From assembly GCA_024679955.1 (NCBI GenBank), contig JAILCQ010000044.1:21198-85197 (forward strand): 64,000 nt of DNA, written 5' to 3'. This DNA is from Bacillota bacterium (GTDB lineage: Bacteria; Bacillota; Dehalobacteriia; UBA4068). Shown one piece after another: positions 1 to 64,000 of this stretch. Numbering within the stretch: position 1 is the stretch's first letter; each line of letters opens with the position of its first letter. The position numbers and the translations under genes are program-made. The notes under the pieces are model-generated. The model made no database searches and was not told where the DNA came from. It worked only from the letters and a program-made list of their open reading frames with translations.

Positions 1-222
1 CCCGACGAGGTGGCTACCGCCGCTTTGAGCCGGGAACCCCACCGCCTGGCCATGTATGTAATGGATCTGGCCGCCCAGTTCCACAACTTTTACGGCCAAT
101 GCCATTGCCTGGTGGAGGATAAAGATTTGATGCGGGCCCGCCTGCATCTGATCCAGGCCGTGGCCGGGGCTATTCGCCGGGGCTTGGCCATGCTGGGCGT
201 TTCCGCGCCGGAAAAAATGTAA
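1..222 (+). CDS. argS: Arginyl-tRNA synthetase, C-terminal fragment (cut by window edge)
   Basis: The frame is open from base 1, so this is the 3' end of a gene that begins outside the window; about 73 codons remain. The residues match the end of the DALR anticodon-binding domain of ArgS: a helix reading MDLAAQFHNFYGQCHCL, then RARLHLIQAV, and the family ending LGVSAPEKM. ArgS charges tRNA-Arg in the cytoplasm using ATP. The GTG at base 10 shown in the ORF track is only the first in-frame start after the edge. The next gene starts one base after the stop, so the two are probably co-transcribed. Confidence 0.85.
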   Translation, partial: PDEVATAALSREPHRLAMYVMDLAAQFHNFYGQCHCLVEDKDLMRARLHLIQAVAGAIRRGLAMLGVSAPEKM

Positions 223-223
223 T

Positions 224-1120
224 ATGGCGGCCCGTTTCCTCTATACGGTGGAAGAGGCCGGCCGCTTGGGGGATTTTTTGCGCCGCCTTGGCTATCCACA
301 GGGCCTGTTGGCCTCTTTGCGCCAGGGAGACTGGGTGCGGGTGGACGGCGCGCCCCGGCGGATGATCGAGCCGGTTTTTCCCGGCCAGCAGGTGGAGGTG
401 GTGACGGCGGACCGTCCCTGCCCCCTGACGCCCAATGGGGATTTGCCGGTGGCCGTACTGTACGAGGACGATTGGCTGTGGCTGGCGGATAAGTCGGACG
501 ACATGCTGATGCATCCGGCGGCCAAGGGTTTTGACGATTCTTTGGGCAATTATTTTGCGGCCTGTCATCCTCAGGCCGCTTTTCGTCCCATCGGCCGCCT
601 GGACAGGCATACCACCGGTTTATGCTTGGCGGCCAAGGACAGGCTGACCGCCGCTTTGTTGACGGCCCGGCCGCCGCAAAAGGTGTATTACGCTTTGGCC
701 CAGGGCTTTTTTGCGGAAAAGCAGGGGCGTATCGACGCGCCTTTGCTGCGTTGTCCCGGCCCGCAAATCACCCGGCGGGTGGACAGCCGGGGCCAGGCCA
801 GCGTCACCCGCTATCAGGTTTTGGCCCAGGGAGACAGCCTGTCTCTGCTGCGGCTGATATTGGAAACCGGCCGTACCCATCAGATCCGGGCCCATATGCA
901 ATACGCAGGCCATCCCCTGGCCGGCGACCGGCTGTACGGCGGCGATTGCCGCCTCATCGGCCGCCAGGCTTTGCATGTGGGGCGCTTGTCCTTGCGCCAT
1001 CCCCATACCGGCCGCGGCCTTTGCTTCACCCGGGCCTTGCCGGCGGATATGCGCCGGGCCATGGCGGCGGACAACCTGTTTTCCCCGGAGGCGGAAACGG
1101 ACGCGCCGGAGCCGTTTTAA
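224..1120 (+). CDS. RluA-family RNA pseudouridine synthase
   Basis: A 298-residue protein. It has an S4-like N-terminal part (about residues 20-65, GDWVRVDG), then the RluA catalytic domain. The active-site motif GRLDRHTTGL at about residue 125 carries the catalytic Asp; canonical members read HRLD(R/x)xTSG. Later motifs KVYYALAQG and ETGRTHQIRAHM, followed by GHPLAGDRLYGG, are also typical. The enzyme isomerises uridine to pseudouridine in rRNA or tRNA; the site cannot be told from sequence. The ATG lies one base after the argS stop with only a weak purine stretch upstream, which suggests translational coupling. A terminator follows about 30 bases after the stop. Confidence 0.85.
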   Translation: MAARFLYTVEEAGRLGDFLRRLGYPQGLLASLRQGDWVRVDGAPRRMIEPVFPGQQVEVVTADRPCPLTPNGDLPVAVLYEDDWLWLADKSDDMLMHPAAKGFDDSLGNYFAACHPQAAFRPIGRLDRHTTGLCLAAKDRLTAALLTARPPQKVYYALAQGFFAEKQGRIDAPLLRCPGPQITRRVDSRGQASVTRYQVLAQGDSLSLLRLILETGRTHQIRAHMQYAGHPLAGDRLYGGDCRLIGRQALHVGRLSLRHPHTGRGLCFTRALPADMRRAMAADNLFSPEAETDAPEPF

Positions 1121-1151
1121 TGGAAAACCAGGCGCTTGCCGGGAATCGATA

Positions 1152-1188
1152 CGCCGGACCCATCCTGACGGAAAGGCCGGCGTTTTTT
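1152..1188 (+). terminator. Intrinsic terminator after the argS/RluA unit
   Basis: A 6-bp GC stem, cgccgg paired with ccggcg, across a 19-base loop is followed directly by six T residues. It sits about 30 bases after the pseudouridine synthase stop. The loop is rather long, so the call is moderate. Confidence 0.6.
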
Positions 1189-1491
1189 ATACCGTATGCA
1201 ATCCTTTCTTTTCCTTCTATGCTTCCGCGCTCCACAGATCATGCCCCAGCAGACCTATATCCGGCCAGATACAGCCTATTTTCTGTAGCCGGGCTGCCGG
1301 AAAGGTAAAGCCCTGTTTTGGAAAATTACAGAATAATGTCAAAAAAAATGAAAATTTATCTTGAAAAAGAGAATAAAGTAATATAATATATACTAAACAA
1401 AAAGATATAAAAAACTAACAGAGTAATAAAAAATATCAATAATAATAAAAAAAATAAATATCGATAAAAACAGTAAATTGCTTAACTTTCC
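1189..1491 (+). other. Non-coding AT-rich upstream region of the riboswitch operon
   Basis: There is no credible gene here. Bases 1320-1480 are far richer in A and T than the surrounding DNA. A possible sigma-A promoter is TTGAAA at 1361-1366, then 17 bases, then TAATAT at 1384-1389; an overlapping TATAAT lies at 1382-1387. Initiation near 1395 would leave about 100 transcribed bases before the riboswitch. Confidence 0.5.
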
Positions 1492-1678
1492 AAGTGCTTT
1501 CTTCGCGGAAAGATAATAGGGAATGAGGTTGGAATCCTCAGCGATCCGGTCACTGTGAACGGGGAGCGGCCTGCATATGCCATTGTCTTTAGGGATGAGA
1601 AGGCGCAGCGCCGCAAGGAGCCGTGAGCCAGGAAACCTGCTTGGAAAGAAGGATGGATAGCTTCCAGAGAAAGTGCTT
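1492..1678 (+). promoter_or_regulatory. Cobalamin (adenosylcobalamin) riboswitch aptamer
   Basis: The conserved blocks of the B12 aptamer appear in order: an aatagggaa segment, ggtTggAATCC, a variant of the GCCACTG loop (ggtcactgtgaac), and the diagnostic 3' block gagccaggaaacctgc at 1625-1640. A closing P1 stem can be drawn between aagtgctttct (1492-1502) and agaaagtgctt (1668-1678), 11 pairs with two G-U wobbles. A terminator hairpin follows at 1748 and the transporter genes after that. This fits transcription attenuation: bound cobalamin favours the terminator and shuts off the operon. Confidence 0.9.
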
Positions 1679-1747
1679 CATCTCAATGCCGTTTCTGCGA
1701 CCGTGACCGCTTTGCGCCGCGGTTTCAAGGGTATGTATGGCTTATGC

Positions 1748-1781
1748 GCCGCTTTCTTCCGGGAAAGCGGCTTTTTCTTTT
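1748..1781 (+). terminator. Riboswitch expression-platform terminator
   Basis: A perfect 9-bp stem, gccgctttc (1748-1756) with gaaagcggc (1763-1771), closes a 6-base loop and is followed by a T-rich tail. It lies 70 bases after the aptamer and 62 bases before the first transporter start. That is the position expected of a conditional terminator controlled by the aptamer. Confidence 0.85.
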
Positions 1782-1842
1782 TGCTTCGGTTTATCCGAAA
1801 GGATCTATATAAATCCATAATTTTAGAAAGGAAAGGAAAAAC

Positions 1843-3477
1843 ATGAACAAAAAATTTTGCATGCTGCTGGTAATCGCCCTTGGGCTGGCGCTTCTATTTA
1901 CGGGATGCGCCTCCGGGAATGCGCCGGGTGCGGCGGATCCTGCGGACGCCTCGTCTGACGCTGCGCCCGACCGGGATACCTCCCAGGTCATCGTCGCCGT
2001 CACCGCCGACTTCTCCGCCGGTTTCGACCCCGTCACCGGCTACGGCCTGCGCTATGATCCCATCCTGCAAAGCCGTCTGGTAAAGACCTGGAACGGTGTG
2101 ATCACCGAAGACCTGGCCACCGACTACAGCGTGGACGACGGCGGCAAAACCTGGCGCTTCCAGCTGCGGGACGACGCCTTCTTCTCCAACGGCGACCAGG
2201 TGAAGGCCTCCGATGCGGCCTTCACCTTCAACGCGGCCAAAGGCGCCGGCGGCAACCTGGATCTTACCAATATGGTAAGCGCCGAGGCCGAGGACGACCT
2301 TACGGTGAAATTCACCCTGGAAAAACCGGACTACACCTTTATTTATCAGGTTTCCAAGCTGGGTATCGTCCCCGAAGCTTTGTATGATGAAAACTACATG
2401 GAAAACCCCGTCGGCTCCGGCCCCTACAAAATGGTACAGTGGGATAAGGGCCAGCAAGCCATCTGGGAATACAATGATTTGTATTATGGCGGCGAGCCCT
2501 CGATCAAACGGATCATCCTGGTCTTCATGGATGAAGACGCCGCTTTCGCCGCCGCCCAAAAGGGCGATGTGGACATGATCGAGACCAATCAGTCCCTGGC
2601 CACCCAAACCATCGACGGCTATTATCTGAAGAACGTGGAAACCATCAACAACTTCGGCATCATTTTCTGCACCGTGCCCGACGAAGGCAAAACCACGGAA
2701 GACGGCAAGAAGATCGGCAACAACGTCACCTGCGACAAAGCCATCCGTCAGGCCATCAGTCTGGGCATCGACCGGGAAGCCATGAATGCGGAAGTGTTCA
2801 ACGGCTACGGCCATCCCTCCGATTCCATGTGCGACCTGATGCCCTGGTTCAATGAAGAAACGGCCTTGAACGACAGCAATTCCGGCCTGGACGTGGCCTG
2901 CAATATCCTGGACGAGGCCGGTTGGGTAGATAACGACGGCGACGGCGTCCGGGAAAAGGACGGCGTAAAAGCGGAATTCGACCTGTATTACACCTCCTCC
3001 AACGGCAACCGCCAGATGGTAGCCATGAACGTGGCCGAGCAGGCCAAAGCCCTGGGCATCAGCGTCGTTCCCAAAGGCGCGGCCAACTCTGATATCCAGG
3101 AGCTGTTCCACAGCGAAGCCTATGTGTTCGGCCGGGGCGACCACACCCCCGTAGAGTTCTACCTGATGTCCTCCACCAATTCCATCGGCGCGGGCTGGAG
3201 CAACAGCGGTTACTATTCCAATCCCACCGTGGACGAATACTTTGATAAAGCTATGGCCTCCGACAATCTGGACGACGTTTATAAATATTACAAACTGGCC
3301 CAATGGGACGGCGCCACCGGCGCCAGCCATATCGGCGACGCCCCCGACGCCTGGTTCGTGCGTCCGGACAACTGCTTCTTTATCCGGGAGGGTCTGGATA
3401 TCGGCACCCAGTCCCTGCATCCTCACGGCGCTTCCCTGCAGGTCTTCAACAATATCCTGGAGTGGAAATGGAACTGA
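1843..3477 (+). CDS. Family 5 solute-binding lipoprotein of a NikA/Opp-type ABC transporter
   Basis: A 544-residue secreted lipoprotein. The N-terminus MNKKFCMLLVIALGLALLFTGC is a lipoprotein signal with Cys22 as the likely lipidated residue. The mature part has the SBP_bac_5 layout: an early LVKTW segment, TWRFQLRDDAFFSNGDQVKASD (the family motif), PVGSGPYKM at about residue 185, and RQAISLGIDREAMN near 305. It would bind substrate outside the membrane and hand it to the two permeases that follow. The family binds peptides, nickel or metal chelates. The cobalamin riboswitch upstream argues for cobalt, a cobalt complex or a corrinoid precursor; that is inference. A strong ribosome site (gaaaggaaag) precedes the ATG. 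Confidence 0.88.
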   Translation: MNKKFCMLLVIALGLALLFTGCASGNAPGAADPADASSDAAPDRDTSQVIVAVTADFSAGFDPVTGYGLRYDPILQSRLVKTWNGVITEDLATDYSVDDGGKTWRFQLRDDAFFSNGDQVKASDAAFTFNAAKGAGGNLDLTNMVSAEAEDDLTVKFTLEKPDYTFIYQVSKLGIVPEALYDENYMENPVGSGPYKMVQWDKGQQAIWEYNDLYYGGEPSIKRIILVFMDEDAAFAAAQKGDVDMIETNQSLATQTIDGYYLKNVETINNFGIIFCTVPDEGKTTEDGKKIGNNVTCDKAIRQAISLGIDREAMNAEVFNGYGHPSDSMCDLMPWFNEETALNDSNSGLDVACNILDEAGWVDNDGDGVREKDGVKAEFDLYYTSSNGNRQMVAMNVAEQAKALGISVVPKGAANSDIQELFHSEAYVFGRGDHTPVEFYLMSSTNSIGAGWSNSGYYSNPTVDEYFDKAMASDNLDDVYKYYKLAQWDGATGASHIGDAPDAWFVRPDNCFFIREGLDIGTQSLHPHGASLQVFNNILEWKWN

Positions 3478-3544
3478 AACGCCTGCGGTAAGCGTATCCG
3501 CCGCATAGGGCGGGTACCGGCTGTCTGAGAAGGGATGTGACCGG

Positions 3545-4531
3545 TTGAACAGCGGACTTTGGAAAGGCTTAGGAACGAATTTTATAAAAATGCTCCTGCT
3601 GCTGCTGGCCGTAAGCGTGGTGACTTTCCTCCTGGTGGAGCTTTCGCCCATAGACGCGGTGAGCTCCTACATCGGGGAGAACGGCGTAAGCGACGAGCAA
3701 AGGGAGATCATTACGGAATACTGGGGGCTGAACGATCCTCCTACGGTGCGCTATGTAAAATGGATCACCAACATCCTTCACGGGGACATGGGTACTTCCA
3801 TGGTCTACCGGCAGCCCGTCATCAAAGTGATAGGGGAGCGCTTTAAGCTCTCCCTTATCCTGATGGCCGTCTCCTGGGTGGTCTCCGGGCTGTTCGGCCT
3901 GCTGTTGGGGATCATAGCCGCCGTCTATAAAGGCAGGGTGGTGGACAAGATCATCAGGGTCTACTGCCTGCTGCTGGAGTCCAGTCCGGCTTTCTGGATC
4001 GGCATCGTGCTGCTGCTGTTTTTTGCCGTCTACCTGGATATTCTGCCCATGGGGCTGGCCGCCCCCATCGGCATGTCCATAGAAGAGGCGACGCTGCCGC
4101 AGCGCATCTACCATCTGGTGCTGCCGGCCTTGGCCCTGATGCTGACGGGCATATCCAAGATCGCCCTACAGACCCGGGAAAAGATGATACAGGTGTTCGA
4201 GAGCGATTTCGCCCTGTTTGCCAGGACCCGGGGCGAGGGCAAATGGACCTTCGTACGCAGGCACGGCCTGCGCAACATCTTGCTGCCTTTTATCACGCTG
4301 CAGTTCGGCTCCATCAGCGAGCTGTTCGGCGGCTCGGTGCTGGCGGAAAGCGTATTTACCTATCCGGGGCTGGGCGAGGCTACCGTGCAGTCCGGTCTTC
4401 GGGGGGACATGCCGCTGTTTCTCGGCATTGCGCTGTTTTCCGCGCTGTTCGTCTTCTGCGGCAACCTGATCGCCAATATACTCTATGCCGTGGTTGACCC
4501 GCGGATCCGGGAAGGGGGAAGATTCCAATGA
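3545..4531 (+). CDS. ABC transporter permease, NikB/DppB type
   Basis: A 328-residue inner-membrane permease of the binding-protein-dependent transport family. A first membrane helix (MLLLLLAVSVVTFLLVELSP) and the N-terminal DppB-type region lead into later helices and the EAA-like loop near FALFARTRGEGKWTFVRRHGLRN, which contacts the ATPases. The final helices end in VVDPRIREGG, common in this family. Translation most likely starts at TTG 3545, about ten bases after an agaaggg ribosome site; the next in-frame ATG would cut into the first helix. The gene overlaps the next permease by four bases (ATGA). Confidence 0.87.
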   Translation: MNSGLWKGLGTNFIKMLLLLLAVSVVTFLLVELSPIDAVSSYIGENGVSDEQREIITEYWGLNDPPTVRYVKWITNILHGDMGTSMVYRQPVIKVIGERFKLSLILMAVSWVVSGLFGLLLGIIAAVYKGRVVDKIIRVYCLLLESSPAFWIGIVLLLFFAVYLDILPMGLAAPIGMSIEEATLPQRIYHLVLPALALMLTGISKIALQTREKMIQVFESDFALFARTRGEGKWTFVRRHGLRNILLPFITLQFGSISELFGGSVLAESVFTYPGLGEATVQSGLRGDMPLFLGIALFSALFVFCGNLIANILYAVVDPRIREGGRFQ

Positions 4532-5379
4532 AGAAAACTCCCGTTCTGACAGGACACGGCCTGCGGAACCGCCGTTCCCAAACGATTTTTATCGTTACCG
4601 TGGCTTTGGCCACTCTGATCCTCATCACCGTGGCCGGGCTCACCATGGACCCGGAAAAATACGCTACGGACTTTTCCGTCAAAAACCAGGCCCCTTCCGC
4701 AGAGCATCTGTTCGGCACGGACTGGATGGGCCGGGATATGCTGATGCGCACCGTAAAAGGGCTTTCCACCAGCATTTACATCGGCCTGCTGGCCTCCATC
4801 GTCACCTCCGTGCTGGCCTTGTTCCTGGGGGTGCTGGCCGGCACCATCGGCCGCTGGGCCACCACCGCCTTCAACTGGATGGTGGATCTGTTCATGGGCG
4901 TGCCCCATCTGATATTGCTGATCCTCATCTCCATACTGCTGGGCCGGGGGGCCCGGGGCGTGATGATCGGCGTGATCGTCACCCACTGGTGCCCGTTGGG
5001 CCGTATCGTGCAGGCGGAGATCATGTCTCTGAAAAACTCCCAGTATGTGCAGGCCGCCGTGCGCATGGGCAAATCCAAGTGGTGGGTGGCCATGCGCCAC
5101 ATGCTGCCCCATGTGATCCCCCAGTTTATCGTGGGGCTGGTGCTGATGTTCCCCCATGCCATCATGCACGAGGCTTCCATCACCTTCCTGGGTTTCGGCC
5201 TGCCGCCGGAGCAGCCCGCCATCGGCGTCATTCTCTCCGAGTCGATGAAATATCTCACCACCGGCATCTGGTGGCTGGCATTGCTGCCTGGCCTGAGCCT
5301 TCTGGCGATCGTTGTGCTGTTTGAGGAGATCGGCAGCAATCTGCGCCTGCTGATCGACCCCTTCAGCGCGCAGGAATAA
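4528..5379 (+). CDS. ABC transporter permease, NikC/DppC type
   Basis: A 283-residue second permease. It has the DppC features: an N-terminal helix (TIFIVTVALATLILITVAGL), the HLFGTDWMGRDMLMRTVKG motif near residue 65 (family form GTDxxGRD), and the EAA loop around QAAVRMGKSKWWVAMRHMLPH. It would pair with the upstream NikB-like permease to form the channel. Its start overlaps the stop of that gene by four bases, so the two subunits are translationally coupled. The ATPase genes follow after 13 bases. Confidence 0.87.
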   Translation: MKKTPVLTGHGLRNRRSQTIFIVTVALATLILITVAGLTMDPEKYATDFSVKNQAPSAEHLFGTDWMGRDMLMRTVKGLSTSIYIGLLASIVTSVLALFLGVLAGTIGRWATTAFNWMVDLFMGVPHLILLILISILLGRGARGVMIGVIVTHWCPLGRIVQAEIMSLKNSQYVQAAVRMGKSKWWVAMRHMLPHVIPQFIVGLVLMFPHAIMHEASITFLGFGLPPEQPAIGVILSESMKYLTTGIWWLALLPGLSLLAIVVLFEEIGSNLRLLIDPFSAQE

Positions 5380-5392
5380 CGGGAGGCGCAAT

Positions 5393-6202
5393 ATGGGAAA
5401 AACGATTTTGGAAGTAAAAGACCTCTCCGTCAGCTTTCGCATGTATGACAGGGGCCTGACCCAATATGATCTGAATGTTATCAGCAACCTGTCCGTGACG
5501 GTAAACGAAGGGGAGATCATGGTGATCGTCGGCTCTTCGGGCAGCGGCAAAAGCGTGTTGGCCCATGCCGTGCTGGGCATACTGCCCAGCAACGCCCAAA
5601 TCAGCGGCGAGATCAACTATGACGGCAAGCCCCTTACGGCCGCCGTGCGCAAAGAAAAGGTGGGATCGGAAATCATCATGATCCCCCAATCCGTCACCTA
5701 TCTGGACCCCCTGATGAAGGTGGGCCGTCAGGTGCAGGGCCTGAAAGGCTCCAAGGCCATGCAGCAGCAGGCCTTTCGCCGCTACGGCCTGAAGGACAGC
5801 GTGGCCGGGATGTACCCCTTTCAGCTTTCCGGCGGCATGACGCGGCGGGTGCTGATTTCCACGGCCACCATTTCCGACGCCCGGCTGATCCTGGCCGACG
5901 AGCCCACGCCGGGCCTGAGCCAGGACATCGCGGAGGAAACCATGCGCAACTTCCGGGAGCTGGCCGACGAGGGCCGGGGCATATTGATGATCACCCACGA
6001 CATCGATATCGCCCTGTTGGTGGCGGACCGGATCGCCGTGTTTTACGACGGCAGGACGGTGGACGTCTGCAACCGGGAGGACTTTCTCAAAGGCGGCGAC
6101 GCCTTGAAACACCCCTACACCCGGGCCCTGTGGGCCGCGCTGCCGCGGAACGGCTTTCAGGCCGTGGCGCCGGAAGATTTTATGAAGGAGGACCAGCCAT
6201 GA
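5393..6202 (+). CDS. ABC transporter ATPase, NikD/DppD type
   Basis: A 269-residue cytoplasmic ATPase. Walker A is GSSGSGKS near residue 46, the signature is LSGGMTRR near 144, Walker B is LILADEPT near 165, and the switch histidine is in MITHDID near 200. The protein is short and seems to lack the C-terminal extension found in many oligopeptide-transporter ATPases. That compact form is closer to NikD. It partners with the next ATPase, whose start overlaps this stop by four bases. A ribosome site (cgggaggcgca) precedes the ATG. Confidence 0.87.
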   Translation: MGKTILEVKDLSVSFRMYDRGLTQYDLNVISNLSVTVNEGEIMVIVGSSGSGKSVLAHAVLGILPSNAQISGEINYDGKPLTAAVRKEKVGSEIIMIPQSVTYLDPLMKVGRQVQGLKGSKAMQQQAFRRYGLKDSVAGMYPFQLSGGMTRRVLISTATISDARLILADEPTPGLSQDIAEETMRNFRELADEGRGILMITHDIDIALLVADRIAVFYDGRTVDVCNREDFLKGGDALKHPYTRALWAALPRNGFQAVAPEDFMKEDQP

Positions 6203-6855
6203 CGGAAGAAACGGCCGCCGCAAAACGAGTGTTGCTGGAGGCAAAAGACGTTAGTTTTCGTTACGGTTCCGGGCCCTGGATCCTGCGGAACGTCTATCTG
6301 AAAATATACGAAGGGGAACGGGTGGGCCTGGTGGGCCCCTCGGGCTACGGCAAAAGCACCCTGTCCCGCATCCTTTCCGGCTATGAAAAGCCTACCAAGG
6401 GGCAGGTGCTGTGGAAGGGCGCGCCCCTGCCCAAGGAAGGCTACTGCCCGCTGCAGATGATATACCAGCACCCGGAAAAGGCGGTGAACCCCCGGTGGCG
6501 CCTGCAGGACACGCTGAACGAGGCCTGGACCCCCGACGACGAATTGCTGGCGGCCCTGCGCATCAACAAGGAGCTTTGGTTCCGCCGCTGGCCCAACGAG
6601 CTTTCCGGCGGCGAATTGCAGCGTTTCTGCGTGGCCCGGGTGCTGGGCCCGCAGACGGAATTCATTATCGCCGATGAAATGAGTACCATGCTGGACGCCA
6701 TCACCCAGGCGCAGATATGGAATGTGCTTTTGGACGTCGCGCGCAAACGCGGCCTGGGTATGCTGGTGATCACCCACAGTATGGCTTTGGCCGAGAAGGT
6801 ATGCACCCGCATCGTCGACCTGGCCGAGCTGAATATGGTGGGCCACGACGCATAA
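6199..6855 (+). CDS. ABC transporter ATPase, NikE/DppF type
   Basis: The ORF track begins at 6130, but the ATG at 6199 is better: it overlaps the upstream stop as ATGA and lies just after tgaaggagg. The protein is then 218 residues. Walker A is GPSGYGKS (near 46), the signature LSGGELQR (near 134), and Walker B FIIADEMSTMLD, where the usual ADEPT is ADEMS. It ends soon after the MLVITHSMALAEKV switch region, so it is a minimal ATPase domain. It completes the five-gene importer. A strong bidirectional terminator follows. Confidence 0.87.
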   Translation: MTEETAAAKRVLLEAKDVSFRYGSGPWILRNVYLKIYEGERVGLVGPSGYGKSTLSRILSGYEKPTKGQVLWKGAPLPKEGYCPLQMIYQHPEKAVNPRWRLQDTLNEAWTPDDELLAALRINKELWFRRWPNELSGGELQRFCVARVLGPQTEFIIADEMSTMLDAITQAQIWNVLLDVARKRGLGMLVITHSMALAEKVCTRIVDLAELNMVGHDA

Positions 6856-6868
6856 AAGCGCCGGCAGA

Positions 6869-6903
6869 AAAAAGGGGACCGTCACAAGGACGGTCCCCTT
6901 TTT
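6869..6903. terminator. Strong bidirectional terminator between the transporter operon and the SLH gene
   Basis: A perfect 10-bp stem, ggggaccgtc with gacggtcccc, has a 5-base loop and is flanked by A6 on one side and T5 on the other. It can therefore end transcripts from both directions. The two operons converge here. Confidence 0.88.
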
Positions 6904-6911
6904 GTGGAGAA

Positions 6912-6935
6912 TGCGGCGGGAATAATCCCGCCGCA
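6912..6935. repeat. Perfect inverted repeat next to the terminator
   Basis: Ten-bp arms, tgcggcggga and tcccgccgca, enclose the 4-base loop ataa. There is no T-run on either side. It lies between the SLH stop and the bidirectional terminator and may protect the 3' end of the SLH mRNA; that role is inference. Confidence 0.6.
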
Positions 6936-6976
6936 CAATATAGTGTCATTGAGTTCCTAATTCAGATTGCGTCAAA

Positions 6977-7891
6977 TTATTTTAGCACGCATGTCCCGCA
7001 TGGCTGCAGGTTACGGGCGTCCACTTCATCCCAGGTTATCTCATGGCTGTATTTTCCGGCACATTCTGCTTCATAATGATATTTGGTGCTGTTGGAGCCG
7101 CCTGTGTATACATGCCCGTGGTAGTTTTCCTCCCCTACGATTTTCCGTTCTGCAGAAGCGGCGTTCCTGGTGGGGGTTACATCCACAGTATTGTTGGGGA
7201 TCAAGGGGAGGCTATTGGCGAGGTTCAGAGTGACGCTCTTGCGGAGGTTCGTATCCACCATTCTGGTGACCAGCGCGGCGACCTCCGATCTTTTGATATC
7301 GGATCGGGGGTTGAAGGTACCCTTGTCGTCGCTGCCGGTCAGTATCCCGGCGCGATAGAGTTTATAAATATCCGCGGCCTGGGCGTCCGTTGTCTTGACG
7401 TCGGGAATGGCGTTATCTTCCACGGTATTGATGGCCGGCAGGGCGCTGTCGGGAAGCGCCTTGGCCATGATGGCCGCGTATTGCGTGCGCGTCGCCTTGG
7501 CCGTCATGTTCGCGTATTCGCCGGCTTGGATGATGCCATTGGCTGCCGCGTAATCCACGTAAACCTGATACCAGGGATCGCTCTGCGGGAAATTCGCTTC
7601 GCCGGTATAGTAAATGCTGTGGATGCGGCAGGCAAGGGTGATCGCCGCCGCGATATTGACGCTGCCGTCAGGGGAAAACCTGTTTTCGGATTCGCCTTTT
7701 ACCAGGTCCAGTTCATAAGCCGTTTTCACGCTTTCGGCATACCAGCTTGCGGCTGCAACGTCGGTGAATTTGCCGGCGGGATAGGCGTTGACCTTCGTAA
7801 AGTTGGAAAGCCCCTCTGCCGCCAGCGCCGTTGCCGTCATGCTGAAAACCAGCGCAAAGGCCAGTATAAATGAGATTACTCGCTTTTTCAC
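6977..7891 (-). CDS. Secreted SLH-domain protein with C-terminal Cys/His motif
   Basis: The track ORF starts at 7975, but GTG at 7891 is preferred. It follows aggaggataccgac and gives an immediate signal peptide (VKKRVISFILAFALVFSMTATALA). The protein is then 304 residues. Three SLH repeats follow: FTDVAAASWYAESVKTAYEL, DPWYQVYVDYAAANGI and a third near DAQAADIYKLYRAGILTG with FNPRSDIKRSEVAAL. SLH repeats anchor proteins to pyruvylated cell-wall polymer. The last 45 residues contain KYHYEAECAGKY and PCGTC. This resembles a small cysteine motif (YHxxxC ... PCxxC) often found at the C-terminus of secreted proteins. Its function is unknown. Confidence 0.8.
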   Translation of the reverse strand: MKKRVISFILAFALVFSMTATALAAEGLSNFTKVNAYPAGKFTDVAAASWYAESVKTAYELDLVKGESENRFSPDGSVNIAAAITLACRIHSIYYTGEANFPQSDPWYQVYVDYAAANGIIQAGEYANMTAKATRTQYAAIMAKALPDSALPAINTVEDNAIPDVKTTDAQAADIYKLYRAGILTGSDDKGTFNPRSDIKRSEVAALVTRMVDTNLRKSVTLNLANSLPLIPNNTVDVTPTRNAASAERKIVGEENYHGHVYTGGSNSTKYHYEAECAGKYSHEITWDEVDARNLQPCGTCVLK

Positions 7892-7934
7892 GTCGGTATC
7901 CTCCTTTTCTCTACCGTAATACATTCTTACAAGC

Positions 7935-7963
7935 ATTATACGATGGTAGTAACCATCGGTCAA
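7935..7963 (-). promoter_or_regulatory. Sigma-A promoter with operator-like palindrome filling the spacer
   Basis: Read on the minus strand: TTGACC (-35), exactly 17 bases, then TATAAT (-10). The spacer is gatggttactaccatcg, and with one flanking base it forms an inverted repeat with 7-bp arms (CGATGGT/ACCATCG) and a 4-base centre. The transcript would start near 7928, about 37 bases before the GTG of the SLH gene. A repressor bound there would block polymerase. Confidence 0.8.
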
Positions 7964-7969
7964 GCCCGA

Positions 7970-8006
7970 AAACAAAGCCTCCCCCGGCTATACCGGGGGA
8001 GGCTCT
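7970..8006 (-). terminator. Intrinsic terminator of the aminotransferase gene
   Basis: On the minus strand, agcctcccccgg and ccgggggaggct form a 12-bp stem around a 5-base loop, followed by TTTGTTTT. It is about 90 bases beyond the aminotransferase stop and just before the SLH promoter. Confidence 0.85.
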
Positions 8007-8092
8007 TGGTCAATGTTGAACAAAATCAAAAAGCAATGCGCTTCCTGTTTACGCCATAGGCAGATTCGCTATGTTTTGCCTCTCCGCCTTGG

Positions 8093-9313
8093 TCAGAAGG
8101 AAACGGCTTTTTCCCCGTTCAGGGCAAAGGCCGGCTTGGCGGCGGCGATTTGGTCTTTGCGGCATTTTTTGACGAAGGATTCGATACGGTTCATGGCTTC
8201 CCGCAGGGTGTCCATATCGTAGGCGTAGGAGATGCGGACAAAACCTTCGCCGCCTGCGCCGAAGGCGCTGCCGGGGATCACCGCCACCCGGCCTTCCTCC
8301 ATCAGTCTTTCGCAAAATTCCAGCGAGGTCATGCCGGTTTCCCGGATGCTGGGCAGGATATAAAAGGCGCCCTCCGGCTTGACGCAGGGCAGGCCGATCT
8401 CGCAAATGCGCCGGTAGACGAAATCCCGTCTTTGCCGGTAGGCGGCGGTCATTTTCGCCACGTCCTCCTGGCAATGGTTCAAAGCGGCCAGGGCCGCATA
8501 CTGGGCCACGCCGGAGGCGCACATCACCGAGTATTGATGCACTTTGTGAATGGGGTCGATCAAATAGGTGGGGCCGCAAACATAGCCCAAACGCCAGCCG
8601 GTCATGGCATGGGCCTTGGAAAAGCCGGATAAATACAGGGTCCGTTCCCGCATGCCCGGTTGCTGTACGATGCAGGGATGATGCTCGCTGTAGCTCAGTT
8701 CGGCATAGATTTCGTCGGTGATGACGATGATATTGGTTTCCGCCACCACCTGGGCGATCTGCCGGTAGTCTTCTTCGGTCATATCCACGCCGGTGGGATT
8801 GTTGGGATAATTGAGCAGCAGTATTTTGGTGCGGGGGGTGATGGCCTGCCGCAGCTTTTCCGCGGTGAGCTTAAAGCCTTCTTCCAAAGTGGTGATCACC
8901 GGCACCACTTTGCCGCCCACCAATTCGATGATCGGTTCGTAGCAGGAGAAGGTGGGCTCCGGCACGATCACTTCGTCGCCGTCTTCGATAAACGCCCGCA
9001 CGCTGCTGTCAAAAGCCTCGGAGCCGCCCACGGTGATCAAAACCTCTTCCGGCGCATAGTCCAATTGGAAACGCTTGCGCAAATAAGCGCTGGTGGCGCT
9101 GCGCAATTCCCACAAGCCTTCGCTGGCCGGGTAATGGGTATAGCCTTTTTCGATGGCCGCCATGGCCGCCGCCGCCGCTTTGGCCGGGGTGTCGAAATCC
9201 GGTTCGCCCAGGCCCAGAGAAATCACGTCCTCAGGCAAAGAAAAAAATTTGCCAATGCCCAGAGGAGCGATGGCCGCCAGTTTTTTGGATTGCGCTTTGA
9301 TTGGATCAAACAT
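8093..9313 (-). CDS. PLP-dependent class I aminotransferase
   Basis: The start at 9313 (MFDPIKAQSKK) follows aaggaaggactttcc and is preferred to the longer track ORF, whose extra residues look unlike coding sequence. The protein is 406 residues, normal for fold-type I aminotransferases. Motifs include SLGLGEPDFDTP near the N-terminus, NYPNNPTG in the middle and SGFSKAHAMTGWRLGY, with the PLP-binding Lys. It moves amino groups between an amino acid and a 2-oxo acid. It looks like the AspB/PatA group, but the substrate cannot be fixed from sequence. It is a single-gene unit with its own promoter and terminator. Confidence 0.85.
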   Translation of the reverse strand: MFDPIKAQSKKLAAIAPLGIGKFFSLPEDVISLGLGEPDFDTPAKAAAAAMAAIEKGYTHYPASEGLWELRSATSAYLRKRFQLDYAPEEVLITVGGSEAFDSSVRAFIEDGDEVIVPEPTFSCYEPIIELVGGKVVPVITTLEEGFKLTAEKLRQAITPRTKILLLNYPNNPTGVDMTEEDYRQIAQVVAETNIIVITDEIYAELSYSEHHPCIVQQPGMRERTLYLSGFSKAHAMTGWRLGYVCGPTYLIDPIHKVHQYSVMCASGVAQYAALAALNHCQEDVAKMTAAYRQRRDFVYRRICEIGLPCVKPEGAFYILPSIRETGMTSLEFCERLMEEGRVAVIPGSAFGAGGEGFVRISYAYDMDTLREAMNRIESFVKKCRKDQIAAAKPAFALNGEKAVSF

Positions 9314-9419
9314 GGAAAGTCCTTCCTTTTCCCCGGCTGCCGCCGGATTGCCATACAGTGTTCCGCCCCAACCGATACAGGCCTGCCGGCAGCGGGGACG
9401 CTGCGGCCAGACCTCCATC

Positions 9420-9448
9420 AGTATACAGAATAATTTTTGTTTTGTAAA
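9420..9448 (-). promoter_or_regulatory. Sigma-A promoter of the aminotransferase gene
   Basis: On the minus strand: TTTACA, 17 bases, TATACT. This predicts a leader of roughly 100 bases before the ATG at 9313. Confidence 0.65.
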
Positions 9449-9713
9449 GCATAAGCCGCAAATAATAAGAAATTTTTTATGAAAACCGGCTTGGAACAAA
9501 TTTTTTTCGTATACGGTTTTTTTTGCCGCCGGATGATTGGCGTTTTTCCTTCTTTTTCATAGTTATTCGCTATGATAATGCGTTTTTGAATTAGCAGACA
9601 AAGCCCATTTTTTGCTTTTGGCCGATAAAAAAATCTTACGATTATAAACATTCAAAAAGCAAAAATCCCCTGGCGGAAAAAGACGGTTTTCCCAAGGCGG
9701 CGGGGCCCGGCGC

Positions 9714-9748
9714 ATAAAAAAATACCCGAAACTTTTGTTCCGGGTAAT
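9714..9748 (-). terminator. Intrinsic terminator of the DUF378 gene
   Basis: On the minus strand: tacccggaac, loop aaaa, gtttcgggta with one mismatch, then seven T residues. It lies about 75 bases after the DUF378 stop. Confidence 0.75.
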
Positions 9749-9821
9749 AGAAACTTTTCTTTGTGGGAAAAATAGGCTATACTTAAATAGAATCGATGGG
9801 GTCAGATCGAAGCCGGTGGCG

Positions 9822-10037
9822 TCAGGCGTGCCGCTGCTGATGGCGGAAAAGCAGGGTGATAGCCCATAAACCGGCCAAACCGACGATGGCGAAAACCGCC
9901 CGGCTGGCGGCGGACAATTGACCGCCAAAGATGGCCGCTACCAGATCGAAGCGGAAAAATCCGATCAAGCCCCAGTTCAAAGCGCCGATAATGATCAAAG
10001 CCAATATGAATTTGTCCCAACCTGTAAAATGCGTCAT
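9822..10037 (-). CDS. DUF378 family small membrane protein
   Basis: A 71-residue protein with two hydrophobic segments (FILALIIIGALNWGLIGFF and AVFAIVGLAGLWAITLLF). The ALNWGLIGFFRFDLVAAIFG stretch is the hallmark of DUF378 (YuzA-type) proteins, whose function is not known. The ribosome site aaggaggttatcatc is strong. A promoter closely matching the forespore sigma-G consensus sits directly upstream, so a role in the spore is possible. It is monocistronic. Confidence 0.85.
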   Translation of the reverse strand: MTHFTGWDKFILALIIIGALNWGLIGFFRFDLVAAIFGGQLSAASRAVFAIVGLAGLWAITLLFRHQQRHA

Positions 10038-10059
10038 GATGATAACCTCCTTTTGTCTT

Positions 10060-10088
10060 TAGTATGACCGTTTTGCCGTTGATTATAC
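10060..10088 (-). promoter_or_regulatory. Predicted sigma-G (forespore) promoter of the DUF378 gene
   Basis: On the minus strand: GTATA (10084-10088), 17 bases, CATACTA (10060-10066), ending 22 bases before the ATG. Both elements fit the sigma-G consensus (GHATR, 17-18 bases, CATNHTA). An overlapping TATAAT could alternatively serve as a sigma-A -10, but I see no good -35 for it. Confidence 0.6.
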
Positions 10089-10180
10089 ACGGAAAACCGG
10101 GAAAATACCGGCGGGGTTGTTCCGCGACCGGCCATCCCGGCCCGTCCGGGCTGATGCCGGCCCGGCAGTGAGGTTTGCCT

Positions 10181-10897
10181 ATGAAACTGTTTGCCATTTC
10201 TGATTTGCATTTGTCCCTGTCCGCCCCCTATCGGGAGGGCGTCCCGGCGGAAAGCTATAAGCCGATGTGTATATTCGGCCAGCAATGGCAGGATTTTTAC
10301 CGGCGTTTGGCCGAAAACTGGCGGGAAACGGTGTCCCCGGAGGATTGGGTGCTGCTGCCGGGGGATCTTTCCTGGGCCATGAAGCTGCCCCAGGCCCGCT
10401 ATGATTTCGACTATCTGGCCGCCCTGCCCGGCCGCAAGGTGATCATCAAAGGCAATCATGATTTCTGGTGGACTTCCCTTACCCAGGTGCAGGCAGCTTT
10501 GCCGCCGGGGATCGTCGCTTTGCAGCATCAGGCCATCGCCGCCGGCGGCTACGCCATATGCGGCGAACGGGGCTGGCTGCTGCCTGGCCACAGCGATTTT
10601 CAGCCCCAGCGGGATCAGCGGGTGCTGGATCGGGAATTGCTGCGTTTGCAGCTCTCCCTGGAGCAGGCGGCTCAATTGGCTTTGCCCATCATTTTGATGC
10701 TGCATTATCCGCCCCTGGACGAAGCGGCGGAGGATCGCTGTTTTTGGGAGATCATTTGCCGCTATCCGGTGCGCTTTTGTTTATACGGCCATATCCATGG
10801 GGATAAAAGCCCCGCTTTTCAAGGGGAATATCAGGGCGTTTCTTTTATCAATTGCAGCGCCGACCGTCTGGGCCTGCGCCCTTTGGCCATCGGCTGA
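10181..10897 (+). CDS. Calcineurin-like metallophosphoesterase (COG1768-type phosphohydrolase)
   Basis: ATG 10181 is chosen over TTG 10175 because of spacing to the gtgaggt stretch. The 238-residue protein has the metal-binding blocks of the superfamily: ISDLHLS (DxH), LLPGDLSWAMK (GD), IIKGNHDFWW (GNHD), MLHYPPL and YGHIHGDK (GHxH). The SWAMK and GNHDFWW wording is typical of the short bacterial COG1768 group. It should hydrolyse a phosphomonoester or diester using two metal ions; the substrate is unknown. It stands alone between divergent DUF378 and downstream hpf. Confidence 0.85.
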   Translation: MKLFAISDLHLSLSAPYREGVPAESYKPMCIFGQQWQDFYRRLAENWRETVSPEDWVLLPGDLSWAMKLPQARYDFDYLAALPGRKVIIKGNHDFWWTSLTQVQAALPPGIVALQHQAIAAGGYAICGERGWLLPGHSDFQPQRDQRVLDRELLRLQLSLEQAAQLALPIILMLHYPPLDEAAEDRCFWEIICRYPVRFCLYGHIHGDKSPAFQGEYQGVSFINCSADRLGLRPLAIG

Positions 10898-10928
10898 GGC
10901 TGCTTGCGGTTGCCCGCGCCGCATGGGC

Positions 10929-10955
10929 GTAAAACAGAAACGGTAAAACAGAAAC
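10929..10955 (+). repeat. 13-bp tandem direct repeat upstream of hpf
   Basis: The sequence gtaaaacagaaac occurs twice, at 10929-10941 and 10943-10955, separated by one base (14-bp period). A second structure, aaagggaaa paired with tttttcccttt-like bases around 11033-11069, lies further down. No promoter is clear in this 226-base gap. Confidence 0.55.
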
Positions 10956-11123
10956 TATAGTAGAGATAACGCAGAGAGAAACCGGACAAGACCCTGGCTT
11001 TTGCCGGAAAGCGGCAGGAAAAACCGGATAAAAAGGGAAACTATTATATAGTAATCATTTTTCCCTTACCCCCAAGAGGGACGGGAAGTGAATATACTCT
11101 CATTTCACGAAGGAGGGTTTACT

Positions 11124-11642
11124 ATGCAAGTAACCTATAAAGCCAGAAATATGGAGATCACCGACGCGCTTAAAGAATACGCGGAAAAACGCCTGGCCAA
11201 ATTTGACAAATTAATCGGCGCCAAAGAAGCCACCGTTACCATGCATAACGTAAAAGACCGCTGCCGTTTGGAAATCACCTTGCCCTATAACGGGGTGCTG
11301 ATCCGCGGCGAAGAAGAAGGTTACGATATGTTCACCTGCATCGATAATGTTACCGATAAGGTGGAAAGCCAGATTCACAAATATCGCAGCCGCCTGATCA
11401 AACGGGGACGGGGCGTTTCTGCCAAAGTGGAAGCGCCGGCGGCTCCGGAATGGCAGGAGGACGATATGCCGGTAAAGCTGAAAACCTTTACCACCAAACC
11501 CATGTCGGTAGAGGAAGCGATCATGCAGATGAACCTGCTCAGCCACAACTTTTTCGTTTTTGTCAACACCGAGGGCAATATGGTCAACGTGTTGTACAAA
11601 CGGCATGACGGAGATTACGGTCTGCTGGCGCCGGAAGAATAA
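11124..11642 (+). CDS. hpf: Ribosome hibernation promoting factor, long form
   Basis: ATG 11124 follows gaaggagggtttact and yields 172 residues. The N-terminal domain (about 1-95, MQVTYKARNMEITDALKEYAEKRLAK) is the HPF/RaiA fold that sits in the ribosomal decoding region. The C-terminal domain (about 115-172, KLKTFTTKPMSVEEAIMQMNLLSHNFFVF) makes the protein dimerise, which joins 70S ribosomes into inactive 100S particles. Having both domains is the long form usual in Bacillota. The track ORF starts 36 bases earlier, but that leader lacks a ribosome site. A bidirectional terminator follows. Confidence 0.93.
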   Translation: MQVTYKARNMEITDALKEYAEKRLAKFDKLIGAKEATVTMHNVKDRCRLEITLPYNGVLIRGEEEGYDMFTCIDNVTDKVESQIHKYRSRLIKRGRGVSAKVEAPAAPEWQEDDMPVKLKTFTTKPMSVEEAIMQMNLLSHNFFVFVNTEGNMVNVLYKRHDGDYGLLAPEE

Positions 11643-11713
11643 CAGGCGCGCACCGATAGATATATATAGCGGATACCTACAGCTATGGAATAGCTATGGA
11701 ATAGAAAACATAC

Positions 11714-11750
11714 AAAAAAGACGAAACCTTTGCGGTTTCGTCTTTTTCTT
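11714..11750. terminator. Bidirectional terminator between hpf and htpG
   Basis: A 10-bp stem, agacgaaacc with ggtttcgtct, has a 4-base loop, six A residues before it and T5 after it. The flanking genes converge on it, so it can serve both. Confidence 0.88.
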
Positions 11751-11782
11751 ATCCCCGGCAGCCGGGGCCTAGGGTCAAGAGG

Positions 11783-13678
11783 CTATTGCATCAACTGGCA
11801 GATCAGCGCCGCAAAGGCCTGGGGGTCTTCCAGGGGCAGGCCTTCCACCAGCCGGGCCTGATCGTAGAGCAGCGCCGCGTAGCGGGCCAATTTGTCCTCG
11901 TCCTTGTCCTGCCAGGCCCGGTCCAGGGCGGCGAACACCGGATGATTGGCGTTCAGCTCCAGTACCTGCTGGCTTTTTACCTGCTCCGCCCCGGGCATTT
12001 TGCTCAGCACCTTTTCCATTTCCAGGGATACCGGCCCCTGGGCGGAAAGGCTGGCGGCATGATCGCCCAGCAGGGTGGAGGCGGTCACTTTGGTCACTTT
12101 GCCGTCCAGGGCTTTTTCCATGGCCGCCAGCAAATCTTTGTTTTGCTCTTCCAGGGCGGCGGCGGCTTCTTTTTCTTCGGCATTGGCCAACTCCAAATCG
12201 CCGGAATTGACGTTTTTGAATTCCTTCTCCTGATAGACGCCTACCATCTGCAGCACGAATTCGTCCACGTCCTCGCTGCACAGCAGCACGTCCATGCCTT
12301 TGTTCAGCACCAGTTGGCTGGCGGGCAGCTTGGCCAGACGCTGGACGTCGTCGCCGGCGGCATAATAAATATATTTCTGCTCCGCCGGCATGGCCGCGGC
12401 ATATTCCTCCAGGGTCAGCATTTTTTGCTCTTTGCCGGACCAGAACAGCAGCAGATCCGCCAGCATATCCCGATGCGCGCCGAAATCGCTGTACGCGCCG
12501 AATTTCAGCTGCCGGCCGAATTCTTGGAAAAAGCTTTCATAGTCTTCACGCTGGTTTTTCAGCATGGTCAAAAGCTCGCTTTTGATCTTTTTTTCCAAAG
12601 AGGCGGCGATTTTTTTCATTTGATGGTCTTGCTGCAGCATCTCCCGGGAAAGGTTGAGGCTGACATCTTCGCTGTCCACCACGCCGCGGATAAAGCTGAA
12701 ATGATCCGGCAGCAGATCGGCGCATTTTTCCTGGATCAACACCCCGGAGGCATACAAGGCCAGACCCTTTTGAAAATCCCGGCTGTAATAATCCCAAGGG
12801 GCGCGGCCGGGCACGAACAGCAGGGCCGTGTAGCTGACCCGGCCTTCCGCCCGGCTGAAAATGGTTTTGGCCGGCGGATTGCCGTCATGGAAACGGTTTT
12901 TATAAAAGTCCGCGTACTCTTCGGCGCTTACCTCGTTTTGATTCCGCTTCCACAGGGGGGCCATGCTGTTGAGGATCTCCTCTTCCGTATAGGTCTCAAA
13001 TTCCGGGGCATAGTCCTCGCCGGCGTTTTCCGGCCGGGGTTTGGGACGGCTTTTATGCCGCAGCATACGAATGGGATAGCGAATATAATCGCTGTAGTTT
13101 TTGACCAATTGGGCCAGCCGCCATTCCTGCAAAAACTCGCTGTAGCGGTCGTTTTCCGTATCTTCCCGCAGTTTGAGTATGATATCCGTGCCCACCTGCT
13201 CTTTTTCCGCCGGGGTGATGGTATACCCTTCCGCCCCGTTGCTTTGCCATTGCCAGGCGCCTTCCCCCTGCAGCGGCCGGCTGATCACCGTCACCTGTTC
13301 CGCCACCATAAAGGCGGAATAAAAGCCCACGCCGAATTGGCCGATGATGTCGATGTTTTCGCTGACGTTCACCTGCTTAAAATCCTGGCTGCCGCTTTTG
13401 GCGATGACGCCCAGATTGCTTTCCAGTTCCTTATCGCTCATGCCGCAGCCGTTATCGCTGATGGTCAAAGTTCGTTCCGCCGCATTGGGGGTGATGCGAA
13501 TGGCCAATTCTTCCCCATCCAGCGAAATATTTTCCTGGCTCATGCTGAGGTAATAGCGTTTGTCCAAAGCGTCGGAGGCGTTGCTGATCAGTTCCCGCAA
13601 AAAGATTTCTTTATTGGTATAAACGGAATGGATCATCAAATCCAACAGTTTTTGGCTTTCGGCTTTAAATTTGCGCAT
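11783..13678 (-). CDS. htpG: Molecular chaperone HtpG (Hsp90 family)
   Basis: A 631-residue protein, normal for bacterial Hsp90. The GHKL ATPase motifs are clear at the N-terminus: FLRELISNASDALDK, the TISDNGCGMS lid region and GQFGVGFYSAFM. The middle domain contains LFVPGRAPWDYY and LNLSREMLQQD. The C-terminal dimerisation domain follows. It is an ATP-driven cytoplasmic chaperone that acts with the Hsp70 system. The ribosome site gaaaggagctcctgaacg precedes the ATG. No CIRCE element was found upstream. A 700-residue ORF on the plus strand is only a shadow of this gene. Confidence 0.95.
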   Translation of the reverse strand: MRKFKAESQKLLDLMIHSVYTNKEIFLRELISNASDALDKRYYLSMSQENISLDGEELAIRITPNAAERTLTISDNGCGMSDKELESNLGVIAKSGSQDFKQVNVSENIDIIGQFGVGFYSAFMVAEQVTVISRPLQGEGAWQWQSNGAEGYTITPAEKEQVGTDIILKLREDTENDRYSEFLQEWRLAQLVKNYSDYIRYPIRMLRHKSRPKPRPENAGEDYAPEFETYTEEEILNSMAPLWKRNQNEVSAEEYADFYKNRFHDGNPPAKTIFSRAEGRVSYTALLFVPGRAPWDYYSRDFQKGLALYASGVLIQEKCADLLPDHFSFIRGVVDSEDVSLNLSREMLQQDHQMKKIAASLEKKIKSELLTMLKNQREDYESFFQEFGRQLKFGAYSDFGAHRDMLADLLLFWSGKEQKMLTLEEYAAAMPAEQKYIYYAAGDDVQRLAKLPASQLVLNKGMDVLLCSEDVDEFVLQMVGVYQEKEFKNVNSGDLELANAEEKEAAAALEEQNKDLLAAMEKALDGKVTKVTASTLLGDHAASLSAQGPVSLEMEKVLSKMPGAEQVKSQQVLELNANHPVFAALDRAWQDKDEDKLARYAALLYDQARLVEGLPLEDPQAFAALICQLMQ

Positions 13679-14032
13679 CGTTCAGGAGCTCCTTTCCTAT
13701 TTAATAGGGGTTTGTTTCCCATAGATATTGGTAAATGTTTTTATGGATTGCCGGTCAAGGCAACGATACAGGCCGCGGCGAGAACGCCGGCCCGGAGACC
13801 GCGATCTTTCGCAGCGGAGAATATATATAAGAAAAAACGCCGTCGCGCTGTCTTTAATCATATACCTTATCGCTTTTTTTGGCAATAGCCATCCTGCCGC
13901 CGCCGGCGGCGTATATTTTTCCCGGCAAAGGGCAAAACTGGTTATGACGCCAGGATCCGTTTTCCCGGCTTGGGGAAAACGGATCGGAAAAAAGCATCGG
14001 AGAAAAGGCGTCGGAACGGAAGGAAACGATAT
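13679..14032. other. Divergent intergenic region between htpG and the M23 peptidase gene
   Basis: It holds the leaders of two divergent genes. On the htpG side, TTGACC about 70 bases upstream could be a -35, but the -10 17 bases away is weak. On the peptidase side the main feature is the long inverted repeat at 13954-13985. I see no gene here; the plus-strand ORF at 13728 has no ribosome site or motif. Confidence 0.5.
13954..13985 (+). repeat. Perfect 13-bp inverted repeat in the leader of the M23 peptidase gene
   Basis: The arms gatccgttttccc and gggaaaacggatc enclose a 6-base loop. There is no T-run after it on either strand, so it is not a normal terminator. It ends 47 bases before the start codon. 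It could be a stable mRNA hairpin or a protein-binding site. Confidence 0.7.
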
Positions 14033-14878
14033 ATGAAAAAATTTTGGATGATCCTGACGGCCCTGGTTCTGTGCTGGGGCGGCTTTTGCCGGCCGGCTCC
14101 GGCGGCGGAGCCGCTTTCCCTGTATATCACCACCGCCGGGGATACGGTGGCGGCTCTGGGCAGCCTGTCCGGCACGGAAGCCGGCCTGTTGGCGGCCATG
14201 AATAATGTGCCGGCGGATGCGGTTTTGCCCGGCGGCATGCTGCTGCGTTTGCCGGAGCAGCCTTTGTTCCGGGTGCAGGTGGGGGAAGGGGATACCTTTT
14301 GGTCCATCGCCCAAAGGTACGGCGTTCCCTTGGAACAGCTGTACAGCCTCAACGGCCTGACGGCCCGCAGCGCCGCCTATCCCGGCCAAACCCTGCGCAT
14401 CCCTTTGGCGGAGGAAGTATCGGCGGTGGCCGGTTCCCCCTTGGCCGCAGAGGAAGAAACGGCCTGGGTGGCCGCGGCTTTGGCCAGCCGTCTGGGGGAG
14501 ACCTCTTTTGCCTGGCCTTTGTCCGGGGTGATCACCTCCCCCTTCGGCAAGCGCAGCCGGGGCTGGCATAGCGGTCTGGATATCGCCGCCGGCCGGGGCA
14601 CGCCCATCGCCGCCGCCGCCGCGGGGCAGGTGATCGAAGCCGGTTGGAAAAACGACGCCTACGGCTATGCGGTGATGCTGCGCCACGACCGGCGCTTGGT
14701 CACCCTGTACGCCCATTGCGACGAGCTGTGGGTGCAGGAAGGTCAATGGGTGGCCCAGGGGCAAACCCTGGGGCTGGTGGGCCTCACCGGCCATACCACC
14801 GGTCCCCATGTGCATTTTGAAGTTCGTTTGAACGGCGAATGCGTGAACCCTTTGGAATATTTGCCGCAACAGTTGTAA
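14033..14878 (+). CDS. Secreted LysM/M23 peptidoglycan endopeptidase
   Basis: ATG 14033 follows ggaaggaaacgatat and starts a signal peptide (MKKFWMILTALVLCWGGFCRPAPAA). The 281-residue protein has a degenerate LysM-like segment (about 28-70), a clear LysM (about 78-125, VGEGDTFWSIAQRYGVPLEQLYSLN) and a C-terminal M23 domain. The zinc ligands are visible in HSGLDIA and GPHVHFEVR, with LYAHCDEL between. Such enzymes cut peptide cross-links in peptidoglycan, outside the membrane, during growth, division or sporulation. A lipoprotein gene follows 51 bases later on the same strand. Confidence 0.87.
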   Translation: MKKFWMILTALVLCWGGFCRPAPAAEPLSLYITTAGDTVAALGSLSGTEAGLLAAMNNVPADAVLPGGMLLRLPEQPLFRVQVGEGDTFWSIAQRYGVPLEQLYSLNGLTARSAAYPGQTLRIPLAEEVSAVAGSPLAAEEETAWVAAALASRLGETSFAWPLSGVITSPFGKRSRGWHSGLDIAAGRGTPIAAAAAGQVIEAGWKNDAYGYAVMLRHDRRLVTLYAHCDELWVQEGQWVAQGQTLGLVGLTGHTTGPHVHFEVRLNGECVNPLEYLPQQL

Positions 14879-14929
14879 ACACGAACGAAGAAAAAATACG
14901 GTAAAACACGGTTACAGGAGGGATTGTAT

Positions 14930-15781
14930 ATGCATATGTCAGGCAAAGGCGTTTTCCGCTGTACCGCGGCGCTGCTTGTGGCCGGGCTGCTGTTGACGGC
15001 AGGCTGCGGCGGACAAACGGAGCAGCGGGTAGGCGGCGCGCAAGAGGATAGCAACAATATCACCATCTACGGCTATATCCGCGCCCTGGATGACGGCGCG
15101 GCGGAGATCGACCGGGCGGAATGGATCGCCCTCAACGATTGGCAAAGCATCGACGGCCTGGATTTGGATAAGAAAGCCGACGCGATCCTGGGCGGCTATC
15201 TGTACAATCCAGATCCGGAGACTCGCATCTATCCTTTGGCTGCGGATTGTACGGTGACTTTGTACGCCGGGAGAAACGGCAGCCAAACCCCAAAGCCCAT
15301 CAGCGCCGGCCTGCAGCAGGTCAAGGAGAAAACGGAGACCGGCCTGGAGAATATCCGGGAGGATATGACCGGCAACGGCGACGGCGGCGTGAGCGATGAC
15401 GGCGGCCTGGCCGCCGGCTTGCGGGAGATCAAAGACGACGCCGAAACCGGTCTGGATAAGATCAAGGACAAAGCCGAAACCGGCCTGGAGAATATTACAG
15501 AAGACAGCGCCGCCAACAACAGCGCCGCCGGCGGCGGCAGGGACAGCCTGCCGCAAGAGGGCGGCATGGATTACCGCAACGACGCCGCTGCAACGGAGAA
15601 CGGCGGCGGCAACGACGCTGCGGCCGCTCCGGAAAAAGAAAACCTCCGGCAGGATATGTCCGGCGGCGCATTGGCGCAGCTGAAGGCAAAAGCGGCGGCT
15701 TACCCCCGCATCCCCTACCGCATCTGCATCCGCAACGGCCAGGTGCGCGCCATCAGCGAATGTCAATATTTCGGACATTGA
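14930..15781 (+). CDS. Lipoprotein with ETGL-type amphipathic repeats, function unknown
   Basis: ATG 14930 lies seven bases after aggaggga. The 283-residue product has a lipoprotein signal ending LLTAGC. A conserved-looking region follows (about 35-115, ITIYGYIRALDDGAAEIDRAEWIALNDW), then a repeat region in which ETGLENI or ETGLDKI recurs three times within charged helical sequence (GLREIKDDAETGLDKIKDKA). The rest is low complexity, rich in Gly, Asn and Ala, before a short basic C-terminus (YRICIRNGQVRAISE). The 11-residue periodicity recalls LEA-like or coiled surface helices. I do not recognise a family. Confidence 0.75.
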   Translation: MHMSGKGVFRCTAALLVAGLLLTAGCGGQTEQRVGGAQEDSNNITIYGYIRALDDGAAEIDRAEWIALNDWQSIDGLDLDKKADAILGGYLYNPDPETRIYPLAADCTVTLYAGRNGSQTPKPISAGLQQVKEKTETGLENIREDMTGNGDGGVSDDGGLAAGLREIKDDAETGLDKIKDKAETGLENITEDSAANNSAAGGGRDSLPQEGGMDYRNDAAATENGGGNDAAAAPEKENLRQDMSGGALAQLKAKAAAYPRIPYRICIRNGQVRAISECQYFGH

Positions 15782-15798
15782 TCTTGCGGTGAAAGCAA

Positions 15799-15838
15799 GC
15801 AGGCGGCCGGTATTTTTTGCCGGCCGCCTGCGTTTTTT
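15799..15838 (+). terminator. Strong intrinsic terminator after the lipoprotein gene
   Basis: Twelve-bp arms, gcaggcggccgg and ccggccgcctgc, close a 9-base loop and are followed by gttttttt. Confidence 0.9.
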
Positions 15839-15854
15839 TCAAGGCTATGCGGAT

Positions 15855-16376
15855 TTATAAGGGCAATTCAAATAAAATAAAACGGCAAAGCCCGGTGTTT
15901 TCATAGAAAAGCTCTATGCTGCCTGCATGCAGAAAACCCAGGCTGGGATAGAGCCGCAGCGCCGGCATATTGCCGTCCAAAACGTCTACCCGCAGGGCTT
16001 TTGCCCCTTTGGCCTTGGCCAGGCCCATGACAAAGGCGATCATCTGCTTGCCCAGGCCCTGCCCCTGCCGCCGGGGATCCACCCCCAGGGCATGTATGGT
16101 CAGGACTTCGCCGGGCCCGGCCCCGCTGGGCCAATCGGCCTGCTGATAGCCGTCGGTGCATTGGTCGTTGACGATCATCGCCGCGATCAGGGCTTCCTTT
16201 TCCGTGGCCAGATACAGCTCTCCCTTTTGCAAAGCCTGGCGCAGCATGGCGGGAGAAGGATAGACGTCCTTGATCCAGCCCGGCGCATAGGCGGCGTTTT
16301 GCATACGGTCGGTCAGGTCGTGATAAAAGCGGCGGATGCGGAAAAACTCATCCGGCCGGGCTTGACGGAAATGCAT
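15855..16376 (-). CDS. GNAT family N-acetyltransferase
   Basis: The start at 16376 (MHFRQARPDEF) follows ggaaggaggatcgcc; the longer track start lacks this site. The protein is 173 residues. The acetyl-CoA binding signature is LGVDPRRQGQGLGKQMI at about residue 100 (motif A, R/Q-x-x-G-x-G/A), and the C-terminus ends with LYPSLGFLHAGSIELFYENTG, the usual last strands. It should acetylate an amine, but the substrate cannot be predicted. It is a single gene, transcribed away from the S-layer gene. Confidence 0.85.
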   Translation of the reverse strand: MHFRQARPDEFFRIRRFYHDLTDRMQNAAYAPGWIKDVYPSPAMLRQALQKGELYLATEKEALIAAMIVNDQCTDGYQQADWPSGAGPGEVLTIHALGVDPRRQGQGLGKQMIAFVMGLAKAKGAKALRVDVLDGNMPALRLYPSLGFLHAGSIELFYENTGLCRFILFELPL

Positions 16377-16975
16377 GGCGATCCTCCTTCCGGCGGCGTT
16401 TCGGGGCAAAAACCGGCGGGCCCTTTGGCCGGGGTAAAAAAGCGGTCCCGCAACGGAATATCTCTTTCAAATAAGATATTTCAATTATATCGCATAAGCG
16501 GCCGGAAAATCTATGCTCCCGCCGCCGGGGAAAAAAATAAAAAATCCGGCGCAAAAGCATATATAGCAGGTATTATATAAAACCAACAGGAAACATATAA
16601 ATTTTTTTATTTTTTGCCGCAAGATTTTTTTCCAAAAAGTTGTAAGTATGGTATAACGCAGACTGTTCCCGGGGCCGCTTGGGCGGCGCGGCGGGCAGGC
16701 GCGTTTCCCCGCCGGAACGGTTTGTCCGCCGCGGCGGCGGGGCGGCCGGATACGGGAACGCCGTTTAGGCCATTTTTCGAAATGAACGGCGGCTGGGACG
16801 CCTGTTAACGGCCAGCAGCCCCAAGGGAGAAAGGGCATCCGTCCCGCAGCGGCGGGGCGCGCCCGAGGAAACCGAACAAAAGCGGGAAGCTTTACCCGGA
16901 GGCTAGCCGGCGCGAGCAGGCCCGCAGCTTAGCAAAGCCATAAGGCAAAAAAATAATTTAGGAGGATTATACGCA
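16377..16975 (+). other. Promoter and long structured leader of the S-layer gene
   Basis: About 600 bases without a gene. An extended -10 promoter (TGGTATAAC, -10 at 16652-16657) lies at the end of an AT-rich stretch; its -35 is weak. This implies a leader of about 310 bases, mostly very GC-rich, with a hairpin formed by ccccgccg (16707-16714) and cggcgggg (16735-16742). A strong ribosome site, taggaggattatacgca, ends it. A possible -10 for the GNAT gene (TATAAT on the minus strand) is near 16485. Confidence 0.55.
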
Positions 16976-19900
16976 ATGAAGAAATTTGTCGTAGTGCTGC
17001 TGGCACTGGCATTGGTCTTCGGATTGGCCACCACCGCGATGGCTGCGGATACGCAGGTATCTTTTCCTGACGTAAGCAACCAATCCAAAGCAGCCCAAAC
17101 CGGTATTTACCGTTTGGCGACCCTCGGCGTGTTGGAAGGCTATGAAGACGGTACTTTCCGTCCTTCCGGCAACATCACCCGTGCCGAGTTTGCCAAAATC
17201 TGCGATTACCTGGCCGACAAAGTGGGCGCCATCTCCACTTTTGATTCCATGACTTCCGCTTTCTCCGATGTGAAAGTCGGTTCCTGGTACAACGGCTATG
17301 TTATCGCCGCTTATGAATATAACCTGGTCAAAGGTTATACCGACGGTACCTTCGGTCCCCAACGGAACATCACCCTGGCCGAAGCCGTCACCATGTTGCT
17401 CCGCGTTGTCGGTTACACCGACGAACTGTCCGGCGACTGGCCCTATGACTACATCGCCGCCGCCAAAGATCTGGATGTCATCGACGACATCGATTTCGTG
17501 AGCAACCGCATCGCCACCCGTGCTGAGATCGCCATCATGGCTAACGCCATCCTGGATCTGGCCAAAGTTCAATACGATCCTGACAGCATCACCGTACTGG
17601 TCAACAGACCCAGCACTGTCAGAAATCAGGACAAGAGCTACAAATATCTGGCCAACAACGCGATCTACACCACCATCTCCAATGCGAAAGATTTCGTAGC
17701 TTTGGGTTATGACCTGCTGGAAGGCAGCTTCGATGCTTTCACCGCCGAAGTTCACTTCAAAGACGGTGCTGACATCTTCCGTGAAGGCGCTGCCTGGGGT
17801 TATGAAAAATTCAAAGACGGCGAACTGGAAATGATCGCCTGCGAATATCCGCATGACAGAACCTGCGACTATGACGTCTACGGCGTCAACGACAAATACT
17901 ACATCCAAGGCGGCAAGCTGGTTGACTTGGGCGGCCAAATCGCCACCATCACCTACACCGGCAACCCCGCCAAGGATCACGATGCGGAAATCTGCTTCGT
18001 AGAACTCACCGGTTCCGTTGTTAAATCCTACGCCCTGAAGAAAGACGGCGACACCGGCGTGAAAGCCGACGACGTCAAATATGCGAAATCCACAGATTAC
18101 GCTTACATGGACCGCGTAGACTTCGACGCTGATTCTTATGGTATGCTGTACCTGGACGAAGACGGCAACTGGATCGGCATGAAAGATTATCATGTACCGG
18201 CCCTGACCGACGTCCGCTTCGGTATCGTCAGCAAAGTCAACGACAACTGGATCGAATTCAATCAGACCCAACATGTTATCGCCAACATTGCTTTGAATGA
18301 CAAATACGGCACTTACCTGGACAAAGGCTTCGTATTCATCAAAGACGGTGAATTCATCAAAGCCAGCGACGTGAAAGTCGGCGACGTCATTTACCAAGGC
18401 AAACTCAGCGACGGCGACGTTACTTACTTCCTCGTATACAGCCCGCTCCAAGGCAATGTGAAGAAATACCGTCAGGATTACTTCATCACCATGAACGACG
18501 ATCATGACTATGACGCCCATTACGGCTACTATGGCACCAATGGCGTCGACGGCAAACTGACCTGGTTGAACCATGTCAACAGCCTGAACAATGACGTCTT
18601 CAAATCCTGCCAGTATGCGATCGCCTATGCTTACAACGGCCTGGCCTATGTAATCGGCGATTATAACGACGCTGCTCTGGGCGTGATCGTTGACGCTCTG
18701 ACCCGTGCCAACGGCCTCAGCATCTACGATATCATCTCCGGCCTAACCTCCAGCAATCCCGTCAGCGGCATTGCTTCCTCGCTGGTGAAAACCATCGTCC
18801 TCTTCGGTGAAGACGGTGAAGAACATGAATACACCTTCAGCGACAAATATGATTTCGCTGATTTCGTCGCCGACGTCCTCGACCAGGCTGATGACGCTGG
18901 CTATGATCCCAACGTCCTGCATGTACTGGGCTCCCTGGTCACCCTGAGCCTGAACAGCGATGGCCAGATCAACGGTGTGGATCTGGAAGTCTTCTTCGAT
19001 CCGCAAGATCCTGCGATTGCCAACAGTGTCAGCGGCCACTATGTAAAACATGGTACGGATCCCAAACAGTACCTGAACGATGACGCTACCATCTTCCGCA
19101 TCAATGCGAAAGTGGTCAGACCCAGACTCTATTCCGGCGCTTCCCTCGCTGACGCTTCCGCCAGCCTTGTAGTCACGCCCGTCAATGCGCAGAAGGCCAG
19201 AGTCGAAGATTCCACCTACTATGTATTTGACAGCGTCAAACTGGTCAAAGCCTCTTCCTTGCTGAAAGGTGATTTCATGACCAAACAGTATGCCGCCTAT
19301 GATACCGCGGAAAGCGGCTCCAGCATCGACGGTCTCTACATCGTCAACTCCACCAGCCGTTATGCCCGCTATGGCGTAGCCGAGAACGAATATCAGGACG
19401 CCAACCATGATAAAGTTCTCGAAATGGTAGACGACGACGATATCCTGATCGACAACTGGCTCTATCCGAATTGGTGGGGCATCGGTCAAATCAATTACCC
19501 GCTGTTGATGTTCTACTGGCTGGATGACGAAGACCTGCTCTACGGTCTGGGCATCGCCGACGAAGACGGTCTGGTTCCGCAGATCAAACCTGGTTACCAG
19601 ATCCCCGGTTCCGCCGGTCAGTTCCAACAATACGTAGGCAGCAGCTCCATCGCTTCTGTCGGCAGCAACGGCAAACATATCGTATTCAATTACGACAATG
19701 ACAACCCGATGGGCGCCAGCCGCACCTTCGAAGTCACCAGCGACACCAAATTCTATGATCTGGCCAAAGACAAAGCCATGACCTATGAAGATCTGATGAC
19801 TTCCAAACAGGATCCCAGCGCTTGGTACGTATACATCTACGAACCGGCTCTGGACGCCACCGATTGCGAACTGCTCTATGTGGTCAAAGTCAATGCGCCT

Positions 19901-20290
19901 AACGTATTGCTCTTCGGCGACTACACCTGGCTTGACGGTCAGTACACCTGGTCCAGCTTCTGCGACGGTACGGGCGGCATGGACGTTGCCATGTTCGGCG
20001 GCAACGCTGAAATGAGCGGCGACGGCACTCTGGTTATCGATTGGGATAACAGAGCCATCCAAGTCGTCGGCGGCGACGTTACCATCAAAGTCCACAGCGA
20101 TCTGAACCTGAGCTTCTGGAACATCAGCTGCGCTGTCGGTTCCAACCTCCACTTCGTACTGGATAACGGCACCAAAGTTACCATGAACGCTTGGTTCGGC
20201 GATGTTCACTATGATGACTTCGACCTGATCCCCGCTTCCAGCAATCCTGCTGCCGGCACTTGGGACTGGGCCGTCTGGACCATTCTGTAA
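16976..20290 (+). CDS. Large S-layer protein with three N-terminal SLH domains
   Basis: A 1104-residue secreted protein. A signal peptide (MKKFVVVLLALALVFGLATTAMA) is followed by three SLH repeats in about residues 28-205: FPDVSNQSKAAQTGIYRLATL with GTFRPSGNITRAEFAKI, then FSDVKVGSWYNGYVIAAYEY, then WPYDYIAAAKDLDVIDD. The remaining 900 residues are acidic, rich in Asp, Tyr and Gly, and match no family I know. Codon use favours GGT, CGT, GCT, GAC and AAA, more than in neighbouring genes, as expected for very high expression. With its long leader and double 3' hairpin it is likely the main S-layer subunit, anchored to cell-wall polymer. Confidence 0.85.
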   Translation: MKKFVVVLLALALVFGLATTAMAADTQVSFPDVSNQSKAAQTGIYRLATLGVLEGYEDGTFRPSGNITRAEFAKICDYLADKVGAISTFDSMTSAFSDVKVGSWYNGYVIAAYEYNLVKGYTDGTFGPQRNITLAEAVTMLLRVVGYTDELSGDWPYDYIAAAKDLDVIDDIDFVSNRIATRAEIAIMANAILDLAKVQYDPDSITVLVNRPSTVRNQDKSYKYLANNAIYTTISNAKDFVALGYDLLEGSFDAFTAEVHFKDGADIFREGAAWGYEKFKDGELEMIACEYPHDRTCDYDVYGVNDKYYIQGGKLVDLGGQIATITYTGNPAKDHDAEICFVELTGSVVKSYALKKDGDTGVKADDVKYAKSTDYAYMDRVDFDADSYGMLYLDEDGNWIGMKDYHVPALTDVRFGIVSKVNDNWIEFNQTQHVIANIALNDKYGTYLDKGFVFIKDGEFIKASDVKVGDVIYQGKLSDGDVTYFLVYSPLQGNVKKYRQDYFITMNDDHDYDAHYGYYGTNGVDGKLTWLNHVNSLNNDVFKSCQYAIAYAYNGLAYVIGDYNDAALGVIVDALTRANGLSIYDIISGLTSSNPVSGIASSLVKTIVLFGEDGEEHEYTFSDKYDFADFVADVLDQADDAGYDPNVLHVLGSLVTLSLNSDGQINGVDLEVFFDPQDPAIANSVSGHYVKHGTDPKQYLNDDATIFRINAKVVRPRLYSGASLADASASLVVTPVNAQKARVEDSTYYVFDSVKLVKASSLLKGDFMTKQYAAYDTAESGSSIDGLYIVNSTSRYARYGVAENEYQDANHDKVLEMVDDDDILIDNWLYPNWWGIGQINYPLLMFYWLDDEDLLYGLGIADEDGLVPQIKPGYQIPGSAGQFQQYVGSSSIASVGSNGKHIVFNYDNDNPMGASRTFEVTSDTKFYDLAKDKAMTYEDLMTSKQDPSAWYVYIYEPALDATDCELLYVVKVNAPNVLLFGDYTWLDGQYTWSSFCDGTGGMDVAMFGGNAEMSGDGTLVIDWDNRAIQVVGGDVTIKVHSDLNLSFWNISCAVGSNLHFVLDNGTKVTMNAWFGDVHYDDFDLIPASSNPAAGTWDWAVWTIL

Positions 20291-20323
20291 TCGCCCTTAG
20301 CGAATCGCTACGATAGGTAGGTA

Positions 20324-20346
20324 TCAGTCAGGTCTGACCTGACTGA
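20324..20346 (+). repeat. Perfect inverted repeat directly before the S-layer terminator
   Basis: Ten-bp arms, tcagtcaggt and acctgactga, with a 3-base centre (ctg). It is followed four bases later by the terminator stem, so the mRNA would end in two stacked hairpins, which can protect against 3' decay. Confidence 0.7.
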
Positions 20347-20349
20347 ACG

Positions 20350-20386
20350 CAAAGCCCCCTCCTGCGGGAGGGGGCTTTGTTGTTTC
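20350..20386 (+). terminator. Intrinsic terminator of the S-layer gene
   Basis: A 13-bp stem, caaagccccctcc with ggagggggctttg, has a 4-base loop and is followed by ttgtttct. Confidence 0.85.
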
Positions 20387-20545
20387 TCCGCCCCGGCAAA
20401 AGCGTCGCCGTTCTGCGGAAACCGTCGCGCCCCCGGCTCCAATGTTCTGTTTGGGCCGGGCATTTTTGCATGGAGGCAGCGGGAAAAACCGCCGGGAAAC
20501 CGGCTGAAAAACCCGGCCGGAAACAAAAGGGGACAGAAAAGGCTA

Positions 20546-20574
20546 TTGACTTTGCGGGCTGGATTGATTACAAT
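20546..20574 (+). promoter_or_regulatory. Sigma-A promoter of nrdD
   Basis: TTGACT, 17 bases, TACAAT. Initiation is expected near 20581, about 70 bases before the ATG. The -10 lies inside the first NrdR box. Confidence 0.8.
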
Positions 20575-20614
20575 ATATATGCTTTCGTTTATTTATTATA
20601 TCTATATATTGTGT
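20568..20614 (+). promoter_or_regulatory. Pair of NrdR boxes
   Basis: Box 2 (20599-20614, tatctatatattgtgt) agrees with the NrdR consensus ACACWATATMTWGTGT at 13 of 16 positions. Box 1 (20568-20583, ttacaatatatatgct) agrees at about 11. Their starts are 31 bp apart, three helical turns, as is usual for NrdR sites. Box 1 covers the -10 element, so binding should repress nrdD. Confidence 0.78.
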
Positions 20615-20651
20615 AAAGCGGCGGTCACGGCCGGAGCAGGGAGGAAACAAA

Positions 20652-22976
20652 ATGATAGAAACCGTAGTGATCGAGAACATAAAAAAAAGGGACGGCAGAA
20701 CGGTCCCCTTTGACCGGCAGAAAATCGAAGTGGCCATAGACAAGGCCTTTGCCGCCACCGGCTCCGCCAACGACGACGCGGCGGCCCTGGCGGAGGAGGT
20801 GGAGCGGCGCTTGACAGAGGCGGGGCTGCTCCAGCCGGAGGTGGAGCAGATCCAGGACGTGGTGGAACAGACGTTGATGGATTACGGCCATGTACGCACG
20901 GCCAAGGCCTATATCCTCTACCGGGCGGAGCGCAGCCGGGTGCGGCAGATGAACAGCCGCCTGATGAAGGTATACGAGGACATCACCTACAAGGCCGCCA
21001 TGGACAGCGATATCCTGCGGGAAAACGCCAATATCGACGGGAACACCGCCATGGGCGCCATGCTGAAATACGGCTCCGAAGGGGCCAAGCATTATTATGA
21101 AATGTTCATCATCAACCCCGCCTATGCCCAGGCCCATCGCCAGGGGGATATCCACATCCACGATCTGGATTTTTATACCCTGACCACCACCTGCTGCCAA
21201 ATCGATTTGCTGGATTTGTTCAAAGGCGGTTTCTCCACCGGCCACGGGGTGCTGCGGGAGCCGAAACATATCGAAAGCTATGCGGCCCTGGCCTGCATCG
21301 CCATACAATCCAATCAAAACGACCAGCACGGCGGTCAATCCATCGTCAATATGGATTACGGCCTGGCCCCCGGCGTGGCCAAAACCTATGCCCTGCGCTA
21401 TCATACCCATTTGCGGCGGGCTTTGGAGCTGTTGGCCGGGGAGGCGGCCTCCCAGGCGGCGGAGAAAGTCGCCCAGGATTTGCAGGAGCAGGGCACAAAC
21501 CCGGATCTGGCGGACGCCGGCGGCTATATGGCCCGGGAAAAAGAAGGCTTGCTGGCGGCGGATATCCCTGCAGAGACGGTGGAAAAGGCCCAGTCCTTTG
21601 CCAAGGACAAAGCCTATGAGGATACCGACCGGGCCACCTACAAGGCCATGGTGGCCCTGATCCACAATCTCAACACCATGCATTCCCGTGCCGGCGCGCA
21701 GACCCCCTTTTCCAGCGTCAACTACGGTATGGATACCTCCCCCGAAGGCCGCATGGTCATCAAAAACCTGCTTTTGGCTACCGAGGCCGGTCTGGGCCAG
21801 GGGGAAACGCCGATTTTCCCCATACAGATCTTCCGGGTCAAAGAAGGAGTCAACTATAACCCCGGCGAGCCCAATTACGATTTGTTCCGTTTGGCCTGCC
21901 GGGTCAGCGCCCACCGGCTCTTCCCCAATTTTTCTTTTTTGGACGCCCCGTTCAATCTGCAGTATTACCGGCCGGGCCATTATGAAACGGAAGTGGCCTA
22001 TATGGGCTGCCGCACCCGGGTTTTGGGCAATGTCTATGATCCTGAACGGCAGGTTTCTCCCCGCCGGGGCAATCTTTCCTTTACCACCATCAATCTGCCC
22101 CGCATCGCCATCAACGCCAACGGCAATATACAATGGTTTTTCGACGAATTGGATCGCAAGATCGATCTGTGCGTAGGCCAGCTGTTGGAACGCTTTGCCA
22201 TCCAATGCAAAAAACGGGTGGTGAACTATCCGTTTTTGATGGGCGAAGGCGTATGGCTGGGCAGCGAAAAGCTGCAATGGAACGACGAAGTGGGCGAGGT
22301 TTTGCGCCACGGCACCTTAAGCGTGGGCTTCATCGGCCTGGCGGAAGCGTTGACGGCCCTGACCGGCGAGCATCACGGCCAAAGCGCCAAAGCCCAAAAT
22401 TTGGGCCTGGATATCGTGGCCCATATGCGCCAACGCATGGACGATTACAGCCGGGAGAAAAAGATGAACTTCACCCTGCTGGCCACCCCGGCCGAGGGCT
22501 TGTCCGGCCGTTTCGTGCAGCTGGATCGGGAAAAATACGGGGTGATCCCCGGCGTTACCGACCGGCAATACTATACCAACAGTTTCCATATCCCGGTGTA
22601 TTTCCCCATCAGCGTCAAGGATAAGATCCGTCTGGAAGCCCCCTATCATGCCCTGACCAATGCCGGGCATATCACCTATGTGGAATTGGACGGGGACACC
22701 GCCGCCAATCTGGAGGCCTTTGAGTCGGTGATCCGCTATATGAAAGAGCAGGGCGTGGGCTACGGCTCCGTCAATCATCCGGTGGATCGGGACGAGGTCT
22801 GCGGCTATAACGGCGTCATCGGCGACACTTGCCCCCGCTGCGGCCGCCGGGAAGAGGAGGGCCCGCCTTTCCAAAGGATACGCCGCATCACCGGCTATCT
22901 GGTGGGCACCCTGGACCGCTTCAACAACGCCAAACGGGCGGAAGAAGCGGACCGGGTAAAACACAGCCTGTGCTAA
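20652..22976 (+). CDS. nrdD: Anaerobic (class III) ribonucleoside-triphosphate reductase
   Basis: A 774-residue enzyme that reduces ribonucleotides to deoxyribonucleotides without oxygen. An ATP-cone regulatory domain covers about residues 1-95 (IKKRDGRTVPFDRQKIEVAI). The catalytic core includes HIHDLDFYTLTTTCCQIDLL and NTMHSRAGAQTPFSSVNYG. The C-terminal zinc site has CGYNG and CPRCGR, and the glycyl-radical loop reads RITGYLVGTLDRFNNAKR. The protein needs the radical-SAM activase NrdG, which is not the next gene; engB follows after ten bases. Two NrdR boxes upstream predict repression when dNTPs are plentiful. Confidence 0.95.
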   Translation: MIETVVIENIKKRDGRTVPFDRQKIEVAIDKAFAATGSANDDAAALAEEVERRLTEAGLLQPEVEQIQDVVEQTLMDYGHVRTAKAYILYRAERSRVRQMNSRLMKVYEDITYKAAMDSDILRENANIDGNTAMGAMLKYGSEGAKHYYEMFIINPAYAQAHRQGDIHIHDLDFYTLTTTCCQIDLLDLFKGGFSTGHGVLREPKHIESYAALACIAIQSNQNDQHGGQSIVNMDYGLAPGVAKTYALRYHTHLRRALELLAGEAASQAAEKVAQDLQEQGTNPDLADAGGYMAREKEGLLAADIPAETVEKAQSFAKDKAYEDTDRATYKAMVALIHNLNTMHSRAGAQTPFSSVNYGMDTSPEGRMVIKNLLLATEAGLGQGETPIFPIQIFRVKEGVNYNPGEPNYDLFRLACRVSAHRLFPNFSFLDAPFNLQYYRPGHYETEVAYMGCRTRVLGNVYDPERQVSPRRGNLSFTTINLPRIAINANGNIQWFFDELDRKIDLCVGQLLERFAIQCKKRVVNYPFLMGEGVWLGSEKLQWNDEVGEVLRHGTLSVGFIGLAEALTALTGEHHGQSAKAQNLGLDIVAHMRQRMDDYSREKKMNFTLLATPAEGLSGRFVQLDREKYGVIPGVTDRQYYTNSFHIPVYFPISVKDKIRLEAPYHALTNAGHITYVELDGDTAANLEAFESVIRYMKEQGVGYGSVNHPVDRDEVCGYNGVIGDTCPRCGRREEEGPPFQRIRRITGYLVGTLDRFNNAKRAEEADRVKHSLC

Positions 22977-22986
22977 GGAGGGCGTC

Positions 22987-23613
22987 ATGCCGCAAGTGAA
23001 GATCATTTCCTCCGCTTTGGCCGCTTCAGCGGTGCACAAAAGCCAATACCCGGCGGAACCGTTGGCGCAGATCGCTTTGATCGGCCGTTCCAATTCCGGC
23101 AAAAGCTCTTTGATCAACGCCCTGCTGCAGCGGAAGAACCTGGCCCGCACCTCCAGCCAACCGGGAAAGACCCGGCTGCTGAACTTCTACCGGGCGGAGG
23201 CGGCCCTGGAGGACGAGCGCCGCATCGCCTGGCATTTTGTGGATTTGCCCGGCTACGGCTATGCCAAGGCCGCCAAAACGGAGCGGGAGCAATGGGCGGC
23301 TTTCATCGACGCCTATTTGCGCAGCCGCCGGCAAACGGCGTATTGCTGGCAGTTGTTGGATATCCGGCATTTGCCCAGCCAGGAGGACAGGCAAATGTAT
23401 CGCTTCCTGAGCCGGGAGGGCTTTCGCTTGCAGCTGATCGCCGCCAAAAGCGACAAGCTGAGCAAAAGCGCCGCCGCCGCCGGGGTCAAAAGCATCGCCG
23501 AAGCTCTGGAAACGCCTGTGGCCGCCGTTTTGCCCTTTTCCGCCGTGACTTTGGCCGGCCGGGAAGAATTGCTCAGCCGGGCCGCCGCCTTTGTGGTTTC
23601 CCTGGGCGGCTAG
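22987..23613 (+). CDS. engB: Ribosome-biogenesis GTPase EngB/YsxC
   Basis: A 208-residue TrmE-Era-type GTPase. G1 is GRSNSGKSSLINAL, G2 lies in TSSQPGKTRLLNFY, G3 is VDLPGYGYAK and G4 is AAKSDKLS (the usual form is TKADK). These are all EngB-specific. It acts late in assembly of the large ribosomal subunit. The ATG follows aaggagggcgtc ten bases after the nrdD stop, so it probably shares that transcript. In many Bacillota this gene follows lon or clpX, so its place behind nrdD is less usual. Confidence 0.92.
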   Translation: MPQVKIISSALAASAVHKSQYPAEPLAQIALIGRSNSGKSSLINALLQRKNLARTSSQPGKTRLLNFYRAEAALEDERRIAWHFVDLPGYGYAKAAKTEREQWAAFIDAYLRSRRQTAYCWQLLDIRHLPSQEDRQMYRFLSREGFRLQLIAAKSDKLSKSAAAAGVKSIAEALETPVAAVLPFSAVTLAGREELLSRAAAFVVSLGG

Positions 23614-23676
23614 GCGAAATCCGGGAAGGGAAAGAGGAAAAACAGGGAATTTGACGGAAAATTTGCGCCTTTGCGC

Positions 23677-23705
23677 TTGCTACCAAGCTGCCGGTATGGT
23701 ATAAT
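23677..23705 (+). promoter_or_regulatory. Promoter of the yqzL-pheST block
   Basis: TTGCTA, 17 bases, TATAAT, with an extended -10 (TGG before TATAAT). It gives a leader of about 120 bases before the small yqzL-like gene. The leader contains the palindrome cccgcaggcctgcggg near 23769. Confidence 0.75.
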
Positions 23706-23832
23706 AGCAGAGTAGGCCGAAGACTTGGCCTTTCCGGCCGGTTTTCAGCAGAGGCGGTTTACGGTTCCCGCAGGCCTGCGGGTTTATGGAATCTGTCGTT
23801 GGATGAAATAAGCTGCGAAAGGGTTGGCAATC

Positions 23833-23925
23833 ATGCGATTTAGTGCGAAAGCTTTTTGGAAACTTTTCGAGCAGACCGGTTCGATCACCGCTTATATCAT
23901 TTACCGCAGGATGATGCCGCAATGA
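23833..23925 (+). CDS. YqzL-like micro-protein (30 residues)
   Basis: This gene is too short for the ORF track. The frame reads MRFSAKAFWKLFEQTGSITA then YIIYRRMMPQ and stops at TGA. The pattern FWKLFEQTGSI.AYIIY is the signature of the YqzL family, tiny conserved Bacillota proteins of unknown function. A purine-rich aaaggg lies about 11 bases before the ATG. It has its own strong promoter and is followed by hairpins, including a terminator in front of pheS. At 30 residues it is shorter than the usual 40-50, lacking the acidic C-terminal tail. Confidence 0.75.
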   Translation: MRFSAKAFWKLFEQTGSITAYIIYRRMMPQ

Positions 23926-23980
23926 GCAAAGCCCCTTGGCTTTGCCGTTGCCATAGTTTCAAAGGCCAATACGGTATCTA

Positions 23981-24020
23981 TGCCTTTCATCCCAAGGGTG
24001 AAAGGCATTTTGTTTTTTTG
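23981..24020 (+). terminator. Intrinsic terminator or attenuator in front of pheS
   Basis: A 9-bp stem, tgcctttca with tgaaaggca, has a 9-base loop and is followed by ttttgttttttt. It ends only 27 bases before the pheS ATG, and I see no promoter after it. A perfect hairpin gcaaagcc/ggctttgc lies just upstream near 23926-23945. The arrangement suggests regulated read-through. The T-box consensus AGGGTGGNACCGCG is not present. Confidence 0.8.
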
Positions 24021-24047
24021 TAATTATTTTGTATCGGAGGACGGATT

Positions 24048-25079
24048 ATGTGGGACAAATTAACGGAGATCCAAGCCAAAGCGGAAGAAGCGGCGGCGTC
24101 TTGTCAGGATTTGGCCTCTTTGACCGAGATTAAAGTGGCTTATCTGGGCAAAAAAGGGGAAATCACCCAAATTTCCAAAATGATGGGCAAGGTCAGCCCC
24201 GAGGAAAGGCCCCGGCTGGGACAGGCGGTCAATCAAGCCAAGCAAAAGGTGGAAGCGGCGATACAGCGGCGTATGGACGAGCTGAAAGAGGCGGCGTTGC
24301 AGCAATCCCTGGCCGAAGAAACGGCCGACGTCACCCTGCCCGGCACGGTTTTCCCCGCCGGTTCCCTGCATATTTTGACCATCGTGCGCCGGGAGATCGA
24401 AGATATCTTCACTGGCATGGGCTATACGATCATGGAAGGCTCCCAGGTGGAAACGGATTATTATAATTTCGAGGCTTTGAATATCCCCAAGGACCATCCT
24501 GCCCGGGATATGCAGGACAGCTTTTATTTCAGCGGCAATCTGCTGCTGCGCACCCATACCTCCCCGGCCCAGGCCCATGCCATGGAGCAGATGCAGGGGC
24601 AATATCCGGTGAAGATCATCGCCCCCGGCGTGGTTTACCGCCGGGACGACGACGCCACCCATTCTCCCATGTTCCACCAGGTGGAAGGCCTGCTGCTGGA
24701 CGAACACGTCACCATGGGGGATTTGAAAGGCACCCTGCGGGCCTTTGCCCAGCAAATGTTCGGCGCGGAACGGCAGATCCGTTTGCGGCCCAGCTTTTTC
24801 CCGTTTACCGAGCCTTCGGCGGAGGTGGACGTATCCTGTTTTGCCTGCGGCGGCGCCGGCTGCCGTTTGTGCAAGGGCAGCGGCTGGATCGAGATCCTCG
24901 GCTCCGGTATGGTGCATCCCCATGTATTGGAAATGTCCGGCTACGACCCGCAAAAGCTCACCGGTTTCGCCTTCGGCATGGGCGTGGAACGGATCGCCAT
25001 GCTGAAATACGGCATTACCGATATGCGGCTGCTGTTTGACAACGACGTTCGCTTCTTAAGCGGCTTTGGGAGGGCATAA
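24048..25079 (+). CDS. pheS: Phenylalanyl-tRNA synthetase alpha subunit
   Basis: A 343-residue subunit of the alpha2-beta2 enzyme that charges tRNA-Phe. An N-terminal coiled coil (about 1-85) binds tRNA. The class II catalytic core has motif 2 in [22 protein letters not shown] and motif 3 in [18 protein letters not shown] cysteine-rich insert, [17 protein letters not shown] (near residue 265), replaces the usual CxxC-poor segment and is seen in many anaerobes. The ribosome site is cggaggacggatt. pheT follows after three bases. Confidence 0.95.
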
Positions 25080-25082
25080 ACC

Positions 25083-27515
25083 ATGAGAGTATCGTACAAT
25101 TGGCTGAAAGAATATTTGCCGGTAAAAATATCCGCCCAGGAATTGGCGGAAAAAATGACCTTTGCCGGTTTGGAAATCGACGAAGTGGAAGAACGCTGCC
25201 AGGAATTGTCCGGCGTGGTGGTGGGCAAGGTCAACCGCTGTGAAAAGCTGGAAGGCAGCGACCATCTGCATGTATGCGCCGTGTTCGACGGCCAGACGGA
25301 AGAAACCGTGGTCTGCGGCGCGCCCAATGTGGCCGCCGGTCAAACCGTGGCCTTTGCCAAGGTGGGCGCGACTTTGCCCGGAGGCTTCACCATCGGCAGC
25401 AAAAAGACCATGGGCGTGGAAAGCCGGGGCATGCTCTGCTCCCAGAAAGAGCTGGGGGCCGGGGAAGACCATACCGGCATTTGGCTGCTGCCCGATGATT
25501 TGCCGGCCGGCGCGGATCTGGCGGAGACCCTGGGCCTGAAAGATCAGGTGCTGGTGGTGGAGCTGACCCCCAACCGCGCCGATTGCCTGGGCGTGCTCAA
25601 TTGCGCCCGGGAGGCGGCGGCCCTTACCGGCCTGCCGGTGACGGAACCGGATCTCAGCTATCCGGAAGAAGGCCCGGACATCCAAACCATGATCGATATC
25701 CAGGTGGACGATCCGGCCATTTGCCCCCGCTATATGGCCCGTTTGGTCACCGGCGTGCAGCTCGGCCCTTCCCCCATGTGGATGCAGTTGTATTTGCTGG
25801 CGGCGGGCATGCGCCCCATCAACAATGTGGTGGATATCGCCAATTATGTGATGCTGGAATACAATCAGCCCCTGCATACCTTCGATTATCAAAGCCTGCG
25901 GGGCAAAAAGATATTGGTGCGGGAAGCGGTTTTGGGCGAAGAGCTGACCACCCTGGACGGAAAAGACCGGGTGTTCAACGGCGACGAGATTTTGATCTGC
26001 GACGGCGAAGGCCCGGTATGCTTGGCCGGGGTGATGGGCGGTTACAATTCCGAGGTGACGGAAAACACCCGGGATATTTTGATCGAATCCGCCTGCTTCG
26101 AGCCGGTGCATATTCGCCGCACCGCCCGTCGCTTGGGCATCCCTTCGGAATCTTCCCAGCGTTTTGAAAAGGGTATCGACGCCGCCTCCTGCGATCTGGC
26201 CGCCCGTCGCGCCGCCCAGCTGCTGGTGCGCTATTGCGGCGGTACCGCCGCCAAAGGCGCAGTGGATGTTTGCCGGGAAAGCTTTGCCCCCAAACGGATC
26301 TTGCTGCGCCGGGCCAAGGTCAACGCTTTGCTGGGCATGGACTATTCCATGGAGGAGATCCTCCAGGTGATGCGGGACTTGTCCTTCGGCCTGGAGCTGG
26401 TAGCGGAGGAAGAGGAAGCGGTTTGGGTAACGGCCCCCACCTATCGCCGGGATATCTCCATCGAAGAGGACTTGATCGAAGAAGTGGCGCGGCTGAAAGG
26501 CTACGACCATATCCCCGCCACCCTGCCTTTGAATCAAACCTGCGGCTATCGCAACCGGGAACAAAGCCTGGAACTGCGGATGAAAGAATTATGCGCCGGT
26601 ATGGGCCTGCAGGAAACGGTGAATTACAGCTTCATCAGCCCCAAGGAAGCGGCCCGCCTGCGCCTGCCCGAAGGCCATCCCTGGAACGGCGGCCTGCGCA
26701 TACAAAACCCGCTGAACGAAGAGCAAAGCGTGATGCGGCAAAGCCTGCTGCCGGGATTGCTGCATGCGGTTTCCCGCAACAACAGCCGCCGCAATCTGGA
26801 TGTGCGCCTGTTTGAAATGGGCATGGTCTTCGTCCCAACCGGCGGCGGCAAGCCCTTTGTCCCGGAGGAGGACGAACCGCAGCAGCCAAAGGAAAACCTG
26901 CATCTGGGCTTTGCCATAAGCGGCCAGGCGGCCATGCATTGGCAAAAGCAGAGCCGGGCCTATGATTTCTTCTATCTCAAGGGCGTGGTGGAATCTCTCC
27001 TGGGCGACCTGGGTATATCCGCTTTGCGCTTCCAACGCCTGCAGGTCCCCTATCTGCATCCCGGCCGGGCGGCGGAAATCTATCTGGATGATACGCTTTT
27101 GGGCTATATCGGCGAGGTGCATCCGCTGACCGCCGCCGCGTATGAATTGGAAAACCGCACCGTGGTGGGGGAATTGTACATGGCCCCGCTGTTCGCCGCG
27201 GTGAACAATATACCGCAAAGCCATGATTTGCCCCGCTATCCGGAAGTCAAACGGGATATCGCCCTGCTGGGCGACGCATCCGTGGCGGCGGCGGATATCG
27301 AAGCCGCCATCCGCAATGCCGGCGGCCCCTACCTGCGCAAGGTGGAGCTGTTCGACCTGTACGACGGCGCGCCCATCCCCGCCGGTCAACGCAGCCTGGC
27401 GTATTCTTTGAGCTTCGGCGCGGAGGAACGTACCCTCACCGATAAAGAAGCGGACGAAAGCTTCGCCGCCATCGTGGAAGCTTTGGGCCGGGAGCTGCAT
27501 CTGCAATTGCGCTAA
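25083..27515 (+). CDS. pheT: Phenylalanyl-tRNA synthetase beta subunit
   Basis: An 810-residue subunit of normal length. Domain order from the N-terminus: start motif MRVSYNWLKEYLP, EMAP-like tRNA-binding domain (about 40-150, GKVNRCEKLEGSDHLHVC), B3/B4 editing region (PICPRYMARLV), B5 domain, catalytic-like core with QRFEKGIDA, and a C-terminal FDX-ACB domain that binds the tRNA anticodon (PRYPEVKRDIALLG). It edits mischarged Tyr-tRNA-Phe. It is in the same transcript as pheS; a NIF3-like gene follows after 25 bases. Confidence 0.95.
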   Translation: MRVSYNWLKEYLPVKISAQELAEKMTFAGLEIDEVEERCQELSGVVVGKVNRCEKLEGSDHLHVCAVFDGQTEETVVCGAPNVAAGQTVAFAKVGATLPGGFTIGSKKTMGVESRGMLCSQKELGAGEDHTGIWLLPDDLPAGADLAETLGLKDQVLVVELTPNRADCLGVLNCAREAAALTGLPVTEPDLSYPEEGPDIQTMIDIQVDDPAICPRYMARLVTGVQLGPSPMWMQLYLLAAGMRPINNVVDIANYVMLEYNQPLHTFDYQSLRGKKILVREAVLGEELTTLDGKDRVFNGDEILICDGEGPVCLAGVMGGYNSEVTENTRDILIESACFEPVHIRRTARRLGIPSESSQRFEKGIDAASCDLAARRAAQLLVRYCGGTAAKGAVDVCRESFAPKRILLRRAKVNALLGMDYSMEEILQVMRDLSFGLELVAEEEEAVWVTAPTYRRDISIEEDLIEEVARLKGYDHIPATLPLNQTCGYRNREQSLELRMKELCAGMGLQETVNYSFISPKEAARLRLPEGHPWNGGLRIQNPLNEEQSVMRQSLLPGLLHAVSRNNSRRNLDVRLFEMGMVFVPTGGGKPFVPEEDEPQQPKENLHLGFAISGQAAMHWQKQSRAYDFFYLKGVVESLLGDLGISALRFQRLQVPYLHPGRAAEIYLDDTLLGYIGEVHPLTAAAYELENRTVVGELYMAPLFAAVNNIPQSHDLPRYPEVKRDIALLGDASVAAADIEAAIRNAGGPYLRKVELFDLYDGAPIPAGQRSLAYSLSFGAEERTLTDKEADESFAAIVEALGRELHLQLR

Positions 27516-27540
27516 AGAATAATAGAGTAGGAGAATGGCT

Positions 27541-28500
27541 ATGAAATTGTCGGATATCTATCGCACCGCTGTGGAAATGGGCATGAACGCCGACCCCCGG
27601 GGCCGGGAGGCCGCCCAGAAAGAATTGGACAAAGCGGCCAAAGCCTATGAAAAGCTGGAGGAGGAAGAACAGGAATTTTTCGACATGGCCTCCCTGGAAA
27701 ACCCCTACGGCGACAGCCGCCTGCTTTACGGCGACCCGGATAAGGAGATCCATAAGCTGTTTTGCGGCATAGACCTGGAAGTGGGGGAGATCAATCTCAT
27801 CGAAAACCTCAACCGCCGGGGCGCGGCCATCGATTTGGCCCTGGCCCATCACCCGGAAGGGGAGGGCCTGGCCAATCTGGGCAAGGTGATGCAGGTGCAG
27901 CCCGGCGTGATCCGCAAAACCGGCGTGCTGCCCAATGTGGCCGAGGCCCTGTTGGACGAACGCATCGTCGAGGTGGAAAGAAGCGTGCATTCCGCCAATC
28001 ATTTCCGGGCTGTGGACGCCGCCCGTTTGCTGGATCTGCCCATGATGTGCGTGCACACCCCGGCGGACAATCTGGCCGCCAGCTTTTTGACGGAGTTGCT
28101 GGAAGCGGAAGCCCCGGAAACCGTGGGCGATATCGTGAAACTGTTGAAAGAAATACCGGAATATCATTATTCCGCCGTGCATAATCTGCCGCCTTTGCTG
28201 GTATCCGGCGCCAGCGGCCGCAGCGCCGGCAAAATCTTTGTGGATTTCACCGGCGGCACCAGCGGCCCCAAGGAAATGATGCAAAAGCTCTCCGACGCGG
28301 GGGTCAGCACCGTGGTGGCCATGCATGCCACGGAAGGCATGGTGAAAATCGCCAAAGAAGCCAAGCTCAATCTGCTGATCGCCGGCCATATGGCCAGCGA
28401 CAGCCTGGGCCTGAATCTGTTCCTGGACGAATTGGCCTGCGCCGGTGTGGAGATCGTGGCCGGTTCCGGCCTGATCCGCTGGCAGAGAAAAACGGCCTGA
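27541..28500 (+). CDS. NIF3-like protein, function unknown
   Basis: ATG 27541 lies eight bases after aggag and is better placed than ATG 27535, which almost touches it. The protein is 319 residues. Motifs LALAHHPEGEG (about 103) and LIAGHMASDSLG (about 280) contain the His and acidic residues of the metal site in the NIF3/YqfO family. A coiled segment near the N-terminus (KELDKAAKAYEKLEEEE) is extra. NIF3-like proteins bind two metal ions; the best guess is a hydrolase, but no reaction is established for this subgroup. It lies in the pheST-mutS2 run. Confidence 0.7.
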   Translation: MKLSDIYRTAVEMGMNADPRGREAAQKELDKAAKAYEKLEEEEQEFFDMASLENPYGDSRLLYGDPDKEIHKLFCGIDLEVGEINLIENLNRRGAAIDLALAHHPEGEGLANLGKVMQVQPGVIRKTGVLPNVAEALLDERIVEVERSVHSANHFRAVDAARLLDLPMMCVHTPADNLAASFLTELLEAEAPETVGDIVKLLKEIPEYHYSAVHNLPPLLVSGASGRSAGKIFVDFTGGTSGPKEMMQKLSDAGVSTVVAMHATEGMVKIAKEAKLNLLIAGHMASDSLGLNLFLDELACAGVEIVAGSGLIRWQRKTA

Positions 28501-28533
28501 GCCGGGACCTTCGGCGGCAGAAAGGAGCTGTCT

Positions 28534-31005
28534 ATGACGGAGCTTTTGGCCCCCGCCGGCAGCATGGAGGCCTTCCATGCGGCGATCTTTAACGGCGCGG
28601 ACGCCGTGTATATGGGCGGCAAGGATTTCGGCGCACGGGCTTTTGCCGAGAATTTTGACGACGAAGCCATGGAAAAAGCCATACGCACCGCCCATTTTCA
28701 CGGAAAAAAAGTATATGTGACGGTCAATACCCTGATCGCCGACGATGAAATGGGCCAGGCTTTGGATTATGCGGCGCGGCTGCATCAATGGGGCGTGGAC
28801 GGGATACTCATACAGGATCTGGGCCTGCTCTACCATTTGCGCCGGGCCATGCCCCGTCTGCCTTTGCATGCCAGCACACAAATGAGCCTGCACAATGCGG
28901 CGGGGGTGGCTTTCGCCGCCGCCCGGGGCATGCGCCGGGTGGTGCTGGCCAGGGAACTGTCCCTGGACGATATCGCCGCCGTGCAGGCGGCCAGCGATAT
29001 CGAGCTGGAGATTTTCATTCACGGGGCCTTGTGCGTATGCTATTCCGGCCAATGCTTGTTTTCCAGCATGGTGGGGGGCCGCAGCGGCAATCGGGGCAAA
29101 TGCGCCCAGCCCTGCCGCATGGCCTATACCCTGGTGGATGAAAAGGGTGCGGCCCAAAGCAGCGAGAGCCAGGGCAAGTATTTGCTTTCCCCCAAGGATT
29201 TGGTGGGCCTGCCGGAAATCGACGCCCTGTACCGCCTGGGCGTGGCCTCCTGGAAAATCGAAGGCCGCATGAAAAAACCTGAATACGCGGCCATCACCGC
29301 CGCCGTATACAGCCGCTATTTGCGCCGGCTGGAAGAACAGGGGACGGCTGCCGTGGACGGGGAAGATATGCGCCGCTTGCTGCAGGTTTTCAACCGGGAT
29401 CATTGTTCCGGCTATTGGCACGGCAATCCCGGCGCGGATCTGATGAGCTACCGCCGCCCCAATAACCGGGGCCTGTTCCTGGGCCGGATCAGCCGGGCCC
29501 AGGACGGCTATATCCGCCTGAAGCTGGAGCAGCCTTTGTCCCTGGGGGACGGCGTGGACGTGTGGGTGTCCGTCGGCGGCTGCCAGGGCTTCACCGTCAG
29601 TAAGATCATCCTCGGGGGGCAGCCGGCAGAGCATGCCCAAGCCGGCGATGTGGTGGATATCCCCAGTAGGGCCGGAAGGCCGGGGGACCGGGTGTTCAAA
29701 ACCTTTGACGCGCCTTTGATGGCCGGGGCCCAGGCCAGTTATGGCCGTCCCCGGGAAAAACGGCTGGATTTTACCATCGAGGCCAAAAAAGGCTGGCCTT
29801 TGACGGTCCGCGCCGTGGACGAGGACGGGTTTTGCGCCGAAGCGGTTTCCGATTATATCGTTTCCGCGGCCCAAACCAGCGTCAGCGATTGGCGCAGCGT
29901 GCAGGCGCAATTGCAGCGTCTGGGGGGCAGCGGGTATGCTTTCGGCGCTTTGGATGGGGAGATGGACGGGGATATCATGCTCCCCGCCTCGGTGCTGAAC
30001 CGCTGCCGCCGGGAAGTGGTGGCGCAATTGCTGGAACGGCATTGCCAAAGCGGCCCCCCGCCGGCATGGGATCGGCAAGCTCTGGAACAGGCCAAGGCCG
30101 CTTCCGCACCGGCCCGGCCCCATCCGGCGGCCCGGCCACGGTTGGCGGTGATCGTGGAGGATGAGGAAACCGCCCTTGCCGCCCTGGGGCAAGGCATAAG
30201 CGATATTTATGTGGACGCCGTGGGCTTTCGCGGCTATCGGGACTGGGATTATCCTGCCCTGCAGCAAAAGCTGCAGCCGAAGGGCGGGCGTTTGATCCCC
30301 TATCTGCCGCAGATCATCGCCCAAAGCGATTTGACAAAATGGCAAAGCCGCATCGCTTTCTGGCAATCCTTGTCTTTGCCGGCGCTGGTGGTGAACAATC
30401 CCGGACAACTGGTTTTGGCCAGGGAGGCCGGTTGGCAGGGCGAACTGTACGGCGGGGCCGCTTTGAATGTGTTCAATGCCGCCGCCGCCGCTTTATTGGC
30501 GGAGGAAGGCTTGCGCCGCCTTTGCCTCTCTCCGGAACTGGCCTTGAACCAGATACAGCGCTTGAGCGACTGGCCGGTGGAAAAGGAACTGACGGTGCAG
30601 GGGCCCAGCCAGTTGATGGTCAGCGAATACTGCCCCCTGGGGGCGCTGCTGGGCGGCCGCAGCCGGGAACGGGCCTGCGCCGGCCCCTGCCGGAAGAACA
30701 ACCGTCTGGCCCTGAAGGATGAAAAGGGCTATGTTTTCCCCCTGCGCTGCGATAAGGAATGCCGGGCCCATATTTTCAATTCCCGGGATCTATGCCTGCT
30801 GCCGGACATGCCCAAGCTGATACAGGCGGGGGTGTCGGTGCTGACTTTGGATTTGCGGCTGTATCCTGTGGACAAAGCCAAACGGATCATGGGCTTGTAC
30901 GCCCTGGCTCTGAAAGGGCCCGGGGCCGCGGCGGAGGCCGCCGGCAAAACCGGGGATCTGCTGCCGGAGGGGTATACGAAAGGACATTTATACAGAGGCG
31001 TTTAA
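28534..31005 (+). CDS. U32-family peptidase (RlhA/TrhP-like), long form
   Basis: An 823-residue protein. The N-terminal U32 domain contains the signature FIHGALCVCYSGQCLFSS near 165, then GRSGNRGKCAQPCR, and KIEGRMKKPEYAA. A second module and a C-terminal cysteine cluster follow (ACAGPCRKNN, LRCDKECRAHIFNSRDLCLL). Members of this family are now linked to prephenate-dependent hydroxylation of tRNA or 23S rRNA instead of collagen cleavage; which RNA this one modifies is unknown. The ribosome site gaaaggagctgtct is strong. The stop overlaps the mutS2 start (TAATG), so the two are coupled. Confidence 0.82.
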   Translation: MTELLAPAGSMEAFHAAIFNGADAVYMGGKDFGARAFAENFDDEAMEKAIRTAHFHGKKVYVTVNTLIADDEMGQALDYAARLHQWGVDGILIQDLGLLYHLRRAMPRLPLHASTQMSLHNAAGVAFAAARGMRRVVLARELSLDDIAAVQAASDIELEIFIHGALCVCYSGQCLFSSMVGGRSGNRGKCAQPCRMAYTLVDEKGAAQSSESQGKYLLSPKDLVGLPEIDALYRLGVASWKIEGRMKKPEYAAITAAVYSRYLRRLEEQGTAAVDGEDMRRLLQVFNRDHCSGYWHGNPGADLMSYRRPNNRGLFLGRISRAQDGYIRLKLEQPLSLGDGVDVWVSVGGCQGFTVSKIILGGQPAEHAQAGDVVDIPSRAGRPGDRVFKTFDAPLMAGAQASYGRPREKRLDFTIEAKKGWPLTVRAVDEDGFCAEAVSDYIVSAAQTSVSDWRSVQAQLQRLGGSGYAFGALDGEMDGDIMLPASVLNRCRREVVAQLLERHCQSGPPPAWDRQALEQAKAASAPARPHPAARPRLAVIVEDEETALAALGQGISDIYVDAVGFRGYRDWDYPALQQKLQPKGGRLIPYLPQIIAQSDLTKWQSRIAFWQSLSLPALVVNNPGQLVLAREAGWQGELYGGAALNVFNAAAAALLAEEGLRRLCLSPELALNQIQRLSDWPVEKELTVQGPSQLMVSEYCPLGALLGGRSRERACAGPCRKNNRLALKDEKGYVFPLRCDKECRAHIFNSRDLCLLPDMPKLIQAGVSVLTLDLRLYPVDKAKRIMGLYALALKGPGAAAEAAGKTGDLLPEGYTKGHLYRGV

Positions 31006-33368
31006 TGGATAGCGGAACTTTAAAAAAACTGGAATACGATAAGATTTTGCAGCGCCTGGCTGGATTTTGCTCTTTTGCGGTTTCCCGGGAGCTGGCGGAA
31101 GGCTTGACTCCGGTAGGCGACGCCTTTGAAGCCGGACAATTGCAAAGGGAAACCGACGAAGCCAGGGAATTGCTGCGCCTGTATCCTACCTTTAGCCTGG
31201 GCGGCCTTTGGGACATTCGCGGCGATCTGCAGCATTTGCAGATCGGCGGCATATTGGAAGCCGAGGCTTTGCTGCGTTTGGCGGCCATGTTCCGCGCCGC
31301 CCGTTTGGCCAAGGCCTTTTTCAGCGAGATCAAAGGCAGCTTTCCCGTGCTTACCTCTTTGGGCCGGGGCCTGACCGTAGGCAAGACCTTGGAAAGCGCC
31401 GTGGAAAAGGCCATCGGCGACGACGGCTCCGTCCAGGACCGGGCCAGCGAGGCCCTGTACAATCTGCGCCGCCGCCGGCAATTGACCGGGCAAAGGATCA
31501 AAGACCGGCTGGACAGCCTGATCCACAACCCCAATACCGCCAAATTCTTGCAGGACCCCATCGTCACCATTCGCGCCAACCGCTATGTGGTGCCGGTGAA
31601 GCAGGAGTATCGGGGGCAGATTTCCGGCGTGGCCCATGACCAGTCCGCCTCCGGGGCGACGGTATTCATCGAGCCTTTGGCGGTGATGGAGCTGAACAAT
31701 GAACTGACCGTCATTTCCCGGGAGGAGGAGGAGGAGATCGCCGCCATCTTCCGGGCTCTTTCCCAATTGGCCCACAGCTTTTCCCAGGAATTGACCGCCA
31801 ATCTCAACCGTTTGGCCGCCCTGGATTTCATTTTGGCCAAAGGCAAGCTCAGCTATGAAATGGACGGCGCGCCGCCTCATATCGCCGCCGAAGGCCCGCT
31901 GGTTTTGCGCCAGGCCCGGCATCCGCTGATCGCCGCCGCCCGGGTGGTCCCCATCGACCTGCGCCTGGACAGGCAGATTTCCGCCATGGTGATCACCGGC
32001 CCCAATACCGGCGGCAAAACCGTGGCTTTGAAAACCGTGGGCCTGCTTACGCTGATGGGGCTTTCCGGTTTGCATATCCCGGCGGATCCCGGCTGTCAGC
32101 TGCTCTGCTTCCGGCAGGTTTTCGCCGATATCGGCGACGAGCAAAGCATAGAACAGAATCTGTCCACCTTTTCTTCCCATATGACCAATATCGTTTCCAT
32201 CCTCAGCCGGGCGGATGAAGACAGCCTGATCCTGCTGGACGAATTATGCGCCGGTACCGATCCCACCGAAGGGGCGGCTTTGGCCATGTCCATTTTGAAG
32301 CGCCTGGCCGCCAAAGGGGCCAGGGTGGTGGCCACCACCCATTACAGCGAGCTGAAAGCCTTCGCTTATAACAACCCCGGCTTTATCAATGCCAGCGTGG
32401 AGTTTGACGTGGCTACTTTATCCCCCACCTACCGGCTGCAAATGGGGGTGCCCGGCAAGAGCAACGCCTTTGAGATCAGCCGCCGCCTGGGGCTGGACCC
32501 GCAAATCATCGACGAAGCTGCCACCCATCTTTCCAGCGAAGACGTGGCGGTAGCGGCCATGCTGGCGGAGCTGGAGACCCTGCGCCGTCAGACCGAGGCG
32601 GAACAGGAAGCCGCCCGTATCGCCGGGGAGGCGGTGCGGCGGCGGGAAGAGCTGCTGTCCCAGGAGGAGCAAAAGCTGCGCATCAAAGGCAACGCCCTGC
32701 TGCGCAACGCCAATCTGCAGGCGCAGAAAATCATCGACGAGACCCGGGAAAAAAGCCGCCAGCTCTACCGGGAGACCCAGGAAAAGCTGGCCAAAGACAA
32801 AGCTGCGGAACGGGCCTGGCAGGAGGCGCAGAAAAAGCTGAAGGATTGGCGCAGCCAATTGGAAGACGAGATCCCCGAACCGGTTTTTGCCGGCGAAGCG
32901 CCGAAAAGCGTCAAAAAAGGGGATTATGTGTTCTTGCCCAAGCTCAATCAATACGGCCATGTGGCCGCGGCGCCGGATCAAAACGGCGATCTGCTGCTGC
33001 AGGTGGGGGTGATCAAGCTGAAGGCGGCGCTGAAGGATATCCGCCTGGCCGACGAAGACAAAGCCCCCAAAAACAAAGGCAAATACCGGGGCGACGGCAT
33101 CGGCGTCCGCAAAGCCCGGGGGGTGGAGGCGGAATTGGACCTGCACGGCATGGACAGCATGGAAGCCATCCATCTGCTGGATAAATATATCGACGACGCC
33201 TTTATCGCCGGCTTGAAGCAGGTGCGCATCAATCATGGCCGGGGCACCGGCGCGCTGCGGGCGGCCACCCATGAGTATTTGCGTACCCACCGCCTGGTAA
33301 AAAAATATCACCTGGCGGAGCTAGCCGAAGGCGGCCCTGGCGTCACCATCGTGTTTTTGGATCAATAA
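31005..33368 (+). CDS. mutS2: Endonuclease MutS2
   Basis: ATG 31005 (MDSGTLKKLEYDKIL) is the family start; the longer track ORF runs back inside the U32 gene. The protein is 787 residues. The MutS-type ATPase has GPNTGGKT (Walker A, near 332), the LLDELCAGTDPTEG Walker B region and a helical clamp. A coiled linker (about 520-620) leads to the C-terminal Smr nuclease domain, with LDLHGMDSMEAIHLL and RINHGRGTGALR. MutS2 acts on branched DNA and has been linked to stalled-ribosome rescue in Bacillus. It lacks the MutS mismatch-binding domain. A terminator follows. Confidence 0.94.
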   Translation: MDSGTLKKLEYDKILQRLAGFCSFAVSRELAEGLTPVGDAFEAGQLQRETDEARELLRLYPTFSLGGLWDIRGDLQHLQIGGILEAEALLRLAAMFRAARLAKAFFSEIKGSFPVLTSLGRGLTVGKTLESAVEKAIGDDGSVQDRASEALYNLRRRRQLTGQRIKDRLDSLIHNPNTAKFLQDPIVTIRANRYVVPVKQEYRGQISGVAHDQSASGATVFIEPLAVMELNNELTVISREEEEEIAAIFRALSQLAHSFSQELTANLNRLAALDFILAKGKLSYEMDGAPPHIAAEGPLVLRQARHPLIAAARVVPIDLRLDRQISAMVITGPNTGGKTVALKTVGLLTLMGLSGLHIPADPGCQLLCFRQVFADIGDEQSIEQNLSTFSSHMTNIVSILSRADEDSLILLDELCAGTDPTEGAALAMSILKRLAAKGARVVATTHYSELKAFAYNNPGFINASVEFDVATLSPTYRLQMGVPGKSNAFEISRRLGLDPQIIDEAATHLSSEDVAVAAMLAELETLRRQTEAEQEAARIAGEAVRRREELLSQEEQKLRIKGNALLRNANLQAQKIIDETREKSRQLYRETQEKLAKDKAAERAWQEAQKKLKDWRSQLEDEIPEPVFAGEAPKSVKKGDYVFLPKLNQYGHVAAAPDQNGDLLLQVGVIKLKAALKDIRLADEDKAPKNKGKYRGDGIGVRKARGVEAELDLHGMDSMEAIHLLDKYIDDAFIAGLKQVRINHGRGTGALRAATHEYLRTHRLVKKYHLAELAEGGPGVTIVFLDQ

Positions 33369-33424
33369 GCCGGCCGGACCGCCAAGCCCATCTGCTTGAA
33401 AGCTTGATCGGATACAGCATACGG

Positions 33425-33460
33425 CAACGCCGCCGTCCTTTTACGGACGGCGGCGTTTGG
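33425..33460. terminator. Bidirectional terminator between mutS2 and radA
   Basis: Thirteen-bp arms, aacgccgccgtcc and ggacggcggcgtt, close a 5- to 6-base T-rich loop. The genes on both sides converge here. The T-tracts are short (tt), so efficiency is uncertain. Confidence 0.65.
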
Positions 33461-33522
33461 TCTCTGTTTGCCCCTCGCCGGCCTTCGCGGGAGAGAAGGA
33501 TATTGGGGTATGGGGCGTGGTT

Positions 33523-34881
33523 TTATACCGGCAAATCCAAAATGGTCAGGGCCTGGCGCAGGTCTTTGGCCTGCAGCAGCCGCAGGCCGCAGGATTCGCC
33601 TTCGCTGCCGGCGGGCAAAAGGATGTGGCGGAAGCCAAAGGCCGCTCCTTCCCGGCAGCGCTTGTCCGTTTGCCCGATATTGCGCAATTCCCCCAGCAGC
33701 CCCGCTTCCCCTGCCAGCAAAACGTCCTGGGGCAAGGGCCGGTCCTGCAGCGAGGAAACGATGGCCGCCGCCGCCGCCAGATCGGCAGCCGGATCGTCGG
33801 CCCGGGCGCCGCCGGCCACGTTGACGTATACGTCTTTATCCCCCAGGGGCAGATGCAGCTTCTTTTCCAGAACGGCGATGATCAGCAGCAAACGGTTGTA
33901 ATCGTAACCGCCGGCCAAACGGCGGGGATTGCCGAAGGCGCTTTTGCCCACCAAAGCCTGGATCTCCAAAAGCAAGGGCCGGTTGCCCTGCATCACGCAG
34001 GTCACCGCCGAGCCGGGCTCTTCCGGCCGCCGGTTGCTGATAAAATAGGCGGAAGGATCGGACAAAGGCTGCAGCCCCTCCCGTTCCATTTGAAAAACGC
34101 CCAGTTCATTGGTGGAGCCGAAACGGTTTTTCACCGCCCGCAGCAGCCGCAGGCTGTTGTAGCGTTCCCCCTCGAAATAGAGCACCGTATCCACCATATG
34201 CTCCAATACCCGGGGGCCGGCCAGCAGTCCTTCCTTGGTGACATGGCCGATGAGCATCACCGGGATGTTTTTTTGCCGGGCCAGGGCCAAGCAGGCCGCC
34301 GCCACCGCCCGCACCTGGGAAACGCTGCCGGGGGCGCTGGTTAAAGCAGGGCTGTACAGGGCCTGCACGCTGTCGGCGATCAACAGGCTCAGGGGCATAT
34401 CCGCTGCCTGGTTTAGGGCTTCTTCGATGTCGGTTTGCGCCAATATATACAGGTTGGGTTGCATGGCTCCCAGTCTCTCCCCCCGCATGCGGATTTGCGC
34501 CGCCGATTCTTCACCGCTGATATACAGCACCGGGCCGTATTCGGCCATGGCGGCGGCGGCCTGCAGCAGCAGGGTGGATTTGCCGATGCCCGGTTCTCCC
34601 CCCAGCAGGATGGAGGAACCGACGGTTATGCCCCCGCCCAGGGTCCGATCCAGTTCCGGCATATGTAAGAGCCGCCTTTGGGCGGAAGCGGCGGCCACCT
34701 CGCCGATGGGCTGGGGTTTGGCGATTTCCCGGGGAGACCGGCCCGGCGCCGCCGGTTTCTCCGGGGCGATCTTTTCTTCCACCAGGGCGTTCCATGCGCC
34801 GCAATGGGGGCAGCGTCCGTACCATTTTACGCTTTCGCCGCCGCATTCCCGGCAAAAGAAAACGGTTTTTGCTTTGACCAT
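33523..34881 (-). CDS. radA: DNA repair protein RadA
   Basis: The start at 34881 (MVKAKTVFFCRECGG) is the family start; the 93 extra residues in the track ORF are shadow sequence. The protein is 452 residues. It has an N-terminal zinc finger (CRECGG ... CPHCGAW), a RecA-like ATPase with GEPGIGKST, the RadA-specific KNRFGSTNELG motif near 250, and a C-terminal Lon-like domain. RadA drives branch migration in recombination. It follows spoVAE on the same strand after 124 bases, so some read-through from the spoVA promoter is possible. Confidence 0.95.
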   Translation of the reverse strand: MVKAKTVFFCRECGGESVKWYGRCPHCGAWNALVEEKIAPEKPAAPGRSPREIAKPQPIGEVAAASAQRRLLHMPELDRTLGGGITVGSSILLGGEPGIGKSTLLLQAAAAMAEYGPVLYISGEESAAQIRMRGERLGAMQPNLYILAQTDIEEALNQAADMPLSLLIADSVQALYSPALTSAPGSVSQVRAVAAACLALARQKNIPVMLIGHVTKEGLLAGPRVLEHMVDTVLYFEGERYNSLRLLRAVKNRFGSTNELGVFQMEREGLQPLSDPSAYFISNRRPEEPGSAVTCVMQGNRPLLLEIQALVGKSAFGNPRRLAGGYDYNRLLLIIAVLEKKLHLPLGDKDVYVNVAGGARADDPAADLAAAAAIVSSLQDRPLPQDVLLAGEAGLLGELRNIGQTDKRCREGAAFGFRHILLPAGSEGESCGLRLLQAKDLRQALTILDLPV

Positions 34882-35005
34882 AGGTTTATCCTTGTCTTTC
34901 TCCGCCGGCGGCGCGGTCGCGGCCGCCGGATGCGCTTTGCAGTTGCTGTTACAATTCCCTGCCGGCCGGGAAATCTCCTGTTTCCCGGCAAATTTTACCG
35001 CCCCG

Positions 35006-35368
35006 CTACAGCCGGGCCTTGCCCAGCAGGGCCGCGAAGAAGCCGAACAGCACGGCGGCGGCGATGCCGGCGGAGACCTGGCTGAGCGCGCCGCTGAACA
35101 ATCCCACCAGGCCGCCGCTGCGGGCTCCGGATAAGGCTCCCTGCACCAGGGCGTTGCCAAAGCTGCTGATGGGCAAGGCCGCGCCGAAACCGGCGAATTC
35201 CACCAAAGCGGGGTAGGCCCCCAGGGCCCCCAGCAGGCTGCCCAAACAGACCAGCAGGCTCAGGGCATGGGCCGGGGTCATTTTGGCCACGTCCAGCAGC
35301 AGTTGCCCTGCCAGGCAAAACAGGCCGCCCACCCAGAAGGCGCGAAAGAATTCCGTCAAAAGTGTCAT
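35006..35368 (-). CDS. spoVAE: Stage V sporulation protein AE
   Basis: The start at 35368 (MTLLTEFFRAFWVGG) lies five bases after the spoVAD stop, with aaagggtg in the end of that gene as ribosome site; the track ORF's extra N-terminus is spoVAD read in another frame. The 120-residue protein is almost all membrane helix (FWVGGLFCLAGQLLLD, ALSLLVCLGSLLGALGAY) and contains the PISSFGNALVQGA motif of SpoVAE. It is a subunit of the channel that moves dipicolinic acid into the forespore and out again during germination. Confidence 0.9.
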   Translation of the reverse strand: MTLLTEFFRAFWVGGLFCLAGQLLLDVAKMTPAHALSLLVCLGSLLGALGAYPALVEFAGFGAALPISSFGNALVQGALSGARSGGLVGLFSGALSQVSAGIAAAVLFGFFAALLGKARL

Positions 35369-35372
35369 AGGC

Positions 35373-36392
35373 TTACACCCTTTCCATAACGATACCGTGA
35401 CAAATGCCGGGGATGCTTTCCCGCTGTTGATTGGCGCAGGGAGAAAGCAAAGCGCCGGTGGCGCAAAGCAAAATCCGCTGCATTTTCCCCTGCCGCAGCA
35501 GGTCGTAGGCATGCCCCAGCCCCACCGCGGCAGCGCAGCCGATGCCGCTGCCGCCGCAAAAGAATTTTTTGTTTTCCCCCAGCAGCATTTGCCCGCAGTC
35601 GCCGAAACGTTCCGCCACATCCGTCACGCCGTTGCCCTCCAGCAGCTCCAAGGCGATGGCCTGGCCGGCCTTTCCCAGATCGCCGCTGAGGATCAGGTCG
35701 TAATCCCCGGCCTGCCGCTGGTTTTCCCGCAAATGGGCGGCCAGGGTATCGGCAAAAGCCGGGGCCATGACCGCGCCCATATTAAAAGGATCGCAAACGG
35801 ACAAATCGATCACCCGGCCCACCGTCACGCCGGAGATGCATACACGGCTTTTTGTTCCGGCCGGGCCCAGCAGCGCCGCCCCAGCGGCGCAAACCGTATA
35901 TTGGCTGGAGGGCGGCTTTTGCGCCCCGTATTCATTGGGGTAGCGGAACTGTTTTTCCGCGGTGCAGGTATGGCTGCCGGCCAGCGCCAGGGCGTAACCG
36001 GCTGCGCCGCAGGCCACGGCCAGGGAAGCGGCGGCCAAAGCCTGGCATATGGTGGCGCAGGCGGTATACATGCCGAAGAAAGGTATGCCCAATGCCCTGG
36101 CGCTAAAGGCGGAAGGGGTGTTTTGATTGAGAAGATCGCCGGCGCACAGCAGATCCACCTGTTCCCGGGCCACCCCCGCCTTGGTCAAAGCGGTTTCCGC
36201 GGCTTTCATCTGCATTTTTTGCTCCGCCTTTTCAAACGTGCTTTCCCCGGCATACAGATCCGTATAAATATGATCGAAGCTTTTTCCCAGAGGCCCTTGG
36301 CCTTCCGTCCGGCCGCCGCATATGCCCTGGCCGCAGATTTGCGGCGGATGGACGTAGCGCCAGCTTTGCCGTCCCAGTTTGAGGATTTCCAT
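35373..36392 (-). CDS. spoVAD: Stage V sporulation protein AD
   Basis: A 339-residue protein with a thiolase-like fold. SpoVAD motifs include HIYTDLYAGESTFEKAE, the DLLNQNTPSAFSAR segment, FGMYTACATICQAL and SSQYTVCAAGAALLG. SpoVAD binds calcium-dipicolinate on the outer face of the spore inner membrane and is required for its uptake. The ribosome site gggggaaagcg precedes the ATG. It is the second gene of the spoVAC-AD-AE operon, separated by 16 bases from spoVAC. Confidence 0.95.
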   Translation of the reverse strand: MEILKLGRQSWRYVHPPQICGQGICGGRTEGQGPLGKSFDHIYTDLYAGESTFEKAEQKMQMKAAETALTKAGVAREQVDLLCAGDLLNQNTPSAFSARALGIPFFGMYTACATICQALAAASLAVACGAAGYALALAGSHTCTAEKQFRYPNEYGAQKPPSSQYTVCAAGAALLGPAGTKSRVCISGVTVGRVIDLSVCDPFNMGAVMAPAFADTLAAHLRENQRQAGDYDLILSGDLGKAGQAIALELLEGNGVTDVAERFGDCGQMLLGENKKFFCGGSGIGCAAAVGLGHAYDLLRQGKMQRILLCATGALLSPCANQQRESIPGICHGIVMERV

Positions 36393-36408
36393 CGCTTTCC
36401 CCCTTTTC

Positions 36409-36867
36409 TTACAGCAGGCCCAACAGCAGTGCCGCCAGGCTCAAGGTCAGGGCGGATACCAGGCCGAACACCACCACCGCCCCGGCCAGCTTGAAGCTGT
36501 TGCAGCCGCTGCCCAGCACATAGCCTTCGTTTTTGTGTTCCAGCATGGCGGCGGCCAGGGAATTGGCGAAGCCGGTGATGGGCACCGCCAGCCCGGCCCC
36601 CAGCCTTTGGGCGGCGGCGTCGTATATATTGAGACCGGTAAACAGAGCGGCCAGCGCCACCGTGGCCAGCACCACGATGGTGGAGGCGGTTTGTTCCGGG
36701 ATATGCCGCAGGATCAGCAGATATTGGGCGCTTTGCGCCAAGGCGCAGAGCAGGCCGCCGCCGGCAAAAGCGGCGAGGCAATGGGCGGCCAGGGGCCGCG
36801 GCGGCGTATGCTTTTTGACGATGGCCGCGTACCAGGGCGGCGGCTGAGGCTTCGCTTTTCGTTTCAT
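36409..36867 (-). CDS. spoVAC: Stage V sporulation protein AC
   Basis: A 152-residue membrane protein with about four hydrophobic helices. The family motifs are PITGFANSLAAAMLEHKNEGYVLG and NSFKLAGAVVVFG. SpoVAC is a mechanosensitive-type subunit of the dipicolinic acid channel in the spore inner membrane. The N-terminus is basic (MKRKAKPQPPPWY). A strong ribosome site, aaggagggcgatc, and a close match to a sigma-G promoter precede it. It starts the three-gene spoVA operon; the spoVAA, AB and AF genes of Bacillus are absent here, as in many Clostridia. Confidence 0.94.
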   Translation of the reverse strand: MKRKAKPQPPPWYAAIVKKHTPPRPLAAHCLAAFAGGGLLCALAQSAQYLLILRHIPEQTASTIVVLATVALAALFTGLNIYDAAAQRLGAGLAVPITGFANSLAAAMLEHKNEGYVLGSGCNSFKLAGAVVVFGLVSALTLSLAALLLGLL

Positions 36868-36894
36868 GATCGCCCTCCTTTTGGCAAACGCTGC

Positions 36895-36924
36895 TAGTAT
36901 GGGAAAAATCCGGTCCCTTTATAC
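36895..36924 (-). promoter_or_regulatory. Predicted sigma-G promoter of the spoVA operon
   Basis: On the minus strand: GTATA (36920-36924), 18 bases, CATACTA (36895-36901). Both match the sigma-G consensus fully. The -10 ends 27 bases before the spoVAC ATG. spoVA operons are known sigma-G targets, so the match is biologically coherent. Confidence 0.82.
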
Positions 36925-36984
36925 ATATTTCCGGGCTTTGGCATGCAAGCTATAGAAGAATACGTTTGCAAAAGAGGGGAAAGC

Positions 36985-37668
36985 ATGAGTCTGTTGCTGA
37001 TCCGTACCGTCGTTCTGTATTTTTTGACCTTGTTCGCCTTGAAAGCCATGGGCAAAAGGCAATTGGGGCAATTGCAGCCTTTTGATTTCGTGGTGCTGCT
37101 GATCATTTCCGAAAGCGCCTCTTTGGCCATGCAAAGCAATACCGTTCCTCTGGTGGACAGCGTATTGCCCATCGCCGTCCTGGCGGTGATGCAGGTCTTG
37201 TTTTCTTTGATCAATTTAAAAAGCGAAAAGATGCGGGATTTTTTTTGCGGCAAACCCACCACATTGATCCTGGACGGCAAATTGCAGGAAAAGGAATTGC
37301 GCCGTCTGCGGGTGGATCTCAACGATATTCTGGAACAGTGCCGCATCCAGGGCTATTTTGATATCACGGAATTGGCGTTGGTTTTGATGGAGACCAACGG
37401 CCAGATCAGCATTTTGCCCAAAACCGCCCACCGGCCCCTGGCCGTCGGCGATATGCCGGAGCCGCCGCCCCGGGAAACCGTGCCCTATGCGCTGATTTTG
37501 GACGGGCATGTGAACCGCCGGGCCTTGCGGCGGCTGGGCTATGATGAGAACTGGCTGCGCAAACAATTGGCCCGGGCCCATATCGGCCATGCCCGCCAGG
37601 TGTTCATCGCCGGGGTGGACAGTGGCGGACGCTTCTATTATCAACGCAAGCAGGGGGAGGGTGAATAA
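36985..37668 (+). CDS. DUF421 (YetF-like) membrane protein
   Basis: ATG 36985 follows gaggggaaagc and gives 227 residues. Three N-terminal helices (LLIRTVVLYFLTLFALKAMGKRQ, FDFVVLLIISESAS, LPIAVLAVMQVLFSLI) are followed by a cytoplasmic domain with GKPTTLILDGKLQEKELRR and RIQGYFDITELALVLMETNGQIS, typical of DUF421. Proteins of this family are found in spore-formers and often sit beside spoVA genes, as here. The function is unknown. The next gene begins on the base after its stop, so the two are co-expressed. Confidence 0.85.
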   Translation: MSLLLIRTVVLYFLTLFALKAMGKRQLGQLQPFDFVVLLIISESASLAMQSNTVPLVDSVLPIAVLAVMQVLFSLINLKSEKMRDFFCGKPTTLILDGKLQEKELRRLRVDLNDILEQCRIQGYFDITELALVLMETNGQISILPKTAHRPLAVGDMPEPPPRETVPYALILDGHVNRRALRRLGYDENWLRKQLARAHIGHARQVFIAGVDSGGRFYYQRKQGEGE

Positions 37669-38052
37669 ATGAAGCGGCAATACCTGTTGCTGGCCGCGGC
37701 GGCGGTGCTGCTGGCGGCCGGCTGCTTTGCCGGTTTGCGCTATGTGTCCCGCTCTACGGAACAGCTGTCGGCCATGACCCGGCCGGTGCTGGCGGCGGTG
37801 GAAAAACAGGATTGGCCCGCCGCCCAGGCCGCCTACAGCGCATTGGAACAGGATTGGCGGCGGCATGCCGGCGTCTGGCAGACGATCATCCGTCACGAAG
37901 ACCTGCGGGATATCGAAGGGGTGATGGTGGATCTGCAGGTGACGCTGGCGGAAGAAAACCGGGCGCAGGCGGCGAAAGAATTGGCGGAGCTGCTTTTTTA
38001 TCTGGAACAGGTGGCGGAAAACGAAAGCCTGCGGCTGCAAAACATTTTATAG
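37669..38052 (+). CDS. DUF4363 family protein
   Basis: A 127-residue protein with an N-terminal membrane anchor or signal (YLLLAAAAVLLAAGCFAG; a lipobox-like AAGC is present) and a helical exterior domain. The spacing of Trp, the motif QDWPAAQAAYSALEQDWRRH and the ending DLQVTLAEENRAQAAKELAELL fit DUF4363, a partner of DUF421 in many Clostridia. Function unknown. It starts directly after the DUF421 stop. Confidence 0.8.
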   Translation: MKRQYLLLAAAAVLLAAGCFAGLRYVSRSTEQLSAMTRPVLAAVEKQDWPAAQAAYSALEQDWRRHAGVWQTIIRHEDLRDIEGVMVDLQVTLAEENRAQAAKELAELLFYLEQVAENESLRLQNIL

Positions 38053-38142
38053 AAGCTGAAACCGGCGGGACTGGCGGGGCCTGCCGGTTCCGGCTTTGGG
38101 AAGGGCAAAAGAAAATAAAAATGAGAAAAACCGTTTTCCCTC

Positions 38143-38171
38143 TTGACGGGAGATTTGAATTAAGGTATTAT
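38143..38171 (+). promoter_or_regulatory. Sigma-A promoter of the Re-citrate synthase operon
   Basis: TTGACG, 17 bases, TATTAT. Transcription should begin near 38178, about 45 bases before the ATG. A perfect palindrome overlaps its last base and the start site. Confidence 0.82.
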
Positions 38172-38180
38172 TGTATACAA
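38171..38180 (+). promoter_or_regulatory. Candidate operator for the GntR/FCD regulator
   Basis: TTGTATACAA is a perfect 10-bp palindrome covering the end of the -10 and the expected start site. FCD-type GntR regulators commonly recognise short palindromes of this kind, and one is encoded two genes downstream. Repression with feedback control is the likely logic; this is inference. Confidence 0.6.
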
Positions 38181-38223
38181 ACATCCCAGTATTTAAAAAG
38201 ACGATTTGATGGAGGTAGAAACT

Positions 38224-39579
38224 ATGCTGGAGTATAGCAAAAACTATAATATATTGTTGGAATACGACTATAAATATAGTTTGCAGGATGTGCCGGAGCC
38301 CCATTTGTATCGGGACATGTTCCCCTATGATGAAGTGCCCCGCTGCGCGTTCAACCATCGTTTGGTTCCCGCGGAAATGCCCGACAATATCTGGATCACC
38401 GATACCACCTTCCGGGACGGCCAACAAAGCCGCGCTCCCTATGAAGTGAAACATATCGTCGACCTGTACAAAATGTTACATAAATTGGGCGGCCCCAAAG
38501 GGGTCATCCGGCAATGCGAATTTTTCCTCTACAGCGAAAGAGATAAACAAGCCTTGCGGGAATGCCAGGATCTGGGCTATCGCTTCCCAGAGATCACCGG
38601 CTGGATCCGGGCTTCCAAAAAAGACTTTGAATTGGCCAAAAACATGGGCCTGCGGGAATGCGGCATTCTGGTCAGCTGTTCCGACTATCACATTTTCAAA
38701 AAGCTGAAAAAAAGCAGATCCCAGGCTATGGCGGATTATCTGGCGGTGATCCGCTCCGCTTTGGAAGAGGGCATCAATCCCCGCTGCCATTTTGAAGACA
38801 TCACCCGGGCGGATTTCTACGGCTTCGTGGTGCCCTTCGCCTATGAATTGAGCAAACTGATGGAAGAATACAGCATGCCCATCAAGATCCGGGCCTGCGA
38901 TACCATGGGTTACGGCGTCAGCTATCCCGGCGCTTCCATGCCCCGCAGCGTCCCCGGCATCATCTACGGCTTGCGCAATTATTGCGGTTTCGATTCCGAA
39001 TTGCTGGAATGGCACGGCCATAACGATTTCTACAAAGCGGTGAACAATTCCGCCTCCGCCTGGCTGTACGGGGCTTCCGCCGTCAACTGCTCCCTGCTGG
39101 GCATCGGCGAGCGCACCGGCAATACCCCGCTGGAAGCGATGGTCATCGAATACGCGCAGCTCCGCGGCACCATGGATGGTATGGATCCCACGGTGATCCG
39201 GGATATCGCCGATTATTACGAAAAAGAACTGGGCTATGTGATCCCGCCCAACACCCCCTTTGTGGGCAAGAATTTCAACAATACCAAGGCGGGTATCCAT
39301 GCCGACGGTATGATGAAAGACGAAGAGATCTACAACATTTTCGACACCAACAAAATCCTCAAAAGCCCGCCTACCGTTTCCGTTTCCGCCACTTCCGGCA
39401 CGGCCGGTATCGCTGTGTGGCTGATGAAATATCTGGGCTTGCCGGATAAATCCATCGACAAAAACGATCCTCGGGTATTGAAGATCAAAGATTGGGTGGA
39501 CGCCCAATACGCCGGCGGCCGGGTGACCAATATCAGCAAAGAAGAGCTGGCGAAAGTATACGAAAGCTTAGAAAAGTAG
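38224..39579 (+). CDS. Predicted Re-citrate synthase (HMGL-like family)
   Basis: ATG 38224 follows ggaggtagaaact; the protein is 451 residues. The fold is that of isopropylmalate/homocitrate synthase, with the catalytic segment DTTFRDGQQSR near 60 and the metal-binding HGHND near 263. The extended N-terminus (SKNYNILLEYDYKYSL) and the motifs ERTGNTPLEAMV and KNFNNTKAGIHADGM are the pattern of Re-citrate synthase from Clostridium kluyveri, as far as I recall it. The enzyme condenses acetyl-CoA with oxaloacetate with stereochemistry opposite to normal citrate synthase. The aconitase gene next door strongly supports citrate as product. Homocitrate synthase is the alternative. Confidence 0.8.
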   Translation: MLEYSKNYNILLEYDYKYSLQDVPEPHLYRDMFPYDEVPRCAFNHRLVPAEMPDNIWITDTTFRDGQQSRAPYEVKHIVDLYKMLHKLGGPKGVIRQCEFFLYSERDKQALRECQDLGYRFPEITGWIRASKKDFELAKNMGLRECGILVSCSDYHIFKKLKKSRSQAMADYLAVIRSALEEGINPRCHFEDITRADFYGFVVPFAYELSKLMEEYSMPIKIRACDTMGYGVSYPGASMPRSVPGIIYGLRNYCGFDSELLEWHGHNDFYKAVNNSASAWLYGASAVNCSLLGIGERTGNTPLEAMVIEYAQLRGTMDGMDPTVIRDIADYYEKELGYVIPPNTPFVGKNFNNTKAGIHADGMMKDEEIYNIFDTNKILKSPPTVSVSATSGTAGIAVWLMKYLGLPDKSIDKNDPRVLKIKDWVDAQYAGGRVTNISKEELAKVYESLEK

Positions 39580-39591
39580 GAGGCTACGAGG

Positions 39592-41514
39592 ATGAATTTA
39601 AGCCAAAAAATCATTTCCGCCCATTTGCTCTCCGGTGAGATGCGGCCGGGGGAGGAGATCGCCCTGCGCATAGATCAAACCCTGACCCAGGACGCCACCG
39701 GCACCATGGCCTATCTGCAATTTGAATCCATGGGCATTCCCCAGGTAAAGACCAAACGTTCTTTGGCCTATATCGATCACAACACCCTGCAGTCCGGCTT
39801 TGAAAACGCCGACGACCATGCCTATATCCAAAGCGTGGCCAAAAAACACGGGGTATGGTTCTCCCGTCCCGGCAACGGCATTTGCCATCAGGTGCATCTG
39901 GAACGGTTCTCCGTGCCCGGCGAGACCCTGCTGGGTTCCGACAGCCATACGCCCACCTGCGGGGCCATGGCCATGCTGGCCATCGGCGCAGGCGGGCTGG
40001 ACGTGGCGGTCGCCATGGGCGGCGGCGCTTATTATCTGGCCATGCCCAAGATCTGCCGGGTGTATCTCACCGGCCAATTGCCGCCGATGGTCTCCGCCAA
40101 GGACGTGATCCTGGAAGTCCTGCGCCGCCGCAGCGTCAAAGGGGGCGTGGGATACATTATGGAATATGCCGGCCCCGGCGTGGAAAGTCTGACCGTCCCG
40201 GAACGGGCCACCATCACCAATATGGGCGCGGAACTGGGTGCCACCACCTCCATTTTCCCCTGCGATCAGATCAGCCGCCAATTCCTGCAGGCCCAGGGCC
40301 GGGAATCGGTGTGGCGGGAAATGAAAGCCGACGCCGACGCGGTCTATGACGAGGAAATGACCCTCAACCTGTCGGAGCTGGAGCCTTTGACCGCCCAGCC
40401 CCATAGCCCGGACAATGTGACCACGGTGAAAAGCATCGCCGGCCTGCCGGTGGATCAGGTGGCCATCGGCAGCTGCACCAATTCTTCCTTTGCCGATATG
40501 ATGAAAGTGGCGGCCATTCTGGACGGCCATACGGTGGCCGAAAACGTCAGTTTGGTGATCGCCCCCGGTTCCATGCAGGTTCTGACCATGCTGGCCGCCA
40601 ACGGCGCTTTGGCTAAAATGGTGGCGGCCGGCGCCCGGATCCTGGAATGCGCCTGCGGCCCCTGCATCGGTATGGGGCAATCTCCCAAAAGCGGCGGCGT
40701 CACCCTGCGCACCTTCAACCGCAATTTCAAAGGCCGCAGCGGCACGGCGGACGCCCAGGTCTATTTGGTAGGGCCGGAAACGGCGGCGGTATCCGCCATT
40801 GCCGGCAAGCTGACCGATCCGCGGGATTTCGCTTTGGAGCTGCCCCGTATCGTTCCCGAACAATTCCCCGTCAACGACAACATGGTAGTGGAGCCTGCCG
40901 CCCCCGGCGAAACGGTGGAAGTGGTGCGGGGCAAAAACATCAAGCCTATTCCCGCCCATCAGCCCATGCCTCAATGCCTGCAGGGAAAAATCCTCATCCA
41001 TTTGGGCGACAATATCTCCACCGACCACATCATGCCCTCCAACGCCAAACTGTTGCCCTATCGCTCCAATGTGCCCTATCTGGCCGATTATTGCCTTACC
41101 CCCTGCGATCCCCAATTCCCCGCCCGCGCCAAGGAGTGGGGCGGCGGTATCGTGGTGGGCGGTGAAAACTACGGCCAGGGCTCCAGCCGGGAACATGCGG
41201 CGCTGACACCCTTGTATCTGGGGGTGAAAGCGGTGGTGGCCAAATCTTTCGCCCGTATCCATGCCGCCAACCTGATCAACAACGGCATCGTGCCGTTGAC
41301 CTTTGTCAACCCGGCGGATTATGACGCCTGCGCCCTGGGCGAGGAATTGACGATCGAAAACGCGCCTCAGCAGATCCGCGACGCCGCCAAAGGCCAAACC
41401 GTATCGGCCCATATCGGCGGCCGCCCGGTGGTATTGGCCTGCGCCGCTTCCGCCCGTCAGGCGGATATGCTGATCGCCGGCGGTTTGCTGAATTATGTGA
41501 AACAAGGGCAGTAA
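39592..41514 (+). CDS. Aconitate hydratase, Aquifex type
   Basis: A 640-residue enzyme containing both the LeuC-like and LeuD-like parts, shorter than standard AcnA. The [4Fe-4S] ligands are in GSCTNSS near 293 and CACGPCIGMGQ near 353. Early motifs LLGSDSHTPTCGAMAML and the C-terminal swivel domain motif GGENYGQGSSREHAAL are typical. It isomerises citrate to isocitrate through cis-aconitate. It starts 12 bases after the citrate synthase gene, with taggaggctacgagg before it. No isocitrate dehydrogenase gene lies in the window. Confidence 0.92.
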   Translation: MNLSQKIISAHLLSGEMRPGEEIALRIDQTLTQDATGTMAYLQFESMGIPQVKTKRSLAYIDHNTLQSGFENADDHAYIQSVAKKHGVWFSRPGNGICHQVHLERFSVPGETLLGSDSHTPTCGAMAMLAIGAGGLDVAVAMGGGAYYLAMPKICRVYLTGQLPPMVSAKDVILEVLRRRSVKGGVGYIMEYAGPGVESLTVPERATITNMGAELGATTSIFPCDQISRQFLQAQGRESVWREMKADADAVYDEEMTLNLSELEPLTAQPHSPDNVTTVKSIAGLPVDQVAIGSCTNSSFADMMKVAAILDGHTVAENVSLVIAPGSMQVLTMLAANGALAKMVAAGARILECACGPCIGMGQSPKSGGVTLRTFNRNFKGRSGTADAQVYLVGPETAAVSAIAGKLTDPRDFALELPRIVPEQFPVNDNMVVEPAAPGETVEVVRGKNIKPIPAHQPMPQCLQGKILIHLGDNISTDHIMPSNAKLLPYRSNVPYLADYCLTPCDPQFPARAKEWGGGIVVGGENYGQGSSREHAALTPLYLGVKAVVAKSFARIHAANLINNGIVPLTFVNPADYDACALGEELTIENAPQQIRDAAKGQTVSAHIGGRPVVLACAASARQADMLIAGGLLNYVKQGQ

Positions 41515-41548
41515 ACCGGCCGAATGCCTGACAAGGAGGCGCGTGACA

Positions 41549-42223
41549 ATGTGGTTAAAGGATGAAGATATGGAAGGACGATCCGGTAAAAACAATTTGC
41601 GAAATCGCATTTTCCAACAATTGGAATCCGATATTGTCAGCGGCAAATACCCCTCCGGCTACAATCTGTCGGAAAAAACTTTGACCGAAAAATTCGGCGT
41701 CAGCCGCACGCCGCTTCGGGAAGCCTTGGCCCAGCTGGAATTGGAAGGCCTGGTGGAATTCGTGCCCCATAAAGGCGTGTTTGTGCTGGGCATCAGCCGC
41801 CAGGATATAGAGGATATCTATCTCATCAAGCTCACCATCGAAAGCCTGGCCGCCAAACTGGCCTCGGAACGGATCGAAAAAGAAGAGCTGACCGAGCTGG
41901 AAGAGACCCTGAACCTGACCGAGTTTTATATGGGCAAAGGGGATTTGGAAAAACTGGTGGAATTGGATTCCCGCTTTCACGACCTGATCTGCAAAGCGTC
42001 GAAAAACCGGCCGCTGCGGGCCATGTTGACCACCTTTCACAACTATGCCAAAATGGCCCGCTACAAATCCATCACCACGCCGGGCCGGGCCGCCAAAATG
42101 CTGTCCGAGCACCGCAATCTGCTGGAGGCCATCGCCAAAGGGGATGGAGAATTGGCTTACGCCCTGTCGGTGGAACACACCACCAATGCCAAAGGCTCCA
42201 TCGTCGAGGCTTTGCAGGAATGA
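41549..42223 (+). CDS. GntR family transcriptional regulator with FCD domain
   Basis: ATG 41549 is nine bases after aaggagg and is preferred over GTG 41543, which is too close. The protein is 224 residues. A winged helix-turn-helix covers about 18-85 (LSEKTLTEKFGVSRTPLREALAQLELEGLV), and a C-terminal FCD ligand domain carries the metal-type residues in DSRFHDLICKASKN and the later EHRNLLEAIAKGD. Such proteins bind an organic acid and release DNA. It lies at the end of the citrate synthase-aconitase transcript and probably controls it through the palindrome at the promoter. Confidence 0.88.
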   Translation: MWLKDEDMEGRSGKNNLRNRIFQQLESDIVSGKYPSGYNLSEKTLTEKFGVSRTPLREALAQLELEGLVEFVPHKGVFVLGISRQDIEDIYLIKLTIESLAAKLASERIEKEELTELEETLNLTEFYMGKGDLEKLVELDSRFHDLICKASKNRPLRAMLTTFHNYAKMARYKSITTPGRAAKMLSEHRNLLEAIAKGDGELAYALSVEHTTNAKGSIVEALQE

Positions 42224-42356
42224 TCTGTCTGCCCCTGCCTTGCCGGACGGGGCAAGCGGATACAACTTTTCGCGTTTTTTCCGTCTAGGCAAGCGCCGCT
42301 TTTTGTAGTAGAATAGTAAAATATACAGGAATATCAGACAAAAGGAGCTTGTGACG

Positions 42357-42845
42357 ATGAAAAGATCTTTTTTGGCGATTTTGGTTTTATGCGCCGCCCT
42401 GTTGCTCTGCGCCTGCAACGGCGGGCAAGGGAATAAAACCGATACGGCCAGCGATTCGGATATCGACGTTCTCATTCCGGCCAGCACTTCCGACATCACC
42501 ATCAACGGCGGCGAACAGCCCTGGCCCATCGACACGTTCTTTATCCATCTGCCCAATGCGGCGGAAACGGTGGATTCCGTGGCGGCCAACGAGGACAAAA
42601 CCGCCTATAGCTTGATGAAAAAAGAAATGCGCTACGAAGATTTCGCCCGCTATATCGCCGCCCTGGAAGACGAAGGCTTTGTTTGCGCCAATCCCATCGG
42701 TTTGGACGGCTCGGAACCGGCGGACGGTTTCGCCGCCTGGCAAGCCAGCAAGGACGGCATCGCCATCGATACGGTGTGGACCAATGACAAATCGGCAAAA
42801 CGCAGCGGCGAGTATGATTTCGTGATCAGCTTCACCCAGGAATAA
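42357..42845 (+). CDS. Small lipoprotein, function unknown
   Basis: ATG 42357 follows aaaggagcttgtgacg. The 162-residue product has a lipoprotein signal (MKRSFLAILVLCAALLLCAC, lipobox LCAC) and an acidic mature part. It contains FFIHLPNAAETVDSVAANEDK and ends DFVISFTQE, a pattern of alternating strands and helices. I do not recognise the family. It follows the GntR gene with a 133-base gap and may have its own promoter. A strong terminator ends it. Confidence 0.75.
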   Translation: MKRSFLAILVLCAALLLCACNGGQGNKTDTASDSDIDVLIPASTSDITINGGEQPWPIDTFFIHLPNAAETVDSVAANEDKTAYSLMKKEMRYEDFARYIAALEDEGFVCANPIGLDGSEPADGFAAWQASKDGIAIDTVWTNDKSAKRSGEYDFVISFTQE

Positions 42846-42930
42846 GCCGCCGTTTTCCCCTGGCGCCCATGGCTTTTGCCTTCCGCTTATGGGGCCGGGA
42901 AACAGCTAGGCCCTTGCTGGAAAAAGAGAA

Positions 42931-42965
42931 AAAAACGCTTTCCGGTTTTGCCGGAAAGCGTTTTT
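42931..42965. terminator. Strong bidirectional terminator
   Basis: Stem cgctttccgg with ccggaaagcg, extended by A5 and T5, around a 5-base loop. It ends the lipoprotein gene on the plus strand and the four-gene operon on the minus strand. Confidence 0.9.
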
Positions 42966-43029
42966 GCTTGTATCCCAGCCTATTGCTGCGTGATCTCCAT
43001 AATGCCGCGGCGACCGCGGCCGGAGGCCG

Positions 43030-44460
43030 TCAGGCTTTCAGGCGATAGACTGCCCCGCCCCGGCGGCGTTCCGCCGTTACGATATCTTCCGCCGCCAATT
43101 CTTTCAGCAGCCGCCGGACCAGGGCCGGCCGCAGCGACAGATATTGGGCGACGGCAGGGACTTTGGCGCTGGGGTGCTCGGTCAAATAGTCCACCACCAG
43201 CCTTTTCCGCATATGGGCCAAGGCGGTTTTTTTGTGCCGGCCCAGCACGCGGCGGCGTTTGCCGTCTTTGTCAAAGGAGAGGAACAGGGTGATCCGTTCC
43301 GGTTCAAAGCTTTCTTCGATCAGCGGCGGCGGCCAACCGTGCCGCTGCCAGGCGGCGTAGATAGCGGCCAGACCGTCGCCGTCGCCGTCACCGATATGCA
43401 GCACATGGAACATTTTACTCAGGGCGGCGTTGCGGGGATCGGAAACGCCGCCGCTTTGCGCCGCCTCCACCGCCACGCGAAAAGCGCCGGGATTGGCGAA
43501 AACGAAACCCGTTGCTTCATGGCGTATCGTTACCCCCTGCCGGCCGTAATAGTCGGCGTTGACCAGGCAGTTGATCAAAGCTTCCCGCAGGGCTTTGGCG
43601 GCGTCTGCCGCGTCGCTGTCAACCGCGGCGGCATGCCGCCGGCCGTCCATGCTATGGCTCACTCGCTGGTAAAAGTCATATACGTTGCCGCTCCAATCCC
43701 CGGCGGCGGAAAGGATACGAAGGGCCGGTTCCCGGGTAAGATCTTCATATTCCAGAGAATAGCCGGGGAACGCTTTGACGATCTCCTCCCCTTTGCCCAG
43801 CAGCAGCAGGCCGGCGGCGGTGGGGTGGATCTCGCCGTTTTCCCCGGACACGGCCGCGCCCAGGCGGCAGAGAAAGGCCCCGTCGTCCAGGTCTTCCCAG
43901 GCCTGGCCCGGCCGCAGCTGGCGCAGGCGGTTGCGGTAGCGGGCCACGCTTTCCCCATGGAAAACCGAGGCGTCCATGGCCGGCAAAGGCTGCATATCCG
44001 GGGTCTGCCGGGCGGCGTCCCGCAGCATGGCGGCCACCTCTTCTTTATTGCAGCGGTAATCCCCTTCGCCGCTGCGCCGGTACACGCCGGAAAGAGGGTC
44101 GCCGTCTACAAATACCGGCCGGTCCAGCCGTTGGGCCCGGGGCACGAAAATGGCCACGATGCGTTTGCCGCCGGCATTGCGGATTTGCACCTGCCGCCGG
44201 GAAAGAATATTTACGCTGGCTTTTTGCGTATCGTTCAGCTGCCGCCAAAAGACCCGGGCCAATTTTTCCGGCTGGGGCAGATCGATGGCATGCAGGGAGC
44301 CGTCTTTGTGTTCTTCCACCCCCAGCAGGATCACGCCGCCCATGGTATTGGCGAAAGCGGAATAGGTTTCCCATATGCTTTTGGGCAAACCGCCCAGGGC
44401 TCTTTTGGCCTCGATGCGGTTGTTTTCCCGATATTGTTCCAATTTGGAAAAATCCAGCAT
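43030..44460 (-). CDS. AlbA_2-domain (Schlafen-like) ATP-binding regulator
   Basis: A 476-residue protein. The N-terminal AlbA_2 domain (about 1-125) contains SIWETYSAFANTMGGVILLGVEEHKDG. The middle has a GHKL-like segment with LREALINCLVNADYYG and FANPGAFRV. The C-terminus (about 415-476) is a winged helix (VVDYLTEHPSAKVPAVAQYLSL). This architecture is often annotated as a RecG-like or transcriptional regulator; it is not a helicase. It is the last gene of the operon headed by the PLP enzyme, 67 bases after the hydantoinase, so it may regulate that operon. Ribosome site: gcaggaggtgcgcc. Confidence 0.8.
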   Translation of the reverse strand: MLDFSKLEQYRENNRIEAKRALGGLPKSIWETYSAFANTMGGVILLGVEEHKDGSLHAIDLPQPEKLARVFWRQLNDTQKASVNILSRRQVQIRNAGGKRIVAIFVPRAQRLDRPVFVDGDPLSGVYRRSGEGDYRCNKEEVAAMLRDAARQTPDMQPLPAMDASVFHGESVARYRNRLRQLRPGQAWEDLDDGAFLCRLGAAVSGENGEIHPTAAGLLLLGKGEEIVKAFPGYSLEYEDLTREPALRILSAAGDWSGNVYDFYQRVSHSMDGRRHAAAVDSDAADAAKALREALINCLVNADYYGRQGVTIRHEATGFVFANPGAFRVAVEAAQSGGVSDPRNAALSKMFHVLHIGDGDGDGLAAIYAAWQRHGWPPPLIEESFEPERITLFLSFDKDGKRRRVLGRHKKTALAHMRKRLVVDYLTEHPSAKVPAVAQYLSLRPALVRRLLKELAAEDIVTAERRRGGAVYRLKA

Positions 44461-44527
44461 GGCGCACCTCCTGCAGGGGAAAAGGATCCCCCGCCGTATT
44501 TTGCCGCCTCTTTTCTGCCGAAAAAGC

Positions 44528-45928
44528 TCAAACGGAGCGGCCGGGCCAAAGATCGGGGCGGCAATGGCGTTTGCATTCCCGTCCCCAACCGGGAGCGGCC
44601 AGGATTTCTCCCTGCCGGTAGGCGATGCGGCCGCCCAAGATCACCGTATCCACGGCGCAGCCCAGCTGCAACCCCTGATAGGCGTTGAAGTCCCCGGCCC
44701 CGTGGCCGTCTTTCTCGCCGATGCGCGATTTGGCGTTCACGTCCAATATCAGCACGTCCGCGTCGGAATCGATCTGCAATGCCCCTTTTTGGGGATACAG
44801 GCCGAACAGCCTGGCCGGATTGGCGCAGCATACGTCGGTATATTGCTCCAGCGTCAGCCGTTTTTGCTGCACGCCGTAGGTATAGAGCAGCCGCATCCGT
44901 TCCTCCACGCCGCCGACGCCGCCGGGGCAGTTGCGGAAATCCTTTTCGCCCAGGCGCTTTTTTTGTTCCCGGGTAAAGGCGCAATGATCCGTGGCTACCG
45001 CCTGGATGTCCCCGGCGGCCAGGGCGCGCCACAGGGCCTGCTGATCCTCCGGCTGGCGCAGGGGCGGGGCCATGATATAGTTCAGCCCCTCCGGCCGGAG
45101 ATAGAGGGACCGGTCCAAAAGCAAGTATTGGGGACAGGTTTCGGCAAAAATGTTTTTTTGCCCCGCCCGGCGGGCGTTTTGTATCGCCGCCACGCTTGGG
45201 GCGGCGGAGATATGCACCAAATATACCGGGGCGTCCCCGGCCTGCCGGGCCAAAGCCAAAACCTTTTCCACCGCCTGGCTTTCGCTTTGCGGCGGCCGGC
45301 TCAGGGCATGATAAAAAGGCGCGGTCAGGCCGCTTTCGCCAAAGCCGTCCCGCAGTCTCTGGATCTGCTCATGATCCTCGCAATGCACCGCCGTTATACC
45401 GCCGGCCCGGCGGATACTGTCCAAAGCCGCCGCCAGTTCTTCCTTGTCCAGACGGTGATCGTAGGTGGTATAGGCTTTGAAGGAAGGATAGCCTTCCCGG
45501 ATCAGGCGGGGGAGTTCCTCCTCCATATGGGCGTCGCCATGCTGCAAAACGCCGTGAAAGCTGTAGTCCACATAGCATTTTCCCTGGCTGATGCGGCGGT
45601 AATGGGCCAGGCGGCTGCCGGGATCGCTGCCGGGCAGGCCGAAAGCGATATGGTCGATGATGGTGGTGACGCCTCCGGCCAGGGCCGCTTTGGTGCCGCT
45701 GCCAAAATCGTCCGCCGTCCGCACAAAGCCCAGATCCAAATCCATATGGGTATGGGCGTCCACGCCGCCGGGCAGCACCACTTTGCCGTAGGCGTTCACT
45801 ACGGTTTCCGCGTCTTTTTCGTCGAAGCGGCCGATGGCGGCGATCTTTCCCCGGCGAATGCCCAGATCCTGACAAATGATCTCGCCCGGCAGAGACAAAA
45901 TGCCGTTTTGTATCAGTAGATCGAACAT
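44528..45928 (-). CDS. Dihydropyrimidinase / hydantoinase family amidohydrolase
   Basis: A 466-residue enzyme of normal length. The binuclear metal site is visible: DAHTHMDLD (HxH), the carbamylated Lys in YPSFKAYTTYD near 150, VHCEDH, YLVHISAAPS and the metal-binding Asp in VATDHCAFT near 315. These fit the D-hydantoinase/dihydropyrimidinase group and not allantoinase or dihydroorotase, though substrate cannot be proven. It would open a cyclic amide or ureide to an N-carbamoyl or amide product in the cytoplasm. It lies 44 bases after the threonine-synthase-like gene. Ribosome site: aaaggagaaaggat. Confidence 0.85.
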   Translation of the reverse strand: MFDLLIQNGILSLPGEIICQDLGIRRGKIAAIGRFDEKDAETVVNAYGKVVLPGGVDAHTHMDLDLGFVRTADDFGSGTKAALAGGVTTIIDHIAFGLPGSDPGSRLAHYRRISQGKCYVDYSFHGVLQHGDAHMEEELPRLIREGYPSFKAYTTYDHRLDKEELAAALDSIRRAGGITAVHCEDHEQIQRLRDGFGESGLTAPFYHALSRPPQSESQAVEKVLALARQAGDAPVYLVHISAAPSVAAIQNARRAGQKNIFAETCPQYLLLDRSLYLRPEGLNYIMAPPLRQPEDQQALWRALAAGDIQAVATDHCAFTREQKKRLGEKDFRNCPGGVGGVEERMRLLYTYGVQQKRLTLEQYTDVCCANPARLFGLYPQKGALQIDSDADVLILDVNAKSRIGEKDGHGAGDFNAYQGLQLGCAVDTVILGGRIAYRQGEILAAPGWGRECKRHCRPDLWPGRSV

Positions 45929-45972
45929 ATCCTTTCTCCTTTTGCCGCGGTTCCCTCCTGCGGGGGATATTT

Positions 45973-47199
45973 CTATGCCTGCAAACGCTTTTTCAAGTCT
46001 TCCAGATCCGGCGGCACGTCCATAGGCTCGCCTGCCGCTTTTATGCCGTTGCTTACGTCTTTCAGGCCGTTGCCGGTGACGATATGCACCGCCGTGGCCT
46101 CCGGCGGTAGGATACCGGCCTGCACGGCTTTGCTCAAACCGGCCAGGGCCGCCGCCCCTGCCGGTTCGGCGAACACGCCGGCCAGCCGTCCCAGCAGCCT
46201 CATGGCCGCCAATATTTCTTCATCCGTCACATTCACCGCCGCCCCCTGGGAAGCGGCGATGGCCTGCAGGGCCTTGTCCGGGTTGCGGGGGTGCCCCACG
46301 GCGATGCTGTCGGCCAGGGTGTTTTCTTCCTGGGGGACCAGCGGGCCGCCTTTGGCAAAGGCGGCGTTGATGGGGCAGCAGCCCGCCGCCTGTACCGAAA
46401 GCAGCCGGGGCAAACGCTGGATCAGCCCGCATTCGTACAGGTCGTGAAAGCCTTTCCATACCCCGGCGATGGTGCAGCCGTCGCCTACGGATACCGCCAC
46501 CCAGTCCGGCGTTTGCCATTGCAGCTGTTCGGCGATTTCCATGGCCACGGTTTTTTTCCCTTCCAGCATATAGGGATTGACGGCGGCGTTCCGGTTGTAC
46601 CAGCCCCAATGGTCGATGGCCTGGGCGGACAGGCGAAAGGCGTCCTGATAATCGCCCTGCACCCGCATGACCCGGGCGCCGAAGATCAACAATTGGGCGA
46701 TCTTGCCCATGGGCGCCCGCTGGGGCACGAAGATATAGCTGCGCAGACCCATGGACGCCGCCGCGCCCGCCAGGGAGGAGGCGGCGTTGCCCGTGCTGGC
46801 GCAGGCGATTTGGCTATAGCCGCCTTCCACGGCTTTTACCGCCGCCATGGCCGAGGCTCGATCCTTCATGCTGGCGGTGGGGTTGACGCCTTCGTCTTTG
46901 ATCCACAGCCGTTTCAGACCCAGCGCCGCCCCGAGACGGGGGCAATCGTACAAGGGCGTTCCTCCCACCCGCAAGGGCGGCGGCGCAAAATCCGCCGCTA
47001 CGGGCAGCAGCTCCCGATAACGCCACATGGTGGGGTCTTTTCTCGCCGCCAACAGCCCCCGGCAAAAACGCTGCCGGGCCCGGCGGTAATCGTAGCGGAT
47101 ATCCAGAAGCCCGCCGCAGCGGGGACAAAGAGTCAAATCGGCGGCCGGCGGCATTTCATGGCCGCAAACCATGCACACGGCTGAAGATACGTAATTCAT
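45973..47199 (-). CDS. Threonine synthase-like fold-type II PLP enzyme with zinc ribbon
   Basis: The start at 47199 (MNYVSSAVCMVCG) follows aaaggaaacgct; the protein is 408 residues. An N-terminal zinc ribbon (CMVCG ... CPRCGG) is followed by the PLP domain, with the Schiff-base Lys in NPTASMKDRAS near 130 and the phosphate-binding ASTGNAASSLA near 160. Canonical threonine synthases read NPTGSFKDRG, so the active site is altered. The Gly-rich SVGDGCTIAG segment is retained. Placed between a hydantoinase and another PLP enzyme, it probably eliminates ammonia or a leaving group from a ring-derived amino acid. True threonine synthase remains possible. Confidence 0.8.
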   Translation of the reverse strand: MNYVSSAVCMVCGHEMPPAADLTLCPRCGGLLDIRYDYRRARQRFCRGLLAARKDPTMWRYRELLPVAADFAPPPLRVGGTPLYDCPRLGAALGLKRLWIKDEGVNPTASMKDRASAMAAVKAVEGGYSQIACASTGNAASSLAGAAASMGLRSYIFVPQRAPMGKIAQLLIFGARVMRVQGDYQDAFRLSAQAIDHWGWYNRNAAVNPYMLEGKKTVAMEIAEQLQWQTPDWVAVSVGDGCTIAGVWKGFHDLYECGLIQRLPRLLSVQAAGCCPINAAFAKGGPLVPQEENTLADSIAVGHPRNPDKALQAIAASQGAAVNVTDEEILAAMRLLGRLAGVFAEPAGAAALAGLSKAVQAGILPPEATAVHIVTGNGLKDVSNGIKAAGEPMDVPPDLEDLKKRLQA

Positions 47200-47225
47200 A
47201 GCGTTTCCTTTCCCGGTTTTTGTGA

Positions 47226-48689
47226 TCATAAACCTACGGCCTGATTGAATTCGTTGATCAAACGGTCGATTTCCCCGGCCTGTTGATGGACGTTTTGCCA
47301 GTAGCCGGGATAGTCGTACCATTGGGCGTTCAGTTCCGCCAGATCTTTGCCTTGCTGCTCGATCCAGGTATAGTATTTGAGATTGTGGATGCGCTTCTTT
47401 TGCGGATAGGTCAGCTCCAGCATATTGTCGCAGCGCTGTCCCTGCAGGCGGCAGCCGAAATCATAGGCGGCTTTGGTCTGGGTGTAGTCCCCCTCCTGCT
47501 CCTGCAGTTCCGCCAGGCGGGAGCCGTAAAAAGCAATGCTGTCGGTGAGCACCGTGGCCACCACGTCGTTTTCGTCCATCTCGTAATATTTGGCCATTTT
47601 GATGGCGCACAGCAAATTGGCGATGCCGGATATGCCCAGCCAGGACAGTTTACCCAATATCTCTTCGTCCACATGGGCTTCCTGGGCCAGATATTGCAGC
47701 CCCGCCGCCTCGTTGAACAGGCGCAGCAGGTTTTGGCTGTCCGCGTCGTCGATGGCGATGACCATGTCGGTATTGCGCACATTGTGTATCCAGGGCACAT
47801 GCTTGTCGCCGATGCCCTCGATGCGGTGATCGCCGTAGCCGTTTTGCAGCAGGGTGGGGCATTGCAGGGCTTCGCCCACCGCCAGCTTGGCCTGGGGATA
47901 CTTGTCCTTGATGTAATCCCCCGCCCCGGTAGAGCCGGAAGAACCGGAGGTAAAGCACACCCCGGCCAGGCGGCCCTTTTCCCCTTTCACCTGCAAAAAG
48001 GCTTCTTCCAGGGCCGGGCCGGTCACGGCGTAATGCCACAGATGATTGCCCAGCTCTTCAAATTGATTGAAAACCACCACGTCGTCTCGGGTGCGTTTCA
48101 GCTCCCAGGTTTTGTCGAATATTTCTTTGACATTGCTTTCGCAGCCCGGCGTGGCGATGACTTCTCCGGCGATTTTCGACAGCCATTCAAAGCGCTCCCG
48201 GCTCATGCCCTGGGGCAGAATGGCAATGGAGGAGCAGCCCAGCAGCAGGGAATTGTAAGCGCCGCCCCGGCAATAATTGCCGGTGGAGGGCCATACCGCT
48301 TTGTGCCGGGTGGGATCGAATTGGCCGGTGACCAGCCGGGGAACCAGGCAGCCGTAGGAAGCCCCCACTTTATGGCAGCCGGTAGGGAACCATTTGCCGC
48401 TCAAGGCGACGATTTTCGCTTTTACCCCGGTGAGAGAGGATGGGAAACAAACGGCGTTGACCCCGCCGATGCCGCCGCCGCTTTCCTTGGCTTCGTTGTG
48501 CCAATGGATGCGGAACAGATTCAGGGGATCCACATCCCACAGCCCCACGGCGGCCAACCGTTCTTTCACGGGACCGGCTATGGTTTCCGGATGGGCCATT
48601 TCCGCCAGGGTAGGCAGAACGATGCCTCTTTCCCTGGCCAGTTTTACGGTTCTTTGCAGAACGGTTTGATTTATGCTTAGATCTATCAT
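47226..48689 (-). CDS. Fold-type II PLP-dependent enzyme, substrate unknown
   Basis: ATG 48689 lies seven bases after aaaggag; the protein is 487 residues. The PLP Lys is likely in TGCHKVGASYGCL near 125, the phosphate-binding loop is PSTGNYCRGGAY near 153, and a Gly/Ser-rich loop TSGSSGSTGAGD lies near 253. This is the cysteine-synthase/threonine-deaminase fold, but the sequence belongs to none of the well-studied groups. It is not a diaminopropionate ammonia-lyase (YgeX) by motif. It heads the four-gene operon and so may act first or set operon specificity. The promoter is at 48760-48788. Confidence 0.78.
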   Translation of the reverse strand: MIDLSINQTVLQRTVKLARERGIVLPTLAEMAHPETIAGPVKERLAAVGLWDVDPLNLFRIHWHNEAKESGGGIGGVNAVCFPSSLTGVKAKIVALSGKWFPTGCHKVGASYGCLVPRLVTGQFDPTRHKAVWPSTGNYCRGGAYNSLLLGCSSIAILPQGMSRERFEWLSKIAGEVIATPGCESNVKEIFDKTWELKRTRDDVVVFNQFEELGNHLWHYAVTGPALEEAFLQVKGEKGRLAGVCFTSGSSGSTGAGDYIKDKYPQAKLAVGEALQCPTLLQNGYGDHRIEGIGDKHVPWIHNVRNTDMVIAIDDADSQNLLRLFNEAAGLQYLAQEAHVDEEILGKLSWLGISGIANLLCAIKMAKYYEMDENDVVATVLTDSIAFYGSRLAELQEQEGDYTQTKAAYDFGCRLQGQRCDNMLELTYPQKKRIHNLKYYTWIEQQGKDLAELNAQWYDYPGYWQNVHQQAGEIDRLINEFNQAVGL

Positions 48690-48759
48690 GGGCAAGCTCC
48701 TTTTTTACAGCGGTTGATCGTTTATGCCGCTTTGTTTATTTTATTAGGAAGTTACACCA

Positions 48760-48788
48760 ATTATATACAGGGGCCGCTAAAAAAGCAA
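48760..48788 (-). promoter_or_regulatory. Sigma-A promoter of the PLP/hydantoinase operon
   Basis: On the minus strand: TTGCTT, 17 bases, TATAAT. It predicts a leader of about 65 bases. The rest of the 296-base divergent gap (48690-48985) shows no gene and no clear promoter for the plus-strand M24 gene. Confidence 0.7.
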
Positions 48789-48985
48789 GGGAAGAAGCGA
48801 GGGAAAAGGCCCGGCGGAAAAATATCGGCGGCAAAAGCAGGAAAAGGCAAACGGATTGAGAATAAGCCGCTAAAAGTACATCTTGCAAAACCTGTTTTCC
48901 CCGGGAAATCTTTTACGGCGTATCCGGGACATACAGGTCGTATCGTAGTTCTGTTCGTATTTTGTCCGTTTTTCAGGAGGAACAT

Positions 48986-50059
48986 ATGACACTGCGCATC
49001 CAAAAACAACAAAGCGTAATGCAGGAACAAGGTTGGCAGGCTTTTTTGGTTTCCGCACCGGAAAACGTCCGCTATTTAAGCGGCTATACCGGGGACGAAG
49101 CCTGGCTGTTCCTGCCCGTGCAGGGGCAGGCTTCTTTGATCACCGATTTCCGCTACCGGGAACAGGCGGAAGCGGAATGCCCGGCCTGCCGGGTGCTTAT
49201 GCATAGCCGTCCCCAGCCCACCTTTTATCAAGTGCTGGCCGAATTGACCGCCGGCTGCGGCAATCTGGCCCTGGAAGGGGACGTGGTTACCTTTAATGAA
49301 TACCAAAAACTGGCCCAGGCCCTGCCGCAAACGCAGTTGATCGCCACCCAAGGGGTCACGGAGCGCCTGCGTTTGGTCAAAGATGCGGCGGAGCGGGAAA
49401 CCATTGCCCAAGCCTGCCAAAAAACCCTGCAGGTATGGGAACAGACCCGGCAATGGCTGCGGCCGGGGGTGACGGAAGCCCAGGCCGCCCGCTATATCGA
49501 CGAGCGGATCCGGGATATGGATTGCCAGCCCGCTTTTCCCACCATTGTCGCAGCCGGCGTCAACGGTTCTTTGCCCCACCATCAGCCCGACGGCGGCAAG
49601 GTCTTGGCCTCCGGGGAAATGGTGACCATGGATTTCGGCTGCCGCTGGCAGGGCTATTGCAGCGATATCACTCGCACCGTGGCTTTGGGCCGGCCCTCCC
49701 GGCAAATGGCCGCTATCTATCAGATCGTCCTGGAGGCCCAGTTGGCCGGGGTGGCGGCGCTGGGGCCCGGCGTCAGCGGCAAGGAGGCGGACGCGGTTGC
49801 CCGCGATTATATCCAGGCGGCGGGCTACGGCCCCCAATTCGGTCACGGGGCCGGACACGGCTTTGGCCTGCAGATTCATGAGTCGCCCACTTTGTCCCCG
49901 GCGGGTACGGAGGCCCTGCCGCCCCATTGCTTCGTCACCATGGAGCCGGGGATTTATGTGCCGGGTTTGGGGGGCGTGCGCATCGAGGATAGCCTGGAGA
50001 TCACGGAAAACGGCGCCCGCAATTTGTTCGGCGACGACAAGTCTTTGTTTTGCCTCTGA
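48986..50059 (+). CDS. M24 family aminopeptidase (Xaa-Pro type)
   Basis: ATG 48986 follows caggaggaacat; the protein is 357 residues. A creatinase-like N-terminal domain (about 1-125) includes VRYLSGYTGDEAWLF and LITDFRYREQA. The pita-bread catalytic domain has the five metal ligands in VTMDFGCRWQGYCSDITRT (two Asp), GHGAGHGFGL (His), VTMEPGIYV (Glu) and GGVRIEDSLEI (Glu). It removes N-terminal residues before proline or acts as a dipeptidase. In many Bacillota this gene precedes efp; here ygfK follows after 53 bases, so it may have been recruited to the metabolic island. Confidence 0.88.
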   Translation: MTLRIQKQQSVMQEQGWQAFLVSAPENVRYLSGYTGDEAWLFLPVQGQASLITDFRYREQAEAECPACRVLMHSRPQPTFYQVLAELTAGCGNLALEGDVVTFNEYQKLAQALPQTQLIATQGVTERLRLVKDAAERETIAQACQKTLQVWEQTRQWLRPGVTEAQAARYIDERIRDMDCQPAFPTIVAAGVNGSLPHHQPDGGKVLASGEMVTMDFGCRWQGYCSDITRTVALGRPSRQMAAIYQIVLEAQLAGVAALGPGVSGKEADAVARDYIQAAGYGPQFGHGAGHGFGLQIHESPTLSPAGTEALPPHCFVTMEPGIYVPGLGGVRIEDSLEITENGARNLFGDDKSLFCL

Positions 50060-50112
50060 GCCGGCGGCAACGGCGGTAAACCGTAAGCAGGGTAAGTAGA
50101 GGAGGAATACAG

Positions 50113-53031
50113 ATGAACGACAGAATGACGCCTTTATCTTTCGACCGTCTCATGGAGAGGGTGTTCCGGGAATACCGGGAACAGGGGGAGATCCTGGGCG
50201 TATCCCCCGTCTATCGCGCCCCCCAAGGCGGCGGCATGCCCTTTTTGGGCAGGCGGCTGGAAACGCCCTTGGGGCCGGCGGCCGGGCCTCACAGCCAAAT
50301 GGCCCCCAATCTGCTGGCGGCCTATGCCGCCGGGGCCCGCTTTTTCGAGCTGAAAACGGTGCAGGTGGTGGACGGCGCGGATCTGCCGGTGGAAAAGCCC
50401 TGCATCCTGGCGGAGGATGAGGGCTATAACGTGGAATGGTCCACCGAGCTTACCGTGGAGCAGGCCCTGGCGGAATATGTCAAAGCCTGGTATGCCATGA
50501 AATTGCTCAGCCGGGAATGGGAATTGGGCGACGCCGGCGGGTTTCTGTTCAATATGAGCGTGGGCTACGACCTGGCGGGCATCACCGGCCCCAAGATCAC
50601 CGCTTTTATCGACGGCCTGCAGAATGCCGGAGATTTGCCGGTGTGGCGGGAATGTGAAGAATGGGCCTTGTCCCATTTGTCCCGGTTTGAACGGGTGGAC
50701 GCCGCCTATGTGGCCGCTATCGACCGGCAGGTTTGCCGCTCCGTCACCGTTTCTACCCTGCACGGCTGTCCGCCCCAGGAGATCGAGGCCATTGCCGCCT
50801 ATCTGCTGCGGGAAAAGAAGCTGCATACCTATGTCAAGCTGAACCCCACCCTGTTGGGCTATGATTTTGTCCGGGATACCCTGGACCGGCTGGGCTTTGA
50901 CAATATCGTCCTGGCGGAGGCTGCCTTTGCCCAGGATCTGCGCTTTGACGACGCCGTGCCCATGCTGCGCCGCCTGTTGGCGGCCGCCGGTGAACAGGGC
51001 TTGACCTTCGGCGCGAAGCTCTCCAATACCCTGCCTACGGAAAACCGCACCCGGGTATTGCCCGGCCGGGACGCCTATATGTCCGGCCGCGCCCTCTTTC
51101 CCTTGACCGCCGCTTTGGCGGCCCGCCTGTCCCAGGCCCTGGCAGGGGCTTTGCCCATCTCCTATTGCGGCGGCGGGGAATTGTATAATCTCGTCCCCCT
51201 GTTGCAGGCCGGTTTGGCCCCGGTCACTCTGGCCACACCTTTGCTGAAGCCCGGCGGCTATTCGCGTCTGTATCAAATGGCCCTGGCCTGCGAGGCGGCG
51301 GGGCATATCCCGCCGTCGGTGGACGTCCGGGCAGCCCAGGCCCTGGCCGAGGAAGCCCCAAAGCAGGAGTATTACCGCAAACAGCCGGGAGAACGGCGGC
51401 CCCGGAAGCTGGCCGGCCCGCCGCCGCTGGCCGGTTGCTTTGCCGCGCCCTGCCAGAACAATTGTCCGCTGGAACAGGATATTCCCGGTTATCTCCAGGC
51501 TATGGCGGCGGGAGATGCGGCCAAAGCCTTGGCGATCATATGCCGCCGCAACCCGCTGCCCTTCATCACCGGCAGCATTTGTCCCCACACCTGCGAAAGC
51601 GGCTGCAATCGCCGGTATCTGGATCGCGCTTTGGCCATTCGCCGCTTGAAACTGCAGGCGGCGGAAGCCGGTTATGACGAGTTTGTGCGGAACCTGCCGC
51701 CGGTACGGGCAAACGGCCGCAAAGCGGCGGTGATCGGCGGCGGCCCGGCGGGCATGGCGGCGGCCTATTTTCTGGCCGAAGCCGGTTTCGAGACCCATCT
51801 TTTTGAAAAAGAGGCCCAGCTGGGCGGGTTGATCCGCCAGGTGATCCCCGGCTTTCGCATCGACGGCCGGGCCATAGACCGGGACGCCGCCTTATTGGCC
51901 GCCCGGGGAGTGAGCGTCCACACCGGCAGTCTGGCGCAGGATATCGCCTCCCTGCTGGAGCAGGGCTTCGCCCCGGTGATGGTGGCCGTAGGCGCGCCGC
52001 TGGCCAAGCCCCTGGCCTTGCAGCGGGGCCAGGCCATGCCGGCCCTGGATATGCTGCGGCAATATAAGCAAGCTCCGGAAAGCCTGCGCCTGGGCCGCCG
52101 GGTGGCGGTGGTAGGCGGCGGCAATACGGCCATCGACGCGGCCCGGGCGGCTCTGCGTCTCCCCGGCGTGGAGCAGGTGACTATCCTTTATCGCCGGGAC
52201 GCCGCTTCCATGCCGGCCCATGGGGAAGAGATAGCCGCCGCCCTGCAGGAAGGGGTGGTCATACAAGAGCAGGTACTGCCCGTGGGCCTGGAAAACGGCA
52301 TGGCCCATTGTGAAAAAATGGTTTTACAGCCGCAAAAAGGCGGCAGGCCCCGGCCCCAGCCCAGCGGCGAATATGTGGATTTCCCGGCGGATACGCTCAT
52401 CGCCGCCCTGGGCCAGGAAACGGATAGCCGCCTCTACGCCGCCCTGGGCGTGCCCCTGGGCGCAGACGGCCTGCCGGCGGCGGATGAAAACGGCCGGGTG
52501 GCGGAAGACGTTTATGTGATCGGCGATGGGGCCCAGGGCCCCGGCACCGCCACGGAGGCGGTGGCTTCCGCCCTGCGGGGCGTGACGGCCGCCTGCGGCG
52601 GGGCCTTCGCCGCCGGGACTGGCCGGACCCCCGTCGGTGCGGCCAGAGGCCTGCGGCGGGAAAGACAGGCGGACGTCCGGGAAGAAAGCGCCCGCTGCTG
52701 GGGCTGCGCCGGTTTTTGCGGCCTCTGCGCCGAGGTCTGTCCCAACCGGGCCAATGTGGCGGTGGATACCTCTATCGGCAGGCAAATCGTCCATCTGGAC
52801 GCTCTGTGCAACGCCTGCGGCAATTGCGCCGCCTTTTGCCCTTATGAGGAAGCGCCCTACCTGCATAAATTTACCGTTTACGCCAATGCGGAAGAATTTG
52901 CCGCCGGTGAAAATCCGGGCATGTGCTATGACGAAGACGGCGGTCTGCTGCTGCGGGCGGCGGCGCAAGACCGGCCGGCGGCGGATGCCATTGCCAGCGC
53001 CATCCGGGAAAAGTACCCCGATTTATTGTAA
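50113..53031 (+). CDS. ygfK: YgfK-type multidomain Fe-S flavoprotein (putative selenate reductase subunit)
   Basis: A 972-residue protein, near the E. coli YgfK length of about 1030. Domains in order: a dihydroorotate-dehydrogenase-like barrel (about 1-430, TPLGPAAGPHSQMAPNL and HGCPPQEIEAIA), a GltD-like Fe-S domain (about 440-510, PCQNNCP and CPHTCESGCNR), an FAD domain (VIGGGPAGMAAAYFLAE near 538), an NAD(P)H domain (VAVVGGGNTAIDAA near 664), and two C-terminal [4Fe-4S] motifs (CWGCAGFCGLCAEVCPN and CNACGNCAAFCP). It should pass electrons between NAD(P)H and a substrate or partner. YgfK clusters with purine and hydantoin catabolic genes in other bacteria; its true substrate is unknown. Ribosome site: gaggaggaatacag. 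Confidence 0.85.
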   Translation: MNDRMTPLSFDRLMERVFREYREQGEILGVSPVYRAPQGGGMPFLGRRLETPLGPAAGPHSQMAPNLLAAYAAGARFFELKTVQVVDGADLPVEKPCILAEDEGYNVEWSTELTVEQALAEYVKAWYAMKLLSREWELGDAGGFLFNMSVGYDLAGITGPKITAFIDGLQNAGDLPVWRECEEWALSHLSRFERVDAAYVAAIDRQVCRSVTVSTLHGCPPQEIEAIAAYLLREKKLHTYVKLNPTLLGYDFVRDTLDRLGFDNIVLAEAAFAQDLRFDDAVPMLRRLLAAAGEQGLTFGAKLSNTLPTENRTRVLPGRDAYMSGRALFPLTAALAARLSQALAGALPISYCGGGELYNLVPLLQAGLAPVTLATPLLKPGGYSRLYQMALACEAAGHIPPSVDVRAAQALAEEAPKQEYYRKQPGERRPRKLAGPPPLAGCFAAPCQNNCPLEQDIPGYLQAMAAGDAAKALAIICRRNPLPFITGSICPHTCESGCNRRYLDRALAIRRLKLQAAEAGYDEFVRNLPPVRANGRKAAVIGGGPAGMAAAYFLAEAGFETHLFEKEAQLGGLIRQVIPGFRIDGRAIDRDAALLAARGVSVHTGSLAQDIASLLEQGFAPVMVAVGAPLAKPLALQRGQAMPALDMLRQYKQAPESLRLGRRVAVVGGGNTAIDAARAALRLPGVEQVTILYRRDAASMPAHGEEIAAALQEGVVIQEQVLPVGLENGMAHCEKMVLQPQKGGRPRPQPSGEYVDFPADTLIAALGQETDSRLYAALGVPLGADGLPAADENGRVAEDVYVIGDGAQGPGTATEAVASALRGVTAACGGAFAAGTGRTPVGAARGLRRERQADVREESARCWGCAGFCGLCAEVCPNRANVAVDTSIGRQIVHLDALCNACGNCAAFCPYEEAPYLHKFTVYANAEEFAAGENPGMCYDEDGGLLLRAAAQDRPAADAIASAIREKYPDLL

Positions 53032-53088
53032 AAACAATCTTATACATGTATTCTGCTCCCCGCCGCTTTTGGCGGCGGACGGATATAG

Positions 53089-53131
53089 GCCCCGGCGATC
53101 CGGCTCCTGCTGCGGTTTGCCGGGGCTTTTG
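53089..53131 (+). terminator. Probable intrinsic terminator after ygfK
   Basis: Eight-bp arms gccccggc and gccggggc close a 22-base loop and are followed by ttttg. The loop is long, so the call is moderate. Confidence 0.6.
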
Positions 53132-53212
53132 TAGCTCCGCCCCTGGTGGGGGCCGTCGGCTACGGCCGGGGGAACCGCCGGAAAAAACAGGAAAATTTTT
53201 TCCACGGAGTTG

Positions 53213-53241
53213 TTGACGGGCTAAAATATATGTGTTATGAT
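53213..53241 (+). promoter_or_regulatory. Sigma-A promoter of rpoBC
   Basis: TTGACG, 17 bases, TATGAT. It gives rpoB and rpoC a promoter of their own, independent of ribosomal protein genes. Confidence 0.82.
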
Positions 53242-53402
53242 AAAGAATGCTGTTAATGTGGGATAGTGCCGTAATGTACCTGTCACAGCGCAAAGCCCCG
53301 TTTTCTGTAAGCGGCATTTTCCGCCTGCCGGCGGCCATGCCGGGGCGGATCGATACAAGCAATGTTATGGGCGCGTCATTTTGATGAGGAGTGAGGAATT
53401 TA

Positions 53403-56400
53403 ATGAAGTATCCCGTCAGCCTGGAACAAAGGGAAAGAAGAAGCTATGCCCGTATTGCGGAAGTTCTGGAAATGCCCAATTTGATCGAAGTGCAAAAAAG
53501 ATCCTATCAGCAGTTTTTGGATGTAGGATTGAAGGAAATCTTTCAAGATGTTTCGCCGATCGCCGATTTTACCGGCAATCTGGTTCTGGAGTTTACCGAT
53601 TATTCTTTTGGAGAACCCAAATACGACGTGGAAGAATGTCGGGAACGGGACGCTACCTATGCCGCGCCTTTGCGGGTAAAGGTCCGTTTGATCAATAAAG
53701 AGTCCGGGGAAGTGAAGGAGCAGGAAGTTTTTATGGGCGACTTCCCTTTGATGACGGAAAAAGGCACCTTTATCATCAACGGCGCCAAGCGTGTTATCGT
53801 CAGCCAGCTGGTCCGTTCCCCCGGCGTATATTTTCATATCAACGCCGACGCCAACGGAGACAAGCTGTACGGGTCTACCCTGATCCCCAACCGGGGCGCT
53901 TGGCTGGAATTGGAAACCGACGCTTTGGGCAATGTCTATGTCCGGGTGGACCGGATGCGCAAGATCCCGGCTACGGTTTTGATCCGCGCCCTGGGCTATG
54001 CCACCAATGAAGAGATTTTGGATCTGTTCGACAACCATCCGGCCATCCGTCTGACTTTGGCCAAGGATCCCTGCGGCGAAAGCGAAGAAGAAGCCCTGGT
54101 GGAGATCTACAAACGGCTGCGTCCCGGCGAACCGCCTACGGTGGATTCCGCCCGGATGCTGCTGTACGGCTTTTTCTTCGACCCGAAGCGCTATGATCTG
54201 GGCAATGTGGCCCGCTATAAATTGAACAAAAAATTAAAACACAATATCCTCAAACGCATCAACGACGCCGGCGAAGTGTGGAGCGACGAGCACCAGGCTT
54301 ATGTGCCCACGGATGACCCGCCGGCCTATAACGACTATATCCGCTATTTGACCAAGCCGGACATCATCGAAACCGTCCGCTATTTCCTGCGGCTGATCGA
54401 CGGCATGGAAGAAGCGGACGACATCGACCATCTGGGCAACCGCCGCCTGCGCAGCGTCGGCGAATTGCTGCAGAATCAGTTCCGCATCGGCCTTTCCCGT
54501 ATGGAACGGGTGGTGCGGGAACGGATGACCATTCAGGACGTGGAATCCATCACCCCCCAGGTGCTGGTGAACATCCGTCCGGTGGTGGCCGCCATCAAAG
54601 AGTTCTTTGGTTCCTCCCAGCTTTCCCAGTTTATGGATCAAACCAATCCTTTGGCCGAATTGACCCACAAACGGCGTCTTTCCGCCCTGGGCCCCGGCGG
54701 TTTGTCCAGGGAGCGCGCCGGTTTTGAAGTCCGGGACGTGCATCACAGCCACTACGGCAGGATGTGCCCCATCGAAACGCCGGAAGGCCCCAACATCGGC
54801 CTGATCGGCTCCCTTTCCACCTATGCCCGGATCAATGAATTCGGCTTCATCGAAACCCCCTACCGGCGGGTGGAAAACTGCCATGTTCTGGACCAGATCG
54901 ACTATCTGTCTGCCGACGAAGAAGACAAATACGTGGTGGCCCAGGCCAACGAGCCTTTGGATGAAAACAATTGCTTCATCAATCAGCGTTTGAACATCCG
55001 CTACGGCGATTTGATCGCGGTGCGCCCCGCCTCCCAGGCCCAATATATGGACGTCAGCCCCAAACAGCTGGTGTCCGTGGCCACCGCCCTCATCCCCTTC
55101 CTGGAACACGACGACGCCAACCGGGCCCTGATGGGCGCCAACATGCAGCGCCAGGCCGTGCCTTTGCTGGTGGCGGACGCCCCCTATGTGGGCACCGGCA
55201 TGGAATACAAGGCGGCCATCGACTCCTTCGTAGGGGAGATCGCCCGCCACGACGGGGTGGTGCAGCGGGTCACCGGCGATGAGATCATCATCGCCGCCGA
55301 CGACGGCACCCTGGAAAGGCATAAATTGCTGAAATTCCAACGTTCCAACCAGGGCACCTGCGTCAATCAGAAGCCCATCGTCCTCAAAGGGCAGCGGGTG
55401 ACCAAAGGACAGCCCATCGCCGACGGCCCCTCTACCGATCTGGGCGAACTGGCCCTGGGCCGCAATGTGCTGATCGCCTTTATGACCTGGGAAGGCTACA
55501 ATTATGAGGACGCCATCCTGCTTTCGGAAAAACTGGTCAAAGAAGATTATTTCACCTCTATTCATATAGAAGAATACGAATGCGACGCCCGGGATACCAA
55601 ACTGGGCCCGGAAGAAATCACCCGGGATATCCCCAATGTGGGCGAAGATATCTTAAAGGATTTGGACGAAAACGGCATCATCCGCATCGGCGCGGAAGTG
55701 CAGCCCGGCGACATCCTGGTGGGCAAAGTCACCCCCAAGGGCGAAACCGAGCTGACGGCGGAAGAACGCCTGCTGCGGGCGATTTTCGGCGAAAAAGCCC
55801 GGGAAGTGCGGGACACTTCTTTGCGGGTGCCCCATGGGGAAAACGGCAAAGTGGTGGACGTGAAGATATTCTACCGGGATCGGGGCGACGAGCTCTCCCC
55901 CGGCGTCAATCAGCTGGTGCGCATCTATGTGGCCCAGAAAAGAAAGATTTCCGTAGGCGACAAAATGGCCGGCCGCCACGGCAACAAAGGCGTGGTCTCC
56001 CGGATATTGCCCCAGGAAGATATGCCTTTCCTGCCGGACGGTACGCCTATCGAGATCGTGCTGAACCCCCTGGGCGTGCCTTCCCGTATGAATATCGGGC
56101 AGGTATTGGAATGCCACCTGGGCTGGGCCGCCAAAACCCTGGGCATTTATGTGGCCACCCCGGTATTTGACGGGGCCAGCGAAACCGATATCATCGATAC
56201 CCTGGTGGAAGCCGGCTTGCCGGCGGACGGCAAAACCGTGCTTTATGACGGACGTACCGGCGAGCCCTTCGACAATAAAATCACCGCCGGCTATGTGTAT
56301 ATGCTGAAATTGGCCCACCTGGTGGACGACAAGATCCACGCCCGTTCCACCGGCCCCTACTCCTTGGTGACCCAGCAGCCCTTGGGCGGCAAGGCCCAGT

Positions 56401-56912
56401 TCGGCGGCCAGCGCTTCGGCGAAATGGAGGTTTGGGCGCTGGAGGCCTACGGCGCGGCCTATACCCTGCAGGAGATCCTGACGGTGAAATCCGACGATAT
56501 CGTAGGCCGGGTGAAAACCTACGAAGCCATCGTCAAAGGGGAGAACGTGCCCGAACCCGGCGTGCCCGAATCGTTCAAGGTTTTGATCAAAGAATTGCAA
56601 AGCCTGTGCATGGACGTTTCCGTGCTGAACGACAAGGACGAACCCATCGAGATCCGGGAAGACGACGACGATATCGTGGAAACGGCCAAAGAATTGGGGC
56701 TGGATGTGGGCGAGCTGAAGCCCGTCCTGCCGGAAGCCCCGGAGAACGAGGCCGCGTACGCGGAAAATTTACTGGATGAAGAATTGGCGGAAGACGACGA
56801 AAACGACGAAAACGACGAAAACGACGAAGACGACGATATCGATCTGAACCGTTTGCAAATGCCCCAGCCATTGGACGATGAGTTGACATTGGATTTGGAC
56901 GAGGATTTTTGA
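53403..56912 (+). CDS. rpoB: DNA-directed RNA polymerase beta subunit
   Basis: ATG 53403 ([18 protein letters not shown]) is chosen over the track start; gaggaattta precedes it. The protein is 1169 residues. The rifampicin pocket is [20 protein letters not shown] then [14 protein letters not shown], with the Asp, His and Ser residues of sensitive enzymes all intact. Later conserved blocks include [19 protein letters not shown] and [17 protein letters not shown]. The C-terminus has an acidic tail with a tandem END repeat (see 56796). It forms the catalytic core with RpoC. The gene is not preceded by rplJ-rplL as in most bacteria. Confidence 0.97.
56796..56831 (+). repeat. 9-bp tandem repeat in the rpoB C-terminal tail
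   Basis: gacgaaaac occurs three times in a row and is followed by the variant gacgaagac. It encodes [12 protein letters not shown] in the acidic extension of RpoB, beyond the part conserved in the family. Such in-frame repeats can change copy number without a frameshift. Confidence 0.85.
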
Positions 56913-56957
56913 TCGATCGCTGACAACGGGTAGTGAAACGCGAAAGGGGCGCTGGTA

Positions 56958-59900
56958 TTGTTAGACGTTAGCAATTTCGATAGGATGCGAATTGGTTTGG
57001 CCTCTTCGGAAAAGATTTTGGAATGGTCTTACGGCGAGGTAAAAAAACCGGAAACCATCAATTACCGCACGCTGAAGCCGGAACGGGACGGTCTGTTCTG
57101 CGAAAGGATCTTCGGCCCCACCAAGGATTGGGAATGCCATTGCGGCAAATACAAACGGGTGCGCTATAAGGGCATCATCTGCGACCGCTGCGGCGTGGAA
57201 GTCACCCGGGCCAAAGTGCGCCGGGAACGCCTGGGCCATATCCAACTGGCCACGCCGGTTTCCCATATCTGGTATTTCAAAGGCATACCCTCCCGTATGG
57301 GCCTGCTGCTGGACGTATCCCCCCGCAATCTGGAAAAAGTACTGTATTTCGTTTCTTATATCGTTTTGGACCCGGGGACTACGCCTTTGGCGGCCCATCA
57401 ATTGCTGAGCGAAAGCGAGTATCGGGAAGCCCGGGAAAAATACGGCGATGATTTTGAGGCCGGCATGGGTGCGGAAGCGGTCAAGAAAATGTTGGCTTCC
57501 CTGGATCTGCAGGCTTTGGCCGAGCAGCTGCGGGAAGACCTGCACAGCGCCAGCGGCCAGCGGAAGATCCGCGCCATTCGCCGCCTGGAAGTGGTGGAAG
57601 CTTTTCTGCTGTCCGGCAATAAGCCGGAATGGATGATTTTGGACGTGGTGCCGGTGATCCCGCCGGAATTGCGGCCCATGGTGCAGTTGGACGGCGGCCG
57701 TTTCGCCACCTCCGATCTGAACGATCTGTACCGCCGGGTGATCAACCGCAACAACCGGCTGAAACGTTTGCTGGATTTGGGCGCGCCGGATATCATCGTG
57801 CGCAATGAAAAAAGAATGCTGCAGGAAGCGGTGGACGCTTTGATCGACAACGGCCGCCGGGGCCGCCCGGTCACCGGGCCCGGCAACCGGCCGCTGAAAT
57901 CCCTGTCCGATATGCTCAAGGGCAAGCAGGGCCGTTTCCGCCAAAACCTGTTGGGCAAAAGGGTGGACTATTCCGGCCGTTCCGTTATCGTGGTAGGGCC
58001 GGAGCTGAAAATGCATCAATGCGGCCTGCCCAAGGAAATGGCCTTGGAGCTGTTCAAGCCCTTTGTGATGAAACGCCTGGTGCGGGAAGGCTACGCCCAC
58101 AATATCAAAAACGCCAAAAGAATGGTGGAACGGGTACGCACCGAGGTATGGGACGTTTTGGAAGAAGTGATCAAGGAGCATCCCGTGCTGCTGAACCGGG
58201 CCCCCACCCTGCACCGTTTGGGCATCCAGGCCTTCGAGCCGGTGCTGGTGGAAGGCCGGGCGCTGCAGATCCATCCTTTGGTATGCACCGCCTACAACGC
58301 CGACTTCGACGGCGACCAAATGGCCGTCCACGTGCCTTTGTCTGTGGAGGCCCAGGCGGAAGCCCGCATTTTGATGCTGTCTTCCAATAATATTTTGAAT
58401 CCCAAGGACGGCCGCCCGGTATGTACTCCCACCCAGGACATGGTTTTGGGCTCCTATTATCTGACCATGGTCAAAGAAGGGGACGTGGGCGAAGGCAAAG
58501 CCTTTGTGGATTATAATGAAGCCTATCGTGCCTATCTCAACGGAGATATCGGCCTGCACGCCCTGATCTTCGTGCGCAAGCCGCCGGAATGGGATACCTA
58601 TTGGGCCAGCAAAAACCAGGAAGTGCCCTTCGAACGCCATGAGGACGGCCGCTTCAAACGGTTCCAAACCACCGTGGGCCGCTTGATCTTCAATTACGAG
58701 ATCCCCATGACCAAGGTGATGGGCTATTACAACTGCGGCGTAGACAAAAAGATCCTGGGCATCATCGTGGATCGCTGCTACCGGCGTATGGGGATATCCA
58801 ACGCCGCCACCTTGCTGGACGGCATCAAAGCCCTGGGCTATAAATATTCCACCAAGGCCGGTATCACCGTAGGCATCGAAGACATCAAAGTGCCGGAAGC
58901 GAAAAAGACCATCATGGCGGAAGCGGAAAACAAGGTTTTGGAAATCGACAAACTGTTCCAAAGCGGTATGGTCAATGAAAACGAACGCTATAACGAAACC
59001 ATCGCCGTATGGCAAAAAGCCACCGACGCGGTGACCCAGGAACTGATGCGCAGTTTGGATCAGTTCAACCCCATTTATATGATGGCCAATTCCGGCGCCC
59101 GCGGTAACGTGCAGCAGATCCGTCAGCTGGCCGGCGCCCGCGGCCTGATGGCCGATCCTTCCGGCCGCATCATCGACTTGCCCATCAAAGCCAATTTCCG
59201 CGAAGGCTTGACGGTTTTGGAATTCTTCATTTCCACCCACGGCGCCCGCAAGGGCTTGGCCGATACCGCTTTGCGTACCGCCGACTCCGGTTATCTGACC
59301 CGCCGTCTGGTGGACGTGGCCCAGGAAGTGATCGTCCGGGAGGACGATTGCGGCGATACCCAGGGCATTTGGGTAGAAGCCATCCCCAATATCGAACCGT
59401 TGTCCGAACGCATCGAGGGCCGGGTCATCAATGCCCCGGTGATCGATGCGGAAACCGGAGAGGTTTTGGCCGAGGCCGGTCAGTTCTGCACCGCGGACAT
59501 GGCCGAAGCCATCGAAAAATATCTGGCCACCCGGCCGGAAAATGAAAGAAAAGTCAATATCCGTTCGGTACTCACCTGCCGTTCCCAATACGGGGTTTGC
59601 CGCAAATGCTACGGCCGCAATCTGGCCACCGGCGACATGGTGGATATCGGCGAGGCAGTGGGCATCATCGCCGCCCAATCCATCGGCGAGCCCGGCACCC
59701 AGTTGACCATGCGTACCTTCCACACCGGCGGCGTGGCCGGCGACGACATCACCCAGGGTCTGCCCCGGGTGGAAGAATTGTTCGAGGCCCGCAAACCCAA
59801 AGGCCAGGGCCTGATCGCCGAATTTGACGGCCGCATCCAGTTGGGGGACAATAAGGGCAAACGGGAAGTGAAGATCCTGGGCGTCGGCAGCGACGAAGGC

Positions 59901-60605
59901 CAGGTCTTGGCGGAGTACCAATGCTCCTACGGTTCTACTTTGAAAGTGGCCGACGGCCAATTGGTGGAAGCCGGCGACGAGATCACCGAAGGTTCCGTCA
60001 ATCCCCATGATATGCTGGCGGTAAAGGGCATCCGCGGCGTGCAGATGTATCTGCTCCGGGAAGTGCAGCGGGTATACCGGCTGCAGGGCGTGGATATCAA
60101 CGATAAGCATATCGAGGTCATGGTGCGGCAAATGCTGAAAAAGGTGAAGGTGGAGGAAAACGGCGACACCCATTTCCTGCCCGGCGCTATGGTGGACAGC
60201 TACGAATTTGAAAAAGTCAATGAAGAGATCCTTGCCCAGGGCAAGGAGCCTGCCACCGCCAAACCCATGCTGCTGGGTATCACCAAGGCCTCTTTGGTCA
60301 CCGATTCTTTCCTTTCCGCCGCTTCCTTCCAGGAAACCACCCGCGTGCTTACGGACGCGGCGATCAAAGGCAAGGTCGACGCCTTGCTGGGCCTGAAGGA
60401 AAACGTCATCATCGGCAAGCTGATCCCCGCCGGTACCGGCCTGGCCAAATACAATGCCATGGCCAACGAAAACCGGGAGGGTCCGGCCGAAGCCGCTTCC
60501 GGCGGTTTGTCGCCGGAGGAAGCCGCCGAGGATTTGGCGGAAATCACCCTGGATATGGATTTCCTGGACGATATGGGGCAGGACGCGGCATCCGCCCTTG
60601 TATAA
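56958..60605 (+). CDS. rpoC: DNA-directed RNA polymerase beta' subunit
   Basis: The start is TTG 56958 ([20 protein letters not shown]), eight bases after aaagggg. The protein is 1215 residues. The N-terminal zinc finger reads [20 protein letters not shown], the catalytic Mg-binding loop is [13 protein letters not shown] near 450, and the bridge-helix and trigger-loop regions follow, with a second cysteine set near [13 protein letters not shown]. It forms the polymerase active site. Spacing to rpoB is 45 bases. No L7Ae-like gene follows, unlike many Bacillota. Confidence 0.97.
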
Positions 60606-60642
60606 TAGAAGAAAACGGCGGCGCCGCAGGGCGCGCCGCTTG

Positions 60643-60682
60643 CAGCGGGGCTTGCATCCAGGCCCCGCTGTTTCCTTCTTTT
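60643..60682 (+). terminator. Probable intrinsic terminator after rpoC
   Basis: Nine-bp arms, cagcggggc and gccccgctg, close a 10-base loop and are followed by tttccttctttt. It separates rpoBC from the rpsL promoter. Confidence 0.68.
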
Positions 60683-60754
60683 GCCCGGCGCTTTGCCGCC
60701 GCCCGGGCCGGGACGGGGAATGTGAATAAAATTTCCCGTTGTGGATAAAATTTC

Positions 60755-60783
60755 TTGACATAGAAATTTTTTGATGATACAAT
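60755..60783 (+). promoter_or_regulatory. Sigma-A promoter of the rpsL-rpsG-fusA-tuf operon
   Basis: TTGACA (perfect -35), 17 bases, TACAAT. It is the best consensus match in the window, as expected for a translation operon. Initiation is expected near 60790, about 34 bases before the start codon. Confidence 0.88.
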
Positions 60784-60823
60784 GGTTAAGCTTGCTCATT
60801 TATGAAGAAAGGAGGAAGAGGAC

Positions 60824-61210
60824 TTGTCAACCATCAATCAGCTGGTGAGAAACCAAAGAGAAGTAGTCAGCAAAAAATCCAACGCTCCGGCACTGAAAGA
60901 ATGCCCGCAGAAGAGAGGCGTTTGCACCAGAGTGTACACCACCACGCCGAAAAAGCCCAATTCCGCTTTGCGTAAAGTGGCCCGTGTGCGTCTTACCCAT
61001 GGCATGGAAGTGACCGCATACATTCCCGGCGTCGGCCATAATTTGCAGGAACACTCGGTTACGCTGGTACGCGGCGGCCGTGTTAAAGATTTGCCCGGCG
61101 TGCGTTATCACATCATCCGGGGCGCTTTAGATACAGCCGGCGTTGCTGGCCGCAACCAAGCCAGAAGCAAATACGGCGCCAAAAAACCCAAAACCACAGC
61201 TAAGAAGTAA
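60824..61210 (+). CDS. rpsL: 30S ribosomal protein S12
   Basis: TTG 60824 is the start ([15 protein letters not shown]), six bases or so after aaaggaggaagag. The 128-residue protein has the family core [20 protein letters not shown] and the loop [13 protein letters not shown]. The lysines that change in streptomycin-resistant mutants are in wild-type form. S12 guards decoding accuracy in the 30S A site. It is the first gene of the str operon; rpsG follows after 15 bases. Confidence 0.97.
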
Positions 61211-61696
<486 letters not shown>

Positions 61697-61714
61697 TAAT
61701 CTGGAGGTTAGTGG

Positions 61715-63793
61715 ATGACCAGGGATTTCCCGCTGGAAAAAATCAGGAACATCGGTATTATGGCCCATATCGACGCGGGCAAAACCACCACCACCGAGCG
61801 GATTTTGTTCTTCACGGGCAAAGTGCATCGGGTGGGGGAAGTGCACGACGGCAATGCGACCATGGATTTTATGGTGCAGGAGCAGGAACGGGGCATCACC
61901 ATCACTTCTGCCGCCACCACCTGTTTTTGGCAAGACCATAAAATTAATATTATCGACACACCCGGCCACGTTGATTTTACGGTAGAGGTAGAACGCTCCC
62001 TGCGCGTTTTGGACGGCGCGGTGGCGGTGTTCTGCTCCGTCGGCGGCGTAGAACCGCAAAGCGAAACCGTGTGGCGGCAGGCGGATCACTATCAGGTGCC
62101 GCGCATCGCCTATATCAACAAAATGGATCGCATGGGCGCTGATTTTTTCCGGGGGATACGCATGATCGAGGAGCGTTTGGGCGCGCATCCCGTGGCCGTG
62201 CAGTTGCCGGTCGGCGCGGAAGAGGACTTTTGCGGCGTTATCGATTTGCTGCGCATGGAAGCCAACATTTATGAGGATGCGGAAGGCAAACAGATCAAGA
62301 TCTGCGACATACCCGAAGCATACCGGCCGCAGGCCGAAGAATACCGGCAAATCCTCATCGAAACCCTGGCGGACTATGACGACGCCATCGCGGAGAAATA
62401 CTTGGCGGAAGAGGAGCTTTCCCTGAAAGATCTGCTGACGGGGATACGCAAAGCCACCCTGGCCTGCCAAATCAATCCGGTCTTGTGCGGTTCGTCCTTC
62501 AAGAATAAGGGCGTGCAGCAATTATTGGACGCCATCGTCCACTATTTGCCCTCGCCTTTGGATATCCCGCCCATCGCCGGCACGGATAAAAACGGCGAGG
62601 AAACGGTGCGCCGGGCAGACGACAAGGAACCTTTTTCCGCCCTGGCCTTTAAGATCATGACCGACCCCTATGTGGGCAGATTGACCTTCTTCCGGGTCTA
62701 TTCCGGGGTTTTGCCCAACGGCTCCTATGTGTATAACAGCACCAAGGACAAACGGGAACGGGTAGGACGCATGCTGCGCATGCATGCCAATCACCGGGAG
62801 GAAGTCAGCGAGGCCCGGGCCGGCGATATCCTGGCAGGGGTGGGCTTTCGCAATACCACCACCGGGGACACGCTGTGCCTGGAGGAAAGTCCGGTGATTT
62901 TGGAATCCATGGAATTTCCGGAGCCGGTCATCGATGTGGCCATCGAGCCGAAAACCGTTGCCGATCAGGAAAAAATGGCCCTGGCTTTGGCCAAGCTGGC
63001 CGAGGAAGACCCCACCTTCAAGGTGCGCACCAATGCGGAAACCGGACAAATGCTCATCGCCGGTATGGGCGAGCTGCATTTGGAGATCATCGTCGACCGC
63101 CTGCTGCGGGAATTCCGCGTCGACGCCAATGTGGGCAAACCGCAGGTGGCCTACAAAGAGACCATTCGCAAAAAGGTGCGGGCCACCGGCCGTTTCGTGC
63201 GGCAAAGCGGCGGCCATGGCCAATACGGGCATTGCGTGGTGGATTTCGAGCCGCTGCCTTCCGGCGAAGGCTATGTGTTTGAGGACAAAACCGTGGGCGG
63301 CGTTATCCCCAAAGAGTTTGTGCAGCCGATTTCCGCCGGCATCCAGGAGGCGATGGAAAACGGCGTGGCGGCAGGATACCCCTGCGTGGATATCAAAGCC
63401 GTCCTGGTGGACGGTTCCTATCACGAAGTGGACAGCTCGGAAGTGGCCTTCAAGATCGCCGGTTCCATGGCTTTCCGGGAAGGCTGCGCCAAGGCCGATC
63501 CGGTGGTGCTGGAACCCATCTTCAAGCTGGAAGTGATCACGCCGGAAGAATATTTGGGCGACGTGATCGGCGATTTGAACGCCCGGCGGGGCCGTTTGGA
63601 AGGCGTGGAAATGCGGGGCAACGCGCAGGTGATACGGGGCTATGCGCCGCTGAAGCAAATGTTCGGCTACGCCACGGATCTGCGCTCCAAAACCCAGGGG
63701 CGCGGCGTGTATACCATGCAATTTGACCATTATGAGGAAGTCCCGGAAAACCTGATGCGGGAAATGCTCAAAGCCCGGGGGTACAATGGATAG
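61715..63793 (+). CDS. fusA: Elongation factor G
   Basis: A 692-residue GTPase of normal length. G1 is [15 protein letters not shown], the switch I region [12 protein letters not shown]3 DTPGHVDFT and G4 NKMDRMGAD. Domain IV carries the [18 protein letters not shown] segment that reaches the decoding site, and domain V ends the protein ([19 protein letters not shown]). It moves tRNAs and mRNA after peptide transfer and helps recycle ribosomes. It follows rpsG with ctggaggttagtgg as ribosome site; tuf begins 69 bases later. Confidence 0.97.
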
Positions 63794-63862
63794 AAATAAC
63801 GGGGCTGCCCTGTAAAATAGATGAAGATACAGTTTGACAATATCAAATGGAGGTAGTTACAA

Positions 63863-64000
63863 ATGGCGAAGCAAAAATTTGAAAGAACAAAACCGCATGT
63901 CAATGTGGGTACCATTGGTCACGTGGATCACGGCAAAACGACTTTGACCGCAGCGATCACCCTTTGTCTGTCCAAAGCGGGCGGCGCCGAAGTGATGGCG
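63863..64000 (+). CDS. tuf: Elongation factor Tu, N-terminal fragment (cut by window edge)
   Basis: The first 46 codons are present: [20 protein letters not shown], then [18 protein letters not shown]. The G1 motif GHVDHGKTT identifies EF-Tu, which brings aminoacyl-tRNA to the ribosome. The ribosome site is tggaggtagttacaa. The gene runs off the right edge. Confidence 0.95.

Follow-up and report, generated by a model that had tools for sequence, protein, structure and literature searches.

A cobalamin riboswitch precedes a YntA-type importer operon, probably re-assigned from nickel to cobalt, in a Bacillota genome

The window (the whole 64,000-nt stretch of DNA that was analysed) contained a single Rfam match, a cobalamin riboswitch aptamer at 1475–1658 on the + strand, followed by an intrinsic terminator (1748–1771, + strand) and five co-directional + strand genes (1843–6855). 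These genes encoded a solute-binding lipoprotein of 544 aa (1843–3477; SBP_bac_5, PF00496, 236 bits); permease 1, in the YntB/NikB/OppB position (3545–4531; BPD_transp_1, PF00528, 137 bits, with PF19300); permease 2, in the YntC/NikC/OppC position (4528–5379; BPD_transp_1, PF00528, 75 bits); ATPase 1, in the YntD/NikD position (5393–6202; ABC_tran, PF00005, 90 bits); and a short ATPase 2 of 218 aa, in the YntE/NikE position (6199–6855; ABC_tran, PF00005, 81 bits). The domain content bears out the five tightly packed importer genes described in an earlier note on this DNA. The first intergenic gap was 67 bases, the remaining junctions overlapped or nearly so, and a clear purine-rich ribosome site preceded four of the five genes. 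For ATPase 2, the ATG at 6199, located after AAGGAGG, is a likelier start than the GTG at 6130 of the longest frame. Immediately past the operon, the opposite strand encoded an exported protein with an SLH domain (6977–7975, − strand).

The aptamer scored 113.1 bits against the RF00174 covariance model (gathering score 31.5; E 1.5e-27) and covered model positions 1–189, i.e., its full length; it was the only RF00174 match in the window. A chance aptamer was rejected at this score and E value. The earlier note had proposed a cobalamin riboswitch here and a search with this model as the check; the score obtained was far above threshold, with a start 17 bases 5' of that note's position 1492. The P1 helix that the note had considered drawable was also present, AACUUUCCAAGU being paired with CUUGGAAAG. 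Upstream, a promoter-like site (TTGAAA and TAATAT separated by 17 nt; 1361–1389, + strand) was found by consensus scan only, with 9 of 12 matches, and is weak, as the scan returned six sites where 3.2 were expected.

The terminator had 10 pairs and then TTTTTCTTTT; its hairpin, GCCGCTTTCTTCCGGGAAAGCGGC, lay 90 bases 3' of the aptamer and ran into TTTTTCTTTTT, with the T-rich tail extending to about 1782. At −15.8 kcal/mol (z −3.1 against shuffles) a chance hairpin was rejected, and the terminator seen in the initial reading was confirmed. The 3' strand of P1, UUGGAAAGAAGG (1641–1652, + strand), doubled as an anti-terminator strand whose terminator-side partner was the 5' arm at 1752–1762. Duplex energies for this strand were −12.3 kcal/mol with the P1 5' strand and −10.3 kcal/mol with the terminator 5' arm. 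That arm was the best partner of the P1 3' strand in the leader, equalled by 88 of 5000 shuffled arms, and within the segment 1640–1763 the predicted per-base probability of the anti-terminator pairing was 0.38–1.0, mostly above 0.7. In the predicted minimum-energy fold of the whole leader P1 and the terminator coexisted; for transcripts ending at 1760–1763, P1 was absent from the predicted minimum fold.

By prediction, the aptamer has an expression platform consisting of the terminator and a mutually exclusive P1/anti-terminator pairing, and the predicted leader folds fit a transcriptional OFF switch. As these two pairings compete for the P1 3' strand, the operon should be switched off by B12. 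Plentiful B12 would hold the aptamer in shape, so that P1 would retain its 3' strand, the terminator would form and transcription would end before 1843. Under B12 shortage this 3' strand would instead be captured by the 5' arm of the terminator, allowing production of the importer.

None of the five NCBIfam NikA–NikE equivalog models reached its curated cut-off: TIGR02294 (125 bits, cut-off 393), TIGR02789 (185, cut-off 447), TIGR02790 (151, cut-off 358), TIGR02770 (139, cut-off 319), and TIGR02769 (129, cut-off 333). NikABCDE membership was rejected on this basis. The best NCBIfam models for ATPase 1 and ATPase 2 were NikD (139 bits, below the 318.7 cut-off) and NikE (132 bits, below the 354 cut-off), respectively. 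The binding protein gave 43 bits with the DppA model (cut-off 1005) and 19 bits with the OppA model (cut-off 947); DppA and OppA also ranked well under YntA by sequence and fold, and membership in either was rejected. Its best solved relative was Yersinia pestis YntA (PDB 3ry3, 4ofl; E 3e-93), with NikZ, NikA and DppA trailing well behind in the comparison with solved proteins. With a 30-relative profile YntA scored 610 bits and the next solved protein, CcNikZ-II (8efz), 265 bits. The AlphaFold model of the binding protein (mean pLDDT 89.3) aligned in Foldseek with 4ofl, entitled "YntA from Yersinia pestis in complex with Ni(L-His)2", at TM 0.87/0.95 and 1.8 Å. Since YntA leads by sequence, profile and fold, the binding protein belongs to the YntA branch and not to NikA, DppA or OppA. 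The earlier description of a NikABCDE/Opp-type importer was thus right as to a family-5 importer, its NikABCDE label calls for narrowing to the YntA branch, and the binding protein did not group with the dipeptide binders.

A scan of species genomes returned 80 relatives at 39–44% identity, mostly from Bacillales and Clostridia with some from Bacteroidota. Together with seven further relatives these made up 87 loci, in which at least one genome was counted twice. Median identities with family members were 52% for permease 1 and 49% for permease 2, and the order binding protein, two permeases, two ATPases was kept in at least 60 of the 87 loci. A NikR gene lay upstream on the same strand in 25 of the 87, most within about 600 bases; urease genes were nearby in 10, and both occurred together in two (the NikR, urease alpha, UreF and UreG-type identities of neighbour proteins were checked). 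The upstream NikR and the urease genes indicate that the family moves a transition metal, and, judged by gene neighbourhood, the YntA branch elsewhere looks like a nickel importer family.

A six-motif scan, run at a threshold that recovers 12 of the 15 riboswitches of the window's own genome, detected no B12 riboswitch immediately 5' of the importer in the same orientation, either in the 87 loci or in later ones. Rfam searches found no riboswitch in front of the importer at 16 of the loci and no match for seven relatives at 38–42% identity. A conserved riboswitch–importer pair was therefore sought but not found among these relatives (87 loci and later ones). Three true cobalamin riboswitches did neighbour relatives' operons, none of them in front: two faced away and one was downstream. 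In Paenibacillus radicis (L090) and P. foliorum (L097) the YntA-type operon was divergent from a riboswitch-controlled CbiM-N-Q-O operon (RF00174, 130 and 132 bits), an arrangement that hints at a cobalt role for those members too. In Paenibacillus phyllosphaerae (L118) a NikR-linked YntA-type operon was immediately followed by a strong cobalamin riboswitch (11976–12185, + strand; 104.8 bits), beyond which no clear gene lay nearby.

Compared with 84 relatives, the window binding protein kept 122 and deviated at 34 of the 156 positions with a conservation of 90% or higher, more than any other member did; three others (L037, L111, L039) deviated at 30–32. At near-invariant positions the permeases deviated at 17 of 121 and 11 of 93, and the ATPases at 5 of 86 and 3 of 56. 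This decrease from binding protein to permeases to ATPases is as expected if cargo recognition shifts. Near-invariant changes included R271F, W502D, N507R, and H510N, with W415N at a lower threshold; all five residues are kept in Yersinia YntA and nearly all relatives, and their putative assignment to the binding site follows from this conservation. At 22 compared positions no other member shared more than two of the window protein's states. The HPHG motif at 526–529 was kept, with H528 invariant and H526 common in the 30-member alignment. The tree placed the window protein within the YntA branch and among Clostridia-type MAGs, with a very long terminal branch (2.39 changes per column). The residue pattern fits retention of metal binding together with a change in cargo chemistry. 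Relaxed constraint on the long branch would leave a similar pattern and could account for the loss of near-invariant residues without a new specificity. That the binding protein was rebuilt for a new cargo such as a specific cobalt chelate or corrin precursor, turning a nickel importer into a dedicated B12-precursor importer, is unlikely.

The genome (1.92 Mb in 44 contigs, 95.7% complete) contained 15 RF00174 matches, 14 of them above the gathering score (loci L010–L022), which is many for a 1.9 Mb genome; one locus carried a tandem pair (L019, 9352–9593 and 9106–9260, − strand). Riboswitches preceded haem/corrin genes with cobA-hemD (L013), cbiL and cbiK (L015), cobU-cobS-cobD (L018), and a CbiQ-CbiO-CbiM cobalt importer (L011) with the single CbiM of the genome. 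A further riboswitch cluster (L016) encoded an exported CbiK-like lipoprotein, a BtuF-like protein, FecCD, an ATPase, and CobB/CbiA, and continued (L151) with cbiC, cbiD, cbiF, cbiG, cbiH, cbiJ/T, cobQ, and an adenosyltransferase. The anaerobic corrin genes lie in or follow riboswitch operons. From this gene content, corrin synthesis appears to take the anaerobic, early-cobalt route, and the organism would need cobalt.

A need for nickel is likewise indicated by a NuoD/hydrogenase-like, group-4-like subunit with RVCGIC and DPCYSC motifs and by a LarC-like protein. Family searches of the genome found neither NicO nor NikR. A second family-5 operon (L040) scored 397 bits with the Opp2B nickel permease model, above its cut-off of 350, and an Rfam search found no B12 riboswitch at this Nik/Opp2-type operon; nickel therefore has another possible route. 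The simplest reading is a division of labour in which the Nik/Opp2 operon would serve nickel and the window operon cobalt.

Several other riboswitch-associated genes were observed in this genome. The CbiK-type cobalt chelatase with a lipoprotein-like signal (L016, 8908–9846, − strand) adjoined a second small lipoprotein and the BtuF-FecCD-ATPase set within the B12-riboswitch operon; as corrin synthesis is cytoplasmic, export of a chelatase is unexpected. Near other B12 riboswitches were a 1165-aa SLH protein with DUF4430 (L019, 4156–7653, − strand), a DUF4430 lipoprotein beside an ECF importer set (L022, 3488–4363, + strand), and an SLH protein with a weak terpene-cyclase-like match (L013, 9518–11167, − strand). 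Transcobalamin and intrinsic factor have a C-terminal domain of the DUF4430 type, and these DUF4430/SLH proteins may be surface B12 binders of that kind. An unusual target was an alcohol-dehydrogenase-like gene (ADH_N and zinc-binding dehydrogenase domains) preceded by a cobalamin riboswitch of 87.6 bits (L012, 1060–1229, + strand).

Taken together, the operon probably encodes a B12-repressed, YntABCDE-derived nickel importer that has been re-assigned to cobalt for corrin synthesis, carrying free Co2+ or a small Co chelate, because a B12 riboswitch heads a metal-family importer in a corrin-making genome with a separate nickel-type operon. B12-riboswitch control in a corrin-making genome is the context expected of a cobalt importer, and control of cobalt transporters by B12 riboswitches is well documented (PMC3766115, PMC7689651). 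The lipoprotein would capture the metal, with the conserved HPHG at 526–529 as the likeliest ligand, and would hand it to the two permeases, transport being driven by the two ATPases. Against this reading, CbiQ-CbiO-CbiM is already present in a riboswitch operon, and the window importer would be a second cobalt route. The genome's own need for nickel also counts against it, as do the possibility of relaxed constraint on the long branch and the failure to find the riboswitch pairing in any close relative among the loci searched. Among the cargoes named in the earlier note (cobalt, a cobalt chelate or a corrinoid precursor), cobalt is the best supported, while the corrinoid precursor is weakened by the separate BtuF/FecCD/ATPase riboswitch operon.

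The importer might still carry nickel, or nickel and cobalt together, with the riboswitch only tying its expression to low B12. The NikR and urease links of the family, the nickel system represented by Yersinia Ynt (PMC2667541), and a genome that has a hydrogenase-like subunit with nickel-cysteine motifs and a LarC-like protein, without NikR or NicO, all speak for this. It is nevertheless rather doubtful: B12 is no reporter of nickel need, the Nik/Opp2-type operon stands separately without a B12 riboswitch, and R271, W415, W502, N507, and H510 have changed here though kept in YntA and nearly all relatives. Import of a corrinoid or corrin precursor, e.g., cobinamide, would agree with the frequent control of corrinoid uptake by B12 riboswitches (PMC3766115), with the varied cargo accepted by family-5 binding proteins, and with residue changes that could have opened the cleft. 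It appears quite improbable given that a BtuF-like protein, FecCD permease and ATPase already occupy one riboswitch operon and a DUF4430 lipoprotein with an ECF set another, that relatives with informative context point to nickel, and that the HPHG motif is kept. Most family-5 importers carry peptides, and this binding protein has diverged on a long branch, so uptake of peptides or amino acids (e.g., histidine) with an incidental riboswitch was also weighed; with YntA and then NikZ-type proteins as the closest solved relatives, DppA and OppA far lower, and a complete predicted expression platform immediately before the operon, it is very improbable.

If the cobalt reading is correct, cobalt uptake can go unnoticed where operons of this type are annotated as importers of nickel or peptides. 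The YntA branch is also a naturally occurring test case for shifts in the metal preference of a nickel binding protein, pairing NikR-linked members with a B12-controlled, residue-shifted member in a branch that has a solved Ni(L-His)2 complex.

The closest known system, YntABCDE of Yersinia (PDB 4ofl, 4ofo, 3ry3), shares with the window operon the five-gene make-up and the binding-protein branch, with 35% identity over nearly the full length of the binding protein and TM 0.95 to 4ofl. It differs in that the solved YntA structure contains Ni(L-His)2 and the literature describes the system as one for nickel, Zhang et al. (2009, PMC2667541) treating YntABCDE as a distant family of nickel importers, whereas the window operon is B12-riboswitch-controlled and several residues conserved in YntA are replaced in its binding protein. 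The next-nearest solved folds, NikZ of Campylobacter jejuni NikZYXWV and CcNikZ-II, are nickel binders whose C-terminal GHHG aligns beside the window protein's HPHG, but at 21–22% identity they belong to a different branch (218 and 265 bits, against 610 for YntA). The CbiMNQO cobalt ECF importers under B12 riboswitches have the same regulation and proposed cargo as the window operon, and this genome itself carries one set (L011); their energy-coupling-factor architecture is unrelated and lacks a family-5 binding lipoprotein. The nearest precedent in regulation is NikABCDE of Clostridium tetani and Desulfitobacterium hafniense, likewise a family-5 metal importer, which was predicted not to be nickel-specific from the B12 riboswitch in front of it, unlike the nickel-specific remainder (Zhang et al., 2009, PMC2667541). 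Those systems are filed under NikABCDE, while the window importer is of the YntA branch. A predicted riboswitch-controlled NikABCDE is thus already known; what the present case adds is membership of the YntA branch, the shift in residues and an expression platform worked out by prediction.
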